From Oscillospiraceae bacterium (GTDB lineage Bacteria > Bacillota > Clostridia > Oscillospirales > Oscillospiraceae), in assembly GCA_017561205.1 (NCBI GenBank), contig JAFZDL010000078.1:1-58894 (forward strand): a stretch of 58,894 nucleotides of DNA, in the 5' to 3' direction. The notes beneath the pieces were generated by a model that saw nothing but the letters and a program-made list of their open reading frames with translations, was not told where the DNA came from and made no database searches. Made by a program: the position numbers and the translations under genes. Positions within the stretch are counted from its first letter, which is position 1. The number at the start of each line of letters is the position of its first letter. Shown here one piece after another: positions 1 to 58,894 of this stretch.

Positions 1-105
1 AGTCATAAGTACATCGAGTGCAGACTGTGCGTCTGTAAATACCTTTTCATCGCTGTTTATTACAGCACATACTATGTTGTTTTGTTCAACTGTTTGGATG
101 GTCAT
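1..105 (-). CDS. DUF4180-like protein, N-terminal part only (cut by window edge)
   Basis: Thirty-five codons read leftward from ATG at 105 and run off the window. The peptide starts MTIQTVEQNNIVCAVI and continues with a TDAQSALDVLM stretch, which resembles the N-terminus of DUF4180 proteins, a family of unknown function. A GAGGT ribosome binding site lies 8 bases before the ATG. The gene is incomplete here, so nothing can be said about its C-terminus. Confidence 0.6.
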   Translation of the reverse strand, partial: MTIQTVEQNNIVCAVINSDEKVFTDAQSALDVLMT

Positions 106-220
106 TTGTCTTACCTCATCAAATTCTTATTTATCGAACTGCTTTGTACTATTATATCATATAGTCATAGATAATTAAAGAAAATCAGAGCAACTTTTTG
201 TAACACTTTTTAGAAATCGG

Positions 221-249
221 TTGAAAAAAGAACTTTTTTGTGCTATAAT
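221..249 (+). promoter_or_regulatory. Sigma-A-type promoter of repeat unit A, copy 1
   Basis: TTGAAA (221-226), a 17-base spacer, and an extended TGCTATAAT -10 (TATAAT 244-249). It drives rightward into repeat A and the terminator at 479-521. Confidence 0.7.
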
Positions 250-454
250 AGGGCATCCGAACCGCAGTACCGCCCACTTCAAGATTTTGCTGTCAGAAAA
301 ATAGTGACAGCAGGTTTTGACAGCAAAAACCTGTGATAATACAGATAATAGAGATAATTCGCATACAAAGAGTTCCTATTATCGTCGAAAACGAGAACTT
401 TTTGGTAGGTTTCGGTGTATAAGACATTGAATGGGAATGACCCCGTGTGGCTAT
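242..454 (+). repeat. Dispersed repeat A, copy 1 (~210 bp)
   Basis: A close copy lies at 24726-24938. Shared landmarks in order are TATAATA, CATCCGAACCGCAG, TTTTGCTGTCAG, three TGACAGCA words (one inverted), GATAATAGAG, CCTATTATCGTCG, and TGGGAATGACCCCGTG at the end. It contains short perfect inverted repeats: TGCTGTCA/TGACAGCA, AGGTTTT/AAAACCT and GATAATAG/CTATTATC. No reading frame is conserved between the copies, so this looks like structured RNA or recombination DNA rather than a gene. Confidence 0.75.
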
Positions 455-521
455 CGGGTTCTTAAAATAGTTTTAAAAACACCGTATTTTGTGGTAACCA
501 CCACAAAATACGGTGTTTTTT
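256..521 (+). ncRNA. Candidate small RNA (repeat A transcript, ~266 nt)
   Basis: This is inferred from a strong promoter (221-249), a structured non-coding repeat and a near-perfect intrinsic terminator (479-521) with no convincing gene between them. The start at about 256 is assumed at 7 bases after the -10. No Rfam family was recognised. It could instead be an orphaned mRNA leader, because copy 2 of the same repeat sits directly upstream of an aminotransferase gene. Confidence 0.4.
479..521 (+). terminator. Intrinsic terminator
   Basis: A 16-bp perfect stem (ACACCGTATTTTGTGG at 479-494 and its complement at 501-516) with a 6-base loop and a T-run on the right. An A-run on the left may let it work in both directions. 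Confidence 0.85.
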
Positions 522-560
522 GTTCTTCTTTTACACAATTCAAAATCTGTCATTTTGAAT

Positions 561-580
561 TTGACCAACTTTTGACCAAC
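561..580 (+). other. Tandem TTTGACCAAC site (possible attachment-site scar)
   Basis: Two direct copies of the word TTGACCAAC with an 11-base period. Related tandem sites occur at 13012, 18448 and (diverged) 30441. They resemble the direct-repeat arms often seen next to tyrosine-recombinase genes, but no integrase is present here. Confidence 0.35.
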
Positions 581-707
581 GGTTTCCCGCTTGAATATTT
601 CTATATATACTTGCAAAGATTTATTTTAAGTGGTAATATTGTTGTAAAGATACATTTTTCCCGCAAAACCGATTGGCTAAAATTCTTATTCACGGAGGTG
701 TTTTATA

Positions 708-965
708 ATGAGCAACATCTATCCTTCTATCTCAGAAAAGCTTGCCGCACTCAATATAGATATTTATCATTACGGGGATATTGTCCGCTGTTACGCTCTG
801 GCAAAGCTCAATATAGAGCACTCCAGAAGGACTGATTACACAGACGGGATTCACACGGCAGAGTTTGATACGGAGGTCTCCCATTATCAATTACTGCTCC
901 CTGATGTGAAACCGTACTATGACAGCGCAGCTTTGCTCGGTACTGTGGAATATATTGAATCATAA
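708..965 (+). CDS. Small hypothetical protein (85 aa)
   Basis: The frame begins with a clean GGAGGTG site 8 bases before ATG and encodes an acidic soluble protein (MSNIYPSISEKLAALN...). There is no signal peptide, membrane segment or known motif. It stands alone between repeat A and the FG-GAP gene region, just right of the tandem TTGACCAAC site, so it may be cargo left by a mobile element. A longer overlapping frame at 431-835 crosses the terminator at 479-521 and is not credible. No function can be assigned. Confidence 0.6.
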   Translation: MSNIYPSISEKLAALNIDIYHYGDIVRCYALAKLNIEHSRRTDYTDGIHTAEFDTEVSHYQLLLPDVKPYYDSAALLGTVEYIES

Positions 966-1383
966 AATTCTTCTGCTCCCGTCATTATCAAATCATCTGC
1001 CATGATTTGTTTCCATTCTTATCAAGCTCGTATCAATACCCGTCTGTATTTTAAGCTCTCTATCATTCTGCATTATAACAGATCTTCTTCAGTTATCAAG
1101 ACAAAAATTGCTCCGATGCAGGATTTCCAAGGACAGAAAGTCATTACAATCCGTCAGGGGCATCCGGAACATGCAGGAATGAAAATCGCCTGTGGTGTGC
1201 TTCAAAAACATGACGACAAAAAAGCTGGGACGGAGATATGCCAATGTCACTAAGTTAGCGACATTGGTCTAAGAGGTATTCCCACAACGAATGAGTGCAT
1301 CCCGGTTGGGATGACTTTTCTTTATGCAACAACTGCCGTCCTATTTTCGGACGACGGCAAACCGTTTGTATCTTAGATATGGA
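966..1383. other. Gene-poor stretch with hairpins
   Basis: An 83-codon frame at 1002-1253 has no ribosome binding site or recognisable homology and is not called. Three hairpins are visible: CCAATGTC/GACATTGG (about 1242-1267), ATCCC-ggtt-GGGAT (about 1300-1313), and an imperfect GCCGTC/GACGGC stem at about 1338-1364. The last lies just past the stop of the leftward FG-GAP gene and may serve as its terminator. Confidence 0.4.
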
Positions 1384-4182
1384 TTATTTTTTGGTGAAGT
1401 TAACGGTAACTTCTGTGACGCAGGGTGTTCCACAGCCGCACTTTGCGCCCAATTCCAACTTGTACTGAATGAATCCCTTCAGATTCAGCGAGGAAACGTC
1501 TGCTCCGTTTTCAAAGCTATCGGACCATGGAGCATTTTCCAGAGCTTCTTCCGTTTCAGCGCAGCGAAGCTGCATTTTTATCCATGTCTTGATACCATTG
1601 GTTGCGACCCAACTGACTTTTGCCGGCTGAACACCTGCCGGTACCTCATATACTTCGGAATAATAGTATTCACTATCAGAGCGGTCCATGATGTTTCCAA
1701 TATCCACGGAGCACATGCCGTGGGGGCCACGGCTGGGAAGCTCTGTATAGCGCTGCTCATTAATACCATCCGGGCCGCCCCAGAAGATGTAAGAATTGTT
1801 GACATGATTGCCGTAGGCCTTGTGGCTTGCAACAGCCAGATCCATATAGCCGTCTCCATTAAAGTCGCCGGACATACATCCGCAACCGGAATGATTAAAT
1901 ATATCCATGAAGTTATCCAGATGGAACATCCTATCGGCAGATTGGAAATACATCTTGGAATCGATGTCGCGGCAGCGGCCGTTGTTATAGGCCGTACCGT
2001 AAATATCCAGCAGGCCATCGCCGTTGAAGTCTTGGATGGTAACTGCGTTGGAGCAGTGGGTGGGCAGGAAGGACTTTCTGTTTTCGCTAAAACCATTAGG
2101 GCCACCCCAGTAGATCACAAATTTACCCTTTTCGCTTGGTATGGAGTGGCCCTTGGTCAGATGGCAGGCGAGCACAAGATCCAGATAGCCGTCACCGTCC
2201 AGATCCGCAGCATTGGCAGCGGAAACGCCGTCGGTTGCCAGCACCTGCATTCTCTCGGTACTGTAGCCTTCCGGACCGCCCCAGAGAATGAAACTGTTTG
2301 CGCCGGTAATCTGAGATACGAAGATATCCAGCCAACCGTCACCATTATAATCTGCCGCGTGCATCCAACGGATATTGCCAAAATCAGGGACAAGCGCATT
2401 CTCTTCGTCGGAGTAATCGGAGTAATCGAGATCCATATCTTCAACATCCCAGGGGAAAGGAACAAAGGTCTCAGGATGAGGGCCGAATACGATCTTTTTC
2501 ATAGTATATCCGTCAGGACCGCCCTCGAAGATCCGCATTTCCCGATTCCGGATACCGCCAAAGGCAAAGTCCAGATAACCGCTGTGGCGGAAATCTCCCA
2601 CTGCAGCGCCATGGGCGAGGATCGTATCAAAGCAGAATTTATTATCCTTGTGGAAACCAGCTTCGCTATTACGGTAAATGGTTGCACCGGGATCCAGGTG
2701 AGGGGCGTTTTCTGCGCAGGTCACCACCAGAAGATCAGGCCGGCCACTATCGTTCATGCTGATGGGAATGCAGTCAACAGAGGCACAGCCTGGCAGTTCA
2801 ATGCGCCGGTCAGCGCAATATCCGTCTTCGCTGCCCAAATAGATATAGATATCCTCAAGACCCAGCTTTGTTTCGCCTTCGTGGTTGATAACGGCAATTT
2901 GATGTCTACCGTCTGTATAGGTTCTGCCGGTGATGATCCGGGAAGCTTCGCAGGCGCTGATCGTCCATTCCCTTTTGGGTGTTTTATCTTTACAAAAGCT
3001 AAAGACTTCGTGGGTGATCTCCAGGTTGTTAGATTCACACCGCTGGCAAACGAACAGATAGTTTTGACCGCCATCTTCCATGGGACCTACAAACAGCGTA
3101 TAGGCCGACCGAAGGGGGATACGGGTAGCCTTTTCTATGTCATAATGATCGGAATCCCACAGAATAATCAGATCCTCTACTGCATCGTAATCCGTTGAGT
3201 AGGAAATGATGATATCCTCGCTGCCATCACCCCGCAGATCGCCCACGGTGGCGTGGACAACGCCTGCATAACGATAGGGGCTGATCTTATGGGTAATGGA
3301 AGCCGGGTCATATGCGCGGAAACGGAATTCTTCGTGAATCGCTCTGTCTTTGCCAAAGCTTTCGAATACAGCGTATTCGCCCTCAGCACGGAAGACCATT
3401 TGCTTGCCTTTCAGCGTTACGGTATTCGTTACCCATGCCCGCCAGCAAAGGAGCATTCTGTTTGCGGTGGTGGAGGCAGCACCGGCATCGTTCATATCCA
3501 GCGCTTTCCCGAAAACTGTTTTGTTTTCAATGTTCAGTCCGTTTTTGCCGCCCCAGAATACCGTCATATCTCCGGTGCCACCGTTGACAACACACAGATC
3601 GTCATAACCGTCACCGTCATAGTCGCCAACGGTCATGGAAATGGCGTTGATTGCAAGATCCTCATATTTGCATGCCTGAATGCCAAGTTCTGTGTAGGGA
3701 AACAGGCGGATCTTTTTACCGCTGATGAAGGCCAGATCCTTTTTACCGCAGCCCTTAAAATCACCGGCTACCACACCGAAAGCATTGGGAACGGTAAGCT
3801 CCGTGCGATACTTTTCGCAAAGTCCCTGTTCGCTGCCGTAGTAGACCACAGCGGTAATATCGGCCAGGACGCCGTTGTGTTGGCATGCGACCACCAGATC
3901 GTCAGTGCCGTCGCCGGAAAGATCAGTGAAAATGGCATCAAAGGAACCATTGGTGGGAAGCTTCAGAGGTTCTTCCTGCCCGAAACGATCATAGATGTAC
4001 AGAGGAGGCCGTTCGTTCATACTGTGGCTGTTGGCAATGGGAATATCCACATAGCCGTCTACATTGACATCAAAATTAAAAATACGCTGCAGCGTACCGT
4101 TGGCGGTGACATAAAGATTTTGTCCACCGTTGCCGAAGGTTCCTTTTCGAAAGGCCTCAAAGCCTTTGGTTGTCCATTTCAT
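1384..4182 (-). CDS. FG-GAP/VCBS repeat protein, no signal peptide (932 aa)
   Basis: The protein is built almost entirely of FG-GAP/VCBS-type beta-propeller repeats. Calcium-binding DxDxDG loops recur through its length, for example DYDGDGYDD, DLDGDGYLD, DFNGDGLLD and DFNGDGYMD, often followed by VFWGG-type strands. Such repeats normally belong to secreted or surface proteins. Here the start MKWTTKGFEAFRKG has no signal peptide or lipobox, and the C-terminus (CGCGTPCVTEVTVNFTKK) has no sorting signal or membrane helix. The ATG at 4182 is preferred over the in-frame ATG at 4206 because AAAGGA lies 9 bases before 4182. It follows a decayed radical-SAM/LacI locus and may once have been controlled from the promoter at 4748-4776. 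Family assignment is firm; role and location are unknown. Confidence 0.85.
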   Translation of the reverse strand: MKWTTKGFEAFRKGTFGNGGQNLYVTANGTLQRIFNFDVNVDGYVDIPIANSHSMNERPPLYIYDRFGQEEPLKLPTNGSFDAIFTDLSGDGTDDLVVACQHNGVLADITAVVYYGSEQGLCEKYRTELTVPNAFGVVAGDFKGCGKKDLAFISGKKIRLFPYTELGIQACKYEDLAINAISMTVGDYDGDGYDDLCVVNGGTGDMTVFWGGKNGLNIENKTVFGKALDMNDAGAASTTANRMLLCWRAWVTNTVTLKGKQMVFRAEGEYAVFESFGKDRAIHEEFRFRAYDPASITHKISPYRYAGVVHATVGDLRGDGSEDIIISYSTDYDAVEDLIILWDSDHYDIEKATRIPLRSAYTLFVGPMEDGGQNYLFVCQRCESNNLEITHEVFSFCKDKTPKREWTISACEASRIITGRTYTDGRHQIAVINHEGETKLGLEDIYIYLGSEDGYCADRRIELPGCASVDCIPISMNDSGRPDLLVVTCAENAPHLDPGATIYRNSEAGFHKDNKFCFDTILAHGAAVGDFRHSGYLDFAFGGIRNREMRIFEGGPDGYTMKKIVFGPHPETFVPFPWDVEDMDLDYSDYSDEENALVPDFGNIRWMHAADYNGDGWLDIFVSQITGANSFILWGGPEGYSTERMQVLATDGVSAANAADLDGDGYLDLVLACHLTKGHSIPSEKGKFVIYWGGPNGFSENRKSFLPTHCSNAVTIQDFNGDGLLDIYGTAYNNGRCRDIDSKMYFQSADRMFHLDNFMDIFNHSGCGCMSGDFNGDGYMDLAVASHKAYGNHVNNSYIFWGGPDGINEQRYTELPSRGPHGMCSVDIGNIMDRSDSEYYYSEVYEVPAGVQPAKVSWVATNGIKTWIKMQLRCAETEEALENAPWSDSFENGADVSSLNLKGFIQYKLELGAKCGCGTPCVTEVTVNFTKK

Positions 4183-4236
4183 AAAAACATGTCCTTTCTG
4201 CTTCAATTAATACTGATGTATTTATATGGTTGTAGT

Positions 4237-4714
4237 TTATGGGCAAGCTTTTTGGCTGCTTTCCCGGATGACCAATGAGGATTGGATTTCATAGCATTTT
4301 GGTTGGTGATTCGGATTTTGAAGGTAGTCCATCATAACATCAAATGCTTTTCCGGCCATTGCGGAATAGGGGTAAGATACCGTGGTTATGGGTATCGAAA
4401 CCAAAGAAGCAAGAGGAAGATCGTCAAAACCTACGATTTTTACATCTTCCGGAATATACAGCTTCCTTTGTTTTTTGGGAGAGGCGTGCTTAATGATTCG
4501 CATAACCTCCACAGCAAGTAAATCGTGAACACAGAACATGCCAAGAGGAAGGTTGTCACCGGAAGCGACTGCATTCTCAAGCAAATTCCGGACAAATCGA
4601 TTTACATCTCTTGCCCGGAGTTCATCGTTAACACCCGATACAATGCAAATGATAAACAAGCCTGTTCCCCGATCCGTCCCGCCCGAAGTTAAACCCTTTA
4701 TTAAAGATTTTCAT
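4237..4714 (-). pseudogene. Chimeric remnant: radical-SAM gene start joined to LacI-regulator C-terminus
   Basis: From ATG 4714, behind an AGGAG site, the first frame reads MKIFNKGFNFGRDGSGNRLVYHL and stops at 4628. Its pattern resembles the opening of radical-SAM activase-like proteins just before their cysteine motif. The downstream frame, open from 4659 to 4237, is the C-terminal effector-domain half of a LacI-family regulator (MFCVHDLLAVEVMRIIKH, IVGFDDLPLASL, PITTVSYPYSAMAGKAFDVM). The LacI N-terminal helix-turn-helix and first half are missing. A deletion probably fused the two genes out of frame near 4640-4660. Neither product should be functional, although the promoter and operator-like palindrome upstream remain intact. 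Confidence 0.65.
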
Positions 4715-4727
4715 ATCAAGCTCCTAA

Positions 4728-4776
4728 TTAGTTAAATCTTTTAACTAAAGATAGCATATATTTATATTTATGTCAA
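4728..4776 (-). promoter_or_regulatory. Promoter with LacI-type operator palindrome
   Basis: Reading leftward: TTGACA (4771-4776), a 17-base spacer, TATCTT (4748-4753). A perfect 9-bp-arm palindrome TTAGTTAAA-N3-TTTAACTAA (4728-4748) overlaps the end of the -10 and the start site, the usual place for a LacI-family repressor. A second TTGACA lies about 14 bases further upstream. The likely cognate regulator is the truncated one just downstream. Confidence 0.65.
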
Positions 4777-5486
4777 GTTTTTTATGTCAAGTTTCTTATC
4801 CGTAGGTACAAAAAGCTGCGTACACCATTCGTGAAAATCATCTCGACAGATAGAATCAGACACAGATTCCGCTTGGATTGCGCAATAGGGTCGCCCGGAT
4901 TACGTAGCCCCACCGCCTAACTTGAATACGGAAAGAACGATCCTATTATGGATCATGAACATGACAACGTTAAGTCCATATGAAAACTCTTTTTATCTAT
5001 ATGACAGCTAAAATGATGGACTTTGCGCGTCGGAGGTGGCTGCTTATGGTATTTGACCTGAATGCAAATATCCGCCAAGCAGTCCGCAAAGAAACCATAC
5101 GAACCACAAAATAGCGGTAGTAAAAGGTGAAACGCAAAGAATCTGAGTAATTCATCAGTTAGAAGTTGATAATTTAACCCTGCACTATTGAAAAAATCGA
5201 GCCAATGCGATATAATCTTCGAAATTACACGTAATACCATAAGCACAAAGTGTTATAAGGAGATTGAAAAACATGAAATTAGGTATCGTTGCTCAGCGGC
5301 CTTTTTTCATAACTCCTTATAAATCCATAAAATCCCTATAAATCCTTGCGGCACAAGGACTTTTTGGGATTCGGACAAAAATGTATCTTCATGTATCTCC
5401 ACGCATCTCAATGCCAAAAAGGTGTGCAAAAGGTGTATGGAAAAAGTGAAACAACCGAGAAAAACCAATGCAACAAAGACTATAAC
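4777..5486. other. Gene-poor scar region with an orphan promoter and tandem repeats
   Basis: A consensus rightward promoter (TTGAAA 5188-5193, 17-base spacer, TATAAT 5211-5216) and an AAGGAG site lead to a 22-codon frame at 5273-5341 (MKLGIVAQRPFF...) that ends in short direct repeats (TATAAATCC twice, 20 bases apart). Further right is AAAAGGTGT twice with a 12-base period (about 5418-5440). This looks like the start of a lost gene joined to an element end. No complete gene is visible. Confidence 0.4.
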
Positions 5487-5518
5487 AACACCCCGTCTTC
5501 ACAAAAAGACGGGGTGTT
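5487..5518. terminator. Bidirectional-looking terminator after fic
   Basis: AACACCCCGTCTT paired with AAGACGGGGTGTT around a 6-base loop. It lies 8 bases beyond the stop of the leftward Fic gene. Confidence 0.75.
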
Positions 5519-5525
5519 CCGCTGT

Positions 5526-6413
5526 TCAATATGCAATTCTGAAATAATCCAAATATGCCTTAAAACGATCTTGGGCAGTGAGGCAGGTGTCCATAAGGAA
5601 GCCTTTTTCGCGATCCCATTCTTTGAGGCCGCGGTAGTAGAACAGCTTCAAGTTGTCCTCAATGATGAACGGAACAATGTTATGCTTCAAGCACTCCTTA
5701 AAGAGGATCAGACGGCCTACACGGCCATTTCCGTCCTGAAAGGGATGAATGCGTTCAAAGGCCACATGGAAGGCTACGATGTCCTCAAAGGTCTTAGAGG
5801 GCAATGTATTGTACTCTGCCAGCAACTTGCGAATCTCATTGGCAACATTCTCCGGCAGTGTGGTGTCGTTACCGCCTACCTCGTTGGGTAATTTCTTATA
5901 CTCCCCTACCGCAAACCAATCTTTGCGGCTATCGCTAGTACCGGTCTTCAGCACAAAATGCAGTTCTTTGATGAACTTCTCTGTCAGCGCAGAGCCTGCC
6001 TGATCGATCACCATATCGATGCACCGGAAATGGTTAGCGGTTTCGATCACATCGTCTACATTGACAGCTTCATTTTCAAAACCGATGGTGTTGGTTTCAA
6101 AGATATACCGAGTCTGGTCGTGTGTAAGGTGGCTGCCCTCAATGTGGTTTGAGTTATAGGTCAGATCGATCTGAATTTTATGATAGATACCACCGGTCAT
6201 CTTAGAAGCTTTCTGTTCTCTCAGAATCTGCAGCAAAGTAGGTGTATCGTTTTTCTTGTTTGCACGCTCCGGCTTCTGCGCATCCTCCGGAATGTACCAA
6301 GTCTTGCCAATAAGTTTGGCATCAGCAATTCTGCCGCGAGCGCAGTAATTTCTCACACTTCGTTCAGAAAGTCCCCATTTTTCAGCCATTTTTGCCACAG
6401 ATATATATTCCAT
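5526..6413 (-). CDS. Fic family protein with N-terminal helix-turn-helix (295 aa)
   Basis: Fic enzymes transfer AMP or other nucleotide groups to target proteins. The catalytic motif HPFQDGNGRVGR is complete at about residues 223-234, with the catalytic His first and the anion-binding loop intact. An SNHIEG segment at about 88-93 fits the (S/T)xxxE(G/N) inhibitory helix, placed N-terminal to the Fic core, so the enzyme is probably self-inhibited. Residues 1-45 form an excisionase/MerR-like DNA-binding domain (ISVAKMAEKWGLSERSVRNY), suggesting autoregulation. ATG 6413 is chosen because GGGGAGG precedes it; an upstream in-frame ATG at 6464 lacks a site. It is a single-gene unit with its own promoter and terminator. 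The target is unknown. Confidence 0.9.
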   Translation of the reverse strand: MEYISVAKMAEKWGLSERSVRNYCARGRIADAKLIGKTWYIPEDAQKPERANKKNDTPTLLQILREQKASKMTGGIYHKIQIDLTYNSNHIEGSHLTHDQTRYIFETNTIGFENEAVNVDDVIETANHFRCIDMVIDQAGSALTEKFIKELHFVLKTGTSDSRKDWFAVGEYKKLPNEVGGNDTTLPENVANEIRKLLAEYNTLPSKTFEDIVAFHVAFERIHPFQDGNGRVGRLILFKECLKHNIVPFIIEDNLKLFYYRGLKEWDREKGFLMDTCLTAQDRFKAYLDYFRIAY

Positions 6414-6443
6414 AGTAACCTCCCCGCAAATTTTCTTGATCTT

Positions 6444-6472
6444 ATTATACCACATTACCGGCAAAATATCAA
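6444..6472 (-). promoter_or_regulatory. Promoter of the fic gene
   Basis: Leftward TTGATA (6467-6472), a 17-base spacer and TATAAT (6444-6449), about 30 bases before the chosen ATG. Confidence 0.65.
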
Positions 6473-6540
6473 CACTGTTTTGAGTTTTACCAAATCTTTA
6501 TTGCCGATAGAACGCAAATAACTAAATCATGACATGTAAC

Positions 6541-6652
6541 AACGGCAGAGAGGTTTAACCTCCCTGCCGTTCAGTCTGTCGAAAAATCCCAGCTTTACTG
6601 AGCTTTTTCGACAGACTGAAGCGCAGATGAATCCTATCATCTGCGCCTTTTT
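6541..6652. terminator. Cluster of three adjacent hairpins after the rhamnose operon
   Basis: Stem 1: AACGGCAG.../...CTGCCGTT (6541-6571). Stem 2: TTCAGTCTGTCGAAAAA (6570-6586) with its complement (6604-6620). Stem 3: GCGCAGATGA (6621-6630) with TCATCTGCGC (6637-6646), followed by T's on the plus strand. Together they separate the end of the leftward rhamnose operon from fic and probably terminate it. Stem 2 is unusually long. Confidence 0.55.
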
Positions 6653-6692
6653 CATAGCTGAGCGAAAGCCGATTATAATAGAAAAATATGCG

Positions 6693-7985
6693 TCAATCTT
6701 TCAAATGGAAGGCCTCTTTCAAATTGTCGATTTCTTCTTTGGAGATGTGAACGATATCACCGATTGCAGCTGCATTGATGATGGAGTGAGCGGTGGATTC
6801 CATGACTTCCAGCCGATCAAAGGCCTGAAGCAGAGTATTACCGGTAACGATGACACAGTCATTCTCCACCATGGCTGCAGGTGTGACCTCGCCAAAGTAA
6901 GCAGCGGTCAGATCCTGCTGGGTATAATTCTGTCCGTAAGGCATCCGCTTTACATCCCGCAAAAGAATGTAACTTTCCGGGATTGTTCTGGGATCAAACA
7001 CCGCATCCGTCACTGCAAATGCCATAGCGTGGACTGGCTGAGCCAAAAGGACTGCCCCGATCTCCGGGTGAGTATTGTAAATCTTCTCATGCAGGCCAAC
7101 AGCCCGGGAAGGAATTTTCCCCATTTCCCGCATACCTGCCTTCACCCGCACCAGATCATCCTCCTCTAAGTAAGCACGGTCCATACCGTATGGCGTGATC
7201 AAAAAACTGCCGTCAGACAGGCGAACAGAATAAGTTCCCTGAGTAGCTGTAAACAGTCCCTGCTTGTAGGACCGACGAATCAGTGTGATCATATCACGGC
7301 GGGCAGCCAATTCTTCTACACTACGACTGTTTGAAATAAAATCATCCATCTTCAGATGGGTACGAGTCTGGGCAACTTCATGTGCTGCCTTTTCCAGCGT
7401 TCTGAGTTTGCCGATTTTGTTTGCCAAAATCTCCAAGTTGGCAGTATATTCCAGTGTTTCAAATTTCTGAAACGCCGTAAACATATCCTCTGCACCGATA
7501 CAGACACCATGATTTTCCAGAAGTACGATGTTGCAATTTTCCGCAAAGCATTTGCCGATATTCCCCCCCAACTGATCACTGCCAGGGACAGCATAGGTAG
7601 CGATCTTGACCTCCGGACACATTTTCTGCACAGAAGGCATCAGGTCCAGGTTGGGACACTTGCGCACAATAGAAAAAGCAACCAGCGCAGGGGGATGAGC
7701 GTGGAGCACCGCCTTTAGATCCGGCCGCATCTTATAGATAGCTGCGTGGAACGGCAACTCCGAAGAAGGCTTATGCATACCAAGCACCGTGCCATCTTCC
7801 TTTACACAGACAATGTCATTACGATTCAAAGTGCCTTTGTCCACACCTGCCGGTGTGATCCAGATATTGCCGTCCTCATCCATAATGGACAGGTTGCCGC
7901 CGGAGGTGGTGGTCATGCCCTTGTCGTAAATACGCTGCATAAACATAACCAACTGGTCAGCGGGATGGATGTAGTTGATATTCAC
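6693..7985 (-). CDS. Tandem class II aldolase/adducin-family protein with a degenerate second domain (430 aa)
   Basis: The last gene of the rhamnose operon holds two class II aldolase folds in a row. The first (about 1-200) keeps the expected residues: GGNLS, Glu76 in SSELPFH, zinc ligands His95/His97 in HAHPPA and His159 in ENHG. The second (about 230-430) has lost them: HAHPPA is replaced by LAQPVHA and ENHG by VTGN, so it is probably structural. Related single-domain enzymes cleave L-fuculose- or L-rhamnulose-1-phosphate into dihydroxyacetone phosphate and L-lactaldehyde. The start is GTG 7985 with AAGGAG 7 bases before. Whether this or its neighbour is the operon's aldolase cannot be decided from sequence. 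Confidence 0.8.
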   Translation of the reverse strand: MNINYIHPADQLVMFMQRIYDKGMTTTSGGNLSIMDEDGNIWITPAGVDKGTLNRNDIVCVKEDGTVLGMHKPSSELPFHAAIYKMRPDLKAVLHAHPPALVAFSIVRKCPNLDLMPSVQKMCPEVKIATYAVPGSDQLGGNIGKCFAENCNIVLLENHGVCIGAEDMFTAFQKFETLEYTANLEILANKIGKLRTLEKAAHEVAQTRTHLKMDDFISNSRSVEELAARRDMITLIRRSYKQGLFTATQGTYSVRLSDGSFLITPYGMDRAYLEEDDLVRVKAGMREMGKIPSRAVGLHEKIYNTHPEIGAVLLAQPVHAMAFAVTDAVFDPRTIPESYILLRDVKRMPYGQNYTQQDLTAAYFGEVTPAAMVENDCVIVTGNTLLQAFDRLEVMESTAHSIINAAAIGDIVHISKEEIDNLKEAFHLKD

Positions 7986-8000
7986 ATACTCACTCCTTGC

Positions 8001-9077
8001 TCATTTTTTCTCATTGAGTGTGCTGCGGTATTTTTCACTCTCCCAATTGGCGATAAAATTTCTTGCCGCATCACTCATAGTAGATACAGTATAACCGTTT
8101 TTCTGCACATTTTCAACAACAAAGAATATTGCCGTGAGCACTTCTGTAAGTGCCTGCGCCTTTTGCTTGCTCATGCGCAGCAATAATTCACCGGTTTTGG
8201 TACTGGACACCGCCTGACCCTCATCAATGACATCCTTGTCCTGAAAATATGTACCCACCAAAAATACCATTTGATCGGGATAAAGCGGCTCATAGAGGAG
8301 CTGGTCCTGGGTATAGATGCAGTTTTCCAAATGCTCTTTCAGGTACGGGGTGGTAGCCTTATAAACACCGCCGGCCAATTCCTTAATGGTGACTCTGGGG
8401 AAAGCATTTTCCGCCAATCCGTAATGGGCAGCCAAACGCACATTGGCGTCTGCGTGGATGGCAAGACAACTGACCACATCGTCATCATGCACGATAATGC
8501 CGTGATTCTGCATAATAATCACCGAAGGAATCCGGCCGGTCTCCTTTTCCACCCGATTCAACTCGTCCCGAATGGTAAAGGCCAACTTTGCACCCGGGTC
8601 CTGGTAATCAACCCAGCCCCAACTGTAGGGTGCATGCTGAAACGCTTTTTCCACCACTTCCCTGCCGCCAATGGCACAGGCAGCCATATTGGCATACACG
8701 CTGTGGGTATGGAGTACATAGGTCTTCAAAATAGAGTGAAAACCTGCCTCCACAGAGGGGCGCAAAGTAGGAAGTTTCTCAACCCGCTGAATATTCTCCT
8801 TGATGCACTGGGTGCCGGCAGCCTCACAGTCTTCAAAATTCTCCGGATCATTTTCCCAATAGAATTTCCGAAGAGCAATGCCGTCTACCACCGCATAACC
8901 ATTGTCCTTTTCAATATCCTTCAGACAGAAACCGGAAGCCTTGATAACCATTTGACCGTTTTTCAGTTTCACAGAGGTGTTACCGCCACCGCCCTGCACA
9001 TAGTCCGCACGACTGCCGCCGATATGGGAAAACTTGATAAACGCCTCCATGCGTTGTTCATCAGTTTCACAAAACAC
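8001..9077 (-). CDS. Class II aldolase, probable rhamnulose-1-phosphate aldolase (358 aa)
   Basis: The protein has the GGGGNTSVK phosphate-binding loop (about 29-37), Glu110, zinc-binding His123 and His125 in HTHSVY, and His192 in QNHG. It resembles the aldolase domain of the bifunctional RhaE-type rhamnulose-1-phosphate aldolase/dehydrogenase but lacks the dehydrogenase half. The expected reaction is rhamnulose-1-phosphate to dihydroxyacetone phosphate and L-lactaldehyde. The start is GTG at 9077, two bases after the rhaA stop, with an AGAGAGG site inside the end of rhaA, so translation is probably coupled. The C-terminal ~100 residues beyond the aldolase fold are not recognised. Confidence 0.8.
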   Translation of the reverse strand: MFCETDEQRMEAFIKFSHIGGSRADYVQGGGGNTSVKLKNGQMVIKASGFCLKDIEKDNGYAVVDGIALRKFYWENDPENFEDCEAAGTQCIKENIQRVEKLPTLRPSVEAGFHSILKTYVLHTHSVYANMAACAIGGREVVEKAFQHAPYSWGWVDYQDPGAKLAFTIRDELNRVEKETGRIPSVIIMQNHGIIVHDDDVVSCLAIHADANVRLAAHYGLAENAFPRVTIKELAGGVYKATTPYLKEHLENCIYTQDQLLYEPLYPDQMVFLVGTYFQDKDVIDEGQAVSSTKTGELLLRMSKQKAQALTEVLTAIFFVVENVQKNGYTVSTMSDAARNFIANWESEKYRSTLNEKK

Positions 9078-9079
9078 AG

Positions 9080-10333
9080 TTATATACCTCTCTTACTCAG
9101 CACTTCATATTCATAAGCCTGCACATCTGCGAACCAATATCCGTCCGCAGGTGCGCCGCAAATACGACAGTACTCGTCCCAGACCTCACCAAAGGGCATG
9201 GTCTTCATTTCTTCCTGGATCACCATAATTTCAGTCCAGTTATCGGCATTCTGCATTTCTGTCAGATCCGGAGCGCACAGCGCCATCAGCAGCGCCTTCT
9301 GCACATTGCGCAGTCCCACCGTCCAAGCTGCAATGCGGTTAATAGACGCATCAAAATAGTCAAGTGCAATCTTGACGCTGCCTTCCAAGCCGCCGCAGCG
9401 GACGATTTCCTTACAAAGTTCTTTTGTTTCATCATCCAGCAAAACAACGTGGTCACTGTCCCAGCGGATAGGGCGAGTGATATGCAGAGCAATTTCCGGG
9501 AAGAAGGCCAGCAACGCAGGAATCTTGTCGGAAACCACTTCCGTAGGATGGTAATGACCGTTGTCCATCAAGGGAATGCATTTTTCTTTATTCATGGCCG
9601 CATAACTTAAGGAAAATTCCGCCGAACCAACAGTATAGGCTTCCACTCCAATGCCAAACACCTTGGATTCAACACAAGGTTTGACCTTTTCAAAATCATA
9701 AGGTTCAGACAAAATTTCATCAATGGCCTGCTTATAACGAATCCGAGGTCCAATACGATCTGCAGGAATATCCTTAAAGCCGTCACCGGTCCAGATATTC
9801 ATGATGCAGGGCTGGCCCAGCTCTTCGGCAAGGTATGTAGAGATACGGATACAAGCCTTGCCGTGGTCAATCCAGAATTTGCGGATCTCAGGATCCGGAG
9901 AGGAAAGGGTCAGGCCATTGGACTTGGGGTGGGAGAAAAAGGTGGGATTAAAGTCACAGCCCAACCCCCGCTCCTTGCAAAAGGCCACCCACTTGGCAAA
10001 GTGCTTGGGCTCCAGCTTGTCCCGGTCTGCCCACTCCCCTTCTTCAAAGATGGCATAAGAGGCGTGCAGATTCATCTTCTTGGTTCCGGGGCACAGCTTC
10101 AGTACCATATCCAGGTCAGCCATCAATTCTTCGGGAGTTCTGGCTCTGCCAGGATAATTGCCGGTGGTCTGAATGCCGCCGGTAAGGGGCTTCGTGGGGT
10201 CGGTGTCAAAGCCACGGACATCGTCACCCTGCCAGCAGTGCAGGGATACGGGAACATTCTTCAGCTTCTGGATTGCAGCATCGGTATCAATACCAATGGC
10301 AGCGTATTTTGCTTTTGCTTCCATGTAGGACAT
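9080..10333 (-). CDS. rhaA: L-rhamnose isomerase
   Basis: It converts L-rhamnose to L-rhamnulose in the cytoplasm. The 417-residue length is normal, and the family sequence is recognisable throughout: SLHCWQGDDVRGF near the N-terminus, GGIQTTGNYPGRA, MNLHASYA, LSSPDPEIRKFWIDH, MDNGHYHPTE and the metal-site segment ALHITRPIRWDSDHVV. It sits between rhamnulokinase and the aldolase, one base past the rhaB stop side and two bases before the next gene, within one leftward operon. No rhamnose mutarotase or transporter is encoded nearby, so uptake must be encoded elsewhere. Confidence 0.95.
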   Translation of the reverse strand: MSYMEAKAKYAAIGIDTDAAIQKLKNVPVSLHCWQGDDVRGFDTDPTKPLTGGIQTTGNYPGRARTPEELMADLDMVLKLCPGTKKMNLHASYAIFEEGEWADRDKLEPKHFAKWVAFCKERGLGCDFNPTFFSHPKSNGLTLSSPDPEIRKFWIDHGKACIRISTYLAEELGQPCIMNIWTGDGFKDIPADRIGPRIRYKQAIDEILSEPYDFEKVKPCVESKVFGIGVEAYTVGSAEFSLSYAAMNKEKCIPLMDNGHYHPTEVVSDKIPALLAFFPEIALHITRPIRWDSDHVVLLDDETKELCKEIVRCGGLEGSVKIALDYFDASINRIAAWTVGLRNVQKALLMALCAPDLTEMQNADNWTEIMVIQEEMKTMPFGEVWDEYCRICGAPADGYWFADVQAYEYEVLSKRGI

Positions 10334-10334
10334 A

Positions 10335-11609
10335 TTAGATTACCTCCATTTGGATCTTCAGGTTACCCAGCGCCGTTGCCTCGATAGGCAGAGCGATCAC
10401 CTGTTTACCGGTTGCTTCCTCGGTTAGTTTGTTTAAGAATCTATTCTTGGCACCGCCGCCTACGATATAGAGCTTTTCATAACTACAGCCTGTGTTCTTC
10501 TCCAGTTCGTCAATCGCCTGCCGATAGCTGAGCGCCAAAGAGCGGTAGGCACAGCGGAAATAGTCCCCTGTGGTTTTGAGATAGTTACCGGTCGCTTTGT
10601 CAAAAGCAGCCTTCATGCTCTTAGGGGATAAAAAATCCTGTGCGTTGGCCTCCACCAGGATTTCACAATCACTTACTTCTGCCATTCGTACGATTTCCGG
10701 GAACGGTGTATCTGGGCAAAGCTCTCGCTGTAATTCATTCACTAGCCACATGCCCATAATGTTTTTCTGATACCGGTTATAGCCAACGCCACCTTCGTTG
10801 GAATAGTTGGCTTTTTCGCTTCCGCTGTCCGTGATGGGCTTGGGGGTTTTTACACCCAGCAGGCTCCAGGTTCCGGAGGAAATGTAGGGGTGATTGCCCT
10901 CCCCCATGGGAATACCTTCTACGGCGGAGCCGGTATCATGAGTGGCGCAGAGGACGCATTGGATTCTCTCGTATTCGCCCAGCACCGTACCTGGCTGGCT
11001 AAGCTTAGGGAAAAGCTGACGTGGATAGCCCAGACTATCCACGATTTCCAGGTCAAATTCCCCAGTTTGGGCGTTTATCATGCCCATGGTGGTGGCGTTG
11101 GTATATTCCCGTGCTTTCACGCCACAGAGCTTATACAGCAGGTATTCCGGCATCATCAGCATATCCGTGACCCCATTCAAACGGCCCCGGAACTTGTCAT
11201 CGTAAAGCTGATAGACCGTGTTGAAGGGCTGGAACTGACAGCCGGTGCGGCGGTAGAGTTCCGCAAAGGGCATCTTTTCGTGAACCTGGTGGATTATCGC
11301 TTCCGTACGGCTGTCCCGGTAGGCATACACAGGCCGCAGTTCTTCTTCTCCACGAAACAGCACATAGTCCACACCCCAGGTGTCCACGGACAGGCTGAAA
11401 ATGTTAGGAAATTCCGCTTTTGCACGGTGGATGCCCTCTTTCACATATCCCACTAGTGCGTCCACATCCCAGACCAGATGCCCGTTTTCTTCGCGGACAC
11501 CGTTGGGGAACCGATACACTTCTTTTGTTTGTAGCTGCCCCTGCTCCTGCCAGCCCACAATATGACGGCCGGAGGAGGCACCGATATCAATAGCAAGACA
11601 ATATTTCAT
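10335..11609 (-). CDS. rhaB: Rhamnulokinase (FGGY family)
   Basis: It phosphorylates L-rhamnulose to L-rhamnulose-1-phosphate with ATP. The N-terminal phosphate loop DIGASSGRH, VDTWGVDYVL, GTWSLLGV and the C-terminal VGGGAKNRFLNKL adenosine-site segment are typical of rhamnulokinases; length 424. ATG 11609 starts MKYCLAIDIGASSG. The upstream in-frame codons to 11666 run into the promoter region. The GGGAGGT site lies 14 bases before the ATG, longer than usual. It is the first enzyme gene after the AraC regulator and may be read from its own promoter in the 87-base gap. Confidence 0.93.
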   Translation of the reverse strand: MKYCLAIDIGASSGRHIVGWQEQGQLQTKEVYRFPNGVREENGHLVWDVDALVGYVKEGIHRAKAEFPNIFSLSVDTWGVDYVLFRGEEELRPVYAYRDSRTEAIIHQVHEKMPFAELYRRTGCQFQPFNTVYQLYDDKFRGRLNGVTDMLMMPEYLLYKLCGVKAREYTNATTMGMINAQTGEFDLEIVDSLGYPRQLFPKLSQPGTVLGEYERIQCVLCATHDTGSAVEGIPMGEGNHPYISSGTWSLLGVKTPKPITDSGSEKANYSNEGGVGYNRYQKNIMGMWLVNELQRELCPDTPFPEIVRMAEVSDCEILVEANAQDFLSPKSMKAAFDKATGNYLKTTGDYFRCAYRSLALSYRQAIDELEKNTGCSYEKLYIVGGGAKNRFLNKLTEEATGKQVIALPIEATALGNLKIQMEVI

Positions 11610-11619
11610 TAAAGCAGAA

Positions 11620-11680
11620 AAGACCTCCCTTCCCGTTGTGGTGCCATTATAGCACAGCCAAAACATGGAAAGGAGGTCTT
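11620..11680 (-). promoter_or_regulatory. rhaB promoter with RBS-pairing inverted repeat
   Basis: A leftward extended -10 (TGCTATAAT; ATTATA on plus at 11646-11651) has no good -35, as expected for an AraC-activated promoter. Outside it, AAGACCTCC (11620-11628) and GGAGGTCTT (11672-11680) are perfect complements. The left arm carries the rhaB ribosome binding site. Only transcripts reading through from the AraC gene contain both arms and could fold to hide that site. Confidence 0.5.
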
Positions 11681-11696
11681 CATTTATCCAAAAAAG

Positions 11697-12653
11697 TTAC
11701 CTGATTTGCAGCCGACAGTTTTTGGGGGAGACCCCGAAGGCTTCTTTGAATATCCTGTGAAAGTAGCCCATATTCTCATAGCCCACGGCTCCGGCGATCT
11801 GGTCCACGGTGCGGTCCGTATTTTTCAGCAGAAAGACGGCCTGGGCCAGCCGCTTTTCCTGGACCAACTGGGTGTAAGTCTTGCCGGTCTGACGCTTAAT
11901 CTCCCGGGACAGGCTGTAAAGGTCATAGTGCAAAAGACTTGCCAGCTCCGTGAGGCTACCGGCGGTGTAGTGGGTTTCGATGTAGGACAGGACACGGAAC
12001 ACTGTGGCCTGTTCCCGGTCCTGAGTATCCAGAGACTCCGTGTGAGCCATCAGCTCCATAAACAGCAGTGCCATGGTCATCTGGCTCATTTTTCGTCGGT
12101 TTGGAGACTCTTCCAGAAGGATATGCAGCAGATTTTCAATGAGATTTTCGATGGAACGGATGTCAGCGCCCCGAAAGTGGAGGAAGCCGGCATCACTGGT
12201 TTGCCCACAGAGGCAGTCTACCAGAAATCGTCGCAGAGGGGTTTCCTGTTCTTCAATGAGAAGCAGAACGCTGGTGAAAAACTCCGGCAGGATGATGAAA
12301 TTCACTGCTAGATCTTCAGCTTCCGTGGGAAGGATTTCGTGGGTGGCATTCTGATTCATAAACAACAGATCTCCTTGACGCAGACAGACGGTGGATCCGT
12401 TGACAATGTGGATGCTCTGACCGGCGCACATGTACACCGCCTCCACGTAGTCGTGTCGGTGCTCCGGAAAGTGGATAAACCGGGTATGTGGCCGGAGCGT
12501 AATCAACTTTCCGGAGGCCAGGAGCTTCTGGGCGTTGACGGTATTGTCCCGACCTTCCATGTACAGTGCTCGATCAATTGTGCTACGACCACTGAGAATG
12601 GCCTGCTCCTCTGCCGTGACCCGGCTGAGCCTCTCAAGTATATTTGTATCCAA
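11697..12653 (-). CDS. AraC-family transcriptional regulator of the rhamnose operon
   Basis: The N-terminal half is a cupin-like sensor (PEHRHDYVEAVYMCAGQSIHIVNG), and the C-terminal ~100 residues hold two helix-turn-helix motifs of AraC/XylS type (LTELASLLHYDLYSLSREIKRQTGKT and VDQIAGAVGYENMGYFHRIFKEAFGVSP). It likely senses rhamnose and activates rhaB onward. The start is set at TTG 12653, which lies 6 bases after GGGAGGTG; the longer frame from 12671 begins inside that site. About 318 residues. It is transcribed in the same direction as the enzyme genes, 87 bases upstream. Confidence 0.88.
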   Translation of the reverse strand: MDTNILERLSRVTAEEQAILSGRSTIDRALYMEGRDNTVNAQKLLASGKLITLRPHTRFIHFPEHRHDYVEAVYMCAGQSIHIVNGSTVCLRQGDLLFMNQNATHEILPTEAEDLAVNFIILPEFFTSVLLLIEEQETPLRRFLVDCLCGQTSDAGFLHFRGADIRSIENLIENLLHILLEESPNRRKMSQMTMALLFMELMAHTESLDTQDREQATVFRVLSYIETHYTAGSLTELASLLHYDLYSLSREIKRQTGKTYTQLVQEKRLAQAVFLLKNTDRTVDQIAGAVGYENMGYFHRIFKEAFGVSPKNCRLQIR

Positions 12654-12717
12654 TTCCCCACCTCCCAACAAAACTTCTTTTGCAAATATGACAGCGTAAT
12701 CAAATTATCCTAGCAGA

Positions 12718-12746
12718 ATTATATCCTGAAAGCACAAAGAAATCAA
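12718..12746 (-). promoter_or_regulatory. Promoter of the AraC regulator
   Basis: Leftward TTGATT (12741-12746), a 17-base spacer and TATAAT (12718-12723). Confidence 0.65.
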
Positions 12747-13011
12747 GCGCTTGGTTTGCTTATATTGCCCCTGATAATTCCTGGCTTTCATGTACATAAC
12801 AGAGGGACTTATGCGTGGTTCTCAGATCAATCCGGGGTGCAATATCCAGTTTGCCTGAAGGGAATATATCTTGTGTTTGAAAACAAGTCTTGAAAAGATT
12901 CACACTACATGTTATTATCTTAGCATGAAACTTTCCGTAGCAGTACAGTTAACCTGACCGATGTGCATCCCATCAACCGGATTATAGGCCTAGAAAACTT
13001 CATAAAAGCAC
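12747..13011. other. Gene-free stretch
   Basis: Between the AraC promoter and repeat B no frame with a ribosome binding site was found. Nothing beyond short palindromes such as CAAGCGCTTG near 12744 is visible. Confidence 0.5.
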
Positions 13012-13145
13012 GACCAACTTTTGACCAACAAAAGTCTGGTAAAAGAAAATAACTGATATAATAGTACTACGTCTCGAATGCTAACATACCAGCAACTACT
13101 ATATATCTACAAAGCCAAAAATCTCCCATCGAGTGGGAATAACTG
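13012..13145 (+). repeat. Dispersed repeat B, copy 1 (~134 bp)
   Basis: It begins with a tandem GACCAACTTTTGACCAAC site, then an A-rich tract, an extended -10-like TGATATAATAG, and the words CAGCAACTACTA, ACAAAGCCAAAAAT, CATCGAGTGGGAATAA. Copy 2 is at 18448-18578 in the same orientation. The ending GAGTGGGAAT is shared with repeat A. The copies flank a 5.3-kb block of accessory genes. Confidence 0.75.
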
Positions 13146-13163
13146 ATTTTTATATTCTGTGAT

Positions 13164-13202
13164 ATACGAGCGTGATGGTTATATAAGCCATCACGCTCGT
13201 AT
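13164..13202. terminator. Long perfect hairpin after repeat B
   Basis: ATACGAGCGTGATGG pairs perfectly with its complement at 13188-13202 around a 9-base loop. With the -10-like element at about 13058 it could define a ~140-nt transcript, paralleling repeat A plus its terminator. Confidence 0.6.
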
Positions 13203-13627
13203 CTATATTATACAGATTGTCTTGATTCCCAAGCAAAACGGAGGTCATATGAGGCTATGGACAAAAGTACTGAGGAAGACTGCGACAACGGAACAGTAAA
13301 TGCTAATTAGAGCACGAAGCTATCGCCAACTATCGAATGATTTTTGTCAAGCGTCGAAAAAAACATTTCGCCGTTCGTCTTTGCGCTTGTTCATTGATAT
13401 GTGCCGACATACCCAGCGATTCAACCGGAGGGGTCATACCCCGGCCAAATGCGATGCATCGCATGAGGATATAGGCATCTTGACAGCGATCGCAACGGGG
13501 TGAACACCTGCATAGTATAATGCGGAAGGTGATGCTATGAATCCTCTGTTTGTTAAATGCGTTTTATCTTTGATTTCTGACCGACATGATGTATAATTAT
13601 AGTACTTAAGATATTGGAGGTAATGAC
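13203..13627. other. Gene-poor stretch
   Basis: A GGAGGTCAT site precedes tiny frames at 13249 (16 codons) and 13257 (17 codons) that look like the beginning of a lost gene. The rest has no supported gene. The promoter for the next gene lies at the right end. Confidence 0.4.
13570..13597 (+). promoter_or_regulatory. Promoter of the PNPOx-like gene
   Basis: TTGATT (13570-13575), a 16-base spacer, TATAAT (13592-13597), 30 bases before the start codon. Confidence 0.6.
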
Positions 13628-14020
13628 ATGGAGAAAGTATGCAAATTTTTGAAAGATGCCGGTGTTTACTATTTGGCAACTGTGGAAGACGATCAGCCCC
13701 GTGTTCGTCCCTTTGGGACCGCCAATATTTTTGACGGCAAGCTGTACATCCAGACCAGCAAGGTCAAGCCCTGCTCTAAGCAGATCCTCGCCAACCCCAA
13801 GGTGGAGATCTCTGCTTTCCATCAAGGCACCTGGATTCGCATTGCCGGTGAGTTAGTAGAGGATGACCGGATCGAAGCGAAAAAGTCCATGCTGGATGCT
13901 TATCCCAATCTGCGAGGGATGTACGATGAGAACGACGGCAATACGCAAGTTTTTTATTTCCGTAACGCTGTTGCTACCTTCTCTTCCTTCACTTCCGCGC
14001 CGGAAACTGTAGAGTTCTAA
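13628..14020 (+). CDS. Pyridoxamine 5'-phosphate oxidase-family (FMN split-barrel) protein
   Basis: This 130-residue single-domain protein starts MEKVCKFLKDAGVYYLATVEDDQPRVRPFG, the usual first strands of FMN-binding split-barrel proteins, and continues with LYIQTSKVKPCSKQI and WIRIAGELVED. Such proteins bind FMN or a similar cofactor and often act as small flavin reductases; the substrate is not predictable. A GGAGGT site lies 6 bases before ATG and the gene has its own promoter and terminator. It is the first gene in the block bracketed by repeat B. Confidence 0.85.
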   Translation: MEKVCKFLKDAGVYYLATVEDDQPRVRPFGTANIFDGKLYIQTSKVKPCSKQILANPKVEISAFHQGTWIRIAGELVEDDRIEAKKSMLDAYPNLRGMYDENDGNTQVFYFRNAVATFSSFTSAPETVEF

Positions 14021-14112
14021 CGAACAGGTTTCGCACCAGAATATGAGCAAACGAAAAGCTTAACATAATCCTTTCCCACATAGTGCCGAACTGGTAAAAC
14101 CGAGTACAGACA

Positions 14113-14148
14113 GAAAGTCTGGAACGACTAGCATCGTTCCAGACTTTC
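14113..14148. terminator. Bidirectional terminator
   Basis: GAAAGTCTGGAACGA pairs perfectly with its complement (14134-14148) around a 6-base loop. It lies between the convergent PNPOx-like and DUF6512 genes. Confidence 0.8.
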
Positions 14149-14185
14149 ATTTTGTATATATGCACAACATATATTATTTTCTCCA

Positions 14186-14719
14186 TCATTCCTGAAAGCC
14201 ATAGCTTCCCGATACGGGATCCTTGAAGAAGGGAATTTCTGGGGTGAAGAATGTTAAAACGATGAAAACAACGCCGATCATGCAGATCAGGCAAAAAGAT
14301 ATTTGGGAAGACAGGCGGCAGCTGTTTTCTTTTTGAAACAATTTGTTTTCTACCCAAAATACAACACCAGCCGAAAGGAAAAAGATGGCGATATTCAGCC
14401 AATCTACCGATACGCCAAAAATACCAGTGTAGGTATAATAAAGCATGGGAACGAAGGTTAATCCAAGCAAGATTCCTACCAGCTTAATACACCAGAACTG
14501 TTTGTGGTTCTTACCCCAAAATCTATATTCGATCATAGAAAACAGCAGCATAGGATAATAGATCAACTTCATATGCTCCCATATGGATTCATTCACCGCG
14601 GAAAAGATTGCAGCAATCACACCCTGACCGCTTAAATCAAATAAAAAGTGAAGAAAGGTGCCCAGTATAGATGTGAATAGGAAGCCTGCCACATGCCAAT
14701 AGGAAATAGACTGTTTCAT
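14186..14719 (-). CDS. DUF6512-like integral membrane protein (177 aa)
   Basis: About five hydrophobic helices are visible, starting WHVAGFLFTSILGTFLHFLFDL. The loop NESIWEHMKLIYYPMLLFSMIEY resembles the signature of DUF6512 membrane proteins. ATG 14719 is used because GGAGGG precedes it; the open frame extends to 14911 without support. It is divergent from the tocopherol-cyclase-like gene. Function is unknown. Confidence 0.7.
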   Translation of the reverse strand: MKQSISYWHVAGFLFTSILGTFLHFLFDLSGQGVIAAIFSAVNESIWEHMKLIYYPMLLFSMIEYRFWGKNHKQFWCIKLVGILLGLTFVPMLYYTYTGIFGVSVDWLNIAIFFLSAGVVFWVENKLFQKENSCRLSSQISFCLICMIGVVFIVLTFFTPEIPFFKDPVSGSYGFQE

Positions 14720-14849
14720 CTGCGTTCCCTCCGCCGCTACTTGATGTGTACAAGTATATTCGCGAAGACACAACAAAAATGACACACAAAGGGACTGCTG
14801 CTTTGGTTTGGCAATTATATTTATGGGAATACTCCCCCTGGTGATTATT

Positions 14850-15737
14850 ATGAAAAAGTATTTCCACGGAGCAAACAAATCCGGTCCATATTTCGAGGGC
14901 TGGTATTTCAAATGCCAAACACAGGATGGACAATCTCTTGCGTTGATTCCGGCTTTTCACATCAGTGAGAATGGACACCAGAGCGCATCTATACAGGTAG
15001 TTGCGGATAAGCAGGCTTGGTATCTGGATTATCCTGCCCCGGCATTTGCAGCGTCCCAAGATTCCCTGCACATTACAATTGGTGAAAACCGTTTTTCGGA
15101 TACTGGGCTGTATTTGAATTTGGAACAGGATAACCTCTCGCTGTATGGTAAGGTAGAATTTGGCTCGTTTCAAATGCTAGAGGCAGATATTATGGGTCCA
15201 TTTAAGTGGTTTACCAATATGGAGTGTGCCCACAGCGTGCTCAGCATGCGGCATAGGTTGCAAGGCCGGTTGGAGATAAACGCCAGCGTCTTTGACTTTA
15301 GCGGAGGAATCGGTTACATTGAAGCAGACCGCGGCAGATCGTTTCCAACAACCTACCTTTGGACGCAGTGCCTGTGGGATAATTGCAGCCTGATGTTATC
15401 CGTAGCAACCATTCCTTTGGGCAAGATGCATTTTACCGGATGTATTTGTGCGATCGTATTGGATGGGCATGAGTACCGCCTTGCTACCTACCGGGGTGTA
15501 AGAGTTTTGAATTGGTCGCCTAAGGGTGCCAATTTGCGTCAGGGAAAATACCGACTGGAAGTAGAACTTCTGGATCAAAAGCCTCAGCCACTGCGTGCAC
15601 CATCTACCGGTAATATGAGCCGTACCATCCACGAAAGCCTCTGCACCAAGGTTCGATATCGTTTTTGGCAGGGCAACGAGCTGTTGTTTGACCATATCGA
15701 CGATAGCGCTAGTTTTGAATACGCACAAAAGCCGTGA
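14850..15737 (+). CDS. Tocopherol cyclase-like protein (295 aa)
   Basis: The N-terminus MKKYFHGANKSGPYFEGWYFKC is the hallmark of the bacterial tocopherol cyclase-like family, and MGPFKWFTNMECAHSVLSMRH and GGIGYIEADRGRSFPTTYLW follow as in that family. Plant members cyclise tocopherol precursors. Clostridia lack that pathway, so the substrate of this homologue is unknown; a lipocalin-like role with a hydrophobic ligand is possible. ATG 14850 is chosen by family alignment; its ribosome binding site is weak. It is divergent from the DUF6512 gene, 130 bases away. Confidence 0.8.
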   Translation: MKKYFHGANKSGPYFEGWYFKCQTQDGQSLALIPAFHISENGHQSASIQVVADKQAWYLDYPAPAFAASQDSLHITIGENRFSDTGLYLNLEQDNLSLYGKVEFGSFQMLEADIMGPFKWFTNMECAHSVLSMRHRLQGRLEINASVFDFSGGIGYIEADRGRSFPTTYLWTQCLWDNCSLMLSVATIPLGKMHFTGCICAIVLDGHEYRLATYRGVRVLNWSPKGANLRQGKYRLEVELLDQKPQPLRAPSTGNMSRTIHESLCTKVRYRFWQGNELLFDHIDDSASFEYAQKP

Positions 15738-15762
15738 ACGATTAGAAATCGCCCACGGCCTT
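15728..15762 (+). terminator. Hairpin at the end of the tocopherol-cyclase-like gene
   Basis: AAGCCGTG at the end of the gene pairs with CACGGCCTT with one mismatch, followed by a pyrimidine-rich tract. It overlaps the stop codon. Confidence 0.45.
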
Positions 15763-15836
15763 CTGTTTAGCTATAAAACAAAACTTTCCTCACTCAGTGT
15801 TTGACAACAATTCTGTATAAACCTTTCAATCATTAT

Positions 15837-16919
15837 TTATAGTTTTTCAAGATGCTTTATGTAAATGTTCCTTGTGTTTTGAAGGTCTGGGAAGTCTCGC
15901 AGGTCTTGGGGCCATTTGGTGGGAGTAAACTTAACACGGTCATTTACTTGCAAATCAGGATAACGATCTGCGGAAAAGAATAACCAATGCGTTTCATCAT
16001 CTTTATAAGGCTCCCCCGTGGGCAACAGTCCATCAATTTTCAGACATCTGTATCCGTTATCTAAGCCTCGATCTTCCTGCACCGTTGCATAGTAATAGCC
16101 TTTACTGTCTGAGTAGAGCATTTTGGAATTAATCACACGGCTTTCCAATGCTTGTGCATACTGGGAGCTTAACTGTTCAATCTTGTTTTTCAGTTTTGCG
16201 GACGATGTAATAAAGCTTGGATAAACGCGCTTAATAATATCTGTAATAGAAAACATATCATCCGCATTATCTAATCTGCGGATTTTATATTCGCTGTTTA
16301 GAAAACCTAACATACAGTTTTCGTTAATTTCAGGCAAAGCGATTACAATCTTGTGGGCATCCAGAAACCAAATAACCCCGGCCTCATTTTGACAATATGC
16401 ACTCTCGTAGTAATCTTTAGATAATAAGACAATATTAATCGCACTTTGCTGAAGATTAGTTTTGATTTCCCTTGAAATCTCTTCTTCAATATCATTACCA
16501 GGAAGAGAGGAACAAAAAATCTTATCCGCCGGGACACCGCACGAAGTCAGAAAGATCTCAATGATCTCTGCAAATTTCTTATCAACACTTCTGTGGCTAA
16601 TAAAGATTTTATCACCAACTATAGTCTGCGGTGCGGGAGAGCACTGATCGGCTGGTCCATCTTCGCTGTTAATCAAATAGAACTTTAATATTCCCAGCAC
16701 AGAGTTGGCATCGCGGATTGCAGTGCCATCCCGTAAGAAAATTGCACTATCGATGTTGGGCATATCTGATTCAAAGATATTACGTATTTCAACCAGTAAA
16801 TCAAATAGATCATTTCGCAGTTGGTCTGCAATATGAACATCTGCTTCATTATAAGCCTTGACCGCCTGTTCAACTTTTGCAATATATTCTTCAATGAACT
16901 GTCTCTTTTCTTTTTTCAA
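15837..16919 (-). CDS. TIR-domain protein, possible NAD-consuming effector (360 aa)
   Basis: A TIR domain occupies about residues 103-230: KIFISHRSVDKKFAEII opens it, and NIVLLSKDYYESAYCQNEAGVIWF holds Glu179 where the catalytic Glu of TIR NADases lies. The N-terminal ~90 residues are helical, and the C-terminal ~120 residues (YYATVQEDRGLDNGYRCLKID...VKFTPTKW) look like an unclassified beta domain. Bacterial TIR proteins often degrade NAD+ or make signalling nucleotides in anti-phage defence. The start is TTG 16919 with AAGGAT upstream. It is the last gene of a leftward operon with the DUF3990/DUF3791 module, 25 bases after the previous gene. The domain call is firm; the defence role is an inference. 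Confidence 0.85.
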   Translation of the reverse strand: MKKEKRQFIEEYIAKVEQAVKAYNEADVHIADQLRNDLFDLLVEIRNIFESDMPNIDSAIFLRDGTAIRDANSVLGILKFYLINSEDGPADQCSPAPQTIVGDKIFISHRSVDKKFAEIIEIFLTSCGVPADKIFCSSLPGNDIEEEISREIKTNLQQSAINIVLLSKDYYESAYCQNEAGVIWFLDAHKIVIALPEINENCMLGFLNSEYKIRRLDNADDMFSITDIIKRVYPSFITSSAKLKNKIEQLSSQYAQALESRVINSKMLYSDSKGYYYATVQEDRGLDNGYRCLKIDGLLPTGEPYKDDETHWLFFSADRYPDLQVNDRVKFTPTKWPQDLRDFPDLQNTRNIYIKHLEKL

Positions 16920-16944
16920 GTGTGTTCACATCCTTCTCTTTGAC

Positions 16945-17160
16945 TCAAGCAGGCATCATAGCCCCGCGGGATTTTAGATAGATATCAATATCATTGTTGA
17001 TATAATTATGCCCGGTGGTGTGGAGCACATCGTAGAACTCATAGATATAATCAAATACACCATAGTCACTGAAAAGCTTAGCAACCGCCTTGCCGGTTAG
17101 ATTGCGGTGCTGCTTATAGCTTTCCATACAGAATACGGTAAAGGTCATTTCTTTGCTCAT
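16945..17160 (-). CDS. DUF3791-like small protein (71 aa)
   Basis: The small protein (MSKEMTFTVFCMESYKQHRNLTGKAVAKLFSDYGVFDYIYEFYDVLHTTG in pattern) matches DUF3791: an N-terminal helix, the phrase LTGKAVAKLFSDYGV and a DVLHTTG turn. DUF3791 genes are usually found beside DUF3990 genes, as here, and may encode the neutralising partner. GGAGATAAGG lies before the ATG and 12 bases separate it from the preceding gene. Confidence 0.75.
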   Translation of the reverse strand: MSKEMTFTVFCMESYKQHRNLTGKAVAKLFSDYGVFDYIYEFYDVLHTTGHNYINNDIDIYLKSRGAMMPA

Positions 17161-17172
17161 AGCCTTATCTCC

Positions 17173-17409
17173 TTATACATCAGGGAAACGAATAGCTCCT
17201 ATCTGTTCCTCTTGTTCAAATAGTGAATATAGCATTTGTGTGCTGTATTGCCAGACTTTTGTCTCTTCTTTTTCCAATGCAGCATAAAGCTTGGATGCAT
17301 ACAGTTTCTTAATTGCTTCTTCGTGAGATATATTTTGCTTTTCTGCAATCATTGCTACCAAATCTGCGCTGATATAAGGCATCATTGCCGCAAATTGTTC
17401 CTGACTCAT
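17173..17409 (-). CDS. Small hypothetical protein of the DUF3990 module (78 aa)
   Basis: Begins MSQEQFAAMMPYISADLVAMIAEK after a GGAGGCAC site. It is predicted to be mostly helical and acidic, with an EEAIKKLYASKLYAALEKEETKVWQ segment. It lies between the DUF3990 and DUF3791 genes with 11-12-base gaps, so it is co-expressed with them and probably part of the same toxin-antitoxin-like module. No domain name was recognised with confidence. Confidence 0.65.
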   Translation of the reverse strand: MSQEQFAAMMPYISADLVAMIAEKQNISHEEAIKKLYASKLYAALEKEETKVWQYSTQMLYSLFEQEEQIGAIRFPDV

Positions 17410-17420
17410 AATGTGCCTCC

Positions 17421-17906
17421 TTATCCGATTTCCTTTGCCTCAATGAACTTTAAGTAGGACAGAGCTTTGTCTGTGTGCAGCGTCCATTGATCCCGAAGTA
17501 CTTCGGTTTTTAGTTTCTTAACAGTGTATTCTGCGTCGTAAGCGCCTGTTTCAAACAAGCGGATAGATTGATATACATTATCATCAGCAACCGGGCCGAT
17601 GTGCATATCTTTCATATCACCGACAGGAACACCTTTGCGGTTGTTAACCACAAACTCTAACCATTTCTCGTCGGCAGTTTCAAAATTATCAATGGACAAT
17701 ACTTTAGAAGCTGTATCTAAATCAAATTTATAGACGGACACATATCCAAATGCAGCATTGTGCCGTCTCATCTTGATCCTAGCCCAACGCTCTGCCTGCT
17801 CATAGGAGGTGGTTGTATAAAAGCCTACGCCAAAGTCCAAAAAGACGTCGCCCTTTCTAATTTCCGGCTTATCTACAAGGTCAATGCTTCCGTGATATAA
17901 GATCAT
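17421..17906 (-). CDS. DUF3990 protein, ADP-ribosyltransferase-like (161 aa)
   Basis: The opening MILYHGSIDLVDKPEI followed by DFGVGFYTTTSYEQAERWA is the DUF3990 signature. The family has been related to the ADP-ribosyltransferase fold, in which YHG and YTT-type segments line the NAD+ pocket. It could modify a protein or nucleic acid target and act as the toxic member of the module. Its ATG overlaps the stop of the upstream gene by 4 bases, and the 78-aa and DUF3791 genes follow. No DUF3990 enzyme activity can be confirmed from sequence alone. Confidence 0.8.
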   Translation of the reverse strand: MILYHGSIDLVDKPEIRKGDVFLDFGVGFYTTTSYEQAERWARIKMRRHNAAFGYVSVYKFDLDTASKVLSIDNFETADEKWLEFVVNNRKGVPVGDMKDMHIGPVADDNVYQSIRLFETGAYDAEYTVKKLKTEVLRDQWTLHTDKALSYLKFIEAKEIG

Positions 17907-18199
17907 GCTAACCCCTCCATAATTTTCGTAATAGCCTTCTGCTCTTGTCTTAGTGCCAAGAGCATTTTTTCATAATGTTTTCGTAGTTCCAATTGTTCTT
18001 TAATTTGAGAAACCACCTCAGGATCTTTTCCGATATATTCGTCGCATACCTTGCCATCCTTGCGGTACTTCAAATAATAATATTCCTTCTTGCGGCAAAT
18101 CAAAGAGCCCCTTGGGAGTTCTTCGATTCGTTTCTCATATTCTGCAATCATCTGCTCGTTGCGAATAGCTTCATTTTTAACAACAGAATTTATAAGCAT
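17903..18199 (-). CDS. Small coiled-coil protein heading the DUF3990 operon (98 aa)
   Basis: Two helical segments (residues ~12-30 and ~65-95, rich in Glu/Lys) surround a beta hairpin: PRGSLICRKKEYYYLKYRKDG then VCDEYIGKD. Proteins of this pattern recur next to DUF3990 genes, so it is probably a regulator or antitoxin. The ATG at 18199 is chosen; a TTG at 18211 is possible. It overlaps the DUF3990 start by 4 bases (ATGA). No firm family name is given. Confidence 0.6.
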   Translation of the reverse strand: MLINSVVKNEAIRNEQMIAEYEKRIEELPRGSLICRKKEYYYLKYRKDGKVCDEYIGKDPEVVSQIKEQLELRKHYEKMLLALRQEQKAITKIMEGLA

Positions 18200-18215
18200 A
18201 TCTATCACCAACTAC

Positions 18216-18244
18216 ATTTTACCACACATAGTTAAAAATATCAA
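18216..18244 (-). promoter_or_regulatory. Promoter of the DUF3990-TIR operon
   Basis: Leftward TTGATA (18239-18244), a 17-base spacer, TAAAAT (18216-18221), only about 16 bases before the first ATG. Leadered initiation from here would leave a very short 5' end. Confidence 0.6.
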
Positions 18245-18316
18245 CCATTTTGTGTGATAACAGCTTATCCCATTTTGTTTCTGTAATTATATTTGTCCAA
18301 ACCCATTGTTTTGGGA

Positions 18317-18362
18317 GTACATGCATTACTTATCTTGACATATTTATGCTTTGTGGTAAAAT
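18317..18362 (+). repeat. Dispersed promoter-like repeat C, copy 1
   Basis: TGCATTA, TTGACATATTTAT and CTTTGTGG are shared with 35127-35168. In this copy TTGACA (18335-18340), a 16-base spacer and TAAAAT (18357-18362) form a full promoter pointing right, but no gene with its own site follows before repeat B. Confidence 0.5.
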
Positions 18363-18447
18363 AAACAAGTAGATATTGAGGTGTAAAAGTGTCCGAATTT
18401 CCGGTGTATTGCAACATCCGATTTGCTCCGTTTCGCCCAAAAGCTGT

Positions 18448-18578
18448 GACCGACTTTTGACCAACAAAGCTTAAGTAAAAGAAAATAACCGGTATAATAG
18501 CACTACATTTCGAAGGCTGTTATATCAGCAACCACTACATATCCACAAAGCCAAAAATATCTCATCGAGTGGGAATAA
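18448..18578 (+). repeat. Dispersed repeat B, copy 2
   Basis: Same orientation and order of words as 13012-13145, with scattered differences. It starts with GACCGACTTTTGACCAAC and ends with CATCGAGTGGGAATAA. A CCCTT/AAGGG hairpin with T's follows at about 18597-18614, giving another promoter-like/terminator-like pair. Confidence 0.75.
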
Positions 18579-18634
18579 TCCTACACACCTGAAAAACCCT
18601 TATTTCAAGGGCTTTTGCAGTTCTCGTTTCGCTA

Positions 18635-18685
18635 TTGACAGCAATATGACAGCAAAAATTGACTCCGTCCAAACTGGGCGGAGTC
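18635..18685 (+). other. Tandem TGACAGCA site plus hairpin
   Basis: TTGACAGCA and ATGACAGCA are spaced 11 bases apart, followed by a GACTCCG/CGGAGTC hairpin (about 18661-18685). The same tandem plus terminator arrangement occurs at 30372. It resembles the end of an integrated element. Confidence 0.4.
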
Positions 18686-18715
18686 GCTTGCATAATATAT
18701 ACGGAGAGAACATAT

Positions 18716-20659
18716 ATGGAAAGAGATAAACTAATCTCCCTTGTTACAAAGGCACAGAAAGGCGACCAGGATGCTCTTAACGACCTTTTTAATGCATTCT
18801 ATAATGATGTGTACTACTTTGCATTAAAGACCGTTAAAGACGAGGAAATTGCTTGTGATGTTACACAGGAGACCTTCGTCGAGATTATAAACACACTCGA
18901 CAAACTCCAAGAACCTGCTGCTTTCGTCAAGTGGATGAAACAAATTACATACCATCAATGCACACGGTACTTCAAAAAGAAGAAGGATGTCATTGTTGAC
19001 GAGGACGAAGACGGAAACACCATCTTCGATACCCTTGCAGAAGAAAATTCTGAATTTATTCCCGACGAGGCACTCGACAAGGATGAATTTAAGAATACCA
19101 TTATGGCAATGATTGACGAACTCTCCGAAGAACAGCGGGCAGCATTGATGATGTTCTATTACGACGAATTAAGCATCAAGCAGATTGCTGAAATTCAGGG
19201 CACAAACGAAAACACCGTTAAGAGCAGACTAAATTATGCGAAAAAAGGTATCAAGAAGTCTGTTGAGGACTACGAGAAGAAAAACGGTGTCAAACTCCAC
19301 TGTGTTGGTGTCCTTCCTCTCTTGCTGTGGCTCTTCAAGGATTACTTTGCACAGTCTGTGCCTGCTTCTGCGACCGTTGTTGCAGAAGGTGTCGCTACTG
19401 CGACTGGCACTGCCGTTACTGTTACTGCAACCGCAACGACTACTGCTACCGTCACCTCCGCAACCACCACGGCTGCGGTTGGTGTCGGTGCCAAGATTGC
19501 TTCCTTGCCGATAGCAACCAAAATTATCGCAGGTATCGTCGCAGCAACCATTGCAATCGGTGGTACTGTTGCTGTTGTTTCCAATAGAGATAACAACACT
19601 TCTGAGGATACTTCCAGTATTGTATCGAGCGAAGGAACCACTACAACCGATGATAATACAACGGGTGAGGATAAATACGAAGAAACCGTCCCAGAGCATA
19701 CTCCGTACCTTGTACCAGCAGGTGGCAAATACACCACAGTTGATGGCAAAATTTATTGTGCTGGTGAGTATGTAACCACTGCACCGCAAACAGGCGATAC
19801 ATTCGAAACTGCCGAATACACTTATCGGTATAATTTTGAAATGAACCGCAATTGGGAGACGGACAATATCGAGTGGATGCAAATAATAATGGACGGTTGG
19901 GGAGTTTCGGTTAATGATAATACTAAAACTACATACTCTCCATTTGACCAATCCATTAATAGTGCTCCCATAAAATCACTGTCACATACATTTATGGGCT
20001 GTGCAAATATGACCGTTGCTCCTCAAACCCCAGAAGGTGTCACCGAGTATTATTTCGCATTTGCCCAATGCACATCATTGAAGACGGCTCCGAGCATTCC
20101 CAATGGTGCGATTAATCTTAATTCGGCTTTTGTAGAATGTGTTTCCTTAACTGAAACACCGTTTTTACCTGATAGTGTCGACAATATAGGCAATGCCTTT
20201 ACCTTTTGCACATCGCTTACAACAGTCACAAATTTTCCATCAAATTTAAAGTATATGGCCGCTGCTTTTGACAGATGCGAAAACCTTGTTAATGTTCCCG
20301 ACTTACCCAATACCGTTGAAGAAATGCCGTGGGCATTCCAAGGTTGCTCATCGTTGGTTAAAGCACCTGTAATTCCCGCAAGTGTAAAAACTATGTATGC
20401 TGCTTTTATGTCTTGTTCTTCGCTTACAGGTACGGTAGAAATTAATGCAATTTTGCGAGAGGACAATATTCCGTGCAATAATTCGTGTGCTCTTTGTGCC
20501 TCTGGGCAATATGGAACATGTGAAAACTGCGGCGAGTGTTGTTCCTATGCTGATTGTTTTGCTGGCGAAACAAGACAACCTATTACACTAACAGGAACTT
20601 GCTCCAAACTTGAAGCGATTGCAAAAACCAATCTTTGGGGCAATGTTGTGGTCGGGTAA
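18716..20659 (+). CDS. Membrane-tethered ECF-type sigma factor with extracytoplasmic repeat domain (647 aa)
   Basis: Residues ~8-80 are sigma region 2 (DQDALNDLFNAFYNDVYYFAL...DVTQETFVEI) and ~125-180 region 4 (LSEEQRAALMMFYYDELSIKQIAEI...TVKSRLNYAKKGIKK). An Ala/Thr-rich linker (~215-260) leads to a transmembrane helix at ~264-288 (PIATKIIAGIVAATIAIGG). The outer part (~290-647) has a Thr/Ser/Asp stalk, six or so ~22-residue leucine-rich-like repeats of the form AFxxCxSLxxxPxLPxxV (~421-580), and a Cys-rich patch (NSCALC, CENCGECC). Ordinary ECF sigma factors are ~180 residues and soluble. ATG 18716 follows GGAGAG; the open frame extends to 18659 without a site. It heads a locus of surface proteins. 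The domain calls are clear; how signals reach the sigma half is unknown. Confidence 0.88.
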   Translation: MERDKLISLVTKAQKGDQDALNDLFNAFYNDVYYFALKTVKDEEIACDVTQETFVEIINTLDKLQEPAAFVKWMKQITYHQCTRYFKKKKDVIVDEDEDGNTIFDTLAEENSEFIPDEALDKDEFKNTIMAMIDELSEEQRAALMMFYYDELSIKQIAEIQGTNENTVKSRLNYAKKGIKKSVEDYEKKNGVKLHCVGVLPLLLWLFKDYFAQSVPASATVVAEGVATATGTAVTVTATATTTATVTSATTTAAVGVGAKIASLPIATKIIAGIVAATIAIGGTVAVVSNRDNNTSEDTSSIVSSEGTTTTDDNTTGEDKYEETVPEHTPYLVPAGGKYTTVDGKIYCAGEYVTTAPQTGDTFETAEYTYRYNFEMNRNWETDNIEWMQIIMDGWGVSVNDNTKTTYSPFDQSINSAPIKSLSHTFMGCANMTVAPQTPEGVTEYYFAFAQCTSLKTAPSIPNGAINLNSAFVECVSLTETPFLPDSVDNIGNAFTFCTSLTTVTNFPSNLKYMAAAFDRCENLVNVPDLPNTVEEMPWAFQGCSSLVKAPVIPASVKTMYAAFMSCSSLTGTVEINAILREDNIPCNNSCALCASGQYGTCENCGECCSYADCFAGETRQPITLTGTCSKLEAIAKTNLWGNVVVG

Positions 20660-20689
20660 AAAATAAAATAAAAATTTTTCAAAAAATCT

Positions 20690-20760
20690 AAAACTTTTCT
20701 AAATCGGCAATCCCCCTTGTTAACGAAAGGACAAAAGTCCTGACGAGCAAGGGGGATTTT
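20690..20760 (+). terminator. Terminator carrying bipartite element AAAACTTTT-N12-TCCCCCTTGTT (copy 1)
   Basis: AATCCCCCTTG (20709-20719) pairs with CAAGGGGGATT and a T-rich tail, with an inner GGAC/GTCC hairpin: a good terminator for the sigma gene. The left half also carries AAAACTTTT (20690-20698) and TCCCCCTTGTT (20711-20721), which recur with identical 12-base spacing at 21064-21095. Confidence 0.65.
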
Positions 20761-20797
20761 CTTATGCACATTAAATCGAATACAAGGAGGTTTGCCT

Positions 20798-20971
20798 ATG
20801 GAGAATACGGAAAACCACCGTGAACATTATAACCTCTATTATATCTTTGCGGCCGACAAGCAGAAGCATCCAATGCCTCCTGAAATGGCCGAAGAAATTC
20901 GAAAGAATATTTTGAGAAACCTTTTGCAGAAATCAAATCATCTAAACAACGAAGGTTCGTCGATAAGTTAA
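20798..20971 (+). CDS. Small hypothetical protein (57 aa)
   Basis: The frame has a strong AAGGAGG site 7 bases before its ATG and encodes MENTENHREHYNLYYIF, then a PPEMAEEIRKNILRNLLQK helix. There is no signal peptide or membrane segment. It lies between the sigma-factor terminator and the secreted coiled-coil protein, in the same direction. The strong translation signal supports a real gene. No family was recognised. Confidence 0.6.
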   Translation: MENTENHREHYNLYYIFAADKQKHPMPPEMAEEIRKNILRNLLQKSNHLNNEGSSIS

Positions 20972-21063
20972 AAATTTCTTAAATGTTGCAATTTCTTACA
21001 AAAAGTCTATAATATAGATAAATTACAACTCTGTTTATAAACAAAGAATTTTTTGAAGATTTT

Positions 21064-21095
21064 AAAACTTTTTGAATTTCTCGTTCCCCCTTGTT
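21064..21095 (+). promoter_or_regulatory. Bipartite element AAAACTTTT-N12-TCCCCCTTGTT (copy 2), possible ECF promoter or RNA element
   Basis: AAAACTTTT (21064-21072) and TCCCCCTTGTT (21085-21095) repeat the sequence and spacing of copy 1. Here the second half forms only a short CCCCTT/AAGGGG hairpin. It sits 53 bases before the next gene, so it could be a promoter element read by the tethered sigma factor, or a leader structure. Confidence 0.4.
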
Positions 21096-21147
21096 GATGT
21101 AAGGGGCGAAAAACCTTAACAAAATACATATTAAGGAGACTTAAAAA

Positions 21148-21810
21148 ATGAAAAAGACAGTTAGAACTCTCACAGTATTGGTAATGGCAGTGTTAATGCT
21201 TACCATTTCAACCATCCCTGCAATGGCAGCAAATTTTGATTCCGAGACCGCAAACAGCGGAATTACTTTTAACAATGAGGTCACCGACTTTATTATTGGA
21301 GCACAAGAATTGCTTGATTCTATAATGGGTAATGAAGAAAAGCAACAAGCAAGCGCCCAAAACGAAACGAACCAAAGTTGGCAGCAGATTGAAGAAGAAG
21401 TAAATCAGAAGAAGGAAGAATGGGCTAACAAGGAAGCAGAATGGGCAGCCAAGCAAGAGGAGTTTAAAAAGCAAAAGGAAGAAAGAGAGAAACAGCACGA
21501 AGAAAAGTGGGCCGCTCTGGAAAGAGAACAAAAAGCCATGGAAACAACCGTCATCATAATTATTGTCACCTCTGTCCTGCTTGTCCTTGCCGAAATTATG
21601 TATATTCTTATCGAAGCACCCAAGTGCGGCATGTCCAGATTTTGGGCCCTCGTACCGTTGTTCAGCAATTTCTTTGGCCTGATCGTGTTTATCGTCGTTC
21701 GTTCTAATCGCAAAACATCTACAAGCACCCACACCGTTACTTGTCCTACTTGCAGCAGTGTGCACCCCGCTGGAACAACCGAATGTCCCATTTGTGGCAC
21801 AAAGTTATAA
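21148..21810 (+). CDS. Exported coiled-coil protein with membrane helices and C-terminal zinc ribbon (220 aa)
   Basis: A signal peptide (MKKTVRTLTVLVMAVLMLT...IPAMAA, residues 1-27) is followed by an outside segment with a charged coiled coil (~70-130, EEVNQKKEEWANKEAEW...). Two hydrophobic helices follow (~133-155 and ~165-188), and a C-terminal zinc ribbon has CPTC and CPIC. The TM helices would place the ribbon on one side of the membrane, probably inside after an odd number of crossings. AAGGAG lies 9 bases before ATG. A truncated copy of its first ~50 codons occurs at 27108. Function unknown. Confidence 0.75.
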   Translation: MKKTVRTLTVLVMAVLMLTISTIPAMAANFDSETANSGITFNNEVTDFIIGAQELLDSIMGNEEKQQASAQNETNQSWQQIEEEVNQKKEEWANKEAEWAAKQEEFKKQKEEREKQHEEKWAALEREQKAMETTVIIIIVTSVLLVLAEIMYILIEAPKCGMSRFWALVPLFSNFFGLIVFIVVRSNRKTSTSTHTVTCPTCSSVHPAGTTECPICGTKL

Positions 21811-21825
21811 TAAAGGAGAATGACT

Positions 21826-22332
21826 ATGTATTGCATTAAGTGTGGCAAAGAAATTGGAGCAAATAATTCTTTCTGTCCTGAATGCGGAGCCAAGCAAACT
21901 CCCACCTATAAGGAAGTGTTTGTTCGAAACGGTATTTCTGAGAAGGATTTTATCGCAAACATCAACAAGTGGTTTCAGTGGCATCCCAAGGCAGCGAACA
22001 TTACCTGCAAGTTTGGCATGGATACCGCTATTGGCCTTCTCGCAAATAAGTATGAGCTCAATCAGTTCGTAATTGAATATGAATTGTTCGAGCACAACAA
22101 CGAAAATCAGTATGGTCTTGTTAAGGAAGAGTCCATTGCTTTGATGAAAAAAAGTTCCAAAGAGTTCATGGGTGAATGGAAGCAGTCCCATCCCAATGTA
22201 AAAGTTGTAGATTGGGAAGGAGGAACACACGCAAGAGGGTATACTGTATCCCACCTTATGGGTGGTTTTGGGGCCCGTAACAGATTGAATATTTATATCC
22301 TGTTCAAGTTCCCCCGCAACAAAGAAAATTAA
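21826..22332 (+). CDS. Zinc-ribbon protein of unknown function (168 aa)
   Basis: The N-terminus MYCIKCGKEIGANNSFCPECGAK is a canonical four-Cys zinc ribbon. The rest (about 30-168) is a soluble domain with FIANINKWFQWHPKAANITCKF and GGFGARNRLNIYILFKF, not recognised. The start at 21826 is preferred to ATG 21820 because AAGGAG lies 7 bases from it but only 1 base from the earlier ATG. It follows the preceding zinc-ribbon gene by 15 bases and precedes the lipoproteins by 13, indicating one operon. Confidence 0.75.
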   Translation: MYCIKCGKEIGANNSFCPECGAKQTPTYKEVFVRNGISEKDFIANINKWFQWHPKAANITCKFGMDTAIGLLANKYELNQFVIEYELFEHNNENQYGLVKEESIALMKKSSKEFMGEWKQSHPNVKVVDWEGGTHARGYTVSHLMGGFGARNRLNIYILFKFPRNKEN

Positions 22333-22345
22333 GGAGTAGATTTAA

Positions 22346-23371
22346 ATGAAAAAATTATTAGCATTTTTACTTGTAATGATTATGGTATTATCGCTTGCTG
22401 CTTGCGGAAACGACGATAAGGATACTGCTTCTGGCGACAACACTTCCACCACACAGACCGAAGGTTCTGAGAGCACTGGCACTACCAATGAGAGCACAGG
22501 TTCTTCTGATGCAACCGACAACACCGAGACCAGTACTCCCGCTACCGATAGTACGGAAGACACCAGCACTCCCGATGAGACTTCCAAACCTTCCGAAACC
22601 ACGAAACCCAGTGAGACGACAAAACCCAGCGAGACAACAAAACCCTCTGAAACCACTAAACCTGAACATAAGCATAGTTATACTTCCAAAGTAACCACTG
22701 CCGCCACTTGTGGCAAGGACGGTGTTAAGACATTCACTTGCTCCTGCGGTGATACTTACAATGAAAAGATTGCTGCTACTGGTCAACATAGTTGGGGCGG
22801 ATGGAGTAATGTCAAAGAACCTACCTTTACCGAAAACGGAAAATCGCAAAGAACCTGTAAAACTTGTTCTGCAACTGAAAGTACAGAACTGGAAAAATTG
22901 AATCCGAGTATGGAATTTTGGGACACTGGCCTTTATTTCGTTATGAAAAACTCTGATGGGTATAATCAAAATGCCATCAAGGGTGACCGCTTGTTGGACT
23001 ATGCTGCTTACAAGTTTGTCTTTATGGATGGTATGGAAAATCCCTCTGCCACATTTGATGATGTAAAGGCGAAACTGAAATGTTTTAACTTAACCGATGC
23101 CGTCATTTCTCAAATGAAGCAGAGCCCTCGTTATCAAGGTGAAAACAGTTATAATATGAGTTACACGGAAGAAAATCCGTTGGGAAATCCTACTGTGCGT
23201 GGCTTTGTACATAACGGCGGTAATAATTTCACAGTATATTATTCCGTCCACGAAGATTGGGGCGACACAGAAGGAACATATTGGAAAGTTGAGTTGGAAT
23301 ACAATAAGGGCATCCAAAAATACACCTCTATTGTCAAAGTCGAATCTGTACCCTCTAACATTACAATGTGA
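22346..23371 (+). CDS. Surface lipoprotein with SETTKP repeats (341 aa)
   Basis: The lipobox LSLAACG (Cys20) marks a membrane-anchored lipoprotein. A low-complexity Ser/Thr/Asp stalk (~22-105) ends in four SETTKP repeats, then HKHSYTSKVTTAATC...FTCSCGD, a Cys-containing module common in surface proteins of gut Clostridia. A C-terminal domain (~190-341) includes LLDYAAYKF and GFVHNGGNNFTVYYSV. It is the first of a tandem pair; its neighbour shares signal, stalk and module. It lies in the operon after the zinc-ribbon gene. Ligand or partner is unknown. Confidence 0.85.
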   Translation: MKKLLAFLLVMIMVLSLAACGNDDKDTASGDNTSTTQTEGSESTGTTNESTGSSDATDNTETSTPATDSTEDTSTPDETSKPSETTKPSETTKPSETTKPSETTKPEHKHSYTSKVTTAATCGKDGVKTFTCSCGDTYNEKIAATGQHSWGGWSNVKEPTFTENGKSQRTCKTCSATESTELEKLNPSMEFWDTGLYFVMKNSDGYNQNAIKGDRLLDYAAYKFVFMDGMENPSATFDDVKAKLKCFNLTDAVISQMKQSPRYQGENSYNMSYTEENPLGNPTVRGFVHNGGNNFTVYYSVHEDWGDTEGTYWKVELEYNKGIQKYTSIVKVESVPSNITM

Positions 23372-23391
23372 TAAGAATGGAGAGAATCACA

Positions 23392-24456
23392 ATGAAAAAA
23401 CTATTCGCACTTTTACTCGCATTGACCCTGATGTTATCGCTCGCTGCCTGCGGTGGAGACGATAAGGACACCGCTACTGGTGACAACACTTCCACCACAC
23501 AGATCGAAGGTTCTGAGAGCACTGGCACTACCAATGAGAGCACAGGTTCTTCTGATGCAACCGACAATACCGAGACCAGTACTCCCGCTACCGATAGTAC
23601 GGAAGGCACCAGCACCCCCGACGAGACTTCCAAACCTTCCGAAACCACGAAACCTAGCGAGACAACAAAACCCTCTGAAACCACTAAACCTGAACATAAG
23701 CATAGTTATACTTCCAAAGTTACTACCGATGCTAAATGTGATAAAGATGGTGTAAAGACCTTCACTTGTTCCTGCGGTGATGCCTATACCGAAAAGATTG
23801 CTGCAACAGAACACAAGTGGGGTAATTGGAAAGTAGAATCTTATGCCCTTATAGGAAAGCCTGGCACAGAAAAGCGAACTTGCTCAACTTGTTCTACATC
23901 TGAAACCAAGGAAAGAACTGCAAATGCAATTGCAAACTCTTTTGACGATGGTGGCCTTGCATATATTGCTTTGCAAAGCGGTCGAATTAACGGATATAGT
24001 TTGCTCGAATATGCCTCTCACGAACTCCACGAGCACCTGCATCATCCTGTTCCGATGGAAACAATTTTCAATGCATTGTCTGAAAGATTTAATATTACTG
24101 CTGAATTGAGAGCAGATATGATTGCTGCAATAGAAGAGTCGAGCAAGTATAGTAACCAGTTTGGATATGATAAAACCAACGGTACTCTTGAACTGCAATA
24201 TCCTGGCGAGCATTATGGCGATAGTCGTCTTCTTGGATATGTTCATAATGGGGGTAACAACTATACTATTTACTGCGAATTCGGTGAATATGATTACAGA
24301 ACAGACGATTTTACCTATGTAACATTGAAGGCAACTTTGGAGTATAATAAAGTTAATGGAAACCCCAACAAGTATATTTCTTTTGAAATGGTAAATTCTA
24401 CTCCTAACAATATGGTTGCTTGTCCCAAGGATGAAAGAGGCGACATCTTCGGCTAA
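23392..24456 (+). CDS. Surface lipoprotein, tandem paralogue (354 aa)
   Basis: It starts at ATG 23392 after GGAGAG (the open frame begins earlier at 23368) and has the lipobox LSLAACG. The stalk and HKHSYTSKVTT...FTCSCGD module are nearly identical to those of the upstream gene at the DNA level, with three rather than four SETTKP repeats. The C-terminal domains are diverged (SGRINGYSLLEYASHELHEHL, GYVHNGGNNYTIYCEF) but share the same plan. This points to recent duplication or gene conversion of the first half with divergence of the functional half. Confidence 0.85.
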   Translation: MKKLFALLLALTLMLSLAACGGDDKDTATGDNTSTTQIEGSESTGTTNESTGSSDATDNTETSTPATDSTEGTSTPDETSKPSETTKPSETTKPSETTKPEHKHSYTSKVTTDAKCDKDGVKTFTCSCGDAYTEKIAATEHKWGNWKVESYALIGKPGTEKRTCSTCSTSETKERTANAIANSFDDGGLAYIALQSGRINGYSLLEYASHELHEHLHHPVPMETIFNALSERFNITAELRADMIAAIEESSKYSNQFGYDKTNGTLELQYPGEHYGDSRLLGYVHNGGNNYTIYCEFGEYDYRTDDFTYVTLKATLEYNKVNGNPNKYISFEMVNSTPNNMVACPKDERGDIFG

Positions 24457-24474
24457 TTAAATAACTCATCCTCT

Positions 24475-24512
24475 ACATCCCCGTGAGTTCGTGCTCACGG
24501 GGATGTTTTTTA
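24475..24512 (+). terminator. Terminator of the lipoprotein operon
   Basis: ACATCCCCGTGAG pairs with CTCACGGGGATGT around a 6-base loop, then a T-run. Confidence 0.9.
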
Positions 24513-24704
24513 TCCACCCGACCTCTCTTGGAAATCTTAAAAGAATAGATTTTGAATTGTGTCGGCGGAATATATCTCGGTATAATTTGGGGGATTTTTA
24601 AGAATAGACTTGATTTGCTCTTTTATGTGTTCTGAATGAAGGGTGGGAGGATTGATAAAAACCAACATCGTATCGCACATATTTTCAACATTTGTTTGTT
24701 TCTA

Positions 24705-24733
24705 TTGCAAAATTGAATGTTTTATGCTATAAT
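24705..24733 (+). promoter_or_regulatory. Promoter of repeat A copy 2 / aminotransferase operon
   Basis: TTGCAA (24705-24710), a 17-base spacer and an extended TGCTATAAT -10 (TATAAT 24728-24733). The spacer sequence differs from copy 1 while the -10 and downstream repeat are conserved. Confidence 0.7.
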
Positions 24734-24938
24734 AAGTCATCCGAACCGCAGGACCACTCACTTCAAGATTTTGCTGTCAGAAAAATAGTGACAGCAGGTT
24801 TTGACAGCAAAAACCTTTGATAATACGGATAATAGAGATCATTCGCATACAAAGAGTTCCTATTATCGTCGAAAACGAGAACTTTTTGGTAGGTTTCGGT
24901 ACATACGATATTGAGTGGGAATGACCCCGTGTGGCTAT
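24726..24938 (+). repeat. Dispersed repeat A, copy 2, forming the 5' leader of the aminotransferase gene
   Basis: It matches 242-454 over nearly its full length. Here no terminator follows; the repeat ends about 50 bases before the aminotransferase ATG, so it is transcribed as a ~250-nt mRNA leader. It has the same inverted repeats as copy 1. Confidence 0.75.
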
Positions 24939-24988
24939 GTGGTTTTGAATTACAAATGAGCATGATTTCTATTAAGGAGGAAACTGTA

Positions 24989-26155
24989 ATGGCAAAAAAA
25001 TGGATTTCTAAGCGTTCTCAAGTCATTGGCCGGACTAAGATCCGGATGATGTATGAACTGGAAACAATGTATGATGATGTGGTCTCTTTTACTGTAGGTG
25101 AGCCGGATTTCCATACTCCCCAGCATATTGTAGATGCCTGCCTTGCTTCTTTGGAGAACCACCGTACCGGTTATGCTCCCAATCAAGGTGTTATGGAACT
25201 GCGCAAGGCGATCTCTGAACGCATTGCCCAGACCCATGGTGTTGTTTATGATCCGGAAACCGAGATCATTGTGACTGCTGGCGGTATGAACGCACTGCGT
25301 TCTGCTGCAGAGGCACTGTTTGATCCCGATGATGAAGTCATCATTTCCAATCCCTACTGGTGCAACCACATGCATCATCCTTTGCTGGAAATGGCAAAGG
25401 CTGTGCAGGTACCTGTGTGGGAAAAGGACAACTATATGTACGATGTGGAGTCTTTGGAACAGTACGTGACGCCCAAAACAAAAGCCATCATGCTGAACTC
25501 TCCGTCCAATCCCACCGGCGGTGTCATCAGCAAAGAGCAGATTGAGGCGCTGTGCAAGTTCTGCATCGACCATGATCTGTTCCTGATCAGCGATGAGGTC
25601 TATGAGCACATCATTTATGATGATCTGAAATTCTATTCTCCCGTTATGTTTGAAAATATGCGGGAGCGTACATTGATCTGCAGTTCTCTGTCCAAGAGCT
25701 ACGCTATGACAGGTTGGCGCTTAGGCTATGCCGCAGGCCCCAAAGAAGTCATCGGCGCTATGCTGCGGATCAATGAAAATACCATCGCCAGCCCCACAAC
25801 CTTTGTACAGGATGCGGCAGTCGCTGCGCTGCGAGGCCCTCAGGATGCCCGGGATGCCATGGTCCGGACGTTTGAGAAGCGCCGGGATCTGTTGTTTGAG
25901 CATATCAACGCGATCCCCGGTCTGCGCTGCAGCAAGCCTCAGGGTGCATTCTATGCCTTTGTTGATATCCGGGGTACAGGCCTTAGCAGCGAAGAGTTCA
26001 GCGTTCGCCTCCTGAAAGAGCAACAGGTTAGCGTAACGCCGGGCGACGGCTTTGGTAGTGCCGGCGAAGGATATGTCAGAATGTCCTATGCGCTTTCTAC
26101 AGAGCTTCTGCTGGAAGGCATGAAGCGAATCCGCGCCTTTGTGGAGTCTTTGTAA
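24989..26155 (+). CDS. Pyridoxal-phosphate aminotransferase, class I/II (388 aa)
   Basis: A fold-type I aminotransferase of the aspartate/aromatic group. Landmarks are FTVGEPDFHTPQHI, YAPNQGVMELRKAI, the cofactor-binding NSPSNPTGG and ISDEVYEH, and SLSKSYAMTGWRLGY with the Schiff-base Lys. Substrate cannot be fixed from sequence; aspartate, aromatic amino acids or alanine are all possible. AAGGAGG lies 8 bases before ATG 24989. It is followed after 29 bases by an HpcH/HpaI-type aldolase, suggesting the two act in sequence on a keto acid. Confidence 0.9.
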   Translation: MAKKWISKRSQVIGRTKIRMMYELETMYDDVVSFTVGEPDFHTPQHIVDACLASLENHRTGYAPNQGVMELRKAISERIAQTHGVVYDPETEIIVTAGGMNALRSAAEALFDPDDEVIISNPYWCNHMHHPLLEMAKAVQVPVWEKDNYMYDVESLEQYVTPKTKAIMLNSPSNPTGGVISKEQIEALCKFCIDHDLFLISDEVYEHIIYDDLKFYSPVMFENMRERTLICSSLSKSYAMTGWRLGYAAGPKEVIGAMLRINENTIASPTTFVQDAAVAALRGPQDARDAMVRTFEKRRDLLFEHINAIPGLRCSKPQGAFYAFVDIRGTGLSSEEFSVRLLKEQQVSVTPGDGFGSAGEGYVRMSYALSTELLLEGMKRIRAFVESL

Positions 26156-26184
26156 CGCATTGAGCGAAAAGTGAGGAGTAAATT

Positions 26185-26964
26185 ATGAGCAAACTGGAAG
26201 CTTTGAAAGCAAAACTGCAGAATAAAGAACCCATTATTTTCAGCATCATCGGCAATGTGGCATGGTCCGGTCTGGTTCAGAAGGCTGCGGCTTTCGGCTT
26301 TGACGCTATGTCCTATGATCTGGAGCACGGTACTCTGTCCATTGAAACTGTGGAAGAGCATCTGCGTGTCTGCCGTCTGTGCGACCTGCCCAGCATTGTC
26401 CGTATCCCCGACTGTGTACCCAATATTATTTCCAAGACTCTGGATATGGGTGCTGACGGCTTGATTCTGCCCAGAGTAGAGTCTCTGGCACAGGTGGAAA
26501 CTGCGATCCGTGCAGCTCGCTATTATCCTCGCGGCCGTAAGGGCTGCGGCGGTTTCTCCAACCTCCGCGCAGAGGATCATGGCAGTGTTGCGAAGTACAA
26601 TGACAACCGTCTGCTGTTCGTGCAGATGGAATCCTATGAAGGCCTGGCAGTTCTGCCGGAAATTCTGGAAAAGTACCGGGATGAACTGGCCGGTGTCCTG
26701 ATCGGCCCCTATGATGCTTCCATCATGGTTGGTACGCCGCTGGATATTGTCAGTGATACCATGACCAAGTTTATCAAGGACGTATTCGATGTCTGCCATA
26801 AGTATGATATTTCCTGCGGCAGCTTCACCGACAACGGTCCTATGATTCCCCGTTACCGTGATCTGGGTGCCAACATTTACTGGGCAGGCACTGAGGTCTC
26901 CCTGATCTGCGAGGCTTACGGCAATCTGATGAATGATTTTCGCAAGGAAACTGCAGAGGGCTGA
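26185..26964 (+). CDS. HpcH/HpaI-family aldolase (259 aa)
   Basis: Class II pyruvate/oxaloacetate-type aldolases of this family cleave 2-keto-3-deoxy or 4-hydroxy-2-keto acids using a divalent metal. The protein has SYDLEHGTLSIETVEEHLR, the metal-site phrase ADGLILPRVESLAQVETAIRAARYYPRGRKG and FVQMESYEGL with the metal-binding Glu, and GPYDASIMVG in place of the usual GPNDLS. It forms an operon with the aminotransferase, so a likely product-substrate link is a hydroxy-keto acid made by transamination. The exact substrate is unknown. Confidence 0.85.
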   Translation: MSKLEALKAKLQNKEPIIFSIIGNVAWSGLVQKAAAFGFDAMSYDLEHGTLSIETVEEHLRVCRLCDLPSIVRIPDCVPNIISKTLDMGADGLILPRVESLAQVETAIRAARYYPRGRKGCGGFSNLRAEDHGSVAKYNDNRLLFVQMESYEGLAVLPEILEKYRDELAGVLIGPYDASIMVGTPLDIVSDTMTKFIKDVFDVCHKYDISCGSFTDNGPMIPRYRDLGANIYWAGTEVSLICEAYGNLMNDFRKETAEG

Positions 26965-27053
26965 GCAATAACCAAGCTGAAGATTGTTTTTTGATGGACA
27001 CATCTTATCGGCGGCAGCAATGAGAAATGCTAAGAAAATGTGTTGACCACGTG

Positions 27054-27090
27054 AAAGAGCTGGAGGTTATAACTCCAGCTCTTTATCTTT
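27054..27090 (+). terminator. Terminator after the aldolase gene
   Basis: AAAGAGCTGGAG pairs with CTCCAGCTCTTT around a 7-base loop, then a T-rich tail. It lies immediately before the truncated paralogue. Confidence 0.8.
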
Positions 27091-27282
27091 TATAAGGAGA
27101 CTAAAAAATGAAAAAGACAGTTAGAACACTTATTGTAATGGTAATATCAGTGTTAATGCTTACCATCGCAACCATCCCCGCAATGGCAGCGGACTTCGAT
27201 TCCGAGACCACAAACGACAATGTTTCCGACTTTATTAAGCAAATGTGCAAAGAATTGAAAGAATGTAACTATAAGGGAAATA

Positions 27283-27360
27283 TAATATCACTGAAACCGC
27301 AAGGTTTCAATATCACTTTTGTCTTGCAAAAATATCACTCCAACGAAGTTGGAATATCAC
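27283..27360 (+). repeat. AATATCAC-type hairpin repeats
   Basis: Four or five copies of ATATCACT are interleaved with small hairpins (GAAACC-gcaa-GGTTTC, CCAAC-gaa-GTTGG). The arrangement is irregular and short, unlike CRISPR. It resembles small palindromic repeats scattered through gut Clostridia genomes. Confidence 0.55.
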
Positions 27361-27400
27361 TAAAACCACTTGTATCTATTTCGTGCTCGAAAGTCAAACG

Positions 27401-27431
27401 AAAATCCGTTCTCGTAAGAGGGCGGATTTTT
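27401..27431 (+). terminator. Terminator-like hairpin
   Basis: AAAATCCG pairs with CGGATTTTT across a 14-base loop, followed by T's. Confidence 0.5.
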
Positions 27432-27921
27432 GTTTGTATTATTCACTATTCATTATTCATTAAAGAAGAACGGCTTTTCAATGAATAATGAATATTGAAG
27501 TCGCTTCGCTGATGAATAATGAATTGTAGGTTTTTCAATTCTGTATGCCTTTAGAATCCGAAAGCGGCTGTATTCGTCGATAAACGTGTACTGGAAATAG
27601 CCTTCGCCTTCTGCGTTTATTCGCAGAGGGCATTTTATACTTATCCCCACCGGGTTGTGCCAACGGACTTGGGGAACAGGCTAAATGGGCAATTTTTATA
27701 AGCACCTATATTAGACTGTTAATTGTATCTATGGAAATGTTTTTCATTCTACAAAGGGGAATAGTTAATGTTCTCCTATGATAGAAGTCTGTTAAAGAAC
27801 AAATTTGATTGTTCTATAACCCAATAAACAGGGGTTGTAAAATAGATCCGCTACGGGATTTACTGCGATTTTCCATTCCGCAATACGCCCGTAATTTTCT
27901 TATCTGTTCCGGTTATTCTTC
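27432..27921. other. Gene-free stretch with palindromes
   Basis: ATTCATTATTCATT (27448-27461) is inverted at 27480-27493, and GCTTCGC-containing short repeats follow to about 27525. Smaller hairpins (GAACAA/TTGTTC near 27797) occur further right. No frame with a ribosome binding site is seen; the tail may hold the terminator of the leftward cps genes. Confidence 0.4.
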
Positions 27922-28629
27922 TTAATTATCTTCCTCACTGCTGCCATCGCCGGAGTCATAACTATAACCGTAAGCTTTGCCGTAGTAGCTGTTCTTTTCT
28001 GCAAGATCTACACGGTTGAGGATGACACCCAGGATTTTAGCACCGGACTTTTCCAACTGCTGTTTTATGCGGCGCTCCAGCTTAAAGCTGTTATGCGTGG
28101 TGTCAACTACCATGATCACACCGTCCATAGCAGATGCCATAACCGCACAGTCAATGACTTGCCCCACAGGTGCTGCGTCCACAATTACATAGTCGAAGGT
28201 ATTTTTCAGCGCGGCGATCAACTTATCGAAGCTGGCATTTCCTAAAAGCTCCGCAGCATTTGGAACATGCGCACCGGCAAAAACAAGATACAGGCCCGGA
28301 ATATCGGTCTTATACAAAATCTCATTGGCATTGACCATACCGGAAAGGTAATGACTGAGTCCCTCAATTTTTCTGCGGACACGCATACGGCTGACCATAA
28401 CGCTTTTTCGCAGATCTGCATCCACCAGCAACACCTGTTTTCCTGCCTGCGCCAAAGAAGCCGCCAACTGAAAAGAAACCATAGATTTTCCTTCAGCGGC
28501 ACTGAAGCTGGTCAGTGCTACGGCTTTTACATCAGCCCCACTGAACATCAAGTTGGTACGCAAAGTCTTGAATGCCTCGGCAGTTCGGAATTCCTTTACT
28601 ACAAAACGACTGACTGCAATTTTTTCCAT
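27922..28629 (-). CDS. cpsD: Bacterial tyrosine kinase of the CpsD/CapB type (235 aa)
   Basis: A P-loop BY-kinase has Walker A SAAEGKS (about 43-49), Walker A' VLLVDADLRKS (about 67-77), and DYVIVDAAPVG as the Walker B segment. The C-terminus has the tyrosine cluster (NSYYGKAYGYSYDSG) that such kinases autophosphorylate. It normally works with the membrane activator encoded just upstream to control polysaccharide export. It is the last of three genes, cpsB-cpsC-cpsD; the gap to cpsC is 17 bases. No glycosyltransferase, flippase or polymerase gene accompanies it in this window. Confidence 0.9.
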   Translation of the reverse strand: MEKIAVSRFVVKEFRTAEAFKTLRTNLMFSGADVKAVALTSFSAAEGKSMVSFQLAASLAQAGKQVLLVDADLRKSVMVSRMRVRRKIEGLSHYLSGMVNANEILYKTDIPGLYLVFAGAHVPNAAELLGNASFDKLIAALKNTFDYVIVDAAPVGQVIDCAVMASAMDGVIMVVDTTHNSFKLERRIKQQLEKSGAKILGVILNRVDLAEKNSYYGKAYGYSYDSGDGSSEEDN

Positions 28630-28646
28630 GATAGTACCTCTTACTC

Positions 28647-29402
28647 TTACTGGGCAGATCTAGCAGAAGCCCTCTTGCTGCTGTGTTTTTTGGATGCGCG
28701 ACTGGCATCCAGCACACTCATTTCCGTGGACATAGGGATCACACCCAATGTGCCCAGGCCTAAATACCGCGTGACATCCTCTTCTGTGCGTATCGTTTCG
28801 TCAAGAATATAGATGACCGCATAGATACCAATAACTGCCACAAGGCCCAAAGTTGCTGCCAAAACGGTATTGCGCATAGCGTTCGGGCTGGAAGGCTCCT
28901 GAGGTACTTCTGCTTCATAAACTGTCTGAACAGCACTGACATCCATGATCTGTTTGATCTGAGCAGAAGCCACTTCCCTTACCGTATTGGCAATATCCGC
29001 AGCCATTTGGGGATTTGTATCCGTAATATTGATCTGCAGGACACGGGTATTCTCCGGGGATGTAACCTGGATCTTTGCAGAAAGCGCAGACGGCTTCATG
29101 TCCAAGCCAAGTCGGCTGATGACCTCTTTTGTCACATTCTGACCGGTGATCAATGCTTTATAGTCATTCATAACATAAGCAGCGACCTGAAAATCGGAGG
29201 CAACCACGTTGTTTTCGTTAGAACGATTCAGCACATACATGCGAGTATTGGTGGTATACTCCAGTGCAACGAACAGCTTTGTTCCCACAAAACCCGCTAC
29301 CGCGCAAACCAGACAAACAGCAACGATCACGATGACCTTCTTTTTTAAATAATAGAGCAATTCCAGCAGATCGATTTCCATTTCTTCTTTGTTTCTCTCC
29401 AT
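28647..29402 (-). CDS. cpsC: Polysaccharide chain-length/kinase activator protein, Wzz/CpsC family (251 aa)
   Basis: The Wzz layout is clear: an N-terminal membrane helix (VIVIVAVCLVCAVAGFVGTKLF, ~24-45), an outside domain, and a second helix (TVLAATLGLVAVIGIYAVIYIL, ~175-198). A short basic cytoplasmic tail would dock the CpsD kinase. The start is ATG 29402 with GAGGAG 7 bases before; an earlier in-frame ATG at 29423 lacks a site. It lies 10 bases after the cpsB stop. Confidence 0.88.
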   Translation of the reverse strand: MERNKEEMEIDLLELLYYLKKKVIVIVAVCLVCAVAGFVGTKLFVALEYTTNTRMYVLNRSNENNVVASDFQVAAYVMNDYKALITGQNVTKEVISRLGLDMKPSALSAKIQVTSPENTRVLQINITDTNPQMAADIANTVREVASAQIKQIMDVSAVQTVYEAEVPQEPSSPNAMRNTVLAATLGLVAVIGIYAVIYILDETIRTEEDVTRYLGLGTLGVIPMSTEMSVLDASRASKKHSSKRASARSAQ

Positions 29403-29412
29403 GAGATTCTCC

Positions 29413-30141
29413 TCATTCCACAATTCTATCCTCTATGACTGCCTGTGCGTTGTCGTAAAACAACATGGCAGCATATTTTGCGCCGTATTTTTTATGCACC
29501 TTCAAAAAGCACTCCTGTAATACAGGCGGACGGTACTCCGTATCGTGGGCATCCGATGCCACGAAATGCACCATTTCGTTTTTCAGCAGCTTATGACAAA
29601 ACCGCTTGATCCCAAAGCCGTTTTTGCCCAGGATGCTGTCTGCATTCAGCTGCAGCAGTGCGCCCATGTGTAGCAGCTCCTCCGGAAGATCCGGTTCCTC
29701 TCTGACAATATCACAGCGTTCCACGTGCGCTACGATAGGAACAAAACCGCTGTGTATGGTTTCCGCCACGCCATTGACGATCTGTGCACGCAAGGAAGTG
29801 TTTTGAAATTCCAGCAGCACATACTGAGAATCATTTATGCACATCACATTGCTCTGATACATTGCCACCGGCGCGTCGGTTTCATAAGCGATTTCCTGCC
29901 CCAAATAAAGCTGCATGCCGGGAAGCTCAGAATTCACCATTTCCTGCAGCCAGGCAAAATTCTCTTTTAACACACCCGGCGTATTCTGCTTGTACGTTCC
30001 CCGGTAGTGGGGTGTCAGGATAACGGTCCTTGTGCCGTATTTCCATGCTGTACGCAACATACGCAATGCTTGCGACAGATCCTGCGCGCCATCGTCCACA
30101 CCCGGAAGGATATGGGTATGTATATCGGTAAAACCTCTCAT
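29413..30141 (-). CDS. cpsB: Tyrosine-protein phosphatase, PHP type (CpsB/CapC/YwqE family)
   Basis: It is a metal-dependent phosphatase that reverses CpsD phosphorylation. The PHP metal site is visible as TDIHTHILPGVDDGAQD at the N-terminus, LTPHYRG, AHVERCD and ASDAHDTEYR. Length is 242 residues, typical of the family. ATG 30141 follows GGAGAG; the frame extends to 30162 without a site. It is the first gene of the cps regulatory operon. Confidence 0.92.
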   Translation of the reverse strand: MRGFTDIHTHILPGVDDGAQDLSQALRMLRTAWKYGTRTVILTPHYRGTYKQNTPGVLKENFAWLQEMVNSELPGMQLYLGQEIAYETDAPVAMYQSNVMCINDSQYVLLEFQNTSLRAQIVNGVAETIHSGFVPIVAHVERCDIVREEPDLPEELLHMGALLQLNADSILGKNGFGIKRFCHKLLKNEMVHFVASDAHDTEYRPPVLQECFLKVHKKYGAKYAAMLFYDNAQAVIEDRIVE

Positions 30142-30197
30142 GTTTGCTCTCCAAAGCAGCATTCCGCTTTCATTTCAGCCATGTTTTAACGTTTTGT

Positions 30198-30226
30198 ATT
30201 ATACGACAGAAGCGATATAAACGCAA
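30198..30226 (-). promoter_or_regulatory. Promoter of the cpsBCD operon
   Basis: Leftward TTGCGT (30221-30226), a 17-base spacer, TATAAT (30198-30203). Confidence 0.6.
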
Positions 30227-30371
30227 CCCCAATTGTGTACAAATAACTGTGTGCTGCCGCAAAGTCTTTTATCGTATTTCGACAATTCGTCTGCTTTTTT
30301 CCGTCATTCGTCTGCTCAGGATGACAGAGAAGAAGATTTATCAGTTATGCATTATGATTGCTTTGCAAGTA

Positions 30372-30508
30372 TTGACAGCATTATGACAGCAAAAAAATAT
30401 TGAAGATGCTCTGCTTTTTAAGGCAGAGCATCTTTTGTTTGGTTAACTTTGGTCAACAAAAAGAAAGTACCTCGCATCTGATTAAATTCAGATGTGAGGT
30501 GCTTTTTA
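30372..30508. other. Two tandem recombination-type sites, each followed by a terminator hairpin
   Basis: TTGACAGCA/ATGACAGCA with an 11-base period (30372-30394) is followed by AAGATGCTCTGC/GCAGAGCATCTT (30403-30434). GGTTAAC/GGTCAAC with a 10-base period (30441-30457) is followed by a stem at 30465-30504 (CATCTG/CAGATG core). The second stem is 40 bases from the lysA stop and probably terminates lysA. Two different element scars appear to lie side by side. Confidence 0.5.
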
Positions 30509-30544
30509 TATTACCTTACAGAATTATCATTTGGCATAGGGCTG

Positions 30545-31840
30545 TTACTGATCACAAAGGAGCAAATCTTCGTAAGTTTCCCGGCGAACTGCTATATAAG
30601 GCCCATTTTGTCCAATCATAACCACCGGCGGGCGAGGCACTCGGTTATAGTTGGAGGCCATAGAATAGTTATAAGCGCCTGTGGTCAGAACCGCCAGAAT
30701 ATCTCCCCGAACAGGACGGGGCAATGTAATGTTTTCCTGAATCAGGTCACCACTTTCACAGCAACGGCCCGCTACGGTACATACAAAATCTGCGCATTCG
30801 TTCATCTTTCCAGCGTTATACACGGTGTATGGAGACTGGTACAGCGTGTACCGGGGATTATCTGTCATACCGCCGTCGATGCCAACAAAATTTTTGAATC
30901 CCGGAATTTCCTTGGTGCCGGTAACACTGTAGAGGGTGATGCCAGAATCCGCTACGATACTGCGGCCCGGCTCCATCAGGATCGCAGGAGGGGCAATCTG
31001 CAGCTGCTGGCACAAAGCAGTAATATACGCACCAATCTTTTGAATCGTGCCGGCGTAATCTATTTTGCCCTGCTCTTCGGTGTATGGTACGCCCATACCA
31101 CCGCCAAGATTGACCACTTTGGCCGTGTGACCATACTGCTTTTGCATATCCGCTACAAAAGTGAGCATATTTGTGGCTGTATCGCAAAACAACGCTTCAT
31201 CAAACAACTGAGAGCCCACGTGGCAATGGTACCCCCACAGGATGATATTCTTCTTTGCAAGTGTCTTTCCAACCAGCTTGGTGGCCTGACCGGTCTCAAT
31301 GGCCACACCGAACTTAGAGTCTACGCGACCGGTGTTGATCTTCTCATGGGTGTGGGGATCAATACCGGGAGCAAGGCGCAGCAGTATCTTTTGACAGATG
31401 CCCTGACGAGCGGCTTCTGCATCGATGGCATCCAGTTCATCAGCATTATCGCAGATAAAAAAGCCAATCTTATGTTCCATGGCAAAGCGAATATCCTCAT
31501 CTGTCTTGCTGCTGCCGTGGAAATAGGCATTTTCCATAGGGAAGCCTGCCTTGACGGCGGTATACAACTCACCGGGAGAGACAACATCGACCCCCATATT
31601 TTCCTCTTTCATAATTTGGTAGATCCGCTTGATGCTCATGGCTTTGCTGGCATACAGCGGGTGAGAGCCGGCAGGAAGGTAAGCGGCCATAGCTTTCTGA
31701 TATTCTCGGCACCGCTGACGAATCCGATTTTCGTCCATCACAAATAGGGCTGTGCCGAATTCTTTTGCCAGTTCCAGTGTATCGTATCCTGCAAATAACA
31801 AATGTCCATCCAAATTTACAGAAAGGTTCTCGTAGATCAT
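30545..31840 (-). CDS. lysA: Diaminopimelate decarboxylase
   Basis: It removes CO2 from meso-diaminopimelate to give L-lysine, the last step of the pathway. A PLP-dependent alanine-racemase-fold enzyme of 431 residues, it has the cofactor Lys in YASKAMS (~62-68), HVGSQ, NLGGGMGVPYT, EPGRSIVADSG, and the C-terminal C-E-S-G-D segment CCESGDLI that completes the active site. It is the last gene of the lysine operon, separated from ddh by a MITE-like element whose left end abuts its AAGGAG site. Confidence 0.94.
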   Translation of the reverse strand: MIYENLSVNLDGHLLFAGYDTLELAKEFGTALFVMDENRIRQRCREYQKAMAAYLPAGSHPLYASKAMSIKRIYQIMKEENMGVDVVSPGELYTAVKAGFPMENAYFHGSSKTDEDIRFAMEHKIGFFICDNADELDAIDAEAARQGICQKILLRLAPGIDPHTHEKINTGRVDSKFGVAIETGQATKLVGKTLAKKNIILWGYHCHVGSQLFDEALFCDTATNMLTFVADMQKQYGHTAKVVNLGGGMGVPYTEEQGKIDYAGTIQKIGAYITALCQQLQIAPPAILMEPGRSIVADSGITLYSVTGTKEIPGFKNFVGIDGGMTDNPRYTLYQSPYTVYNAGKMNECADFVCTVAGRCCESGDLIQENITLPRPVRGDILAVLTTGAYNYSMASNYNRVPRPPVVMIGQNGPYIAVRRETYEDLLLCDQ

Positions 31841-31857
31841 ATTATTGTCTTTCTCCT

Positions 31858-32130
31858 TAGCCTGGCCAATATAATCCGAACCCGCCTAAGGGTGCGTCTG
31901 ATTGGCTCAGTCGTCATTATATTCATTGATGGGCGTCAGCCCATCGGCTTCCTATGCTTCGCCTGATCCATTCATCCATCCCCCTTAAGTCGCAGATTCC
32001 TGAGCTACGGGGCGGTTCTAAGGCAAGGCACCGCTTCGCAGATGGGCTTGCCGCCCTTCAAGAAGCGGCAACGAGGCATTGGGACTGCCCCGCAGCTCAG
32101 GAACGGGTTCGGATTATATTGGTCAGGCTA
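31858..32130. mobile_element. MITE-like palindromic element between ddh and lysA (~273 bp)
   Basis: The ends are ~26-bp inverted repeats with one mismatch. The left begins TAGCCTGGCCAATATAATCC (from 31858) and the right is its inverse ending at 32130. Inside, a second inverted pair (TTCCTGAGCTACGGGGCGG near 31998 and its partner near 32083) makes the whole element nearly self-complementary. No transposase is encoded. The outermost TAG of the right end is the stop codon of ddh, and the left end touches the lysA ribosome binding site. Confidence 0.75.
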
Positions 32131-33111
32131 CAGTAAATGTGCAAGCATTTCCTCTCTGGACAGGCTGCTTAGATCTGCAGGTGCGATATCCAGCACCGTC
32201 TTACAACCCCGTTCACCCCGGTCATACATTTTTACCGCAGCTCGGGCAGTGGCTACCAGCATGCTGGCAGTAAACTGGGGATTGGAGTCCAGCGTAAGTT
32301 TATATTCAATGGTCTGACGGTTTTCACCGTTCCAACCGGTAACACCGCTGCGAATCACACTGCCGCCGTGTGGCAAACCGCTGTGATCTCGCTTAAGCTC
32401 TTCCGCGGTAACGAATTCCACTGTGGTATCGTAGTCGGCAAAGTAATTTGGCATTGTCTTGATGGCGGTTTCGATAGCTGCCTTATCGGCGTTTTCCTCT
32501 GCCACTACATAACAGTAGCGGGTGTGCTTCTGCCGGGTTGTCAATTCCGGATCCTCACCATTACGAACTGCTTCCATTGCCTCCGGCACAGGAATCGTAT
32601 ACTGGCGGCAATCCGCTACACCGGGAATTCTGCGCACAGCATCGGAATGTCCTTGGCTGACACCCTTGCCCCAGAAGGTATAGTCTTTTCCTTCCGGTAG
32701 TACTGCTCCGCCGTATAGCCGGTTGATGGAGAACAGACCGGGATCCCAACCTACAGAGATCACTGCAATATGATTTCCTTCCCGTGCGGCAGCATCCACT
32801 GCAGCATAATGGGTGGGAATATTTCCGTGATTGTCAAAACTGTCGATTACATTGAACTTCCGGGCAATGGCTGGCGTCATGACCGGCAGGTCTGTAGCGC
32901 TACCCCCGCAGAGAATCAGCACGTCCAACTTATCCTCCCAATCTGCCAGCGCATCCATAGACAGCACCGGTACATCTGAGGTCTGAAGAATCACTGTGGA
33001 AGGATCCCGCCGCGTAAATACGGCGCACAGGTTCATATCTTTGTTTTGGTGGGCAGCTGCTTCCACGCCACGGCCCAAATTACCATAACCTACAATGGCT
33101 AAACGAATCAT
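32128..33111 (-). CDS. ddh: meso-Diaminopimelate dehydrogenase
   Basis: It makes meso-diaminopimelate directly from tetrahydrodipicolinate, ammonia and NADPH, bypassing the succinylase or acetylase branch. The Rossmann start MIRLAIVGYGNLGRGVE, LILCGGSATDLP, DSFDNHGNIP, SVGWDPGLFS and FWGKGVSQGHSDAVRRI are characteristic; length 327 is normal. It follows dapB after 34 bases and uses the same strand. The dehydrogenase route is typical of many anaerobic Clostridia and agrees with the absence of dapD/dapE-type genes here. Confidence 0.94.
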   Translation of the reverse strand: MIRLAIVGYGNLGRGVEAAAHQNKDMNLCAVFTRRDPSTVILQTSDVPVLSMDALADWEDKLDVLILCGGSATDLPVMTPAIARKFNVIDSFDNHGNIPTHYAAVDAAAREGNHIAVISVGWDPGLFSINRLYGGAVLPEGKDYTFWGKGVSQGHSDAVRRIPGVADCRQYTIPVPEAMEAVRNGEDPELTTRQKHTRYCYVVAEENADKAAIETAIKTMPNYFADYDTTVEFVTAEELKRDHSGLPHGGSVIRSGVTGWNGENRQTIEYKLTLDSNPQFTASMLVATARAAVKMYDRGERGCKTVLDIAPADLSSLSREEMLAHLL

Positions 33112-33145
33112 AAAAACTCTCCTTTACGAATGCATAGGGGAACGA

Positions 33146-33880
33146 TCAATCGATTAGGTTCTGCATTTGATACAGGTCTGCTTGTTTGCCGGCCAGGAAA
33201 CGGGCAGCAGCAAGCGCACCTTCTGCAAATAAGGCTCGATCATACACCTCGTGCTTCAAGGTAATGGCCTGAGTATCAGTAGAAACAATCACCTCGTGAA
33301 TACCAGGGATATTACCCCGACGGATAGCATGGAAGCCAATCTCTCCGGGATCCCGTTTCGCCATACCGGAGCGACCCATCAGGAATGTAGCTTTTGTGCG
33401 GATCTCCTGAATGGCTTTACCAATGGATAACGCTGTGCCGCTGGGGGCATCGACTTTCCGGTTGTGATGGGTCTCTATAATTTCAATGTCCGCCTCTGGA
33501 AAAGCGGCAGCTGTCTTTTTAGCAAGTTCTATCAGCAATGCAATGCCCAAAGACATATTGGCACTCCAGAATACCGGAATCTGTTCTGCTGCAGCAGTGA
33601 TGGCGGCTTTTTCTTCCTCATTGTGACCAGTGGTACACATAATTACACCAGTATTGTGCGCAACTGCCCAGGCCATAACAGCCGGAGTTGCTGTGTGGAA
33701 GGAAAAGTCAATCACCAAGTCTGCGGTGCCGGAAAAAAGGTCCAAAGAGGTCAGCACGGTTTCTCCGTCACCGGCAATATCCACTTGTGCAGCCAGTTCC
33801 AGATCGTCTGCGCTGTTAATTCTTTCCACACACAACTTACCCATGCGGCCCAGTGCGCCGCAAACAACAATCCGTATCAT
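33146..33880 (-). CDS. dapB: 4-Hydroxy-tetrahydrodipicolinate reductase
   Basis: It reduces the DapA product with NAD(P)H. The nucleotide loop GALGRMGK, CTTGHNEEE, ANMSLGIALL, the catalytic-site phrase ETHHNRKVDAPSGTAL and RRGNIPGIHEV are all present. ATG 33880 overlaps the dapA stop by 4 bases (ATGA). An earlier in-frame ATG at 33907 would lie further inside dapA and is not preferred. 244 residues. Confidence 0.95.
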   Translation of the reverse strand: MIRIVVCGALGRMGKLCVERINSADDLELAAQVDIAGDGETVLTSLDLFSGTADLVIDFSFHTATPAVMAWAVAHNTGVIMCTTGHNEEEKAAITAAAEQIPVFWSANMSLGIALLIELAKKTAAAFPEADIEIIETHHNRKVDAPSGTALSIGKAIQEIRTKATFLMGRSGMAKRDPGEIGFHAIRRGNIPGIHEVIVSTDTQAITLKHEVYDRALFAEGALAAARFLAGKQADLYQMQNLID

Positions 33881-34767
33881 ACGTTCACACCCACCTCGCG
33901 CATACATTCCAGCAGGTGCTGCCGTGCTGTCTCTTCCATGGTCACCAGAGGCAGGCGGACATAGTTTTCACCATAACCCATAGCAGCAGCCGCCGCCTTG
34001 GCAGGAATGGGATTCACTTCGCAGAACAACGCATTCGTCAGGGGCAGATACTTCTTTTGCAGTTCCATAGCACCCTGTACATCCCCCGCAAAGAATTTCT
34101 TGCACATCAAAGAGGTTTCCGCCGGTACAACATTGGACAGCACAGAAATGACGCCCTTACCGCCGCAAGCCAGAACGGGAACGATCTGGTCGTCGTTACC
34201 GGAGTAGATGTCTAACCGGTCACCCACAAGCGCAGCAGTCTCCACGATCTTGGAGATGTTACCGTTGGCCTCCTTAATAGCGGCAATCATAGGGTGACCG
34301 GCCAGCTTTGCATAGGTAGCCGGCTCAATATTCACGCCAGTACGGGAGGGAACATTGTATAGAATTACAGGCTTGGTCGAAGCATCTGCAATAGCAGTAA
34401 AGAATGCAACCAGACCTCTTTGTGTTGTCTTGTTATAGTAGGGTGTTACCAGCAACATGGCATCATAGCCAATGCTACAGGCATACTTGGTTAGATCAAT
34501 GGCATAGGCAGCATCGTTGGAACCGGTACCGGCGATCATAGGCACGCGGCCGTCCACAACGTTGATGGCAAATTGCAGAACTTCGCGGTGCTCTTCGTCG
34601 CTCAAAGTGGAACCCTCACCAGTGGTGCCACAGATGACCAAAGCGTCAATGCCCTGCGCAACCTGCCAATTCAGCATCCGCTCAAAAGCCTCATAGTCGA
34701 TACCTTGGGCATTCATGGGGGTAACAATGGCTGTCGCCGCACCGGTGAAAATACTTTCTTTTCTCAT
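33877..34767 (-). CDS. dapA: 4-Hydroxy-tetrahydrodipicolinate synthase
   Basis: It condenses pyruvate and aspartate semialdehyde, the first committed step to diaminopimelate and lysine. TIM-barrel landmarks are AIVTPMNAQGIDY, CGTTGEGSTLSDEEH, YYNKTTQRGL, YNVPSRTGVN with the catalytic Tyr, AIKEANGN with the Schiff-base Lys, and GGKGVISVLSN. ATG 34767 follows AAGGAG; the frame extends to 34812 into the riboswitch terminator and is not used. It is the first gene of dapA-dapB-ddh-lysA. Confidence 0.95.
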   Translation of the reverse strand: MRKESIFTGAATAIVTPMNAQGIDYEAFERMLNWQVAQGIDALVICGTTGEGSTLSDEEHREVLQFAINVVDGRVPMIAGTGSNDAAYAIDLTKYACSIGYDAMLLVTPYYNKTTQRGLVAFFTAIADASTKPVILYNVPSRTGVNIEPATYAKLAGHPMIAAIKEANGNISKIVETAALVGDRLDIYSGNDDQIVPVLACGGKGVISVLSNVVPAETSLMCKKFFAGDVQGAMELQKKYLPLTNALFCEVNPIPAKAAAAAMGYGENYVRLPLVTMEETARQHLLECMREVGVNV

Positions 34768-34786
34768 ATCTATACTCTCCTTGATT

Positions 34787-34819
34787 AAAATAAAATAGCC
34801 GATGCGATGCATCGGCTAT
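34787..34819 (-). terminator. Riboswitch-controlled terminator before dapA
   Basis: ATAGCCGATG (34795-34804) pairs with CATCGGCTAT (34810-34819), and leftward the RNA continues with a U-rich tract. It lies between the lysine aptamer and dapA, fitting transcription attenuation. Confidence 0.85.
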
Positions 34820-34882
34820 CCAAAAGCAACAAAAAAACAAATTCTTCCTGCAAAATAAGCAGGCTGCGTTTGTTGTAATTGC

Positions 34883-35040
34883 GATAGCACTCCGCATAAT
34901 GCGACAGTCAGACAGGTGTTTCCTGTCTGCCCAGGTAAGCCTTGCGCCTCGGCTACCTTCGGCGACGATCCCTTTCACCAAACCACGGCTCTGCGAAAGC
35001 CTACGGGCAAGACTACTCTTGATGCGACGCGCCTCTATCT
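34883..35040 (-). promoter_or_regulatory. Lysine riboswitch (L box) aptamer
   Basis: Reading leftward the RNA has the conserved lysine-riboswitch landmarks in order: AUAGAGGCGCG, AUCAAGAGUAG, GGUGAAAGGGAUCGUCGCCGA, a GCAGACAGG/CCUGUCUG arm, and the closing GGAGUGCUAUC that pairs with the start. Lysine binding is expected to favour the terminator at 34787-34819 and shut down dapA-dapB-ddh-lysA. Confidence 0.92.
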
Positions 35041-35050
35041 AATTTTCTGT

Positions 35051-35079
35051 AGTTTAACACAGGATAACCCAAATGTCAA
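35051..35079 (-). promoter_or_regulatory. Promoter of the lysine operon
   Basis: Leftward TTGACA (35074-35079), a 17-base spacer, TAAACT (35051-35056), just before the riboswitch. Confidence 0.7.
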
Positions 35080-35126
35080 CATTTTATAATTTGTTTCGTG
35101 AACATAATTTTAAATACGGTGTTGCC

Positions 35127-35168
35127 GTATGCGTGCATTATTTGCCTTGACATATTTATACCTTGTGG
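35127..35168 (+). repeat. Dispersed promoter-like repeat C, copy 2
   Basis: It shares TGCATTA, TTGACATATTTAT and CTTGTGG with 18317-18356. The -10 of copy 1 (TAAAAT) is changed to GAAAAAC here, so this copy may be inactive. It lies in the gap between the lysine operon and the DeoR gene, where no gene is seen. Confidence 0.45.
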
Positions 35169-35304
35169 AAAAACAAATCATGTAATTGTATATTTCATAT
35201 TTATTAAAACAATATATTTGATAAACGGTGCGAATAGAAACTCGTGCCAATAAGCACCTGGGACCTATGTTTGTCTGGAATCCAGAATTTGAACAAAATG
35301 AAAT

Positions 35305-36048
35305 TTACAAAACAATCAAGCTTGTGATCTCAGCCGGCAGTGGCTGATCGGAAATAACACCGTTCAGGTACTGAATACTTCCCATATCATAAAAGTAGGT
35401 CTTGTTCAGCTTACTGCTGTCGCACAGCAAATATTTTGCCCGGGCTTTTTGCATCATTACCTGCCGCAGATGGCACTCGTCTACGGAGGGGTCGCTCATT
35501 TGCCCATCCTCAGATAAGCCGTGGCAGGAGAAAAACATAATGTCCGCATTGTACTTACGCACTGCATCTTCTGCTTCTTTACCAACATACGAGAAAGAAT
35601 TTGTGCGCATTTTGCCGCCGGTGCAAAATACGGGAATATGCATTTCTGCTAAGGCAACTGCGGTTTTTGCACCGCTGGTAATCACAATAATATCCTTGAA
35701 TTTGGAAAGATAGGGCACCAGATGATAAGCACTTGTAGAGCCGTCGAGCATAATCACCATACCGTCTTTAATGTACTTGGAGGCCATCATTCCCATTTTC
35801 TCTTTCGGCTTGCTGCGTTCATTTTCCCGCAGGATAAACGGAATCTCCCTATCTGCAGCGCCTGCAATCCGATTTAAGATCGCACCACCATAGCATTTGG
35901 TGATGATACCTCGTCGTGCAAGCTCCGTATAATCCCGACGAATGGTAGGCTCTGAAAAATTAAGCTTTTTTGCCATTTCCCGAACGGTAATAGCCGGATT
36001 CTTCTGTAGCTCAAAAATAATGAGATTGTGTCTTTCGTTAATTAGCAT
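35305..36048 (-). CDS. DeoR/GlpR-family sugar-phosphate-responsive regulator (247 aa)
   Basis: An N-terminal helix-turn-helix (ITVREMAKKLNFSEPTIRRDYTELARRGIITKCYGGA) is followed by a DeoR sensor domain with MLDGSTSAYHL, VITSGAKTAVAL and FFSCHGLSEDG, which in this family binds a phosphorylated sugar. AGGAGG lies 7 bases before ATG. It is divergent from a SorE-like dehydrogenase and a PfkB kinase, which it most likely controls through repeated TGATT words in the 136-base gap. Confidence 0.9.
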   Translation of the reverse strand: MLINERHNLIIFELQKNPAITVREMAKKLNFSEPTIRRDYTELARRGIITKCYGGAILNRIAGAADREIPFILRENERSKPKEKMGMMASKYIKDGMVIMLDGSTSAYHLVPYLSKFKDIIVITSGAKTAVALAEMHIPVFCTGGKMRTNSFSYVGKEAEDAVRKYNADIMFFSCHGLSEDGQMSDPSVDECHLRQVMMQKARAKYLLCDSSKLNKTYFYDMGSIQYLNGVISDQPLPAEITSLIVL

Positions 36049-36060
36049 TTGGATACCTCC

Positions 36061-36151
36061 TTGTGATTACTTTTGATTATTATAACACACTATATGATTA
36101 TTTTCAATTTTTTGTGGCGATATTTGATTTTTTGTTTTTTGTCTATATAAT
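36061..36151 (+). promoter_or_regulatory. Promoter and repeated TGATT words between deoR and the dehydrogenase gene
   Basis: A rightward promoter TTGATT (36124-36129), 16-base spacer, TATAAT (36146-36151). The words TGATTAC, TTTTGATTATT, ATGATTATTTT, TTTGATTTTTT and the inverted AATCAAAAT recur across the gap and probably form the DeoR-family binding sites. Confidence 0.55.
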
Positions 36152-36184
36152 CAAAATCAGAAATAATATCAGGAGGGCAATAAA

Positions 36185-37438
36185 ATGAAAACAACAGCTA
36201 TCAGAATGTACGGCGCCAACGATATCCGCCTGGAAGAATTTGAGCTGCCGGAAATTACCGCTGACGAGGTACTGATCCGGGTGGTCAGTGACTCTGTATG
36301 CGCTTCTACTTACAAGGCAATCAAGCAGGGCGCGGCCCATAAGCGTGTGCCCGATGATGTGGCGGAGAATCCTGTTATCATCGGTCACGAAATGTGTGGC
36401 GAGGTGGTAGAGGTAGGCGAAAATGTGAAGAAGGATTGGACTCCCGGTCAGAAGGTAGTTATTCAACCTGCGCTGAAGCTGCCCAATAACTACGATCCCG
36501 GCTATTCCTATCCCTACATCGGTGGCAATGCTACCTACGCTGTTGTTCCCAAGCTGGTTTTGGAGCGGAACTGCCTGCTGCCTTATGCCGGCGACAGCTT
36601 CTTTGCCGGTTCTTTGGCAGAGGCACTGGGCTGCTGCATCCGCGGTTATAAAGGCTTCTATCACACAGATTATACCAATTACGAGCGTTTTGACGGCGCA
36701 AAGGTTGGCGGAAAGATCGCAATTTTGGGCGGTGCCGGTCCTATGGGTATCGGCTGTGTGGAGCTGGCCATCGGCTATGCCGGTGTTTCCCAGGTGGTGG
36801 TAACCGATCTGAACCAAGACCGTCTGGACTATGCCGCCAGAATGTGTCCTGCATATAAGGCTGCCAAAAAGGGCGTCAAGCTCAGCTATGTGAACACCTC
36901 CGGCATGGAAGATCCCACTGCTGCGCTGCTGGAACTGTCTGAGGGCGGCTTTGACGATGTATTTGTAATGGTACCTGTTGCAGGACTGTTTACCATGGCA
37001 GAAAAGATCTGCCGTGAGGACGGCTGTATCAACTTCTTTGCAGGCCCTCCTGTTCACGACCTGCCCGGCAGCCTGAATTTGTACCGGGTTCACTACGATG
37101 GCATCCATGTGGTCGGTACTGCCGGCAGTATCCCCGTGGATATGACCGATGTGCTGGAGCTGATGGAGAGCCATAAGATCAACCCCGGTGCTATGGTCTC
37201 TCACATTTTGGGTATGAAGGCTGTGGAAGAGACCCTCTATGCCATGGAAAAACCCAGTGGAGCCAAGAAGGTTTGCTACAATGAGCTGGATATCCCTCTG
37301 ATCGCCATTGACGATCTGGAGGAATTGGGTAAAAATGATCCTATGTATGCAGAGCTGGCTGCCATTGTTAAGAGAAACGGCGGTATGTGGTGTACTGAGG
37401 CAGAAAACTACTTACTGGCGAACGCACCCAGACTGTGA
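36185..37438 (+). CDS. Zinc-dependent medium-chain dehydrogenase, sorbose-1-phosphate reductase-like (417 aa)
   Basis: A GroES-like N-terminal half with GHEMCGEVVEVGENVK and a Rossmann half with AILGGAGPMGIGCVELAIGYAG and VTDLNQDRLDYA define the medium-chain dehydrogenase family. The length and the YSYPYIGGNATYAVVP and FFAGPPVHDLPGSLN segments resemble L-sorbose-1-phosphate reductase (SorE)-type proteins. It probably interconverts a sugar or polyol phosphate with NAD(P)H. GGAGG precedes ATG. A PfkB-family kinase follows after 8 bases. The exact substrate is not fixed by sequence. Confidence 0.8.
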   Translation: MKTTAIRMYGANDIRLEEFELPEITADEVLIRVVSDSVCASTYKAIKQGAAHKRVPDDVAENPVIIGHEMCGEVVEVGENVKKDWTPGQKVVIQPALKLPNNYDPGYSYPYIGGNATYAVVPKLVLERNCLLPYAGDSFFAGSLAEALGCCIRGYKGFYHTDYTNYERFDGAKVGGKIAILGGAGPMGIGCVELAIGYAGVSQVVVTDLNQDRLDYAARMCPAYKAAKKGVKLSYVNTSGMEDPTAALLELSEGGFDDVFVMVPVAGLFTMAEKICREDGCINFFAGPPVHDLPGSLNLYRVHYDGIHVVGTAGSIPVDMTDVLELMESHKINPGAMVSHILGMKAVEETLYAMEKPSGAKKVCYNELDIPLIAIDDLEELGKNDPMYAELAAIVKRNGGMWCTEAENYLLANAPRL

Positions 37439-37446
37439 GGAACACT

Positions 37447-38370
37447 ATGAAAATTTACACGATCACCCTGAATCCTGCTTACGATGTCCACGCCTATGCG
37501 GAGCATTTTGCCCCGTTCCATGAGAATCTGGCAAATATCACCTCGCGGGAAGCAGGCGGCAAAGGTGTTAACCTAAGTAGAGCCCTGAAAAATGGTGGCA
37601 CAGAGAACACTGCCATCGTGGTCTTGGGCAAGGATAACTGTGCAGAATTCAAGGAAGAACTGGAAACGGCAGGTCTAAATACCTTGTTTTTGGAAAAGTC
37701 CGGCCGTATTCGTGAAAACCTCACGATCCATTGCGCAGATGCACCGGAGACCCGCATCAGCTTTTCTGGTTTCCCGGCTGACGACAGCCTTTTACAGGAG
37801 GTTGTACAGTTGCTTACAGTCGATGAAGAAACGGTCATCACATTCACCGGCAGAGTGGCTTCCGGTATGTCTATGGAAAAGGTTAAGGCATTTCTAAAGA
37901 AGCTGCAGGCGCAGGGTGCAAAGATCGTGCTGGATTCCAAATCCTTCTCTTTAGAGGATATTTTTGAAGTTGCCCCCTGGCTTATTAAGCCCAACCAGGA
38001 AGAAATTTCTGAGTACCTGAACTGTCCTATCAACACTATCTCCGAGGCTGTAGAAAAGGCGCGTGTTTTTGCCCAGCACGGTGTTGTGAATGTTATGGTG
38101 TCCCTGGGCGAGCAAGGAGCTATGCTGCTGCAGGGCAATGATTGCTATATTGCTACACCCCCTGCCATAAATGCGATTTCGACCATTGGTGCAGGAGACA
38201 GCTCTCTTGCAGGCTTTATTGCTGCTGCCCAGAGAGGGGAAGATGCAGCGCTCTGTTTAAAAAATGCCGTTACCTACGGCACTGCCGCCTGCTTGACGGA
38301 AGGTTCTCTGCCGCCTACTGCAGCAGACATTGCTGCCATCCACCCCCAGGTGGAAGTGAAACGATTCTAA
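37447..38370 (+). CDS. PfkB-family sugar-phosphate kinase (1-phosphofructokinase/tagatose-6-phosphate kinase type)
   Basis: The start MKIYTITLNPAYDVHAY and EAGGKGVNLSRAL are typical of the FruK/LacC group, and TIGAGDSSLAGFIAA carries the catalytic GAGD motif. In that group the product is a hexose bisphosphate such as fructose-1,6- or tagatose-1,6-bisphosphate. With the SorE-like reductase this suggests a route from a ketose or polyol 1-phosphate to glycolysis. ATG 37447 follows GAGGA; the frame start at 37435 overlaps the previous gene. No PTS transporter is present nearby. Confidence 0.85.
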   Translation: MKIYTITLNPAYDVHAYAEHFAPFHENLANITSREAGGKGVNLSRALKNGGTENTAIVVLGKDNCAEFKEELETAGLNTLFLEKSGRIRENLTIHCADAPETRISFSGFPADDSLLQEVVQLLTVDEETVITFTGRVASGMSMEKVKAFLKKLQAQGAKIVLDSKSFSLEDIFEVAPWLIKPNQEEISEYLNCPINTISEAVEKARVFAQHGVVNVMVSLGEQGAMLLQGNDCYIATPPAINAISTIGAGDSSLAGFIAAAQRGEDAALCLKNAVTYGTAACLTEGSLPPTAADIAAIHPQVEVKRF

Positions 38371-38384
38371 TCAAACTGAACTAT

Positions 38385-38426
38385 AAAAAGACTGTTGCAA
38401 AACAAAAGTTTTGCAACAGTCTTTTT
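38385..38426 (+). terminator. Terminator of the dehydrogenase-kinase operon
   Basis: AAAAAGACTGTTGCAAAAC pairs perfectly with its complement around a 4-base loop and ends in T's. Confidence 0.9.
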
Positions 38427-38612
38427 ATGGTTAAAAATCAAACAATGGGATATCTTAAAGCAGCCTTTTGCCCTTGGGCACAAGTATACAGGCGGGAAAT
38501 GCTGTGGCCGTCCAGGATCATTTGATATAGTGCTAATATAAGACCTACCAAAGCATTGTCTTCAGTTAAACCTGAGGTTTGCAGTAGCAAGCGCTTCTGT
38601 AGATGCTGCATA

Positions 38613-38640
38613 TTGCTTTTTTACCGCTGTGTGATATAAT
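38613..38640 (+). promoter_or_regulatory. Promoter of trkA-trkH
   Basis: TTGCTT (38613-38618), a 16-base spacer, TATAAT (38635-38640). The preceding 38427-38612 holds no gene. Confidence 0.55.
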
Positions 38641-38674
38641 AAAAGATAATTTCCGTGAAAATGGGGGTTTTTGT

Positions 38675-40033
38675 ATGAACATTATCGTTGCAGGCGCCGG
38701 CAAGGTAGGCAAGGTTCTTGTGCGGCAGCTGGCCGCCGAGGGTCATGCCCTCACTGTCATCGATCAGAACAGCCACACTTTGGAGACTTTGGTGGTGCGT
38801 TACGATGCTATCGGTGTGCAGGGCAACTGCGCCTCCAAGGAGGTGCTGGAGCAGGCAGATGTACATAATGCGGATCTTCTCATCGCCGCCACCAATGCCG
38901 ACGAAATCAATCTGCTATGCTGTATGACCGCCCACGGTCTTAACCCCAATATCCACACTATCGCCCGCATCCGCAACCCGGAATACACCGAGCAGATTAT
39001 GACCATGCGGGATACCTTCCCCCTGTCCTTAACCATCAATCCGGAGAAGCAGGCCGCCCTGGAAATCGAGCGGCTGCTGAAATTCCCCGGATTCCTCCGG
39101 CGGGAATCCTTTGCCAAGGGCCGTTCCGAGATTGTGGAACTGCGCATCGACGGAAAAAGCAAGCTTAACAATGTGGCGTTGATGGATATGAGCAGCGTTG
39201 TCAAATGTCGTGTGCTGGTCTGCGCCGTTTTACGGGGCGGACAGGCTGTTGCCCCAAGCGGTACTTTCGTTTTGCAGGAGGGCGACCGGATCTTTGTTAC
39301 AGCCCCCACTGCCGATCTTTCTGTATTGCTGAAAAATTTGGGCATTACCACCCGTCCTGTGCGCCGGGTGATGCTGTGCGGCGGCGGCCGTGTGGCCTAC
39401 TATTTGGCCCAGGCTTTGGAAGATGATCATATTTCCGTTATGCTTTTGGAGCGAAATCCCGAACGCTGCCTGGCGCTGGCCGAAAACCTGCCCAACGCAG
39501 AAGTGATCCGGGGTGATTGCAGCAGCCAGGCCCTTCTGGAAGAACAGGGCATTCAGGACTGCGATGCCGTTGTAGCCCTCACCGGCCTGGACGAGACCAA
39601 TATGATCCTCTCCCTGTACGCAAACACCCGGGGTGTCAATCAGACCGTCACCAAGCTCAGCCGGGAGGAGACCATCAGCATTGCCAATACTATGGCTCTG
39701 GGCAGTATCATCAGCCCCAAGGAGCTTTGCAGTAATATCATCGTCCGCTATGTCCGGGCAATGGAAAATCAGACCGGCGCTGCTGTATCCGTCCACGCCA
39801 TTGCTGACGGTCAGGCAGAAGCCATCGAATTTGTGGTAGACGAAAGCACCCCCAACTGCGGTGTGCCTCTAAAGGCTATGAAGCTCAAGCCCGATGTGCT
39901 GGTGGCCAGCATCATCCATGGCTCTGCATCTGTGATCCCCAGCGGTGATTCTCAATTCATTCCCGGTGATCGCGTGGTCGTTGTCACCAGCCGTCGTGGC
40001 TCACTGCACCAGATGGGCGACATTTTCGCGTAA
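38675..40033 (+). CDS. trkA: Trk potassium uptake regulatory subunit
   Basis: It is a cytoplasmic ring protein that gates the TrkH channel in response to nucleotides. Two RCK modules are present: MNIIVAGAGKVGKVLVRQLAAEGH with VIDQN at the N-terminus, and VMLCGGGRVAYYLAQALE with LLERN from about 225. Each is followed by an RCK_C domain (FVLQEGDRIFV; FIPGDRVVVV). 452 residues, normal length. ATG 38675 matches the family start; upstream codons to 38603 lie in the promoter. trkH follows after 12 bases. Confidence 0.93.
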   Translation: MNIIVAGAGKVGKVLVRQLAAEGHALTVIDQNSHTLETLVVRYDAIGVQGNCASKEVLEQADVHNADLLIAATNADEINLLCCMTAHGLNPNIHTIARIRNPEYTEQIMTMRDTFPLSLTINPEKQAALEIERLLKFPGFLRRESFAKGRSEIVELRIDGKSKLNNVALMDMSSVVKCRVLVCAVLRGGQAVAPSGTFVLQEGDRIFVTAPTADLSVLLKNLGITTRPVRRVMLCGGGRVAYYLAQALEDDHISVMLLERNPERCLALAENLPNAEVIRGDCSSQALLEEQGIQDCDAVVALTGLDETNMILSLYANTRGVNQTVTKLSREETISIANTMALGSIISPKELCSNIIVRYVRAMENQTGAAVSVHAIADGQAEAIEFVVDESTPNCGVPLKAMKLKPDVLVASIIHGSASVIPSGDSQFIPGDRVVVVTSRRGSLHQMGDIFA

Positions 40034-40045
40034 CGGGGGCTACAT

Positions 40046-41497
40046 ATGAACTTCAAAATGATGGGGCGATTTATCGCCCAGATCGTAGCCATCGAAGCGG
40101 TCTTTATGATTCCGGCCCTGGCTATCAGCTTAGGTTACTGCGAATGGGCAGCGGTGAAGGCTTTTGCCATCACATTAGCCATCATGCTCACTCTTTCCGG
40201 CATCTTTTATGCCCTTTGTCGCCGGTCGGAAAAGCTTTTCGGCGCGCGGGAAGGCCTTGTGTGTGTTTCCCTCAGCTGGATGGTGATGAGTCTTTTGGGC
40301 GCGCTGCCTTTTGTGCTGTGCGGTCAGGTTCCCAATTACATAGATGCGCTGTTTGAGATTATTTCCGGTTTCACCACCACCGGCGCTTCCGTGATTGCCA
40401 ATGTGGAAGGCCTTTATAAAGGCCTCCTATACTGGCGCAGCTTCAGCCACTGGATCGGTGGTATGGGTGTGCTGGTGTTCCTGCTAGCAATCCTGCCCAG
40501 CGGCGGCGGTTCCGGCTTTACCATGCATCTGCTGCGGGCAGAAAGCCCCGGCCCGGATGTGGGTAAATTGGTGCCGAAAATGCGGCAGACCGCTTTGATT
40601 CTTTATGTGATCTACATTGTGCTCACCATTATCAATATCATCTTCCTGCTGGCAGGAAAAATGCACTGGCTGTATGCCCTCTGCACCGCCTTCGGCACTG
40701 CCGGTACCGGCGGTTTCGGTGTGTTCAACGACTCCCTCGGCAGCGTCAGCCCCTATATTCAGAATGTGACTACCGTATTTATGTTCCTGTTCGGTATCAA
40801 CTTCAGCTGTTTCTATCTGGTGCTTTTGGGCAAGGTTCGCAGTGTGTTCAAGGATGAGGAACTGCGGCTGTATGTGTGTCTGGCTTTTGCCAGCATCATT
40901 GCCATTGTGTTGAACATTCGGCCCCTGTATACCACATTGGAAGAAACCATCCGCCACGCAGCATTCCAGGTGTCTTCCATTATGACCACCACTGGTTACA
41001 CCACCACCGATTATGACCTGTGGCCTGCTTTTTCCAAAGCGATCCTGTTGATGCTGATGATGATCGGCGCCTGCGCCGGTTCCACCGGCGGTGGCCTCAA
41101 ATGTATGCGGGTGCTGCTGCTGTTTAAGGTTCTGCGGCGAAATATCCGCCAGATCCTCAACCCCCGGAAGGTGTTGGTTGTCCGCAGCAACGATAAGGTT
41201 GTGGACGAAAAGGTTTTGGCCAACACCAATGCCTATTTTGCCGCCTATGTGATTATCTTGGTGGTATGTACGCTGATTCTTTCTTTGGACGGATTCAGTT
41301 TGGAAACCAATTTGTCCGCAGCCATTGCCACCTTCAATAATATCGGTCCCGGTATGGCTCAGGTAGGTCCTACCTGCAATTTTGCCGCCTACGGTACGCT
41401 ATCCAAGCTGACTATGAGCCTGGCTATGCTGGCCGGACGCTTGGAAATTTTCCCAATTCTGATCCTGTTGTCCCGTGGTACGTGGCGCAGAAAATAA
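40046..41497 (+). CDS. trkH: Trk potassium uptake membrane subunit
   Basis: An integral membrane protein of 483 residues with about ten hydrophobic helices and four pore-loop repeats. Selectivity-filter-like segments are ISGFTTTGASV, TAFGTAGTGGFGV, SIMTTTGYTTTDY and TFNNIGPGM. GACAGSTGGG is the conserved turn before the last pore domain. It pairs with TrkA encoded upstream. Its stop lies at the base of a terminator that overlaps the end of the convergent DtxR-type gene. Confidence 0.93.
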   Translation: MNFKMMGRFIAQIVAIEAVFMIPALAISLGYCEWAAVKAFAITLAIMLTLSGIFYALCRRSEKLFGAREGLVCVSLSWMVMSLLGALPFVLCGQVPNYIDALFEIISGFTTTGASVIANVEGLYKGLLYWRSFSHWIGGMGVLVFLLAILPSGGGSGFTMHLLRAESPGPDVGKLVPKMRQTALILYVIYIVLTIINIIFLLAGKMHWLYALCTAFGTAGTGGFGVFNDSLGSVSPYIQNVTTVFMFLFGINFSCFYLVLLGKVRSVFKDEELRLYVCLAFASIIAIVLNIRPLYTTLEETIRHAAFQVSSIMTTTGYTTTDYDLWPAFSKAILLMLMMIGACAGSTGGGLKCMRVLLLFKVLRRNIRQILNPRKVLVVRSNDKVVDEKVLANTNAYFAAYVIILVVCTLILSLDGFSLETNLSAAIATFNNIGPGMAQVGPTCNFAAYGTLSKLTMSLAMLAGRLEIFPILILLSRGTWRRK

Positions 41498-41528
41498 AAA
41501 CAAGCCTGTGGTCACACAGGCTTGTTTT
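41497..41528. terminator. Bidirectional terminator shared by trkH and the DtxR-type gene
   Basis: AAAACAAGCCTGTG pairs with CACAGGCTTGTTTT. The stem covers the last codons of the leftward regulator gene (stop at 41512), so coding sequence and terminator overlap. Confidence 0.85.
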
Positions 41529-41892
41529 CATAGTCGGTTACAAAGTTTTTGATAGCCTCAAAGGATTCATCGCTGATGGCATGCTCCAACTTGCAGGCAT
41601 CTTCACTGGCTGTTTCCGGACTGACCCCCAAACGGATCAGCAAATTGGACAAAAGGGTGTGGCGCTCATAGATCTTCTCCGCCACCGCAATACCCGCCCG
41701 GGTCAGGGTGATGGAGCCGTCCTTGGCAATCTTGATAAAATCGCCGTCTTTTAACAGGCCCATAGCCCGGCTGATACTGGGCTTGGAATAGCCCATATAT
41801 TCGGCAATATCTACTGACCGGACATTGCCGTTTTTCTTAAGTAACACATAAATGGATTCCAGATACATCTCGCCGGATTCTTGAATGCGCAT
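41512..41892 (-). CDS. DtxR/MntR-family metal-dependent regulator (126 aa)
   Basis: A winged helix (GEMYLESIYVLLKKNGNVRSVDIAEYMGYSKPSISRAMGLL) is followed by the dimerisation/metal-binding domain (AEKIYERHTLLSNLLIRLGVS...EDACKLEHAISDESFEAI) with the Glu, His and Cys ligands expected of DtxR-family proteins. No SH3-like third domain is present, as in MntR. GGAGGGG lies before ATG 41892; the frame continues to 41964 without a site. It is a strong candidate to bind the GTTAGC-type palindromes in the feo locus 4 kb away. Confidence 0.88.
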   Translation of the reverse strand: MRIQESGEMYLESIYVLLKKNGNVRSVDIAEYMGYSKPSISRAMGLLKDGDFIKIAKDGSITLTRAGIAVAEKIYERHTLLSNLLIRLGVSPETASEDACKLEHAISDESFEAIKNFVTDYENKPV

Positions 41893-42006
41893 AATCTCCC
41901 CTCCTCTTGGCAGGATAAAATTAGTATACCACAATTCTTCCGGTTTTGCAAATATGTATGCCAATGACTCCGAAGAATCATTGGCATTGGTGCGTAATCA
42001 ATTAGA

Positions 42007-42207
42007 TTACTGCATACCCTGCTCGTAAGCCTCGATCATCTTCTTGACCATCTGGCCGCCGACGGAACCGGCCTCACGGGAGGTCAGGTGACCGTTGTAA
42101 CCGTTGGTCAGGTTAACGCCAACTTCCTGGGCAGCCTGCATCTTGAAACGATCCATAGCTTCCCGTGCCTGGGGAATATTGATCTGGTTGTTGTTCTTGT
42201 TGCTCAT
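42007..42207 (-). CDS. Small acid-soluble spore protein, alpha/beta type
   Basis: These proteins coat and protect spore DNA. The protein has the typical N-Q-rich start (MSNKNNNQINIPQAREAMDRFK), the first conserved helix, the germination-protease region QEVGVNL, and the second signature LTSREAGSVGGQMVKKMIEAYE. 66 residues, usual size. AAGGAGA precedes ATG. It is a single gene, which implies the organism makes endospores. Confidence 0.93.
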   Translation of the reverse strand: MSNKNNNQINIPQAREAMDRFKMQAAQEVGVNLTNGYNGHLTSREAGSVGGQMVKKMIEAYEQGMQ

Positions 42208-42399
42208 TGTACTCTCTCCTTTTTTATGGTTTTTTCAAACCATTGCTTTCTTGGAAAGATCAAACACTTCCAAGAAAGCGTTCTCTCTTTCCGCAACCAT
42301 AGCTTTGCCGAATCACCAGAAAATATGATTGTTTCTTTTCGGAAAATGACGCAAAAAATGGAAAACCCAAGTAATAGGAAAGCAGGGAAAAATTTTTTA

Positions 42400-42428
42400 T
42401 TTACAAATGAAACAAATCGCAGTATAAT
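42400..42428 (+). promoter_or_regulatory. Promoter of nagB
   Basis: TTTACA (42400-42405), a 17-base spacer, TATAAT (42423-42428). The stretch 42208-42399 has no gene. Confidence 0.6.
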
Positions 42429-42475
42429 TTTCTTGCAGAAAACTTCTGCCCATTCAATTTAGGAGCGTGAATCCC

Positions 42476-43261
42476 ATGAAACTGATTATTAAAAACGACT
42501 ATGAAGGCATGTGCGCCTGGGCTGCCCAGCACATTGCCGATGCTATCAACAACCATAAGGAAGACCGGCCCTTCGTGCTGGGTCTGCCCACCGGTTCTTC
42601 TCCCTTGGGCGTGTATCGCCGTCTGGTAGAGATGAACAAGGCCGGCAAGATCACTTTTAAGAATGTGGTCACCTTCAATATGGACGAGTATGTTGGTCTG
42701 CCCCGTGAGCACGACCAGAGCTACTGGTACTTTATGCACGACAATCTGTTCAACCACATCGACATTCCCGCTGAGAACATCAATATCCTCAACGGTATGG
42801 CTGAGGACCTGGAGGCTGAGTGCCAGCGCTACGAGGACAAGATCGCTTCCTACGGCGGCATTGACCTGTTCCTGGGCGGCAGCGGCGTGGACGGCCACAT
42901 TGCTTTCAATGAGCCTTTCACTTCCCTGACTTCCCGCACCGGCGTTCGGGCGCTGACCGAGGACACCCTGATCGTCAACTCCCGTTTCTTCGACAATGAC
43001 CCCAACAAGGTCCCCAAGACCGCTCTGTCCGTTGGTGTCGGCACTGTGTGCGACTCCAAGCAGGTTCTGCTGCTGATCTCCGGCCACAACAAAGCACGCG
43101 CTCTGCGCCACTGTGTTGAGGGCGGTGTAGATCATGCCTGGACCATCAGCGCCCTGCAGCTGCATAAGGACGGTATCGTCGCCTGCGACGAAGCTGCCTG
43201 CGGCGAGCTGAAGGTGGACACCTACAAGTACTTTAAGGAAATCTACAAGAACGAAAAGTAA
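42476..43261 (+). CDS. nagB: Glucosamine-6-phosphate deaminase
   Basis: It converts glucosamine-6-phosphate to fructose-6-phosphate and ammonia. The phosphate loop [18 protein letters not shown], catalytic [10 protein letters not shown], and [17 protein letters not shown] are complete; 261 residues. ATG 42476 is selected from family alignment with AGGAG upstream, although a GTG at 42467 is in frame. It stands alone with its own promoter and terminator, without nagA or a transporter nearby. Confidence 0.95.
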
Positions 43262-43271
43262 TCAAAACGCT

Positions 43272-43305
43272 ACACCCCCATCGGTAACCGATGGGGGTGT
43301 GTTTT
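43272..43305. terminator. Terminator between nagB and the feo operon
   Basis: ACACCCCCATCGG pairs with CCGATGGGGGTGT around a 3-base loop, with T's on the right. It also abuts the stop of the leftward Cys-rich gene. Confidence 0.85.
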
Positions 43306-43483
43306 ATTTTTTAGTGCAGTTGGCGCAGCTGCCGGAGCAGTTGCCGCAGTTACCGCTGCAGGTGGAGCTGTCGGGACAGCCCACGCATTTAATGCCTTTT
43401 TTCTTTGCACGGTGCAGGAACAAAATCGCGCTGCCGAGAATCACCACGATTACGGCAATAATGAGGATATCTACAGATTTCAT
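43304..43483 (-). CDS. FeoB-associated Cys-rich membrane protein (59 aa)
   Basis: A single N-terminal membrane helix (VDILIIAVIVVILGSAILFL) is followed by a basic turn and a Cys-rich tail (CVGCPDSSTCSGNCGNC...). Small proteins of this layout are found beside feoB in many Firmicutes and may handle ferrous iron at the transporter. It lies 6 bases after the feoB stop, clearly within the feo operon. Confidence 0.88.
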   Translation of the reverse strand: MKSVDILIIAVIVVILGSAILFLHRAKKKGIKCVGCPDSSTCSGNCGNCSGSCANCTKK

Positions 43484-43489
43484 AGGCGA

Positions 43490-45517
43490 TTACCCCACAC
43501 GCACAGCCGTTTTTACTTCTTTTTCCGCCTTGATGCACAGCCAGGCAAGCACCCCGGCAAAGGCCAGCACGAACAGACCGCCGCCGATAGCAGCGCCAAC
43601 ACTCAGTGCAGCAGGATCTACGATCAGCGTGCCAACGGTATAAACCAAATAGCCCACGGTATAGCCGGTGCCAAGCTGCAGGCCAATGCCGCCCCAGAAC
43701 CATTTACGGTCGGTAATTTCAGAGTTCATCGCGCCCAAAGCTGCAAAGCAAGGAGGCGTAAACAGGTTAAACATCAGGTAAGCCAGAGCGGCTACCTTGG
43801 TCATACCAACCATCGTTGCGGCAACTTCATTACCGCTGCCAACCATTTCCAGGTCGTCATTGATGGCAAAACCGTAGCACACGGCCAGGGTTCCAACCAC
43901 ATTTTCCTTGGCGATGAAGCCGGTAACTGCGCCGGCAGCCAGCTGCCATGCAGCAATGCCCACCACAGGCACCAGGCAGACAGCAATGGGATTTGCAATG
44001 GTTGCCAGGATGGAGGTATGCTCCATACCCTCCTCCACCAACTGGAAGCCCCAGTTAAAGGACTGCATAATGTACACAACGGCATTACATACCAGAATAA
44101 TCGTACCGGCCTTGACAATATAGGCCCAGCCACGGCTGCACATAGAGATGCAGGCCCGCTTCAGAGAGGGCAGCTTATACTCGGGCAGTTCCATAATGAA
44201 GAAGGACTTACGGCTTTTGTGACCGGTGATTTTATTCACCAGCAGCGCACCCACCAGAATAATGAAAATACCGACAAAGTACATCAGCGTACCCACCCAG
44301 CTTGCCTTGTTGAAGAAAGCGCCGGCAAACAGGCCAATGACCGGCAGCTTTGCGCCACAGGGCATAAAGGGAGTCAGCATAGCGGTAGCGCGGCGCTCCC
44401 GCTCATTGCGAATGGTACGGGCAGCCATAACGCCGGGAATGGCGCAGCCGGTGCCGATCACGAAGGGAATTACGGACTTGCCGGACAGGCCCACCTTCTT
44501 GAAGATGGGATCCAGCACCACGGTGGCCCGGGCCATATAGCCGCAGTCTTCCAGCAAGGCAATGAGGAAGTACATTACCATAACCAAGGGCAGGAAACCC
44601 ACAACGGCGCTCACGCCGCCGATGATGCCCTCAGTGAGCAAGGCAACCAGGAAGTCGTTGCCACCGACAAGCAGACCTGCCACCCATTCCTTGAACATAT
44701 CGATGAGGGTCACAAGGCCGGGAATCGCAGTGCCGTTTGCAAACGCATAGCCCTCAGCGATCCACACGCCAAGCCAAGCCTGGGAAATCTGGAACACCAG
44801 GAACATAACCACCGCAAAAATAGGCAAACCAACAACAGGATGGGTCAGCACAGCATCGATCTTGTCCTGGAAATTCTTATCCTTAGTCAAAACCTTACGA
44901 CTTTCCACTTCCTTGACGATGCCGTTCACAAAAGCAAACCGCTTACGATCCGCTTCTTCCACAGCCTTTTTGCTGGTCAGATCCACCCCGCCCTGGTCAT
45001 AGGGGGCTTTTTGGCCCTTGCCGGCAACCGCAATGGCTGCCTTCACCAGCTCAAACAGGTCGCTGTGAGAATTGTCCGTGGACACGGTTTCGACTACCGG
45101 GCAGCCCAGCTTCAAAGACAGGGCAATGGCATCGATCTCGGTTTTCTTTTTCTTGTTGATATCCGCCTTGTTCAGCGCAACCACCACAGGAATACCCAGC
45201 TCCAGCAGTTGGGTGGTAAAGAACAGGCTGCGGCTTAGGTTGGTAGCATCTACGATGTTAATAATGGCATCGGGGCGCTCATTTTTTACATAGGCGCTGG
45301 TGATACTCTCCTCAGAAGTAAAGGGCGACATAGAATAGGCGCCGGGCAAGTCCACGGCGATCAGTTCCTTATCACCGGCATAGGCCTTCTTGATGGGGGC
45401 TTCTTTCTTATCCACAGTAACACCCGCCCAGTTGCCGACTTTTTCGTTGCGACCGGTCAAGGCATTGTACATAGTCGTCTTACCGGAATTGGGATTGCCT
45501 GCAAAAGCAATTCTCAT
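43490..45517 (-). CDS. feoB: Ferrous iron transporter B
   Basis: The N-terminal GTPase domain shows G1 GNPNSGKTT, G2-region T, G3 DLPGAYSMSP and G4 NKAD. A helical spacer follows, then a long membrane region with FVIGTGCAIPGVMAARTI and the Cys-containing FMPCGAKLPV and FTPPCFAALGAM segments typical of FeoB. 675 residues. ATG 45517 is preferred over ATG 45523 because AGGAGG is 8 bases from it but only 2 from the other. It is preceded by feoA and an operator-like palindrome. Confidence 0.95.
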   Translation of the reverse strand: MRIAFAGNPNSGKTTMYNALTGRNEKVGNWAGVTVDKKEAPIKKAYAGDKELIAVDLPGAYSMSPFTSEESITSAYVKNERPDAIINIVDATNLSRSLFFTTQLLELGIPVVVALNKADINKKKKTEIDAIALSLKLGCPVVETVSTDNSHSDLFELVKAAIAVAGKGQKAPYDQGGVDLTSKKAVEEADRKRFAFVNGIVKEVESRKVLTKDKNFQDKIDAVLTHPVVGLPIFAVVMFLVFQISQAWLGVWIAEGYAFANGTAIPGLVTLIDMFKEWVAGLLVGGNDFLVALLTEGIIGGVSAVVGFLPLVMVMYFLIALLEDCGYMARATVVLDPIFKKVGLSGKSVIPFVIGTGCAIPGVMAARTIRNERERRATAMLTPFMPCGAKLPVIGLFAGAFFNKASWVGTLMYFVGIFIILVGALLVNKITGHKSRKSFFIMELPEYKLPSLKRACISMCSRGWAYIVKAGTIILVCNAVVYIMQSFNWGFQLVEEGMEHTSILATIANPIAVCLVPVVGIAAWQLAAGAVTGFIAKENVVGTLAVCYGFAINDDLEMVGSGNEVAATMVGMTKVAALAYLMFNLFTPPCFAALGAMNSEITDRKWFWGGIGLQLGTGYTVGYLVYTVGTLIVDPAALSVGAAIGGGLFVLAFAGVLAWLCIKAEKEVKTAVRVG

Positions 45518-45576
45518 TTTCATTTCCTCCTCTTATCTTGCTTCATAAAACAGCTCATGCTGTGAAATTGCATTTT

Positions 45577-45594
45577 AGTTAGCATTGGCTAACT
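45577..45594 (-). promoter_or_regulatory. DtxR-type palindrome upstream of feoB
   Basis: AGTTAGCATTGGCTAACT, an 18-base near-perfect palindrome, resembles iron-dependent DtxR/IdeR boxes. It lies in the 111-base feoA-feoB gap and may control a second, internal feoB promoter or act as a roadblock. Confidence 0.65.
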
Positions 45595-45629
45595 CTTGGA
45601 CAAAAGACCATCAGCAGGCCCGGTCACCA

Positions 45630-45842
45630 TTAAATAAGAATGGCTTCAGCCAGCTGATTGTCAATATTATATCTGCCATCTTTGATGGAAACAGTGCAGC
45701 CGCCCCGGCGACGGGAGATCACCGTGATGGGTTCGCCGCTGTAACAGCCCAGAGAGAACAAAAATGCGTTCAGCTCTTCGTCATCGGTTTCGATGGCTCG
45801 AATGATATATTCTTTGCCTTCCTCGGCAACGGTCAGATTCAT
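45630..45842 (-). CDS. feoA: Ferrous iron transport protein A
   Basis: This 70-residue SH3-like protein supports FeoB. The sequence NAFLFSLGCYSGEPITVISRRRGGCTVSIKDGRYNIDNQLAEAI matches the FeoA fold. ATG 45842 is chosen because GGTGG lies upstream; a start at 45851 is possible. It is the first gene of feoA-feoB-Cys-rich protein. Confidence 0.9.
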   Translation of the reverse strand: MNLTVAEEGKEYIIRAIETDDEELNAFLFSLGCYSGEPITVISRRRGGCTVSIKDGRYNIDNQLAEAILI

Positions 45843-45867
45843 AGCTACCACCTGTTACCAAAATTTC

Positions 45868-45920
45868 AGTTAGCCTTCGCTAACCGCACATATCATACAT
45901 CAGCCGGAAGAATTTGTCAA
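45868..45920 (-). promoter_or_regulatory. feo promoter with overlapping DtxR-type box
   Basis: Leftward TTGACA (45915-45920), a 17-base spacer, TATGAT (45892-45897). GTTAGC-cttc-GCTAAC (45869-45884) sits at the transcription start, where a metal-loaded repressor would block initiation. Confidence 0.7.
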
Positions 45921-45969
45921 GGACTTTTTTGGTAAAATTTTAATGAGGAGGGGCAAATCCCCTCCTCAT

Positions 45970-46407
45970 TTATGTTTCCGGGAAACCATACATCGCCAGC
46001 GTAAAGCGGTGCAGAGCTTTATCCCGTTTCCGGTAAACCGTGGCCTGCTCCACTCCCAATTCTCCGCAAAGCCGATCCACAGCCTTGCGCTCCGGGAACA
46101 GGTACATCCGTTGCAGGATCAGTATTTCCTCCGGGTCCAGGGCATTTAACCCCCGGTCTGTCACCGCCAACCACTGTTTTACTCGGGCCAAGCTCCACTC
46201 CAACTCCTGCCGCTCCGCCATATTGTTGATAAGGGCATCCTCCCGACCACGGACTCCGCTATGTCCTCCCAGCTTGGGGGCGGCGGAGCTGCGCAGTGTT
46301 ACAGCGTTTGCCTCCAGCATACAGATCTGCTCCGGGATATTCTTTTCTGCTGTTCGCATAGCGCTGTAGCGCTTTAGCTTTTCCATTGCTTCTTCTTTCC
46401 ATTGCAT
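45970..46407 (-). CDS. Phage-type sigma-like regulator (RinA/ArpU/DUF1492-like, 145 aa)
   Basis: The C-terminal ~55 residues (LDPEEILILQRMYLFPERKAVDRLCGELGVEQATVYRKRDKALHRFTLAMYG) form a sigma region 4-like helix-turn-helix, as in RinA/ArpU late-gene regulators of Firmicutes phages. The N-terminal part is helical (MQWKEEAMEKLKRYSAMRTAE...). ATG 46407 follows GAGGT; the frame continues to 46494 into the upstream gene. It is the last gene of a three-gene cassette. No other phage genes are near, so it may be a domesticated regulator. Confidence 0.7.
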   Translation of the reverse strand: MQWKEEAMEKLKRYSAMRTAEKNIPEQICMLEANAVTLRSSAAPKLGGHSGVRGREDALINNMAERQELEWSLARVKQWLAVTDRGLNALDPEEILILQRMYLFPERKAVDRLCGELGVEQATVYRKRDKALHRFTLAMYGFPET

Positions 46408-46418
46408 GGTTATATACC

Positions 46419-46571
46419 TCACTTTCCGTAACGCTGGCCGTAGGCGTGAATCCCCGCCCAGCGGCCCAAAAACCAGGCCTTCCATTCCTTGCACAGCTTG
46501 TTTTCACATTTGTCCGGGCAAGCCACCCGCATACAGCCCTCACAGGGACTTCCCAAATTTCTTCCGTTCAT
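46419..46571 (-). CDS. Small Cys-rich protein (50 aa)
   Basis: It reads MNGRNLGSPCEGCMRVACPDK and continues with CENKLCKEWKAWFLGRWAG. Six cysteines in CxxC-like pairs suggest zinc binding. GGAGG lies 6 bases before ATG, which overlaps the previous stop by 4 bases. The CENKxCxxWxxWFLxRW pattern is common in short proteins of Clostridia phages and related cassettes. It is too short for most ORF callers. Confidence 0.65.
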   Translation of the reverse strand: MNGRNLGSPCEGCMRVACPDKCENKLCKEWKAWFLGRWAGIHAYGQRYGK

Positions 46572-46753
46572 TTTGTTCCTCCTTTACAGCCGGGGCAAAG
46601 CTCCTCGCCCCACACAAACACTTCCTTGCCACATTCCCGGCACCAGGCACAGGGAAGGGCGCTCTGCATATCCCCCGGAAACAGCGGGGGGCCTGTCCGA
46701 ATGGGTCGCCGCTTGGACGGTCTTAAGTACAAAATTCCCATAAATTCCTCCAT
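46568..46753 (-). CDS. Small zinc-ribbon-like protein (61 aa)
   Basis: The C-terminal half has CAWCRECGKEVFVWGEELCPGCKG, a likely zinc ribbon; the N-terminal half is basic (LRPSKRRPIRTGPP). It starts ATGGAGGAATTTATGG; the second in-frame ATG is also possible because the first has little upstream site. It is the first gene of the cassette and is translationally coupled to the next one. Confidence 0.6.
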   Translation of the reverse strand: MEEFMGILYLRPSKRRPIRTGPPLFPGDMQSALPCAWCRECGKEVFVWGEELCPGCKGGTK

Positions 46754-46754
46754 T

Positions 46755-46861
46755 TTTGTACTTGTTCGTGTACTTACTACACCCCCATATTAGTATGCAG
46801 AACCCAGATTGTCAAGGACTTCACAAAGTGTTTCTTTGTATTTGTGTACTTGCACAAGTAC
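46755..46861 (-). promoter_or_regulatory. Cassette promoter flanked by GTACTTG palindromes
   Basis: Leftward TTGACA (46810-46815), a 17-base spacer, TAATAT (46787-46792). Upstream is a perfect 16-bp palindrome GTACTTG-CA-CAAGTAC (46846-46861). Downstream, at the first gene's start, are two direct GTACTT(G/A) half-sites (46758-46764 and 46770-46776). Such spacing suggests a dimeric repressor binding on both sides of the promoter. Confidence 0.6.
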
Positions 46862-46900
46862 AAGGCTTTATGTTTGTTAAAATTTTACAAAATAACGCAA

Positions 46901-46926
46901 AAAGAACGGCCCTTAGGCCGTTCTTT
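46901..46926. terminator. Terminator of the diacylglycerol-kinase-family gene
   Basis: AAAGAACGGCC pairs with GGCCGTTCTTT around CTTA, 5 bases past the gene's stop. Confidence 0.8.
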
Positions 46927-46931
46927 ACAAT

Positions 46932-47855
46932 TTATACCAATGTGAGTTCTTTTTCGCGCTGCCAAACAAGACCCTTGGGGTAGAAGAAACGGATCTTCTC
47001 CTCCGCCAGGCGGATATCCGCCACAGCGGCCGTCCGCTGTTCTCCGTCCAAATTGATAGAAGTAGGTTTGTCGAAGATCACTTTCAGCCGGTCGGTAGAA
47101 TAGTGTTTCACCAGATGAGAAAGTTCCTTGTAGCGGCCATTTTTATACTTACCGATCACCGTCGGAACCTGCAGAATATTCACCCCTTCGATCACCAGCA
47201 CCTCCAGCTTTCCGTCCGTGGGGTCTGCCTCCGGCACCGGATTGAAGCCACCGCCGTAAAACCGGCCGTTACAGGCGCAGATGAGTGTCTTTTTCCCGTC
47301 GATCCGCTCTCCGCCAAGTTCGATGACGTAATGCTCACTGATCCCTTTGAGCAGGTTGATCACTGTGGATGCGGCATAGGCACGAAAACCGCTTAACAGC
47401 GGCAGCCGTTTGTAGTTGGCCACATCGGCGGCAATTCGGGCATCCAAACCCACGGAGCAGATGTTCAAGCTGTAATCATCGTTGCAGCGGATCAGGTCGA
47501 AGGTAACTTCCTCCGCATCCAAAAGCCGCTCCAAATCCCGGAAGGCATCCGGTTGGTCGAACACCCGGACAAAATCGTTGCCGCTGCCACCGGAGTACAT
47601 GGTCACCGCCACATTGGGGTAGCCCGCTACACCGGACACGATCTCATTCATCGTACCGTCGCCGCCGCAGGAATAGATGCGGATCTCCTCACCGGACTGG
47701 GCCGCCTTTCTTGCAATCTCCCGGCACTGGCCGGGGGCACCGGAAACTTCGATAGCATAGTCCAGGCCCTTGCACAGCTTATGGATCTGTTCGCTGTATG
47801 CGGCAGTTCTGTCTCTGCTGCCGGCTGCGGGATTGATAATAAATAAATGTTTCAT
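46932..47855 (-). CDS. Diacylglycerol/lipid kinase family protein (DgkB/YegS type)
   Basis: The N-terminal lobe has FIINPAAGSRD and the nucleotide-binding CGGDGTMNEIVSG; the middle has MYSGGSGNDFVRVF and DLIRCND; the beta-rich C-terminal half includes GGGFNPVPEADPTDGKLEV. Members phosphorylate diacylglycerol or related lipids with ATP at the inner membrane face. 307 residues is typical. Its start overlaps the stop of the upstream methyltransferase gene by 4 bases, so they are translated together. Confidence 0.88.
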   Translation of the reverse strand: MKHLFIINPAAGSRDRTAAYSEQIHKLCKGLDYAIEVSGAPGQCREIARKAAQSGEEIRIYSCGGDGTMNEIVSGVAGYPNVAVTMYSGGSGNDFVRVFDQPDAFRDLERLLDAEEVTFDLIRCNDDYSLNICSVGLDARIAADVANYKRLPLLSGFRAYAASTVINLLKGISEHYVIELGGERIDGKKTLICACNGRFYGGGFNPVPEADPTDGKLEVLVIEGVNILQVPTVIGKYKNGRYKELSHLVKHYSTDRLKVIFDKPTSINLDGEQRTAAVADIRLAEEKIRFFYPKGLVWQREKELTLV

Positions 47856-48976
47856 TTCTTTCTCCGTGTGTTGTCAGTAAACATATACAGATCGCATTTG
47901 ATTTTGCCGTTGTAGAATTTCCGTTTTTTATCTGCCCGACGGCCGAAATAATGCTCAAATTCCGGCTCGGAAGTGATGATAAATTTCTTCCAATCGTTGG
48001 CAAATTTCAGATGGCGGCCCAAAGCGCTGTAAAGTCCCCGAGCGGAATTTTGCTCCATCATACGCTCACCGTAGGGCGGATTGCTGATAATGATACCGGA
48101 CTCTGCCGGCAAGCTCATTTTGGTGGCGTCGCCGTCTTTGAAGGTAACGCAGTCGGCAACACCGGCTTTCCGGGCATTGGCAAAGGATAACGATACGCAG
48201 GCCGGGTCATTGTCAGAGCCCATAATGCGATAATCCCCGTTAAATTCCCTATCCCGGGCCTCGGTCTTGGCCTGCTCCCAGGCTTCCTTGGGCATCCATG
48301 GGTAATTTTCCGCCGCAAAATTGCGGTTTAAGCCCGGCGCCCGGTTCTTGGCAATGAGGGCTGCCTCAATGGCAATAGTGCCGGAGCCACAGAAAGGATC
48401 CCACAGGAATTCCCGGCCACGGTATTTACTCAGCTGCACCATACCGGCAGCCAAGGTTTCGTGCAAAGGCGCATCGTTGCCGATAGCCCGGTAGCCACGC
48501 TTATGCAGACCCTGTCCGGAGGTGTCCAGAGAGAGGGTCACCTGGTCATTGAGAATGGTAAAGTGGAGCTGGAACTTCACACCGGTCTCCGGCAGCCAGC
48601 TTACGCCGTACTTCTCACCCAAACGGCGGGAGGCAGCTTTTTTAATGATGGCCTGGCAATCGGACACGCTCATCAGCTGGCTGTTCAGGCAGTGACCCTT
48701 TACCGGAAACTGGCCGTCAGCGGGGATATAGTCCTCCAAATTGGCAGCCAAGACACCCTGGAACAGTTCTTCAAAGGTTTTCGCCTGGAACTGCGCCAGC
48801 ACCACCATCACCCGTTCGCCGGTTCGCAGGCAGATATTGGCCTTTGCCAAAGCATTTTCGTCACCGGTGAACAGGACACGACGGTCCTCCACCCGGACAT
48901 TTTCCATATTTAATCTTCTCAGCTCGTCGCCGGCAAGGCCCTCCAGGCCAAACAGGCAAGGTACGATCAGTTGCAT
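47852..48976 (-). CDS. THUMP-domain 23S rRNA methyltransferase-like protein (RlmL/YpsC type, 374 aa)
   Basis: The N-terminal ~150 residues look like a ferredoxin-like/THUMP RNA-binding region. The C-terminal S-adenosylmethionine domain has FLWDPFCGSGTIAIEAALIA, IMGSDNDPACV and the catalytic SNPPYGERM, typical of N2-guanine methyltransferases acting on 23S rRNA. It is shorter than the two-domain Gammaproteobacterial RlmKL. Neighbours are queH and a lipid kinase gene on the same strand. Confidence 0.88.
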   Translation of the reverse strand: MQLIVPCLFGLEGLAGDELRRLNMENVRVEDRRVLFTGDENALAKANICLRTGERVMVVLAQFQAKTFEELFQGVLAANLEDYIPADGQFPVKGHCLNSQLMSVSDCQAIIKKAASRRLGEKYGVSWLPETGVKFQLHFTILNDQVTLSLDTSGQGLHKRGYRAIGNDAPLHETLAAGMVQLSKYRGREFLWDPFCGSGTIAIEAALIAKNRAPGLNRNFAAENYPWMPKEAWEQAKTEARDREFNGDYRIMGSDNDPACVSLSFANARKAGVADCVTFKDGDATKMSLPAESGIIISNPPYGERMMEQNSARGLYSALGRHLKFANDWKKFIITSEPEFEHYFGRRADKKRKFYNGKIKCDLYMFTDNTRRKK

Positions 48977-48985
48977 AATTTCCTC

Positions 48986-49531
48986 CTACGGAATGATTTT
49001 CGTGGGTTTTAGGTAGCGTTCTTCTTCGGAAAAAACGCAGCCGCAATACTTTTGCATATAAAAACAGTGCTCCCGGGCGTGTTCCTGTCCGGCCTTGAAA
49101 AGAGGTCTGAAGTCCCGATAGAGGAACTCCACGCCGTATTCTTGGGCGGCTCGTTCTGCCACGGCTTTCATCAGCTCGTGGTTCTGATAGGGGCTGATAA
49201 ACAAAGAAGAGGTAAAGCTGTCAAAGCCTTGCTCTTTGGCGGTCTTGGCTGTTTGGAACAGGCGCATTTCATAGCATTTTACGCACCGATGGGCAATATC
49301 CTCCGCCACTTCCCGGATAAAGGGACGCAGAGCATATTGATCCTGCTCGATAAGGGGCAGCTGCACCTCTTTTGCGTACTCCCGCAGGCAGTTGCGGCGG
49401 CTGCGGTACTCGGTAAAGGGATGGATATTGGGGTTGTACCAAAAGCCGGTCACTTCGATATTTTCTTCCCGCAGGCTCGTTACGCACTGATTGGCGCAAG
49501 GGGCGCAGCAGATATGCAGTAAGGTCTTCAT
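48986..49531 (-). CDS. queH: Epoxyqueuosine reductase QueH
   Basis: It is the cofactor-distinct alternative to QueG for the last step of queuosine tRNA modification. MKTLLHICCAPC, the HRCVKCYEMR segment and YCGCVFSEEE give the conserved Cys residues that hold an iron-sulfur cluster, and GFWYNPNIHPFTEY is characteristic. ATG 49531 is used because GGAG lies 6 bases before; the earlier ATG at 49543 overlaps that site. 181 residues. Confidence 0.9.
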   Translation of the reverse strand: MKTLLHICCAPCANQCVTSLREENIEVTGFWYNPNIHPFTEYRSRRNCLREYAKEVQLPLIEQDQYALRPFIREVAEDIAHRCVKCYEMRLFQTAKTAKEQGFDSFTSSLFISPYQNHELMKAVAERAAQEYGVEFLYRDFRPLFKAGQEHAREHCFYMQKYCGCVFSEEERYLKPTKIIP

Positions 49532-49671
49532 AACATTCTCCATAGCACAATTTTATTTATTATAACATAGATTTTTGGGGAGTACAATATTTTCTTTGTT
49601 TCGCAAAATACCTGCGGTATACTTGACGGGCAAGCTCCTTTTTAGTATCATAAGCAAAAAGGAGGTGCGCC

Positions 49672-50151
49672 ATGGACGAGATTTTTATGCGGGAGGCTCT
49701 GGGCTTGGCAAAAGAGGCTTTTGCCGAGGGTGAAGTGCCGGTGGGCTGTGTCATAGTACGTAAAGGCGAGATTGTGGGCCGGGGTCGCAACCGCCGGGAA
49801 ACCGCAAAAACTGCCTTAGGCCACGCAGAAATCGAGGCCATTGCCGATGCCTGCAAGAATTTAGGCGGCTGGCGGCTGTGGGAATGTGAAATGTTCGTAA
49901 CCTTAGAGCCCTGTCCTATGTGCGCCGGCGCAATCATCAATGCCCGGATCCCCCGGGTGGTTATCGCCGCCAAGGATGAAAAATATGGCGCTTGCGGGTC
50001 TGTTTGTGACCTGTTTCGTATGGAATTTAACCACCACCCGGTGGCAGAATACGGCCTGCTGGAAGCTGAATCCCAAGCCCTTTTACAGGCATTTTTCCGG
50101 GATCTGCGGGAGAAAATCAAGGACAGGCCTAAATGGAAAAAACCTGAATAG
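49672..50151 (+). CDS. tadA: tRNA-specific adenosine deaminase
   Basis: It converts the wobble adenosine of tRNA-Arg (ACG) to inosine. The zinc site is GHAEIEAI (catalytic Glu) and EPCPMCAGAI; GEVPVGCVIV and DEKYGACGSV are also typical. A GGAGGTGCG site lies before ATG. 159 residues. It is monocistronic with a terminator right after it. Confidence 0.94.
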   Translation: MDEIFMREALGLAKEAFAEGEVPVGCVIVRKGEIVGRGRNRRETAKTALGHAEIEAIADACKNLGGWRLWECEMFVTLEPCPMCAGAIINARIPRVVIAAKDEKYGACGSVCDLFRMEFNHHPVAEYGLLEAESQALLQAFFRDLREKIKDRPKWKKPE

Positions 50152-50155
50152 ACAG

Positions 50156-50190
50156 AAAGAGAGTGTTAAAAACACTCTCTTTTCTTTTTC
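50156..50190 (+). terminator. Terminator of tadA
   Basis: AGAGAGTGTT pairs with AACACTCTCT around a short loop, followed by a long T-rich tail. Confidence 0.85.
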
Positions 50191-50191
50191 C

Positions 50192-50242
50192 CGTCATTGC
50201 CCCAGGAGATTGCCACGTCGCCTGCGGCTCCTCGCAATGACG
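50192..50242. repeat. GTCATTGC inverted repeat, copy 1
   Basis: CGTCATTGC (50192-50200) and GCAATGACG (50234-50242) flank GGAGATTGCCACG and GCGGCTCCTC. The same components occur at 51284-51392. These are small interspersed palindromic repeats with no coding capacity. Confidence 0.6.
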
Positions 50243-50269
50243 CAGAAGAGCGACACAAAGGAGGTCTTT

Positions 50270-51250
50270 ATGGAACAAAAGGTATTGCGTTTCAGCACGG
50301 TGGTGATTGTGGTGGCGCTGACCCTGCGGTTGCTGGGCAGTGCCGGGCTGGACTTTATCCTGTCCCCAAAAGCGGCCACCTGGATGTTCTTTTTGCAAAC
50401 CGGGCGGCTCAGCAAGCCGGTAAACATAGAATCCACCGAACCGACCAAAGCCACAACCCCCACCGCTCCCCAAACACCGCCTGCGCCATCCAAACCGGTG
50501 GACATCCCCACCTTCTCCCCCGACGATGCCGCCGCCATCACAGTCAGCAGCGGATTTTCCTTTCAGGCCGACCTGCCCGCTTTGCTGACAAAGCCCCTTT
50601 CCTGGGACTTAAGCGGGGACGAACCTACGGTGCTGATCGTCCACTCTCACAGCACGGAAAGCTACAACGGCGGCGGCTACAAGGAAACCTCTCCCTATCA
50701 CACCCTGGACGCAAACCACAATATGATCTCTATCGGTGCTTATGTGGCTGACCTTTTGGAAAAAGGGGGCATTTCGGTGATTCACGACACCGCCATCCAC
50801 GACAACCCCTCCTACGACCTTTCCTACACCAACAGCCGCAGAAGTATGCAGGAATACCTGAAACGCTATCCCTCCATTCGCCTTGTGCTGGATCTGCACC
50901 GGGATTCTTATGAGGATGCCGCCGGCAACCAAATCGCCCACACGGTATTTTCCGAAGGAGAAACTCTCGCGCCGCTGATGTTTGTGGTAGGCACTGACTA
51001 CGGCGGGCTAACCCATCCCAAGTGGCAAGAGAACCTCTCCTTAGCGCTGAAACTGCAAACACAATTGGAATCCTTTTGTCCGGGAATCTGCCGAAACCTG
51101 AATTTACGCACCCAGCGTTTCAATCAAGATCTTTCTGTGGGGTCACTATTGGTGGAAGTGGGGGCATCGGGTAACACCCACGCCCAGGCGCTGAAAGCCG
51201 CAGAAATGCTGGCAGAGGCAATTTTATCTCTGGCCCACGGCAGCAAATAA
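50270..51250 (+). CDS. spoIIP: Stage II sporulation protein P
   Basis: SpoIIP is an amidase/endopeptidase that thins septal peptidoglycan during engulfment. An N-terminal membrane helix (RFSTVVIVVALTLRLLG) and a Pro/Thr linker precede the enzyme domain with VLIVHSHSTESY (zinc His and Glu), LVLDLHRDSYED, VVGTDYGG and LLVEVGASGNTHAQAL. ATG 50270 has GGAGG 5 bases before; an overlapping frame from 49940 is an artefact. 326 residues. Confidence 0.92.
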   Translation: MEQKVLRFSTVVIVVALTLRLLGSAGLDFILSPKAATWMFFLQTGRLSKPVNIESTEPTKATTPTAPQTPPAPSKPVDIPTFSPDDAAAITVSSGFSFQADLPALLTKPLSWDLSGDEPTVLIVHSHSTESYNGGGYKETSPYHTLDANHNMISIGAYVADLLEKGGISVIHDTAIHDNPSYDLSYTNSRRSMQEYLKRYPSIRLVLDLHRDSYEDAAGNQIAHTVFSEGETLAPLMFVVGTDYGGLTHPKWQENLSLALKLQTQLESFCPGICRNLNLRTQRFNQDLSVGSLLVEVGASGNTHAQALKAAEMLAEAILSLAHGSK

Positions 51251-51279
51251 AAAAGGAACGGCAATGCCGTTCCTTTTTT
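51250..51279. terminator. Terminator of spoIIP
   Basis: AAAAAGGAACGGCA pairs with TGCCGTTCCTTTTT with almost no loop, and T's follow. Confidence 0.85.
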
Positions 51280-51283
51280 AACT

Positions 51284-51392
51284 ACGTCATTCCGAGCCTG
51301 CGGTAGCAGGCGTGGGAATCTCTTGGTAACATCTTGCAATTACGCACACTATACCAGGAGATTGCCACGGGTCTTCGACCCTCGCAATGACG
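51284..51392. repeat. GTCATT interspersed repeat, copy 2
   Basis: It starts ACGTCATTCCGAGCCTGCGG and ends GCAATGACG, with GGAGATTGCCACG inside, matching the 50192-50242 repeat in parts. It lies between spoIIP and rqcH. Confidence 0.55.
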
Positions 51393-51426
51393 AGGAAATT
51401 TGTAACTTGTAATTTATAATTATGAA

Positions 51427-53166
51427 TTATTTCTTTTCTGCGTTCAGCGGGTCTACCACGATATCCGGGTAGGGATTAACAATGACAGTTCTATGGGAGT
51501 GATAGATTACCATACCGGGCTTTCTGTCCGGGGTCTTCTTCACCATTTTTACCGGTACTACATCCACCGGCACATTCTGTCCGCCGGCGGTTTCCGCATA
51601 ATGGGCCGCCAGCTGGGCCGCCTGGGTAATGGTATCATCCGGGGGCGTTGTGCCGCCACAGGAGATGATCACGTGGCTGCCGTGGACCTTGGAAGCGTGA
51701 AGCCAAATATCGTCCTTCCGGGCCGCCTTAAAGGTTAGCTCATCATTTTGGGCATTGTTCCGGCCCACATAAATGGGATAGCCGTCGGTGGATGTAAACC
51801 GCATAGGGGGCAGCTTGCCGGTTTTCATTTTCCGCTTGCCGGTATCCTGCTTTACATAGCCGCCCTCCTGCAATTCCCGGCGGATTTCTTCCAGTTCCGC
51901 CTCGGATTGAGCCCGGTTCAGCTCGTCCAGCACGCTTTGCAAATAGGCAAGCTCCTGAGCACCCAGCTCCAGCTGCCGGGTCAGTTCCTTTTCCGCAGTC
52001 TTCATACGGGCATAGTCCTTATAGTACTTGGCCGCATTCTGTTGGGGTGACAGCAAGGGTGACAACGCCACCTGTATTTCCGCCATATTCTCATCATAAA
52101 AGTCCTGGACCGATACAGATGTCTGCCCCTTTTTGATGAGGTGCAGGTTTGCGGTGAGGATATCGCCCAACTGGCGCAGCCGTTCCCGTTCCAAGCTTTC
52201 CGCGCGCTCTTTTTCCTGTATGGCCATTTTCTTGGTCAGCCGCTGACAGAGATTCTGCACAGTCTTCCGCAGTCCCTGGCTCTTCTGCCGCATGGCGTCC
52301 TTCCGGTCCCGGAGAGTGTAGAATCCGTCCAGCAGGCTGCCAAAAGAATCTTTCTCCACACAGCCGCCGTACTGGCGAATAGGGCAAAAGGCAAACTGCT
52401 TAGGGCTTCCGTCGGCTGTGGTATAGAGATAGGGCGCAGGGTGATTTAAATGTTCGGCAAAAAACAGTTCCACTTTCTCCGCCACAGTGGGAATATTTAA
52501 TTCCTCTATCCGGGCATCGGTCTCGCCGGCAGCAAACAGAGCCGCCTCCCGGCACACCAAGGGAGAAAGACCGCCAAAATTATCCATCAACCGGTCGCAG
52601 AGCAAATCTGCGCCGGGTCTCAGCAAGATTTCAGCAAAATCCTTGCAGGTTGCAGGGTTTTCTTTTTCAATGGGGGCAGGGTTTTGGTAGTACATACCCG
52701 GCAATGCAGGCCGAGCCGCTTCGTCCAGGCCCACCCGGCGCAGGCAGTCGATGATCCGTCCGTCAGCGCCCAGCAGGTACAGATTACAGGTTCTGCCCAT
52801 CAGCTCGGCAACTAATTTCTTCTGCACCGGGTCGCCCATTTCGTCAATGCAATCAAAGGTAAATTCCGCCCACCGCTCCATAGGGATTTGGCGGATTTCT
52901 GCCAAGCGGGCGCCGGACAGGTGCTTGCGCAACAGCATGCAGAACATGGGCGGCTCCGGGGGATTCTCGGGGCTTCCCTCCGTCAAATGCAGGCGGGGTG
53001 CTGTGGGATTCATACCGAACAGGAGCTTATAGCGTCCCTCGGGGGATTTTAAGTGGAGAATCACCGTGTCCCGGCTGGGCTGGTGGATCTTCTCCACCCT
53101 GCCGCCGGGGGTTTTCTCCCGGATCTCTGTCAGCACCGCCGACAGAAAAAAAGCATCAAATGCCAT
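51427..53166 (-). CDS. rqcH: Ribosome quality-control protein RqcH (NFACT family)
   Basis: RqcH binds stalled 50S subunits and adds C-terminal alanine tails to nascent chains. The N-terminal NFACT-N domain starts MAFDAFFLSAVLTEI, with PGGRVEKIHQPSRDTVIL and a central coiled coil (~290-420, RLTKKMAIQEKERAESLER). The C-terminal NFACT-R domain has YPIYVGRNNAQNDELTFK, DIWLHASKVHGSHVII and HRTVIVNP. The Asp-Arg pair of NFACT-N lies within the region around 95-100. It starts directly at the mrnC stop (TAA/ATG adjacent). Confidence 0.92.
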   Translation of the reverse strand: MAFDAFFLSAVLTEIREKTPGGRVEKIHQPSRDTVILHLKSPEGRYKLLFGMNPTAPRLHLTEGSPENPPEPPMFCMLLRKHLSGARLAEIRQIPMERWAEFTFDCIDEMGDPVQKKLVAELMGRTCNLYLLGADGRIIDCLRRVGLDEAARPALPGMYYQNPAPIEKENPATCKDFAEILLRPGADLLCDRLMDNFGGLSPLVCREAALFAAGETDARIEELNIPTVAEKVELFFAEHLNHPAPYLYTTADGSPKQFAFCPIRQYGGCVEKDSFGSLLDGFYTLRDRKDAMRQKSQGLRKTVQNLCQRLTKKMAIQEKERAESLERERLRQLGDILTANLHLIKKGQTSVSVQDFYDENMAEIQVALSPLLSPQQNAAKYYKDYARMKTAEKELTRQLELGAQELAYLQSVLDELNRAQSEAELEEIRRELQEGGYVKQDTGKRKMKTGKLPPMRFTSTDGYPIYVGRNNAQNDELTFKAARKDDIWLHASKVHGSHVIISCGGTTPPDDTITQAAQLAAHYAETAGGQNVPVDVVPVKMVKKTPDRKPGMVIYHSHRTVIVNPYPDIVVDPLNAEKK

Positions 53167-53574
53167 TTATGCGTCCTCTTTCATCATAATCGCAAACAGT
53201 TCGTTCAGCCGCTCCGTGCGGCCCAACAGGTACAGCGCCCCAAACAGAGCCTCCAGGCCGGTAGCTTTGGCATACTCAATACGGCTGGCGGATTTGGGAG
53301 CTGCGTGGGTATGGGCATTCTTGCCCCGGCGAAAAAAGCCCAACTCTTCCTCGGTGAGGAACGGCTTAATCTTATCGGCAAAAGCCGCCTGGGTGGGGGC
53401 TTTCACCAAACGGACCGTGTCCTTATGAAGCTTCAGCACCGTCTGATCTCCCTTTTCGCATAAGTAAGCCCGGCACATCAGCTCATAGGCGCCGTCGCCA
53501 ATATGGGCCAACCCTAAGCTGGAAATGGTATTCACCTGCCGGACATCCCAATTCATCTGAAAGTAATTTTCCAC
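53167..53574 (-). CDS. mrnC: Mini-ribonuclease III
   Basis: A dimeric RNase III catalytic domain without a double-stranded-RNA-binding domain, acting in 23S rRNA maturation. LGLAHIGDGAYELMCRAYL, YAKATGLEALFGALYLLG and KSASRIEYAKATG are characteristic. The start is placed at GTG 53574 because AAGGAG is 7 bases before it; the ATG two codons earlier (53580) lies only 1 base after that site. 135 residues. rqcH follows without a gap. Confidence 0.9.
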   Translation of the reverse strand: MENYFQMNWDVRQVNTISSLGLAHIGDGAYELMCRAYLCEKGDQTVLKLHKDTVRLVKAPTQAAFADKIKPFLTEEELGFFRRGKNAHTHAAPKSASRIEYAKATGLEALFGALYLLGRTERLNELFAIMMKEDA

Positions 53575-53652
53575 GGCCATTCTCCTTGTTTCTTCTTTAT
53601 GGGTATTATAGCCTGTCTTTGGCTTTTTTTCAATGGCTTGTTGCATTCTTCA

Positions 53653-53681
53653 TTGACGAAAGAACCGTTTTTTGCTATACT
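53653..53681 (+). promoter_or_regulatory. Promoter of trmB-mnmG
   Basis: TTGACG (53653-53658), a 17-base spacer, TATACT (53676-53681). Confidence 0.65.
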
Positions 53682-53718
53682 ATACCCTGAAAATGCTTGA
53701 AAATGCGAGGTTTTTGTT

Positions 53719-54396
53719 ATGAGAATGCGCAGAATGAAGAACTTGGACAGCCGTATGGCAGCCACCGCTGCCTATCGGATTGAAAATCCTGCCGACCGCA
53801 AGGGCATTTGGCGGGAATTGAAGAAAGATTGTAACGCCCTTTGGGTAGAAGTCGGCTGCGGCAAGGGCAAGTTCACCGCAGAGACCGCGCAGGCCAATCC
53901 CGATGTGCTGCTGATCGCTGTGGAGCGGTGCCGGGAGGCTATGGTTGTAGCCATGGAAAATGCGCAGAATATGGGTCTTACGAATGTATTTTTCATCGAT
54001 ATGGACGTTTCTAACATTGAAGAAATTTTCGCCCCCGGGGAAATGGATCGGCTGTTTATCAACTTCCCCGACCCCTGGCCCCGGAAGAAAAACGGCAAGC
54101 GCCGGCTGACCCATCGGGGTTTCCTGGACAAATACTGCCGCACCGTAAAAGAGGGCGGCGAGATCCACTTCAAGACCGACAACGCGCCCCTGTTTGAATT
54201 CTCCGTGGAAGAGTTTGCTGCCTGTGGTCTGGAAGTGAAGAATCTCACCCGGAATCTCCACGAAAACGGCATTGTTGGCATTATGACCGGCTACGAGGAG
54301 AAGTTCCACGCTTTGGGTACACCCATTAACCGCTGCGAAGTGGTATGTAAGCCCTTCGTTATGCCTAAGGAAGAAAAGAAAACCGACGAGGAATAA
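53719..54396 (+). CDS. trmB: tRNA (guanine-46-N7)-methyltransferase
   Basis: It adds a methyl group to G46 of tRNAs. The S-adenosylmethionine site WVEVGCGKGKFTAETA, the signature INFPDPWPRKKNGKRRLTH and FKTDNAPLFEFS are diagnostic of TrmB. 225 residues. The start is ATG 53719 after GAGG; a second in-frame Met a few codons on is possible. mnmG follows after 6 bases. Confidence 0.94.
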   Translation: MRMRRMKNLDSRMAATAAYRIENPADRKGIWRELKKDCNALWVEVGCGKGKFTAETAQANPDVLLIAVERCREAMVVAMENAQNMGLTNVFFIDMDVSNIEEIFAPGEMDRLFINFPDPWPRKKNGKRRLTHRGFLDKYCRTVKEGGEIHFKTDNAPLFEFSVEEFAACGLEVKNLTRNLHENGIVGIMTGYEEKFHALGTPINRCEVVCKPFVMPKEEKKTDEE

Positions 54397-54402
54397 AACT
54401 TT

Positions 54403-56280
54403 ATGAACACTTATCACGCAGGTTCCTGCGATATCGCGGTGATCGGTGCAGGTCACGCGGGCATTGAGGCAGCTTTGGCTGCTGCCCGGCTGGGCCACAA
54501 AGTCATTCTGTTCACCATCAATTTGGATGCCGTGGGCAATATGCCCTGCAATCCGGCCATCGGCGGCACAGGCAAAGGCCATTTGGTCCGGGAGCTGGAC
54601 GCTTTGGGCGGACAGATGGGTCTTGCGGCGGATGCGGCCTGCATCCAGTACCGGATGCTGAACCGGGGCAAAGGCCCGGCTGTCCACTCTCTTCGCGCCC
54701 AGGGCGACCGGCGGAAATATCAGGAGTATATGAAACACACTCTGGAGCTGCAGGAAAATTTGGAGCTGAAACAAGCCCAAATCGTTGAAGTATATACAGA
54801 AAACAATACTGTCACCGGTGTTCGCACCAAGCTGGGCGCAATTTACGATGCCAAAGCTGTCATCATCGCCACCGGCACGTACTTGGACAGCACCGTTATT
54901 ACCGGCGAGAGTGTGGAGTCTGCCGGCCCGGACGGTATGTACGCATCCATCGGTTTGGCTGACAATTTGCGTCAGTTGGGTCTGCCTTTGCGCCGGTTCA
55001 AAACCGGCACGCCGCCCCGTGTTAATCGCCGCAGTATTGATTTTTCCAAGATGGAATTGCAGCCCGGTGACGAAGACCCGGAGCCGTTCTCTTTCCGTAC
55101 CACCCACAAGCTGAACAACCAGGCAGTTTGCCACTTAACCTACACCAACGCCGAAACCCATCGGATCATCAAGGAAAATCTCCACCGCAGCCCCATGTAT
55201 GACGGAACGATTTCCGGCGTTGGTCCTCGGTACTGCCCCAGTATAGAAACCAAGATCGTCCGTTTTGCGGATAAGGAGCGGCATCAGCTGTTCATTGAAC
55301 CCTGCGGTTTGGACACGGAGGAGATGTATATTCAAGGCTTTTCCTCTTCCCTTCCCGAAGATGTGCAGCTAAAGATGCTGCGCACCGTTACAGGTTTGGA
55401 GAACGCGGAAATGATGCGTCCGGCCTATGCCATTGAATATGAGTGCATTGACCCCACGGCCCTACTGCCCACTTTGGAATATAAAAAAATCGCAGGCCTC
55501 TACGGCGCAGGCCAGTTCAATGGTTCTTCCGGCTACGAAGAAGCCGCCGTCCAGGGCTTGGTGGCCGGTATCAACGCGGCTTTGAAGCTACAAGGTAAAG
55601 ACCCACTCATTCTCACCCGGGACACCAGCTACATCGGTACGCTGATTGACGATTTGGTGACCAAGGGCACGGAAGAGCCTTACCGGATTATGACCAGCCG
55701 CAGTGAATACCGTCTGCTCCACCGGCAGGACAATGCCGACCGGCGACTGACCCATATCGGTGCGGCGGTGGGACTTGTCCCTGCTGAGCAACTTGCCAAG
55801 GTGGAAGAAAAATACCGGGCCGTGGAGAAAGAAATTGCCCGGCTGGAAGCCAAGGGTGTTCCCGGTTCTCCGGAGCTGAACGCGATGCTTGCTCTGCGTG
55901 AATCTACCCCGGTAGAAAATTCTGCAAGGCTTGTTGACCTCTTACGCAGACCCCAGGTGACCTATGCGGACATTGCACCCCTCGACCCGGAAAGACCGGA
56001 GCTACCTCTTTCCGTAACCGAGGCGGTGGAGATTCAAGTGAAGTATGCAGGTTATCTTGCCCGGCAGGAAAAGCAGGTGGCTGAATTCAAAAAGGAAGAA
56101 TCCCGACTCTTGCCCCCGGATTTGGATTACGAATCCATCGCAGGTCTGCGCTTGGAGGCCCGACAGAAACTCAGTGAAATTCGCCCTGTGTCCATTGGAC
56201 AGGCAGGCCGTATTTCCGGTGTCAGCCCGGCCGATATCGCCGTACTGCTGATTTACCTGGAACAGAATCCCCCTGAATAA
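54403..56280 (+). CDS. mnmG: tRNA uridine-5-carboxymethylaminomethyl modification enzyme
   Basis: An FAD protein that, with MnmE, modifies wobble uridines. The FAD loop [78 protein letters not shown] and [19 protein letters not shown] are all conserved; 625 residues is standard. It is co-transcribed with trmB and ends in a strong terminator. Confidence 0.96.
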
Positions 56281-56282
56281 GC

Positions 56283-56316
56283 AAAAAAGGACTTGGCTTT
56301 CGCCAAGTCCTTTTGT
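56283..56316. terminator. Bidirectional terminator between mnmG and pnp
   Basis: AAAAGGACTTGG pairs with CCAAGTCCTTTT around CTTTCG, with A's left and T's right, serving both convergent genes. Confidence 0.88.
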
Positions 56317-56323
56317 TGTTCAA

Positions 56324-58447
56324 TTAGCCGTTGTTAGCCATCTCGTTCAGAGCGTCCTTGCGGCTGAAGTTTGCACGGCCCTTCTCATCGAAGCCCATGA
56401 ACTTAACCCAAGTCATATCGCCCAGGTTCAGAACATCCTCAACTTTCTCAACGCGGCGGTTCTCCAGCTTGGAGATGTGAACCATACCGTCGTGACCGGG
56501 AGCGATCTCAACGAAAGCGCCGATGGGCAGGATGCGAACGACCTTGCCGTAGTAGAGCTTACCCTCCTCGGGAACGAAGCAAATGTCGTCAACCATCTTC
56601 TTGGCAGCGTAGGCAGCGGCAGCGTCCACAGCGGAGATGAAGACGGAACCGTCGTCATCGATGTCCACCTTAGCGCCGGTGTCTGCGCAGATCTTCTGAA
56701 TGGTCTTGCCGCCGGAGCCGATGACCTCGCGGATCTTGTCCACGGGGATCTTCAGGCTGAGCATCTTGGGAGCGTACTCGGAAACCTCAGCGCGGGGCTC
56801 AGCGATGCAGGGCAGCATAATGCCGTCCAGGATCTCCAGACGAGCCTTACGGCAGCGCTCCAGAGCATCGGCAATGATTTCCATAGTCAGGCCCTTGTTC
56901 TTCAGGTCCATCTGGATAGCGGTAATACCCTCGGTAGTACCGGCAACCTTGAAGTCCATTTCGCCGTGGAAGTCCTCAACACCCTGAATATCGGTGAAGG
57001 TTCTCCACTCGCCGGTCTCCTGATCGGAGATCAGACCGCAGGAAATACCTGCAACAGGGCGCTTGATGGGCACGCCGGCGTCCATCAGAGCCAGGGTAGA
57101 ACCACAGATAGAGCCCTGGGAAGTAGAACCGTTGGAGCTCAGAACCTCGGAAACCACGCGGATAGCGTAGGGGAACTCCTCAACGGAGGGAATCACGGGG
57201 AGCAATGCCTTCTCAGCCAGAGCGCCGTGACCGATCTCACGACGGGAGGTGGAGCGGGCAGCTCTTGCTTCGCCGGTGGAGTAGGCGGGGAAGTTGTAGT
57301 GGTGGATATACCGACGAGTTTCCTCGGGGTAGATGGTGTCCAGCTTCTGCGCAGCGGACAGGGTGTTCAGGGTGCAGATGGACAGAACCTGGGTCTGACC
57401 ACGGCTGAACAGACCGCTACCGTGCACACGGGGCAGCAGGCCAACCTCGGCGCCCAGAGGACGGATATCGTCCATGCCACGGCCGTCAACACGCTTGCCG
57501 GCCAGCAGCCACTTCTTAACGACCTTCTTCTGCATCTTGTACAGGCAAACCTCGATATGCTCCTCGAAGTCCTCGTACTTCTCTGCAAACTTAGCAGCAA
57601 AGTCCAGACGGGCAGCGGTCAGACGCTCCTCGCGGACATTCTTGTCGTCGGTGTCCAAAGCATACTCAATCTGACCCAGGCCGTACTCGATCAGATCGTC
57701 CAGCAGGTCGTGGTTCACAGCAGCCTTCTCGAAGGTGAACTTAGGCTTGCCGATCTCAGCAACAATGGAGTTAATGAACTTCACGATCTCCATATTGGTC
57801 TCGTGGGCAATGCGGATGGACTCCAGCACAACAGCCTCGGGAGCTTCGTTGGCCTCGGTCTCGATCATGACAACCTTCTCAAAGGTGGAGGCGATGCACA
57901 CGAAGCAGTCGCAAGCCTCACGCTCGTCGGCGGAGGGGTTCACGATATACTTGTCGCCCAGGTGCGCAACATTGGTGGTAGCAACAGGTCCGTTCCAAGG
58001 CACATCGGAAGAGGCGATGGCGATGGATGCGCCCAGGGATGCTACGATCTCAACAGGGTTATCGTAATCGTTAGCAAACACGGTGCAGGTAACGACGGTA
58101 TCATTACGCAGCTCCTCGTCGAACAGAGGACGCATGGGACGGTCAATGATACGGCTGTTCAGAATGCCGCGATCGGAGGGCTTGCCCTCACGGCGGTTAA
58201 AGGAGCCGGGGATGCGGCCTACGGAGTACATTCTCTCTTCGAACTCGATGGTCAGAGGGAAGTAGTCGATGCCGGACTTGGGAATGGGGTTGCAGGTGCA
58301 AGTGGTCAGCACTACGGTGTCACCGTAGCGGCAGATGCACTCTGCATTGGCCAGTTCAGCCACCTTACCGGTCTCTACGGTAAAGGGACGGCCACCGATT
58401 TCCATTTCGAAAACCTTATGATTGGGGAACTGTTTCTTGGTAATCAT
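56324..58447 (-). CDS. pnp: Polynucleotide phosphorylase
   Basis: A 3'-to-5' phosphorolytic exoribonuclease and degradosome component. Two RNase PH-like domains (FFPLTIEFEERMYSVGRIPGSFNRREG; ADEREACDCF...RVHGSGLFSRGQTQVLS; GDFHGEMDFKVAGT-like segment around DFHGEMDFK) are followed by a KH domain (IPVDKIREVIGSGGKTIQKI) and an S1 domain (YYGKVVRILPIGAFVEIAPGHDGMVHIS). 707 residues. AAGGAGG lies 8 bases before ATG. rpsO lies just upstream on the same strand, the usual rpsO-pnp order. Confidence 0.96.
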   Translation of the reverse strand: MITKKQFPNHKVFEMEIGGRPFTVETGKVAELANAECICRYGDTVVLTTCTCNPIPKSGIDYFPLTIEFEERMYSVGRIPGSFNRREGKPSDRGILNSRIIDRPMRPLFDEELRNDTVVTCTVFANDYDNPVEIVASLGASIAIASSDVPWNGPVATTNVAHLGDKYIVNPSADEREACDCFVCIASTFEKVVMIETEANEAPEAVVLESIRIAHETNMEIVKFINSIVAEIGKPKFTFEKAAVNHDLLDDLIEYGLGQIEYALDTDDKNVREERLTAARLDFAAKFAEKYEDFEEHIEVCLYKMQKKVVKKWLLAGKRVDGRGMDDIRPLGAEVGLLPRVHGSGLFSRGQTQVLSICTLNTLSAAQKLDTIYPEETRRYIHHYNFPAYSTGEARAARSTSRREIGHGALAEKALLPVIPSVEEFPYAIRVVSEVLSSNGSTSQGSICGSTLALMDAGVPIKRPVAGISCGLISDQETGEWRTFTDIQGVEDFHGEMDFKVAGTTEGITAIQMDLKNKGLTMEIIADALERCRKARLEILDGIMLPCIAEPRAEVSEYAPKMLSLKIPVDKIREVIGSGGKTIQKICADTGAKVDIDDDGSVFISAVDAAAAYAAKKMVDDICFVPEEGKLYYGKVVRILPIGAFVEIAPGHDGMVHISKLENRRVEKVEDVLNLGDMTWVKFMGFDEKGRANFSRKDALNEMANNG

Positions 58448-58674
58448 TTGTGTAACCTCCTTAATTTGTGGAATTGAAAATTGAAAATTGAAAGTTGAAA
58501 ATTAATTGCTTAATTTTCCTTTTCAACAGCCATTTCCAGGAGGTTTAGCACTTGAAACAAGCAACGAGCGGATCTGCAATTCGTTACCTCTTTCAACTGC
58601 TAAAAGCACTCCCAAAGGTATTGCAAAACGGAGTTGGGAAATCATTTTCAATTTTGAATTTTCAATTTTGAATG
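58448..58674. mobile_element. Possible small repeat element between rpsO and pnp
   Basis: GAAAATTGAAAATTG runs (58474-58503) are mirrored by CAATTTTGAATTTTCAATTTT (58648-58668), forming imperfect inverted ends around about 140 bases. Inside, a leftward 40-codon frame (58645-58523, MISQLRFAIPLGVLLAVERG...) is open but has no ribosome binding site. It may be a MITE-like insertion. Confidence 0.4.
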
Positions 58675-58707
58675 AAAAAGGGCGATGTTCCCATCGCCCT
58701 TTTTTGT
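58675..58707 (-). terminator. Terminator of rpsO
   Basis: AAAAAGGGCGATG pairs with CATCGCCCTTTTT around TTCC, just past the rpsO stop. Confidence 0.88.
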
Positions 58708-58708
58708 C

Positions 58709-58894
58709 TTACTTACGGATACCCAGCTTGGCGATCAGGGCGCGGTAACGGTTGATATCCTTGTGTGCCAGATAGTCCAGCATCTTGCGGCGCTTACCAA
58801 CCATCATCAGCAGACCACGACGGGAGTGGTTGTCGTGCTTGTGGGTACGCAGGTGATCGGTCAGCTCGTTGATACGGGCAGTCAGGATAGCGAC
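58709..58894 (-). CDS. rpsO: 30S ribosomal protein S15, C-terminal 61 residues (cut by window edge)
   Basis: The partial frame reads [21 protein letters not shown], then [20 protein letters not shown] and ends [16 protein letters not shown], which is S15 beyond doubt. The first ~27 codons lie outside the window. S15 binds 16S rRNA early in 30S assembly. The next gene downstream is pnp, the common arrangement. Confidence 0.96.

Follow-up and report, generated by a model that had tools for sequence, protein, structure and literature searches.

The window, that is the whole 58,894-nucleotide stretch of Oscillospiraceae DNA analysed here, encodes what is probably a membrane-spanning ECF sigma factor with an exchangeable sensor ectodomain, which would switch on two promoters, P1 and P2, adjacent to its own gene. 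At the level of sequence, the analysis establishes the architecture of this protein, one predicted helix, a family of relatives, promoter-like sites adjoining the genes, and covariation between a sigma residue and a base of the -10 element.

Architecture and family of the sigma-TM-LRR protein

The gene starts with an ATG at 18716 and its stop codon ends at 20659. Its features are as follows:

18716..20659, + strand: sigma-TM-LRR protein, 647 aa, comprising ECF sigma, membrane helix, BspA-type LRR ectodomain and Cys patch
18785..18985, + strand: sigma region 2 (aa 24-90; Pfam Sigma70_r2, E 5e-9, over the cut-off)
19097..19246, + strand: sigma region 4 (aa 128-177; TVKSRL helix; Pfam Sigma70_r4_2, E 1.1e-14, over the cut-off)
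19292..19336, + strand: conserved hydrophobic motif following region 4, KLHCVGVLPLLLWLF (Leu194 in 69/70 sequences)
19337..19519, + strand: Ala/Thr-rich linker (aa 208-268; 32/61 residues Ala or Thr)
19520..19582, + strand: single predicted membrane helix (aa 269-289; many small residues, Gly-Gly)
19988..20356, + strand: ectodomain repeats matching LRR_5 (aa 425-547; Pfam E 1e-12, over the cut-off)

The sequence-only reading had placed sigma regions 2 and 4, a membrane helix, LRR-like repeats and a Cys patch (aa 587-614) in a single 647-residue chain, and both Pfam and hydropathy agree. Regions 2 and 4 are matched by Pfam and NCBIfam, with no region 3 family among the matches listed from these collections. 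In an alignment with 70 family sequences the key sigma residues are present, including the invariant columns of region 4, W73, TVKSRL and other invariant positions. Judged by these regions 2 and 4 only and by the conserved contact residues, the sigma half fits the ECF (group 4) pattern, and its relatives in the PDB are ECF sigma structures. The linker that follows is long and low in complexity. Hydropathy reaches its maximum of 2.41 at aa 270-288, compared with only 1.38 at aa 194-212, and no 19-residue window starting before aa 189 attains 1.2, predicting one membrane helix with the N-terminus presumably inside the cell. At an E threshold of 0.001, LRR_5 is the sole Pfam match in the ectodomain, which has PDB relatives 4fs7, 4gt6 and 6mlx.

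Proteins sharing the sigma-helix part at 26-60% identity recur among relatives, indicating that this reading frame is more than a chance one. A search for the same domain order in other Clostridia, as had been proposed, finds such sigma-helix relatives widely, though their ectodomains differ. A later helix is present in 101 of the 104 relatives covering the sigma part, a proportion biased upward because the search query itself contained the helix, and 94 have exactly one. The N-terminal side of the helix is the more positively charged in 69 of the 94 single-helix relatives, equal in 14 and less so in 11. The tails of 11 of the 111 family frames are incomplete, as these frames reach a locus end. 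The 80 kept loci with sigma-TM genes carry Clostridia or Bacillota names, a few being labelled merely 'bacterium'. In a sequence tree the family does not come out as a single clade; there are five label changes, three of them forced by starred branches. Of its 15 'plain' sigma rows, 11 form one group (99/99), L075 and L018 are placed on long branches, and L065, which runs into a contig end, and L155, which has an in-frame stop, are truncated or damaged members of the family misclassed by the filter. One match to a DUF3298 (RsiV-like) ectodomain was not assignable to any named locus after a search of 44 genomes and was dropped. Searches of open-licence literature showed no description of the Clostridia sigma-TM family, which may already be grouped in the 2021 ECF re-classification.

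Predicted promoters and covariation with residue 80

Downstream of the sigma gene, the following features were identified:

20675..20720, + strand: predicted sigma-TM promoter P1 (A/T tract, TAAAAC, -10 CCCCTTG), ahead of the microprotein gene
20798..20971, + strand: conserved microprotein (REHYNLYYIFAADK..PPEMAEEIRK), with a TTG start possible at 20792
21049..21094, + strand: predicted sigma-TM promoter P2, preceding the zinc-ribbon/lipoprotein surface operon
21148..21810, + strand: signal-peptide, coiled-coil, membrane protein with C-terminal CPTC..CPIC (zinc-ribbon score under the Pfam cut-off)
21820..22332, + strand: zinc-ribbon protein (Zn_Ribbon_1, 28.6 bits, cut-off 25)
22346..23371, + strand: lipoprotein 1 (lipobox LAAC, by eye)
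23392..24456, + strand: lipoprotein 2 (lipobox LAAC, by eye), a tandem copy with diverged C-terminus
24475..24506, + strand: terminator-like stem-loop closing the operon

The ECF-type sites P1 and P2, as well as the conservation of the small open reading frame, went unrecognised in the first reading.

A promoter matrix was trained on 17 sites, which come from 10 of the 11 close loci, the second gene of G022 giving none; two unrelated matches (L047, G034) were removed from an initial 17, and a further two sites in L047 were picked out by eye. Applied to 93 other family genes, the matrix gives 30 same-strand matches within 600 nt, in 27 genes, leaving 66 genes without one. This corresponds to 0.294 matches per kb in adjacent same-strand sequence; the antisense rate is 0.029, and the rate in the rest of the loci is 0.0157, a 19-fold difference from the first figure. 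Matches above the best shuffled score number 17 in 15 genes (0.166 versus 0.010 antisense and 0.0101 elsewhere). A regular expression finds sites within 600 nt of 34 of 95 genes and none within that distance of 61; these 95 include two training loci, the window (L126) and its paralog (L156), neither of which gave a match. The matrix test on 93 genes is the cleaner of the two, because the regular expression was shaped after such matches had been seen. These results suggest that in this family the sigma half recognises promoters adjoining its own gene.

Within the window's own genome, two patterns match only three sites, all adjoining the two sigma-TM genes: a pattern with a 17-base gap recovers the window's two sites and one with a 16-base gap only that of the paralog. 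Across 61 genomes of the genus, the P1/P2 pattern occurs at five sites in three genomes, all adjoining this sigma type, compared with one match for a reversed control. Two of seven known sites in those three genomes escaped the pattern, and distant sites may therefore have been missed too. The sigma listing covered G001-G036 and not the 24 genomes G426-G449; in none of the 34 genomes of the former set without a listed window-type sigma does the clade motif occur. A bare TAAAAC/GTC pattern is not distinctive genome-wide, since it gives 59 sites in 28 other genomes against 49 for its reversed control.

The window sigma carries His80 in place of the Asn of most relatives, at the position of Asn88 of Mtb SigH, a residue described as contacting this -10 base (PMC6411747). 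Across the family, residue 80 covaries with the second -10 base, Asn, Ser and Thr pairing with T, His with C and Arg with A (N-T 37/43, S-T 3/3, T-T 2/2, H-C 4/4, R-A 4/4). Contrary sites number 6 of 56, all at Asn80 (6/43; five A, one C). None of 20,000 permutations over 46 genes reaches the observed fit, and 62 of 20,000 do so over the eight Tyr79 genes, with relatedness ignored in both. The sister loci L050 and L052 have His with CCC and Ser with CTC, respectively. The paralog's site TCTCCTAT (Arg80) shows no clear fit to the Arg-A pairing, and P1 and P2, with a spacer one base longer, are not part of the strict count. At the same -10 base, the specificity of Mtb SigL is reported to be set also by a different residue, His54 (PMC6372665). 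With promoter-like sites beside family genes and this residue-base covariation, the sigma half looks live.

The downstream genes and alternative readings

The earlier description of the downstream genes survives for the small open reading frame, the zinc ribbon at 21820-22332 and the diverged tandem lipoproteins, which are identical at 125/143 N-terminal and 60/178 C-terminal positions; a zinc ribbon at 21148-21810 does not reach the Pfam cut-off. The lipoproteins had been proposed as sensors or outputs, and their position behind the predicted promoter P2 favours outputs, which they probably are, over sensors. A sigma-A-like site at 20986-21013, before P2, may also feed this operon.

The earlier statement that no separate anti-sigma factor is encoded here accords with the domain searches: Pfam and NCBIfam recognise no anti-sigma domain in the window proteins tested (nine neighbours scanned), and no anti-sigma family is among the matches listed (25 of 63 families) for 55 proteins downstream of relatives. 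The latter are 55 of 60 proteins, omitting the doubtful frames of L061, L067, L088, L106 and L152, drawn from 78 sigma-TM genes after exclusion of genes with less than 600 nt downstream. Pfam likewise finds no zinc-finger anti-sigma-like domain in the sigma-TM-LRR protein or seven relatives. The proposed one-component surface-to-transcription device is supported as far as one chain without a recognised anti-sigma domain; the microprotein, however, may supply the absent partner, and the label one-component would then no longer strictly apply.

The microprotein appears to be no incidental reading frame, as it is a member of a conserved family beside this sigma. From 234 candidate ORFs around 104 genes, in a searched set that included the seeds, type A adjoins nine sigma genes and type B lies immediately upstream of 12. 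Type A occurs in four of the 61 genus genomes; its four strong matches all lie beside window-type sigmas, and there is one weak match, in G446. A two-protein switch, in which the microprotein is a true anti-sigma or co-sigma and the membrane part merely an anchor or sensor, would account for this company and is a serious possibility, if one short of even likelihood. The two types have no clear sequence relation, however, and in the window the gene follows a predicted sigma-TM promoter, the position expected of an output. A generic small ORF just upstream is only weakly in excess (39/100 sigma genes versus 91/365 controls), so that the microprotein claim rests on the sequence families.

It is rather unlikely that the sigma is never released and, acting at the membrane in the manner of ToxR or CadC, reaches mainly nearby promoters with the help of its long flexible linker. 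The restriction of the clade motif to the neighbourhood of sigma genes, in its own genome and the 61 genus genomes, and the length and low complexity of the linker are in keeping with tethered action, but a released sigma with a small regulon would look identical and the small-residue-rich helix would seem suited to cleavage. Elements such as TAAAAC and GTC are generic to ECF promoters, and the adjacent sites might on that ground belong to another ECF sigma in the same cell; this is improbable given that the -10 base tracks the residue of the neighbouring sigma, including in the sisters L050 and L052, and that the motif is absent from the 34 genomes mentioned above. The modest region 2 score (36 bits against a Pfam cut-off of 24) would suit a degenerate sigma that survives only as the cytoplasmic end of a surface protein. 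This is scarcely credible, since W73, TVKSRL and other sigma residues are kept, promoter-like sites adjoin family genes, and a -10 base covaries with residue 80.

Proposed mechanism and relation to known systems

In the preferred reading, a membrane-spanning sigma factor serving its adjacent promoters, the N-terminal sigma would lie in the cytoplasm, with the flexible linker and one helix crossing the membrane and the exchangeable ectodomain, here LRR, sensing something outside. A signal at the ectodomain would make the sigma half available to RNA polymerase, most likely through a cut within the small-residue-rich helix or close to it. The sigma half would then act at promoters adjoining its own gene, in the window P1 for the microprotein and P2 for the zinc-ribbon/lipoprotein operon. 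These outputs would remodel the cell surface, and the microprotein is probably a feedback element that binds the sigma half. A broader proposal is decidedly doubtful, namely a plug-in sensor family spread across Clostridia with a conserved tethered sigma chassis, swappable ectodomains, promoters only at the own gene, a code of residue 80 and -10 base that insulates it from paralogs, and the microprotein as a minimal anti-sigma.

Canonical pairs of ECF sigma and membrane anti-sigma (RsiW/RsiV type) also link an outside signal to an ECF promoter, but as two proteins, whereas the window encodes one chain in which no anti-sigma domain is seen. ToxR and CadC carry a cytoplasmic transcription part and an outside sensor on one helix, a layout resembling that of the sigma-TM-LRR protein, but are DNA-binding activators rather than sigma factors. 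Membrane-fused ECF sigma factors are already known (ECF52/53, IutY). The ECF52, ECF53 and ECF48 sigma factors of Actinobacteria (SCO4117) are described with an ECF sigma fused C-terminally to a helix and an outside part, with activation by proteolysis proposed (PMC8999054, PMC5826349). They share the C-terminal membrane helix with the window protein; however, the zinc-finger anti-sigma-like domain reported in their extension has no Pfam match in it, an Ala/Thr linker preceding its helix instead. In these accounts ECF52 adds a proline-rich stretch and a carbohydrate-binding domain and is described from Actinobacteria only (PMC8999054, PMC5826349), whereas the window ectodomain matches LRR_5, ectodomains vary among its relatives, and the sigma-TM hosts are Clostridia. 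IutY (ECF243) of Pseudomonas putida, reported to release its sigma after cleavage by Prc and RseP (PMC8999054), likewise unites a sigma with a membrane portion in a single polypeptide, but its fused anti-sigma of iron cell-surface signalling was not found by Pfam in the window protein or seven relatives.

If correct, this reading would describe a widespread one-chain path from the cell surface to the promoter in gut Clostridia. The promoter model predicts targets for many family members. Through the link between residue 80 and the -10 base, an idea put forward in the SigH structure paper (PMC6411747) becomes directly testable, and the same link could aid in designing insulated promoters. What these Clostridia sense could be approached through the swappable ectodomains.

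Architecture and surroundings of the sigma-TM locus

The source genome is incomplete (1.8 Mb in 114 contigs), and the window is one of these contigs (C78). The sequence-only reading had placed sigma regions 2 and 4, a membrane helix and LRR-like repeats in one 647-residue chain, which is confirmed by Pfam matches and by a single helix in hydropathy analysis. The features are as follows:

18716 to 20659, plus strand: sigma-TM gene (ECF sigma, membrane helix, LRR ectodomain); 647-aa frame begins at ATG 18716
aa 24-90: sigma region 2 (Pfam, over cut-off)
aa 128-177: sigma region 4 (Pfam, over cut-off)
aa 193-207: hydrophobic motif between sigma and ectodomain
61 residues between this motif and the helix: linker, 32 residues Ala or Thr
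about aa 269-289: single membrane helix (hydropathy)
aa 425-547: LRR_5 (Pfam, over cut-off)
20675 to 20720: predicted promoter P1, ahead of the microprotein
20798 to 20971, plus strand: small ORF encoding the microprotein
21049 to 21094: predicted promoter P2, ahead of the surface operon
21148 to 24456, plus strand: surface operon; signal-peptide protein (CxxC pairs), zinc-ribbon protein, tandem pair of lipoproteins

The N-terminal end holds no stretch hydrophobic enough for a signal peptide by hydropathy, so an N-in, C-out topology is likely, in agreement with the orientation suggested earlier. A strong terminator-like stem ends the zinc-ribbon/lipoprotein operon.

Similar short stretches (ATCGAGTGGGAATAATCC and ATTGAGTGGGAATGACCC, 83%), with GACAGCA repeated, lie at the ends of the sigma locus (18544-18690 and 24760-24930), and judging from these the 6.3 kb block resembles an inserted island. 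Genes beside the locus on the minus strand (15837-18211) encode a TIR-domain protein, a DUF3990 protein and a small protein with a sub-threshold DUF6788 match, and may form a defence or mobile-element cluster. ORF 27108-27488 is a partial copy of ORF 21148 lacking the promoter motif; its first 108 nt belong to a stretch of 114 nt with 87% identity to the beginning of ORF 21148, where the signal peptide is encoded, and beyond this it diverges.

The sigma-TM family and its ectodomains

The same N-terminal design occurs with other ectodomains in related genomes (60 searched), and the search for this domain order in other Clostridia found relatives with this sigma-helix part and differing ectodomains to be widespread there. 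A paralog on contig C88 of the same genome shares 58% identity with the window protein over 297 aa. With a profile from an eight-row alignment, the best 80 of 569 relatives in named genomes carry labels including Oscillospiraceae, Lachnospiraceae, Christensenella and Butyrivibrio. Across 394 genomes of the order, with six candidates scored per genome, the matches listed fall into a helix-spanning kind (frames of at least 333 aa) and a kind stopping near position 185 (mostly frames of about 200 aa). The helix-spanning matches listed from 398 phylum-wide genomes are the window genome's two and one from the same class, a count that leaves G730 and G553 unassigned.

The family set comprises 114 matches (111 unique) from loci L046 onward, 104 of which span the sigma start to beyond region 4. 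A helix follows the sigma in 101 of the 104, exactly one in 94, shares that are biased upward because the helix was part of the query and the genome-search loci were its best matches; the helix is missing from L102 and from L065 and L074, both of them frames truncated at contig ends. Beyond the helix, tail length has a median of 361 residues and spans 10 to 1032, with some tails cut. Leu194 of the post-sigma motif is conserved in 69 of 70 aligned sequences, and 62 of the 70 have a Lys where the helix begins. In a tree of 117 rows, with bootstraps not fully settled, the window clade (12 rows) has support of 100/100 and 11 ECFs lacking the helix cluster at 99/99; the fusion label requires five changes, three forced by starred branches, and a single origin is not demonstrated. 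One family member (L155, 578-2190) is broken, with a TGA in frame after its sigma part and before its helix.

Pfam searches of 101 ectodomains matched 23 families: LRR_5 (8 ectodomains), LRR_8 (7), LRR_4 (5), Big_2 (4), WG repeats (3), and RCC1, choline-binding, PdaC and DUF3298 (one each) among them. Within the window clade, the window LRR domain is similar to those of L048 (E 3e-49) and L128 (2e-12). The paralog ectodomain differs from it and is weakly similar to those of L050 (E 2e-7) and G022 (3e-5), in turn similar to L051 and L052. By these similarities, ectodomains are swapped within the family.

Predicted promoters and residue 80

The window has a pair of 68-nt stretches, at 20663 and 21037, with 72% similarity to each other. 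The element recurs 3' of the sigma gene in the paralog and seven close relatives (G034, G022, L047, L048, L049, L051, L052) and 5' in L046; it was not found at the second sigma-TM gene of G022. With a matrix built on 17 sites (10 close loci), scores above 14 occur across all 58,894 bases at the two window sites only. For 93 family genes outside the training set, the matrix finds 30 same-strand matches at a distance of 600 nt or less, 16 upstream and 14 downstream, distributed over 27 genes; this is 0.294 per kb versus 0.029 antisense and 0.0157 elsewhere. A shuffled control reached 18.3 at best in one pass over 1.3 Mb; with the bar at 18.3, 17 matches in 15 genes persist (0.166 versus 0.010 and 0.0101). 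This test supports the predicted promoter assignment.

Many family sites combine an A/T tract with TAAAAC and a GTC -10; the -10 is often CCCC in the window clade and CGTC in most of the family. A regular expression, written only after the matrix results, gave 41 matches, 28 upstream and 13 downstream, belonging to 34 of 95 genes, against 5 antisense, 28 elsewhere and none reversed. In the source genome, two patterns (up to three mismatches) match the two window sites and the paralog's one, and nowhere else. A merged pattern found five sites in 61 genus genomes (in G000, G022 and G034), each about 900 nt or less from a sigma gene of this type, with one match in the reversed control; some of these sites had gone into building the motif, and the pattern overlooked two of the seven sites known in these three genomes, so the absence of matches elsewhere is the telling part. 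The bare TAAAAC/GTC form means little genome-wide, since 28 genomes of other members hold 59 sites (0 to 8 each) versus 49 reversed. An inverted repeat, CCCCTT..AAGG(GG), overlaps the -10 and start region of P1 and P2 (20700-20735 and 21085-21105) and recurs in several relatives.

His80 of the window sigma occupies the position of Asn88 in Mtb SigH, with Trp73 and Ile77 matching Trp81 and Ile85. Asn88 is described as bonded to a base at -10, and other residues in the place of Asn88 as possibly setting specificity (PMC6411747); His54 of SigL is described as also acting at this base (PMC6372665). At 56 adjacent sites from 46 of 104 genes, residue 80 pairs with this base as Asn-T (37 of 43, six Asn sites lacking T), His-C (4/4), Ser-T (3/3), Arg-A (4/4, three genes) and Thr-T (2/2); with kinship ignored, permutations equalled the pairing in 0 of 20000 for all genes and 62 of 20000 for the eight with Tyr79. 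The window's own sites fall outside this strict count because their spacer is one base longer, and the fit at the paralog site is ambiguous. In a looser scan, 8 sites pair His with a C-run -10, and 36 of 45 Asn sites carry GTC. The sister genes L050 (His, CCC) and L052 (Ser, CTC), together with L047, which has Arg and CAC at each of its two sites, suggest that residue and base changed jointly more than once.

Neighbouring genes and proposed working

The small ORF, earlier noted 3' of the sigma gene, is present there and belongs to a conserved family. Its type A relatives lie next to the paralog and to seven more close genes (E 7e-19 to 6e-26, iterated search, seeds included), with another 3' of a lipoprotein in L048; most share H-Y-N-L-Y-Y-L-F-x-x-D-K or a near variant. 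The microprotein is 5' of the sigma gene in L046 and L129, and a second type precedes 12 sigma genes, and in 10 of these its end is no more than ten bases from the sigma start. Across 61 genus genomes, type A gave four strong matches, all adjoining window-type sigmas, and one weak match (G446); a generic small-ORF count near sigma genes gave a weak signal. A Spo0A-like response regulator, identified by eye, lies directly 5' of the sigma-TM gene in G034 (L041, 4812-5525) and G022 (L042, 4581-5441).

Judged by eye in ten close loci with downstream sequence, a lipoprotein is among the next sigma-strand genes in seven (window, C88, G034, G022 twice, L048, L052). In the wider family a same-strand frame comes next in 60 of 78 genes; a rough regular expression, which missed some clear cases and included doubtful ones, counted 16 lipoproteins, plus 13 frames with another signal segment. 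The domains that recur among 55 downstream proteins are LRR, zinc-ribbon and S-layer; the 25 listed of their 63 families include no anti-sigma family.

Known membrane-fused ECFs are described as carrying anti-sigma-like domains (PMC8999054, PMC5826349), whereas Pfam gave no such match in the window sigma-TM or in seven relatives; on its sequence, sigma-TM is therefore a variant predicted to work like them and not a member. The sigma would be made and then kept at the membrane; TTGACT-17-TATAAT precedes the paralog gene, so sigma-A probably drives expression of that copy. A signal at the ectodomain would free or present the sigma, which would then start P1 and P2. The lipoproteins, previously proposed as sensors or outputs, are read from their position behind predicted P2 as probable outputs rather than sensors; with the zinc-ribbon proteins they would be surface outputs, and the microprotein would be a feedback partner. 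We infer that this course, from signal through sigma release or presentation and P1/P2 use to outputs and feedback, would operate in cells.
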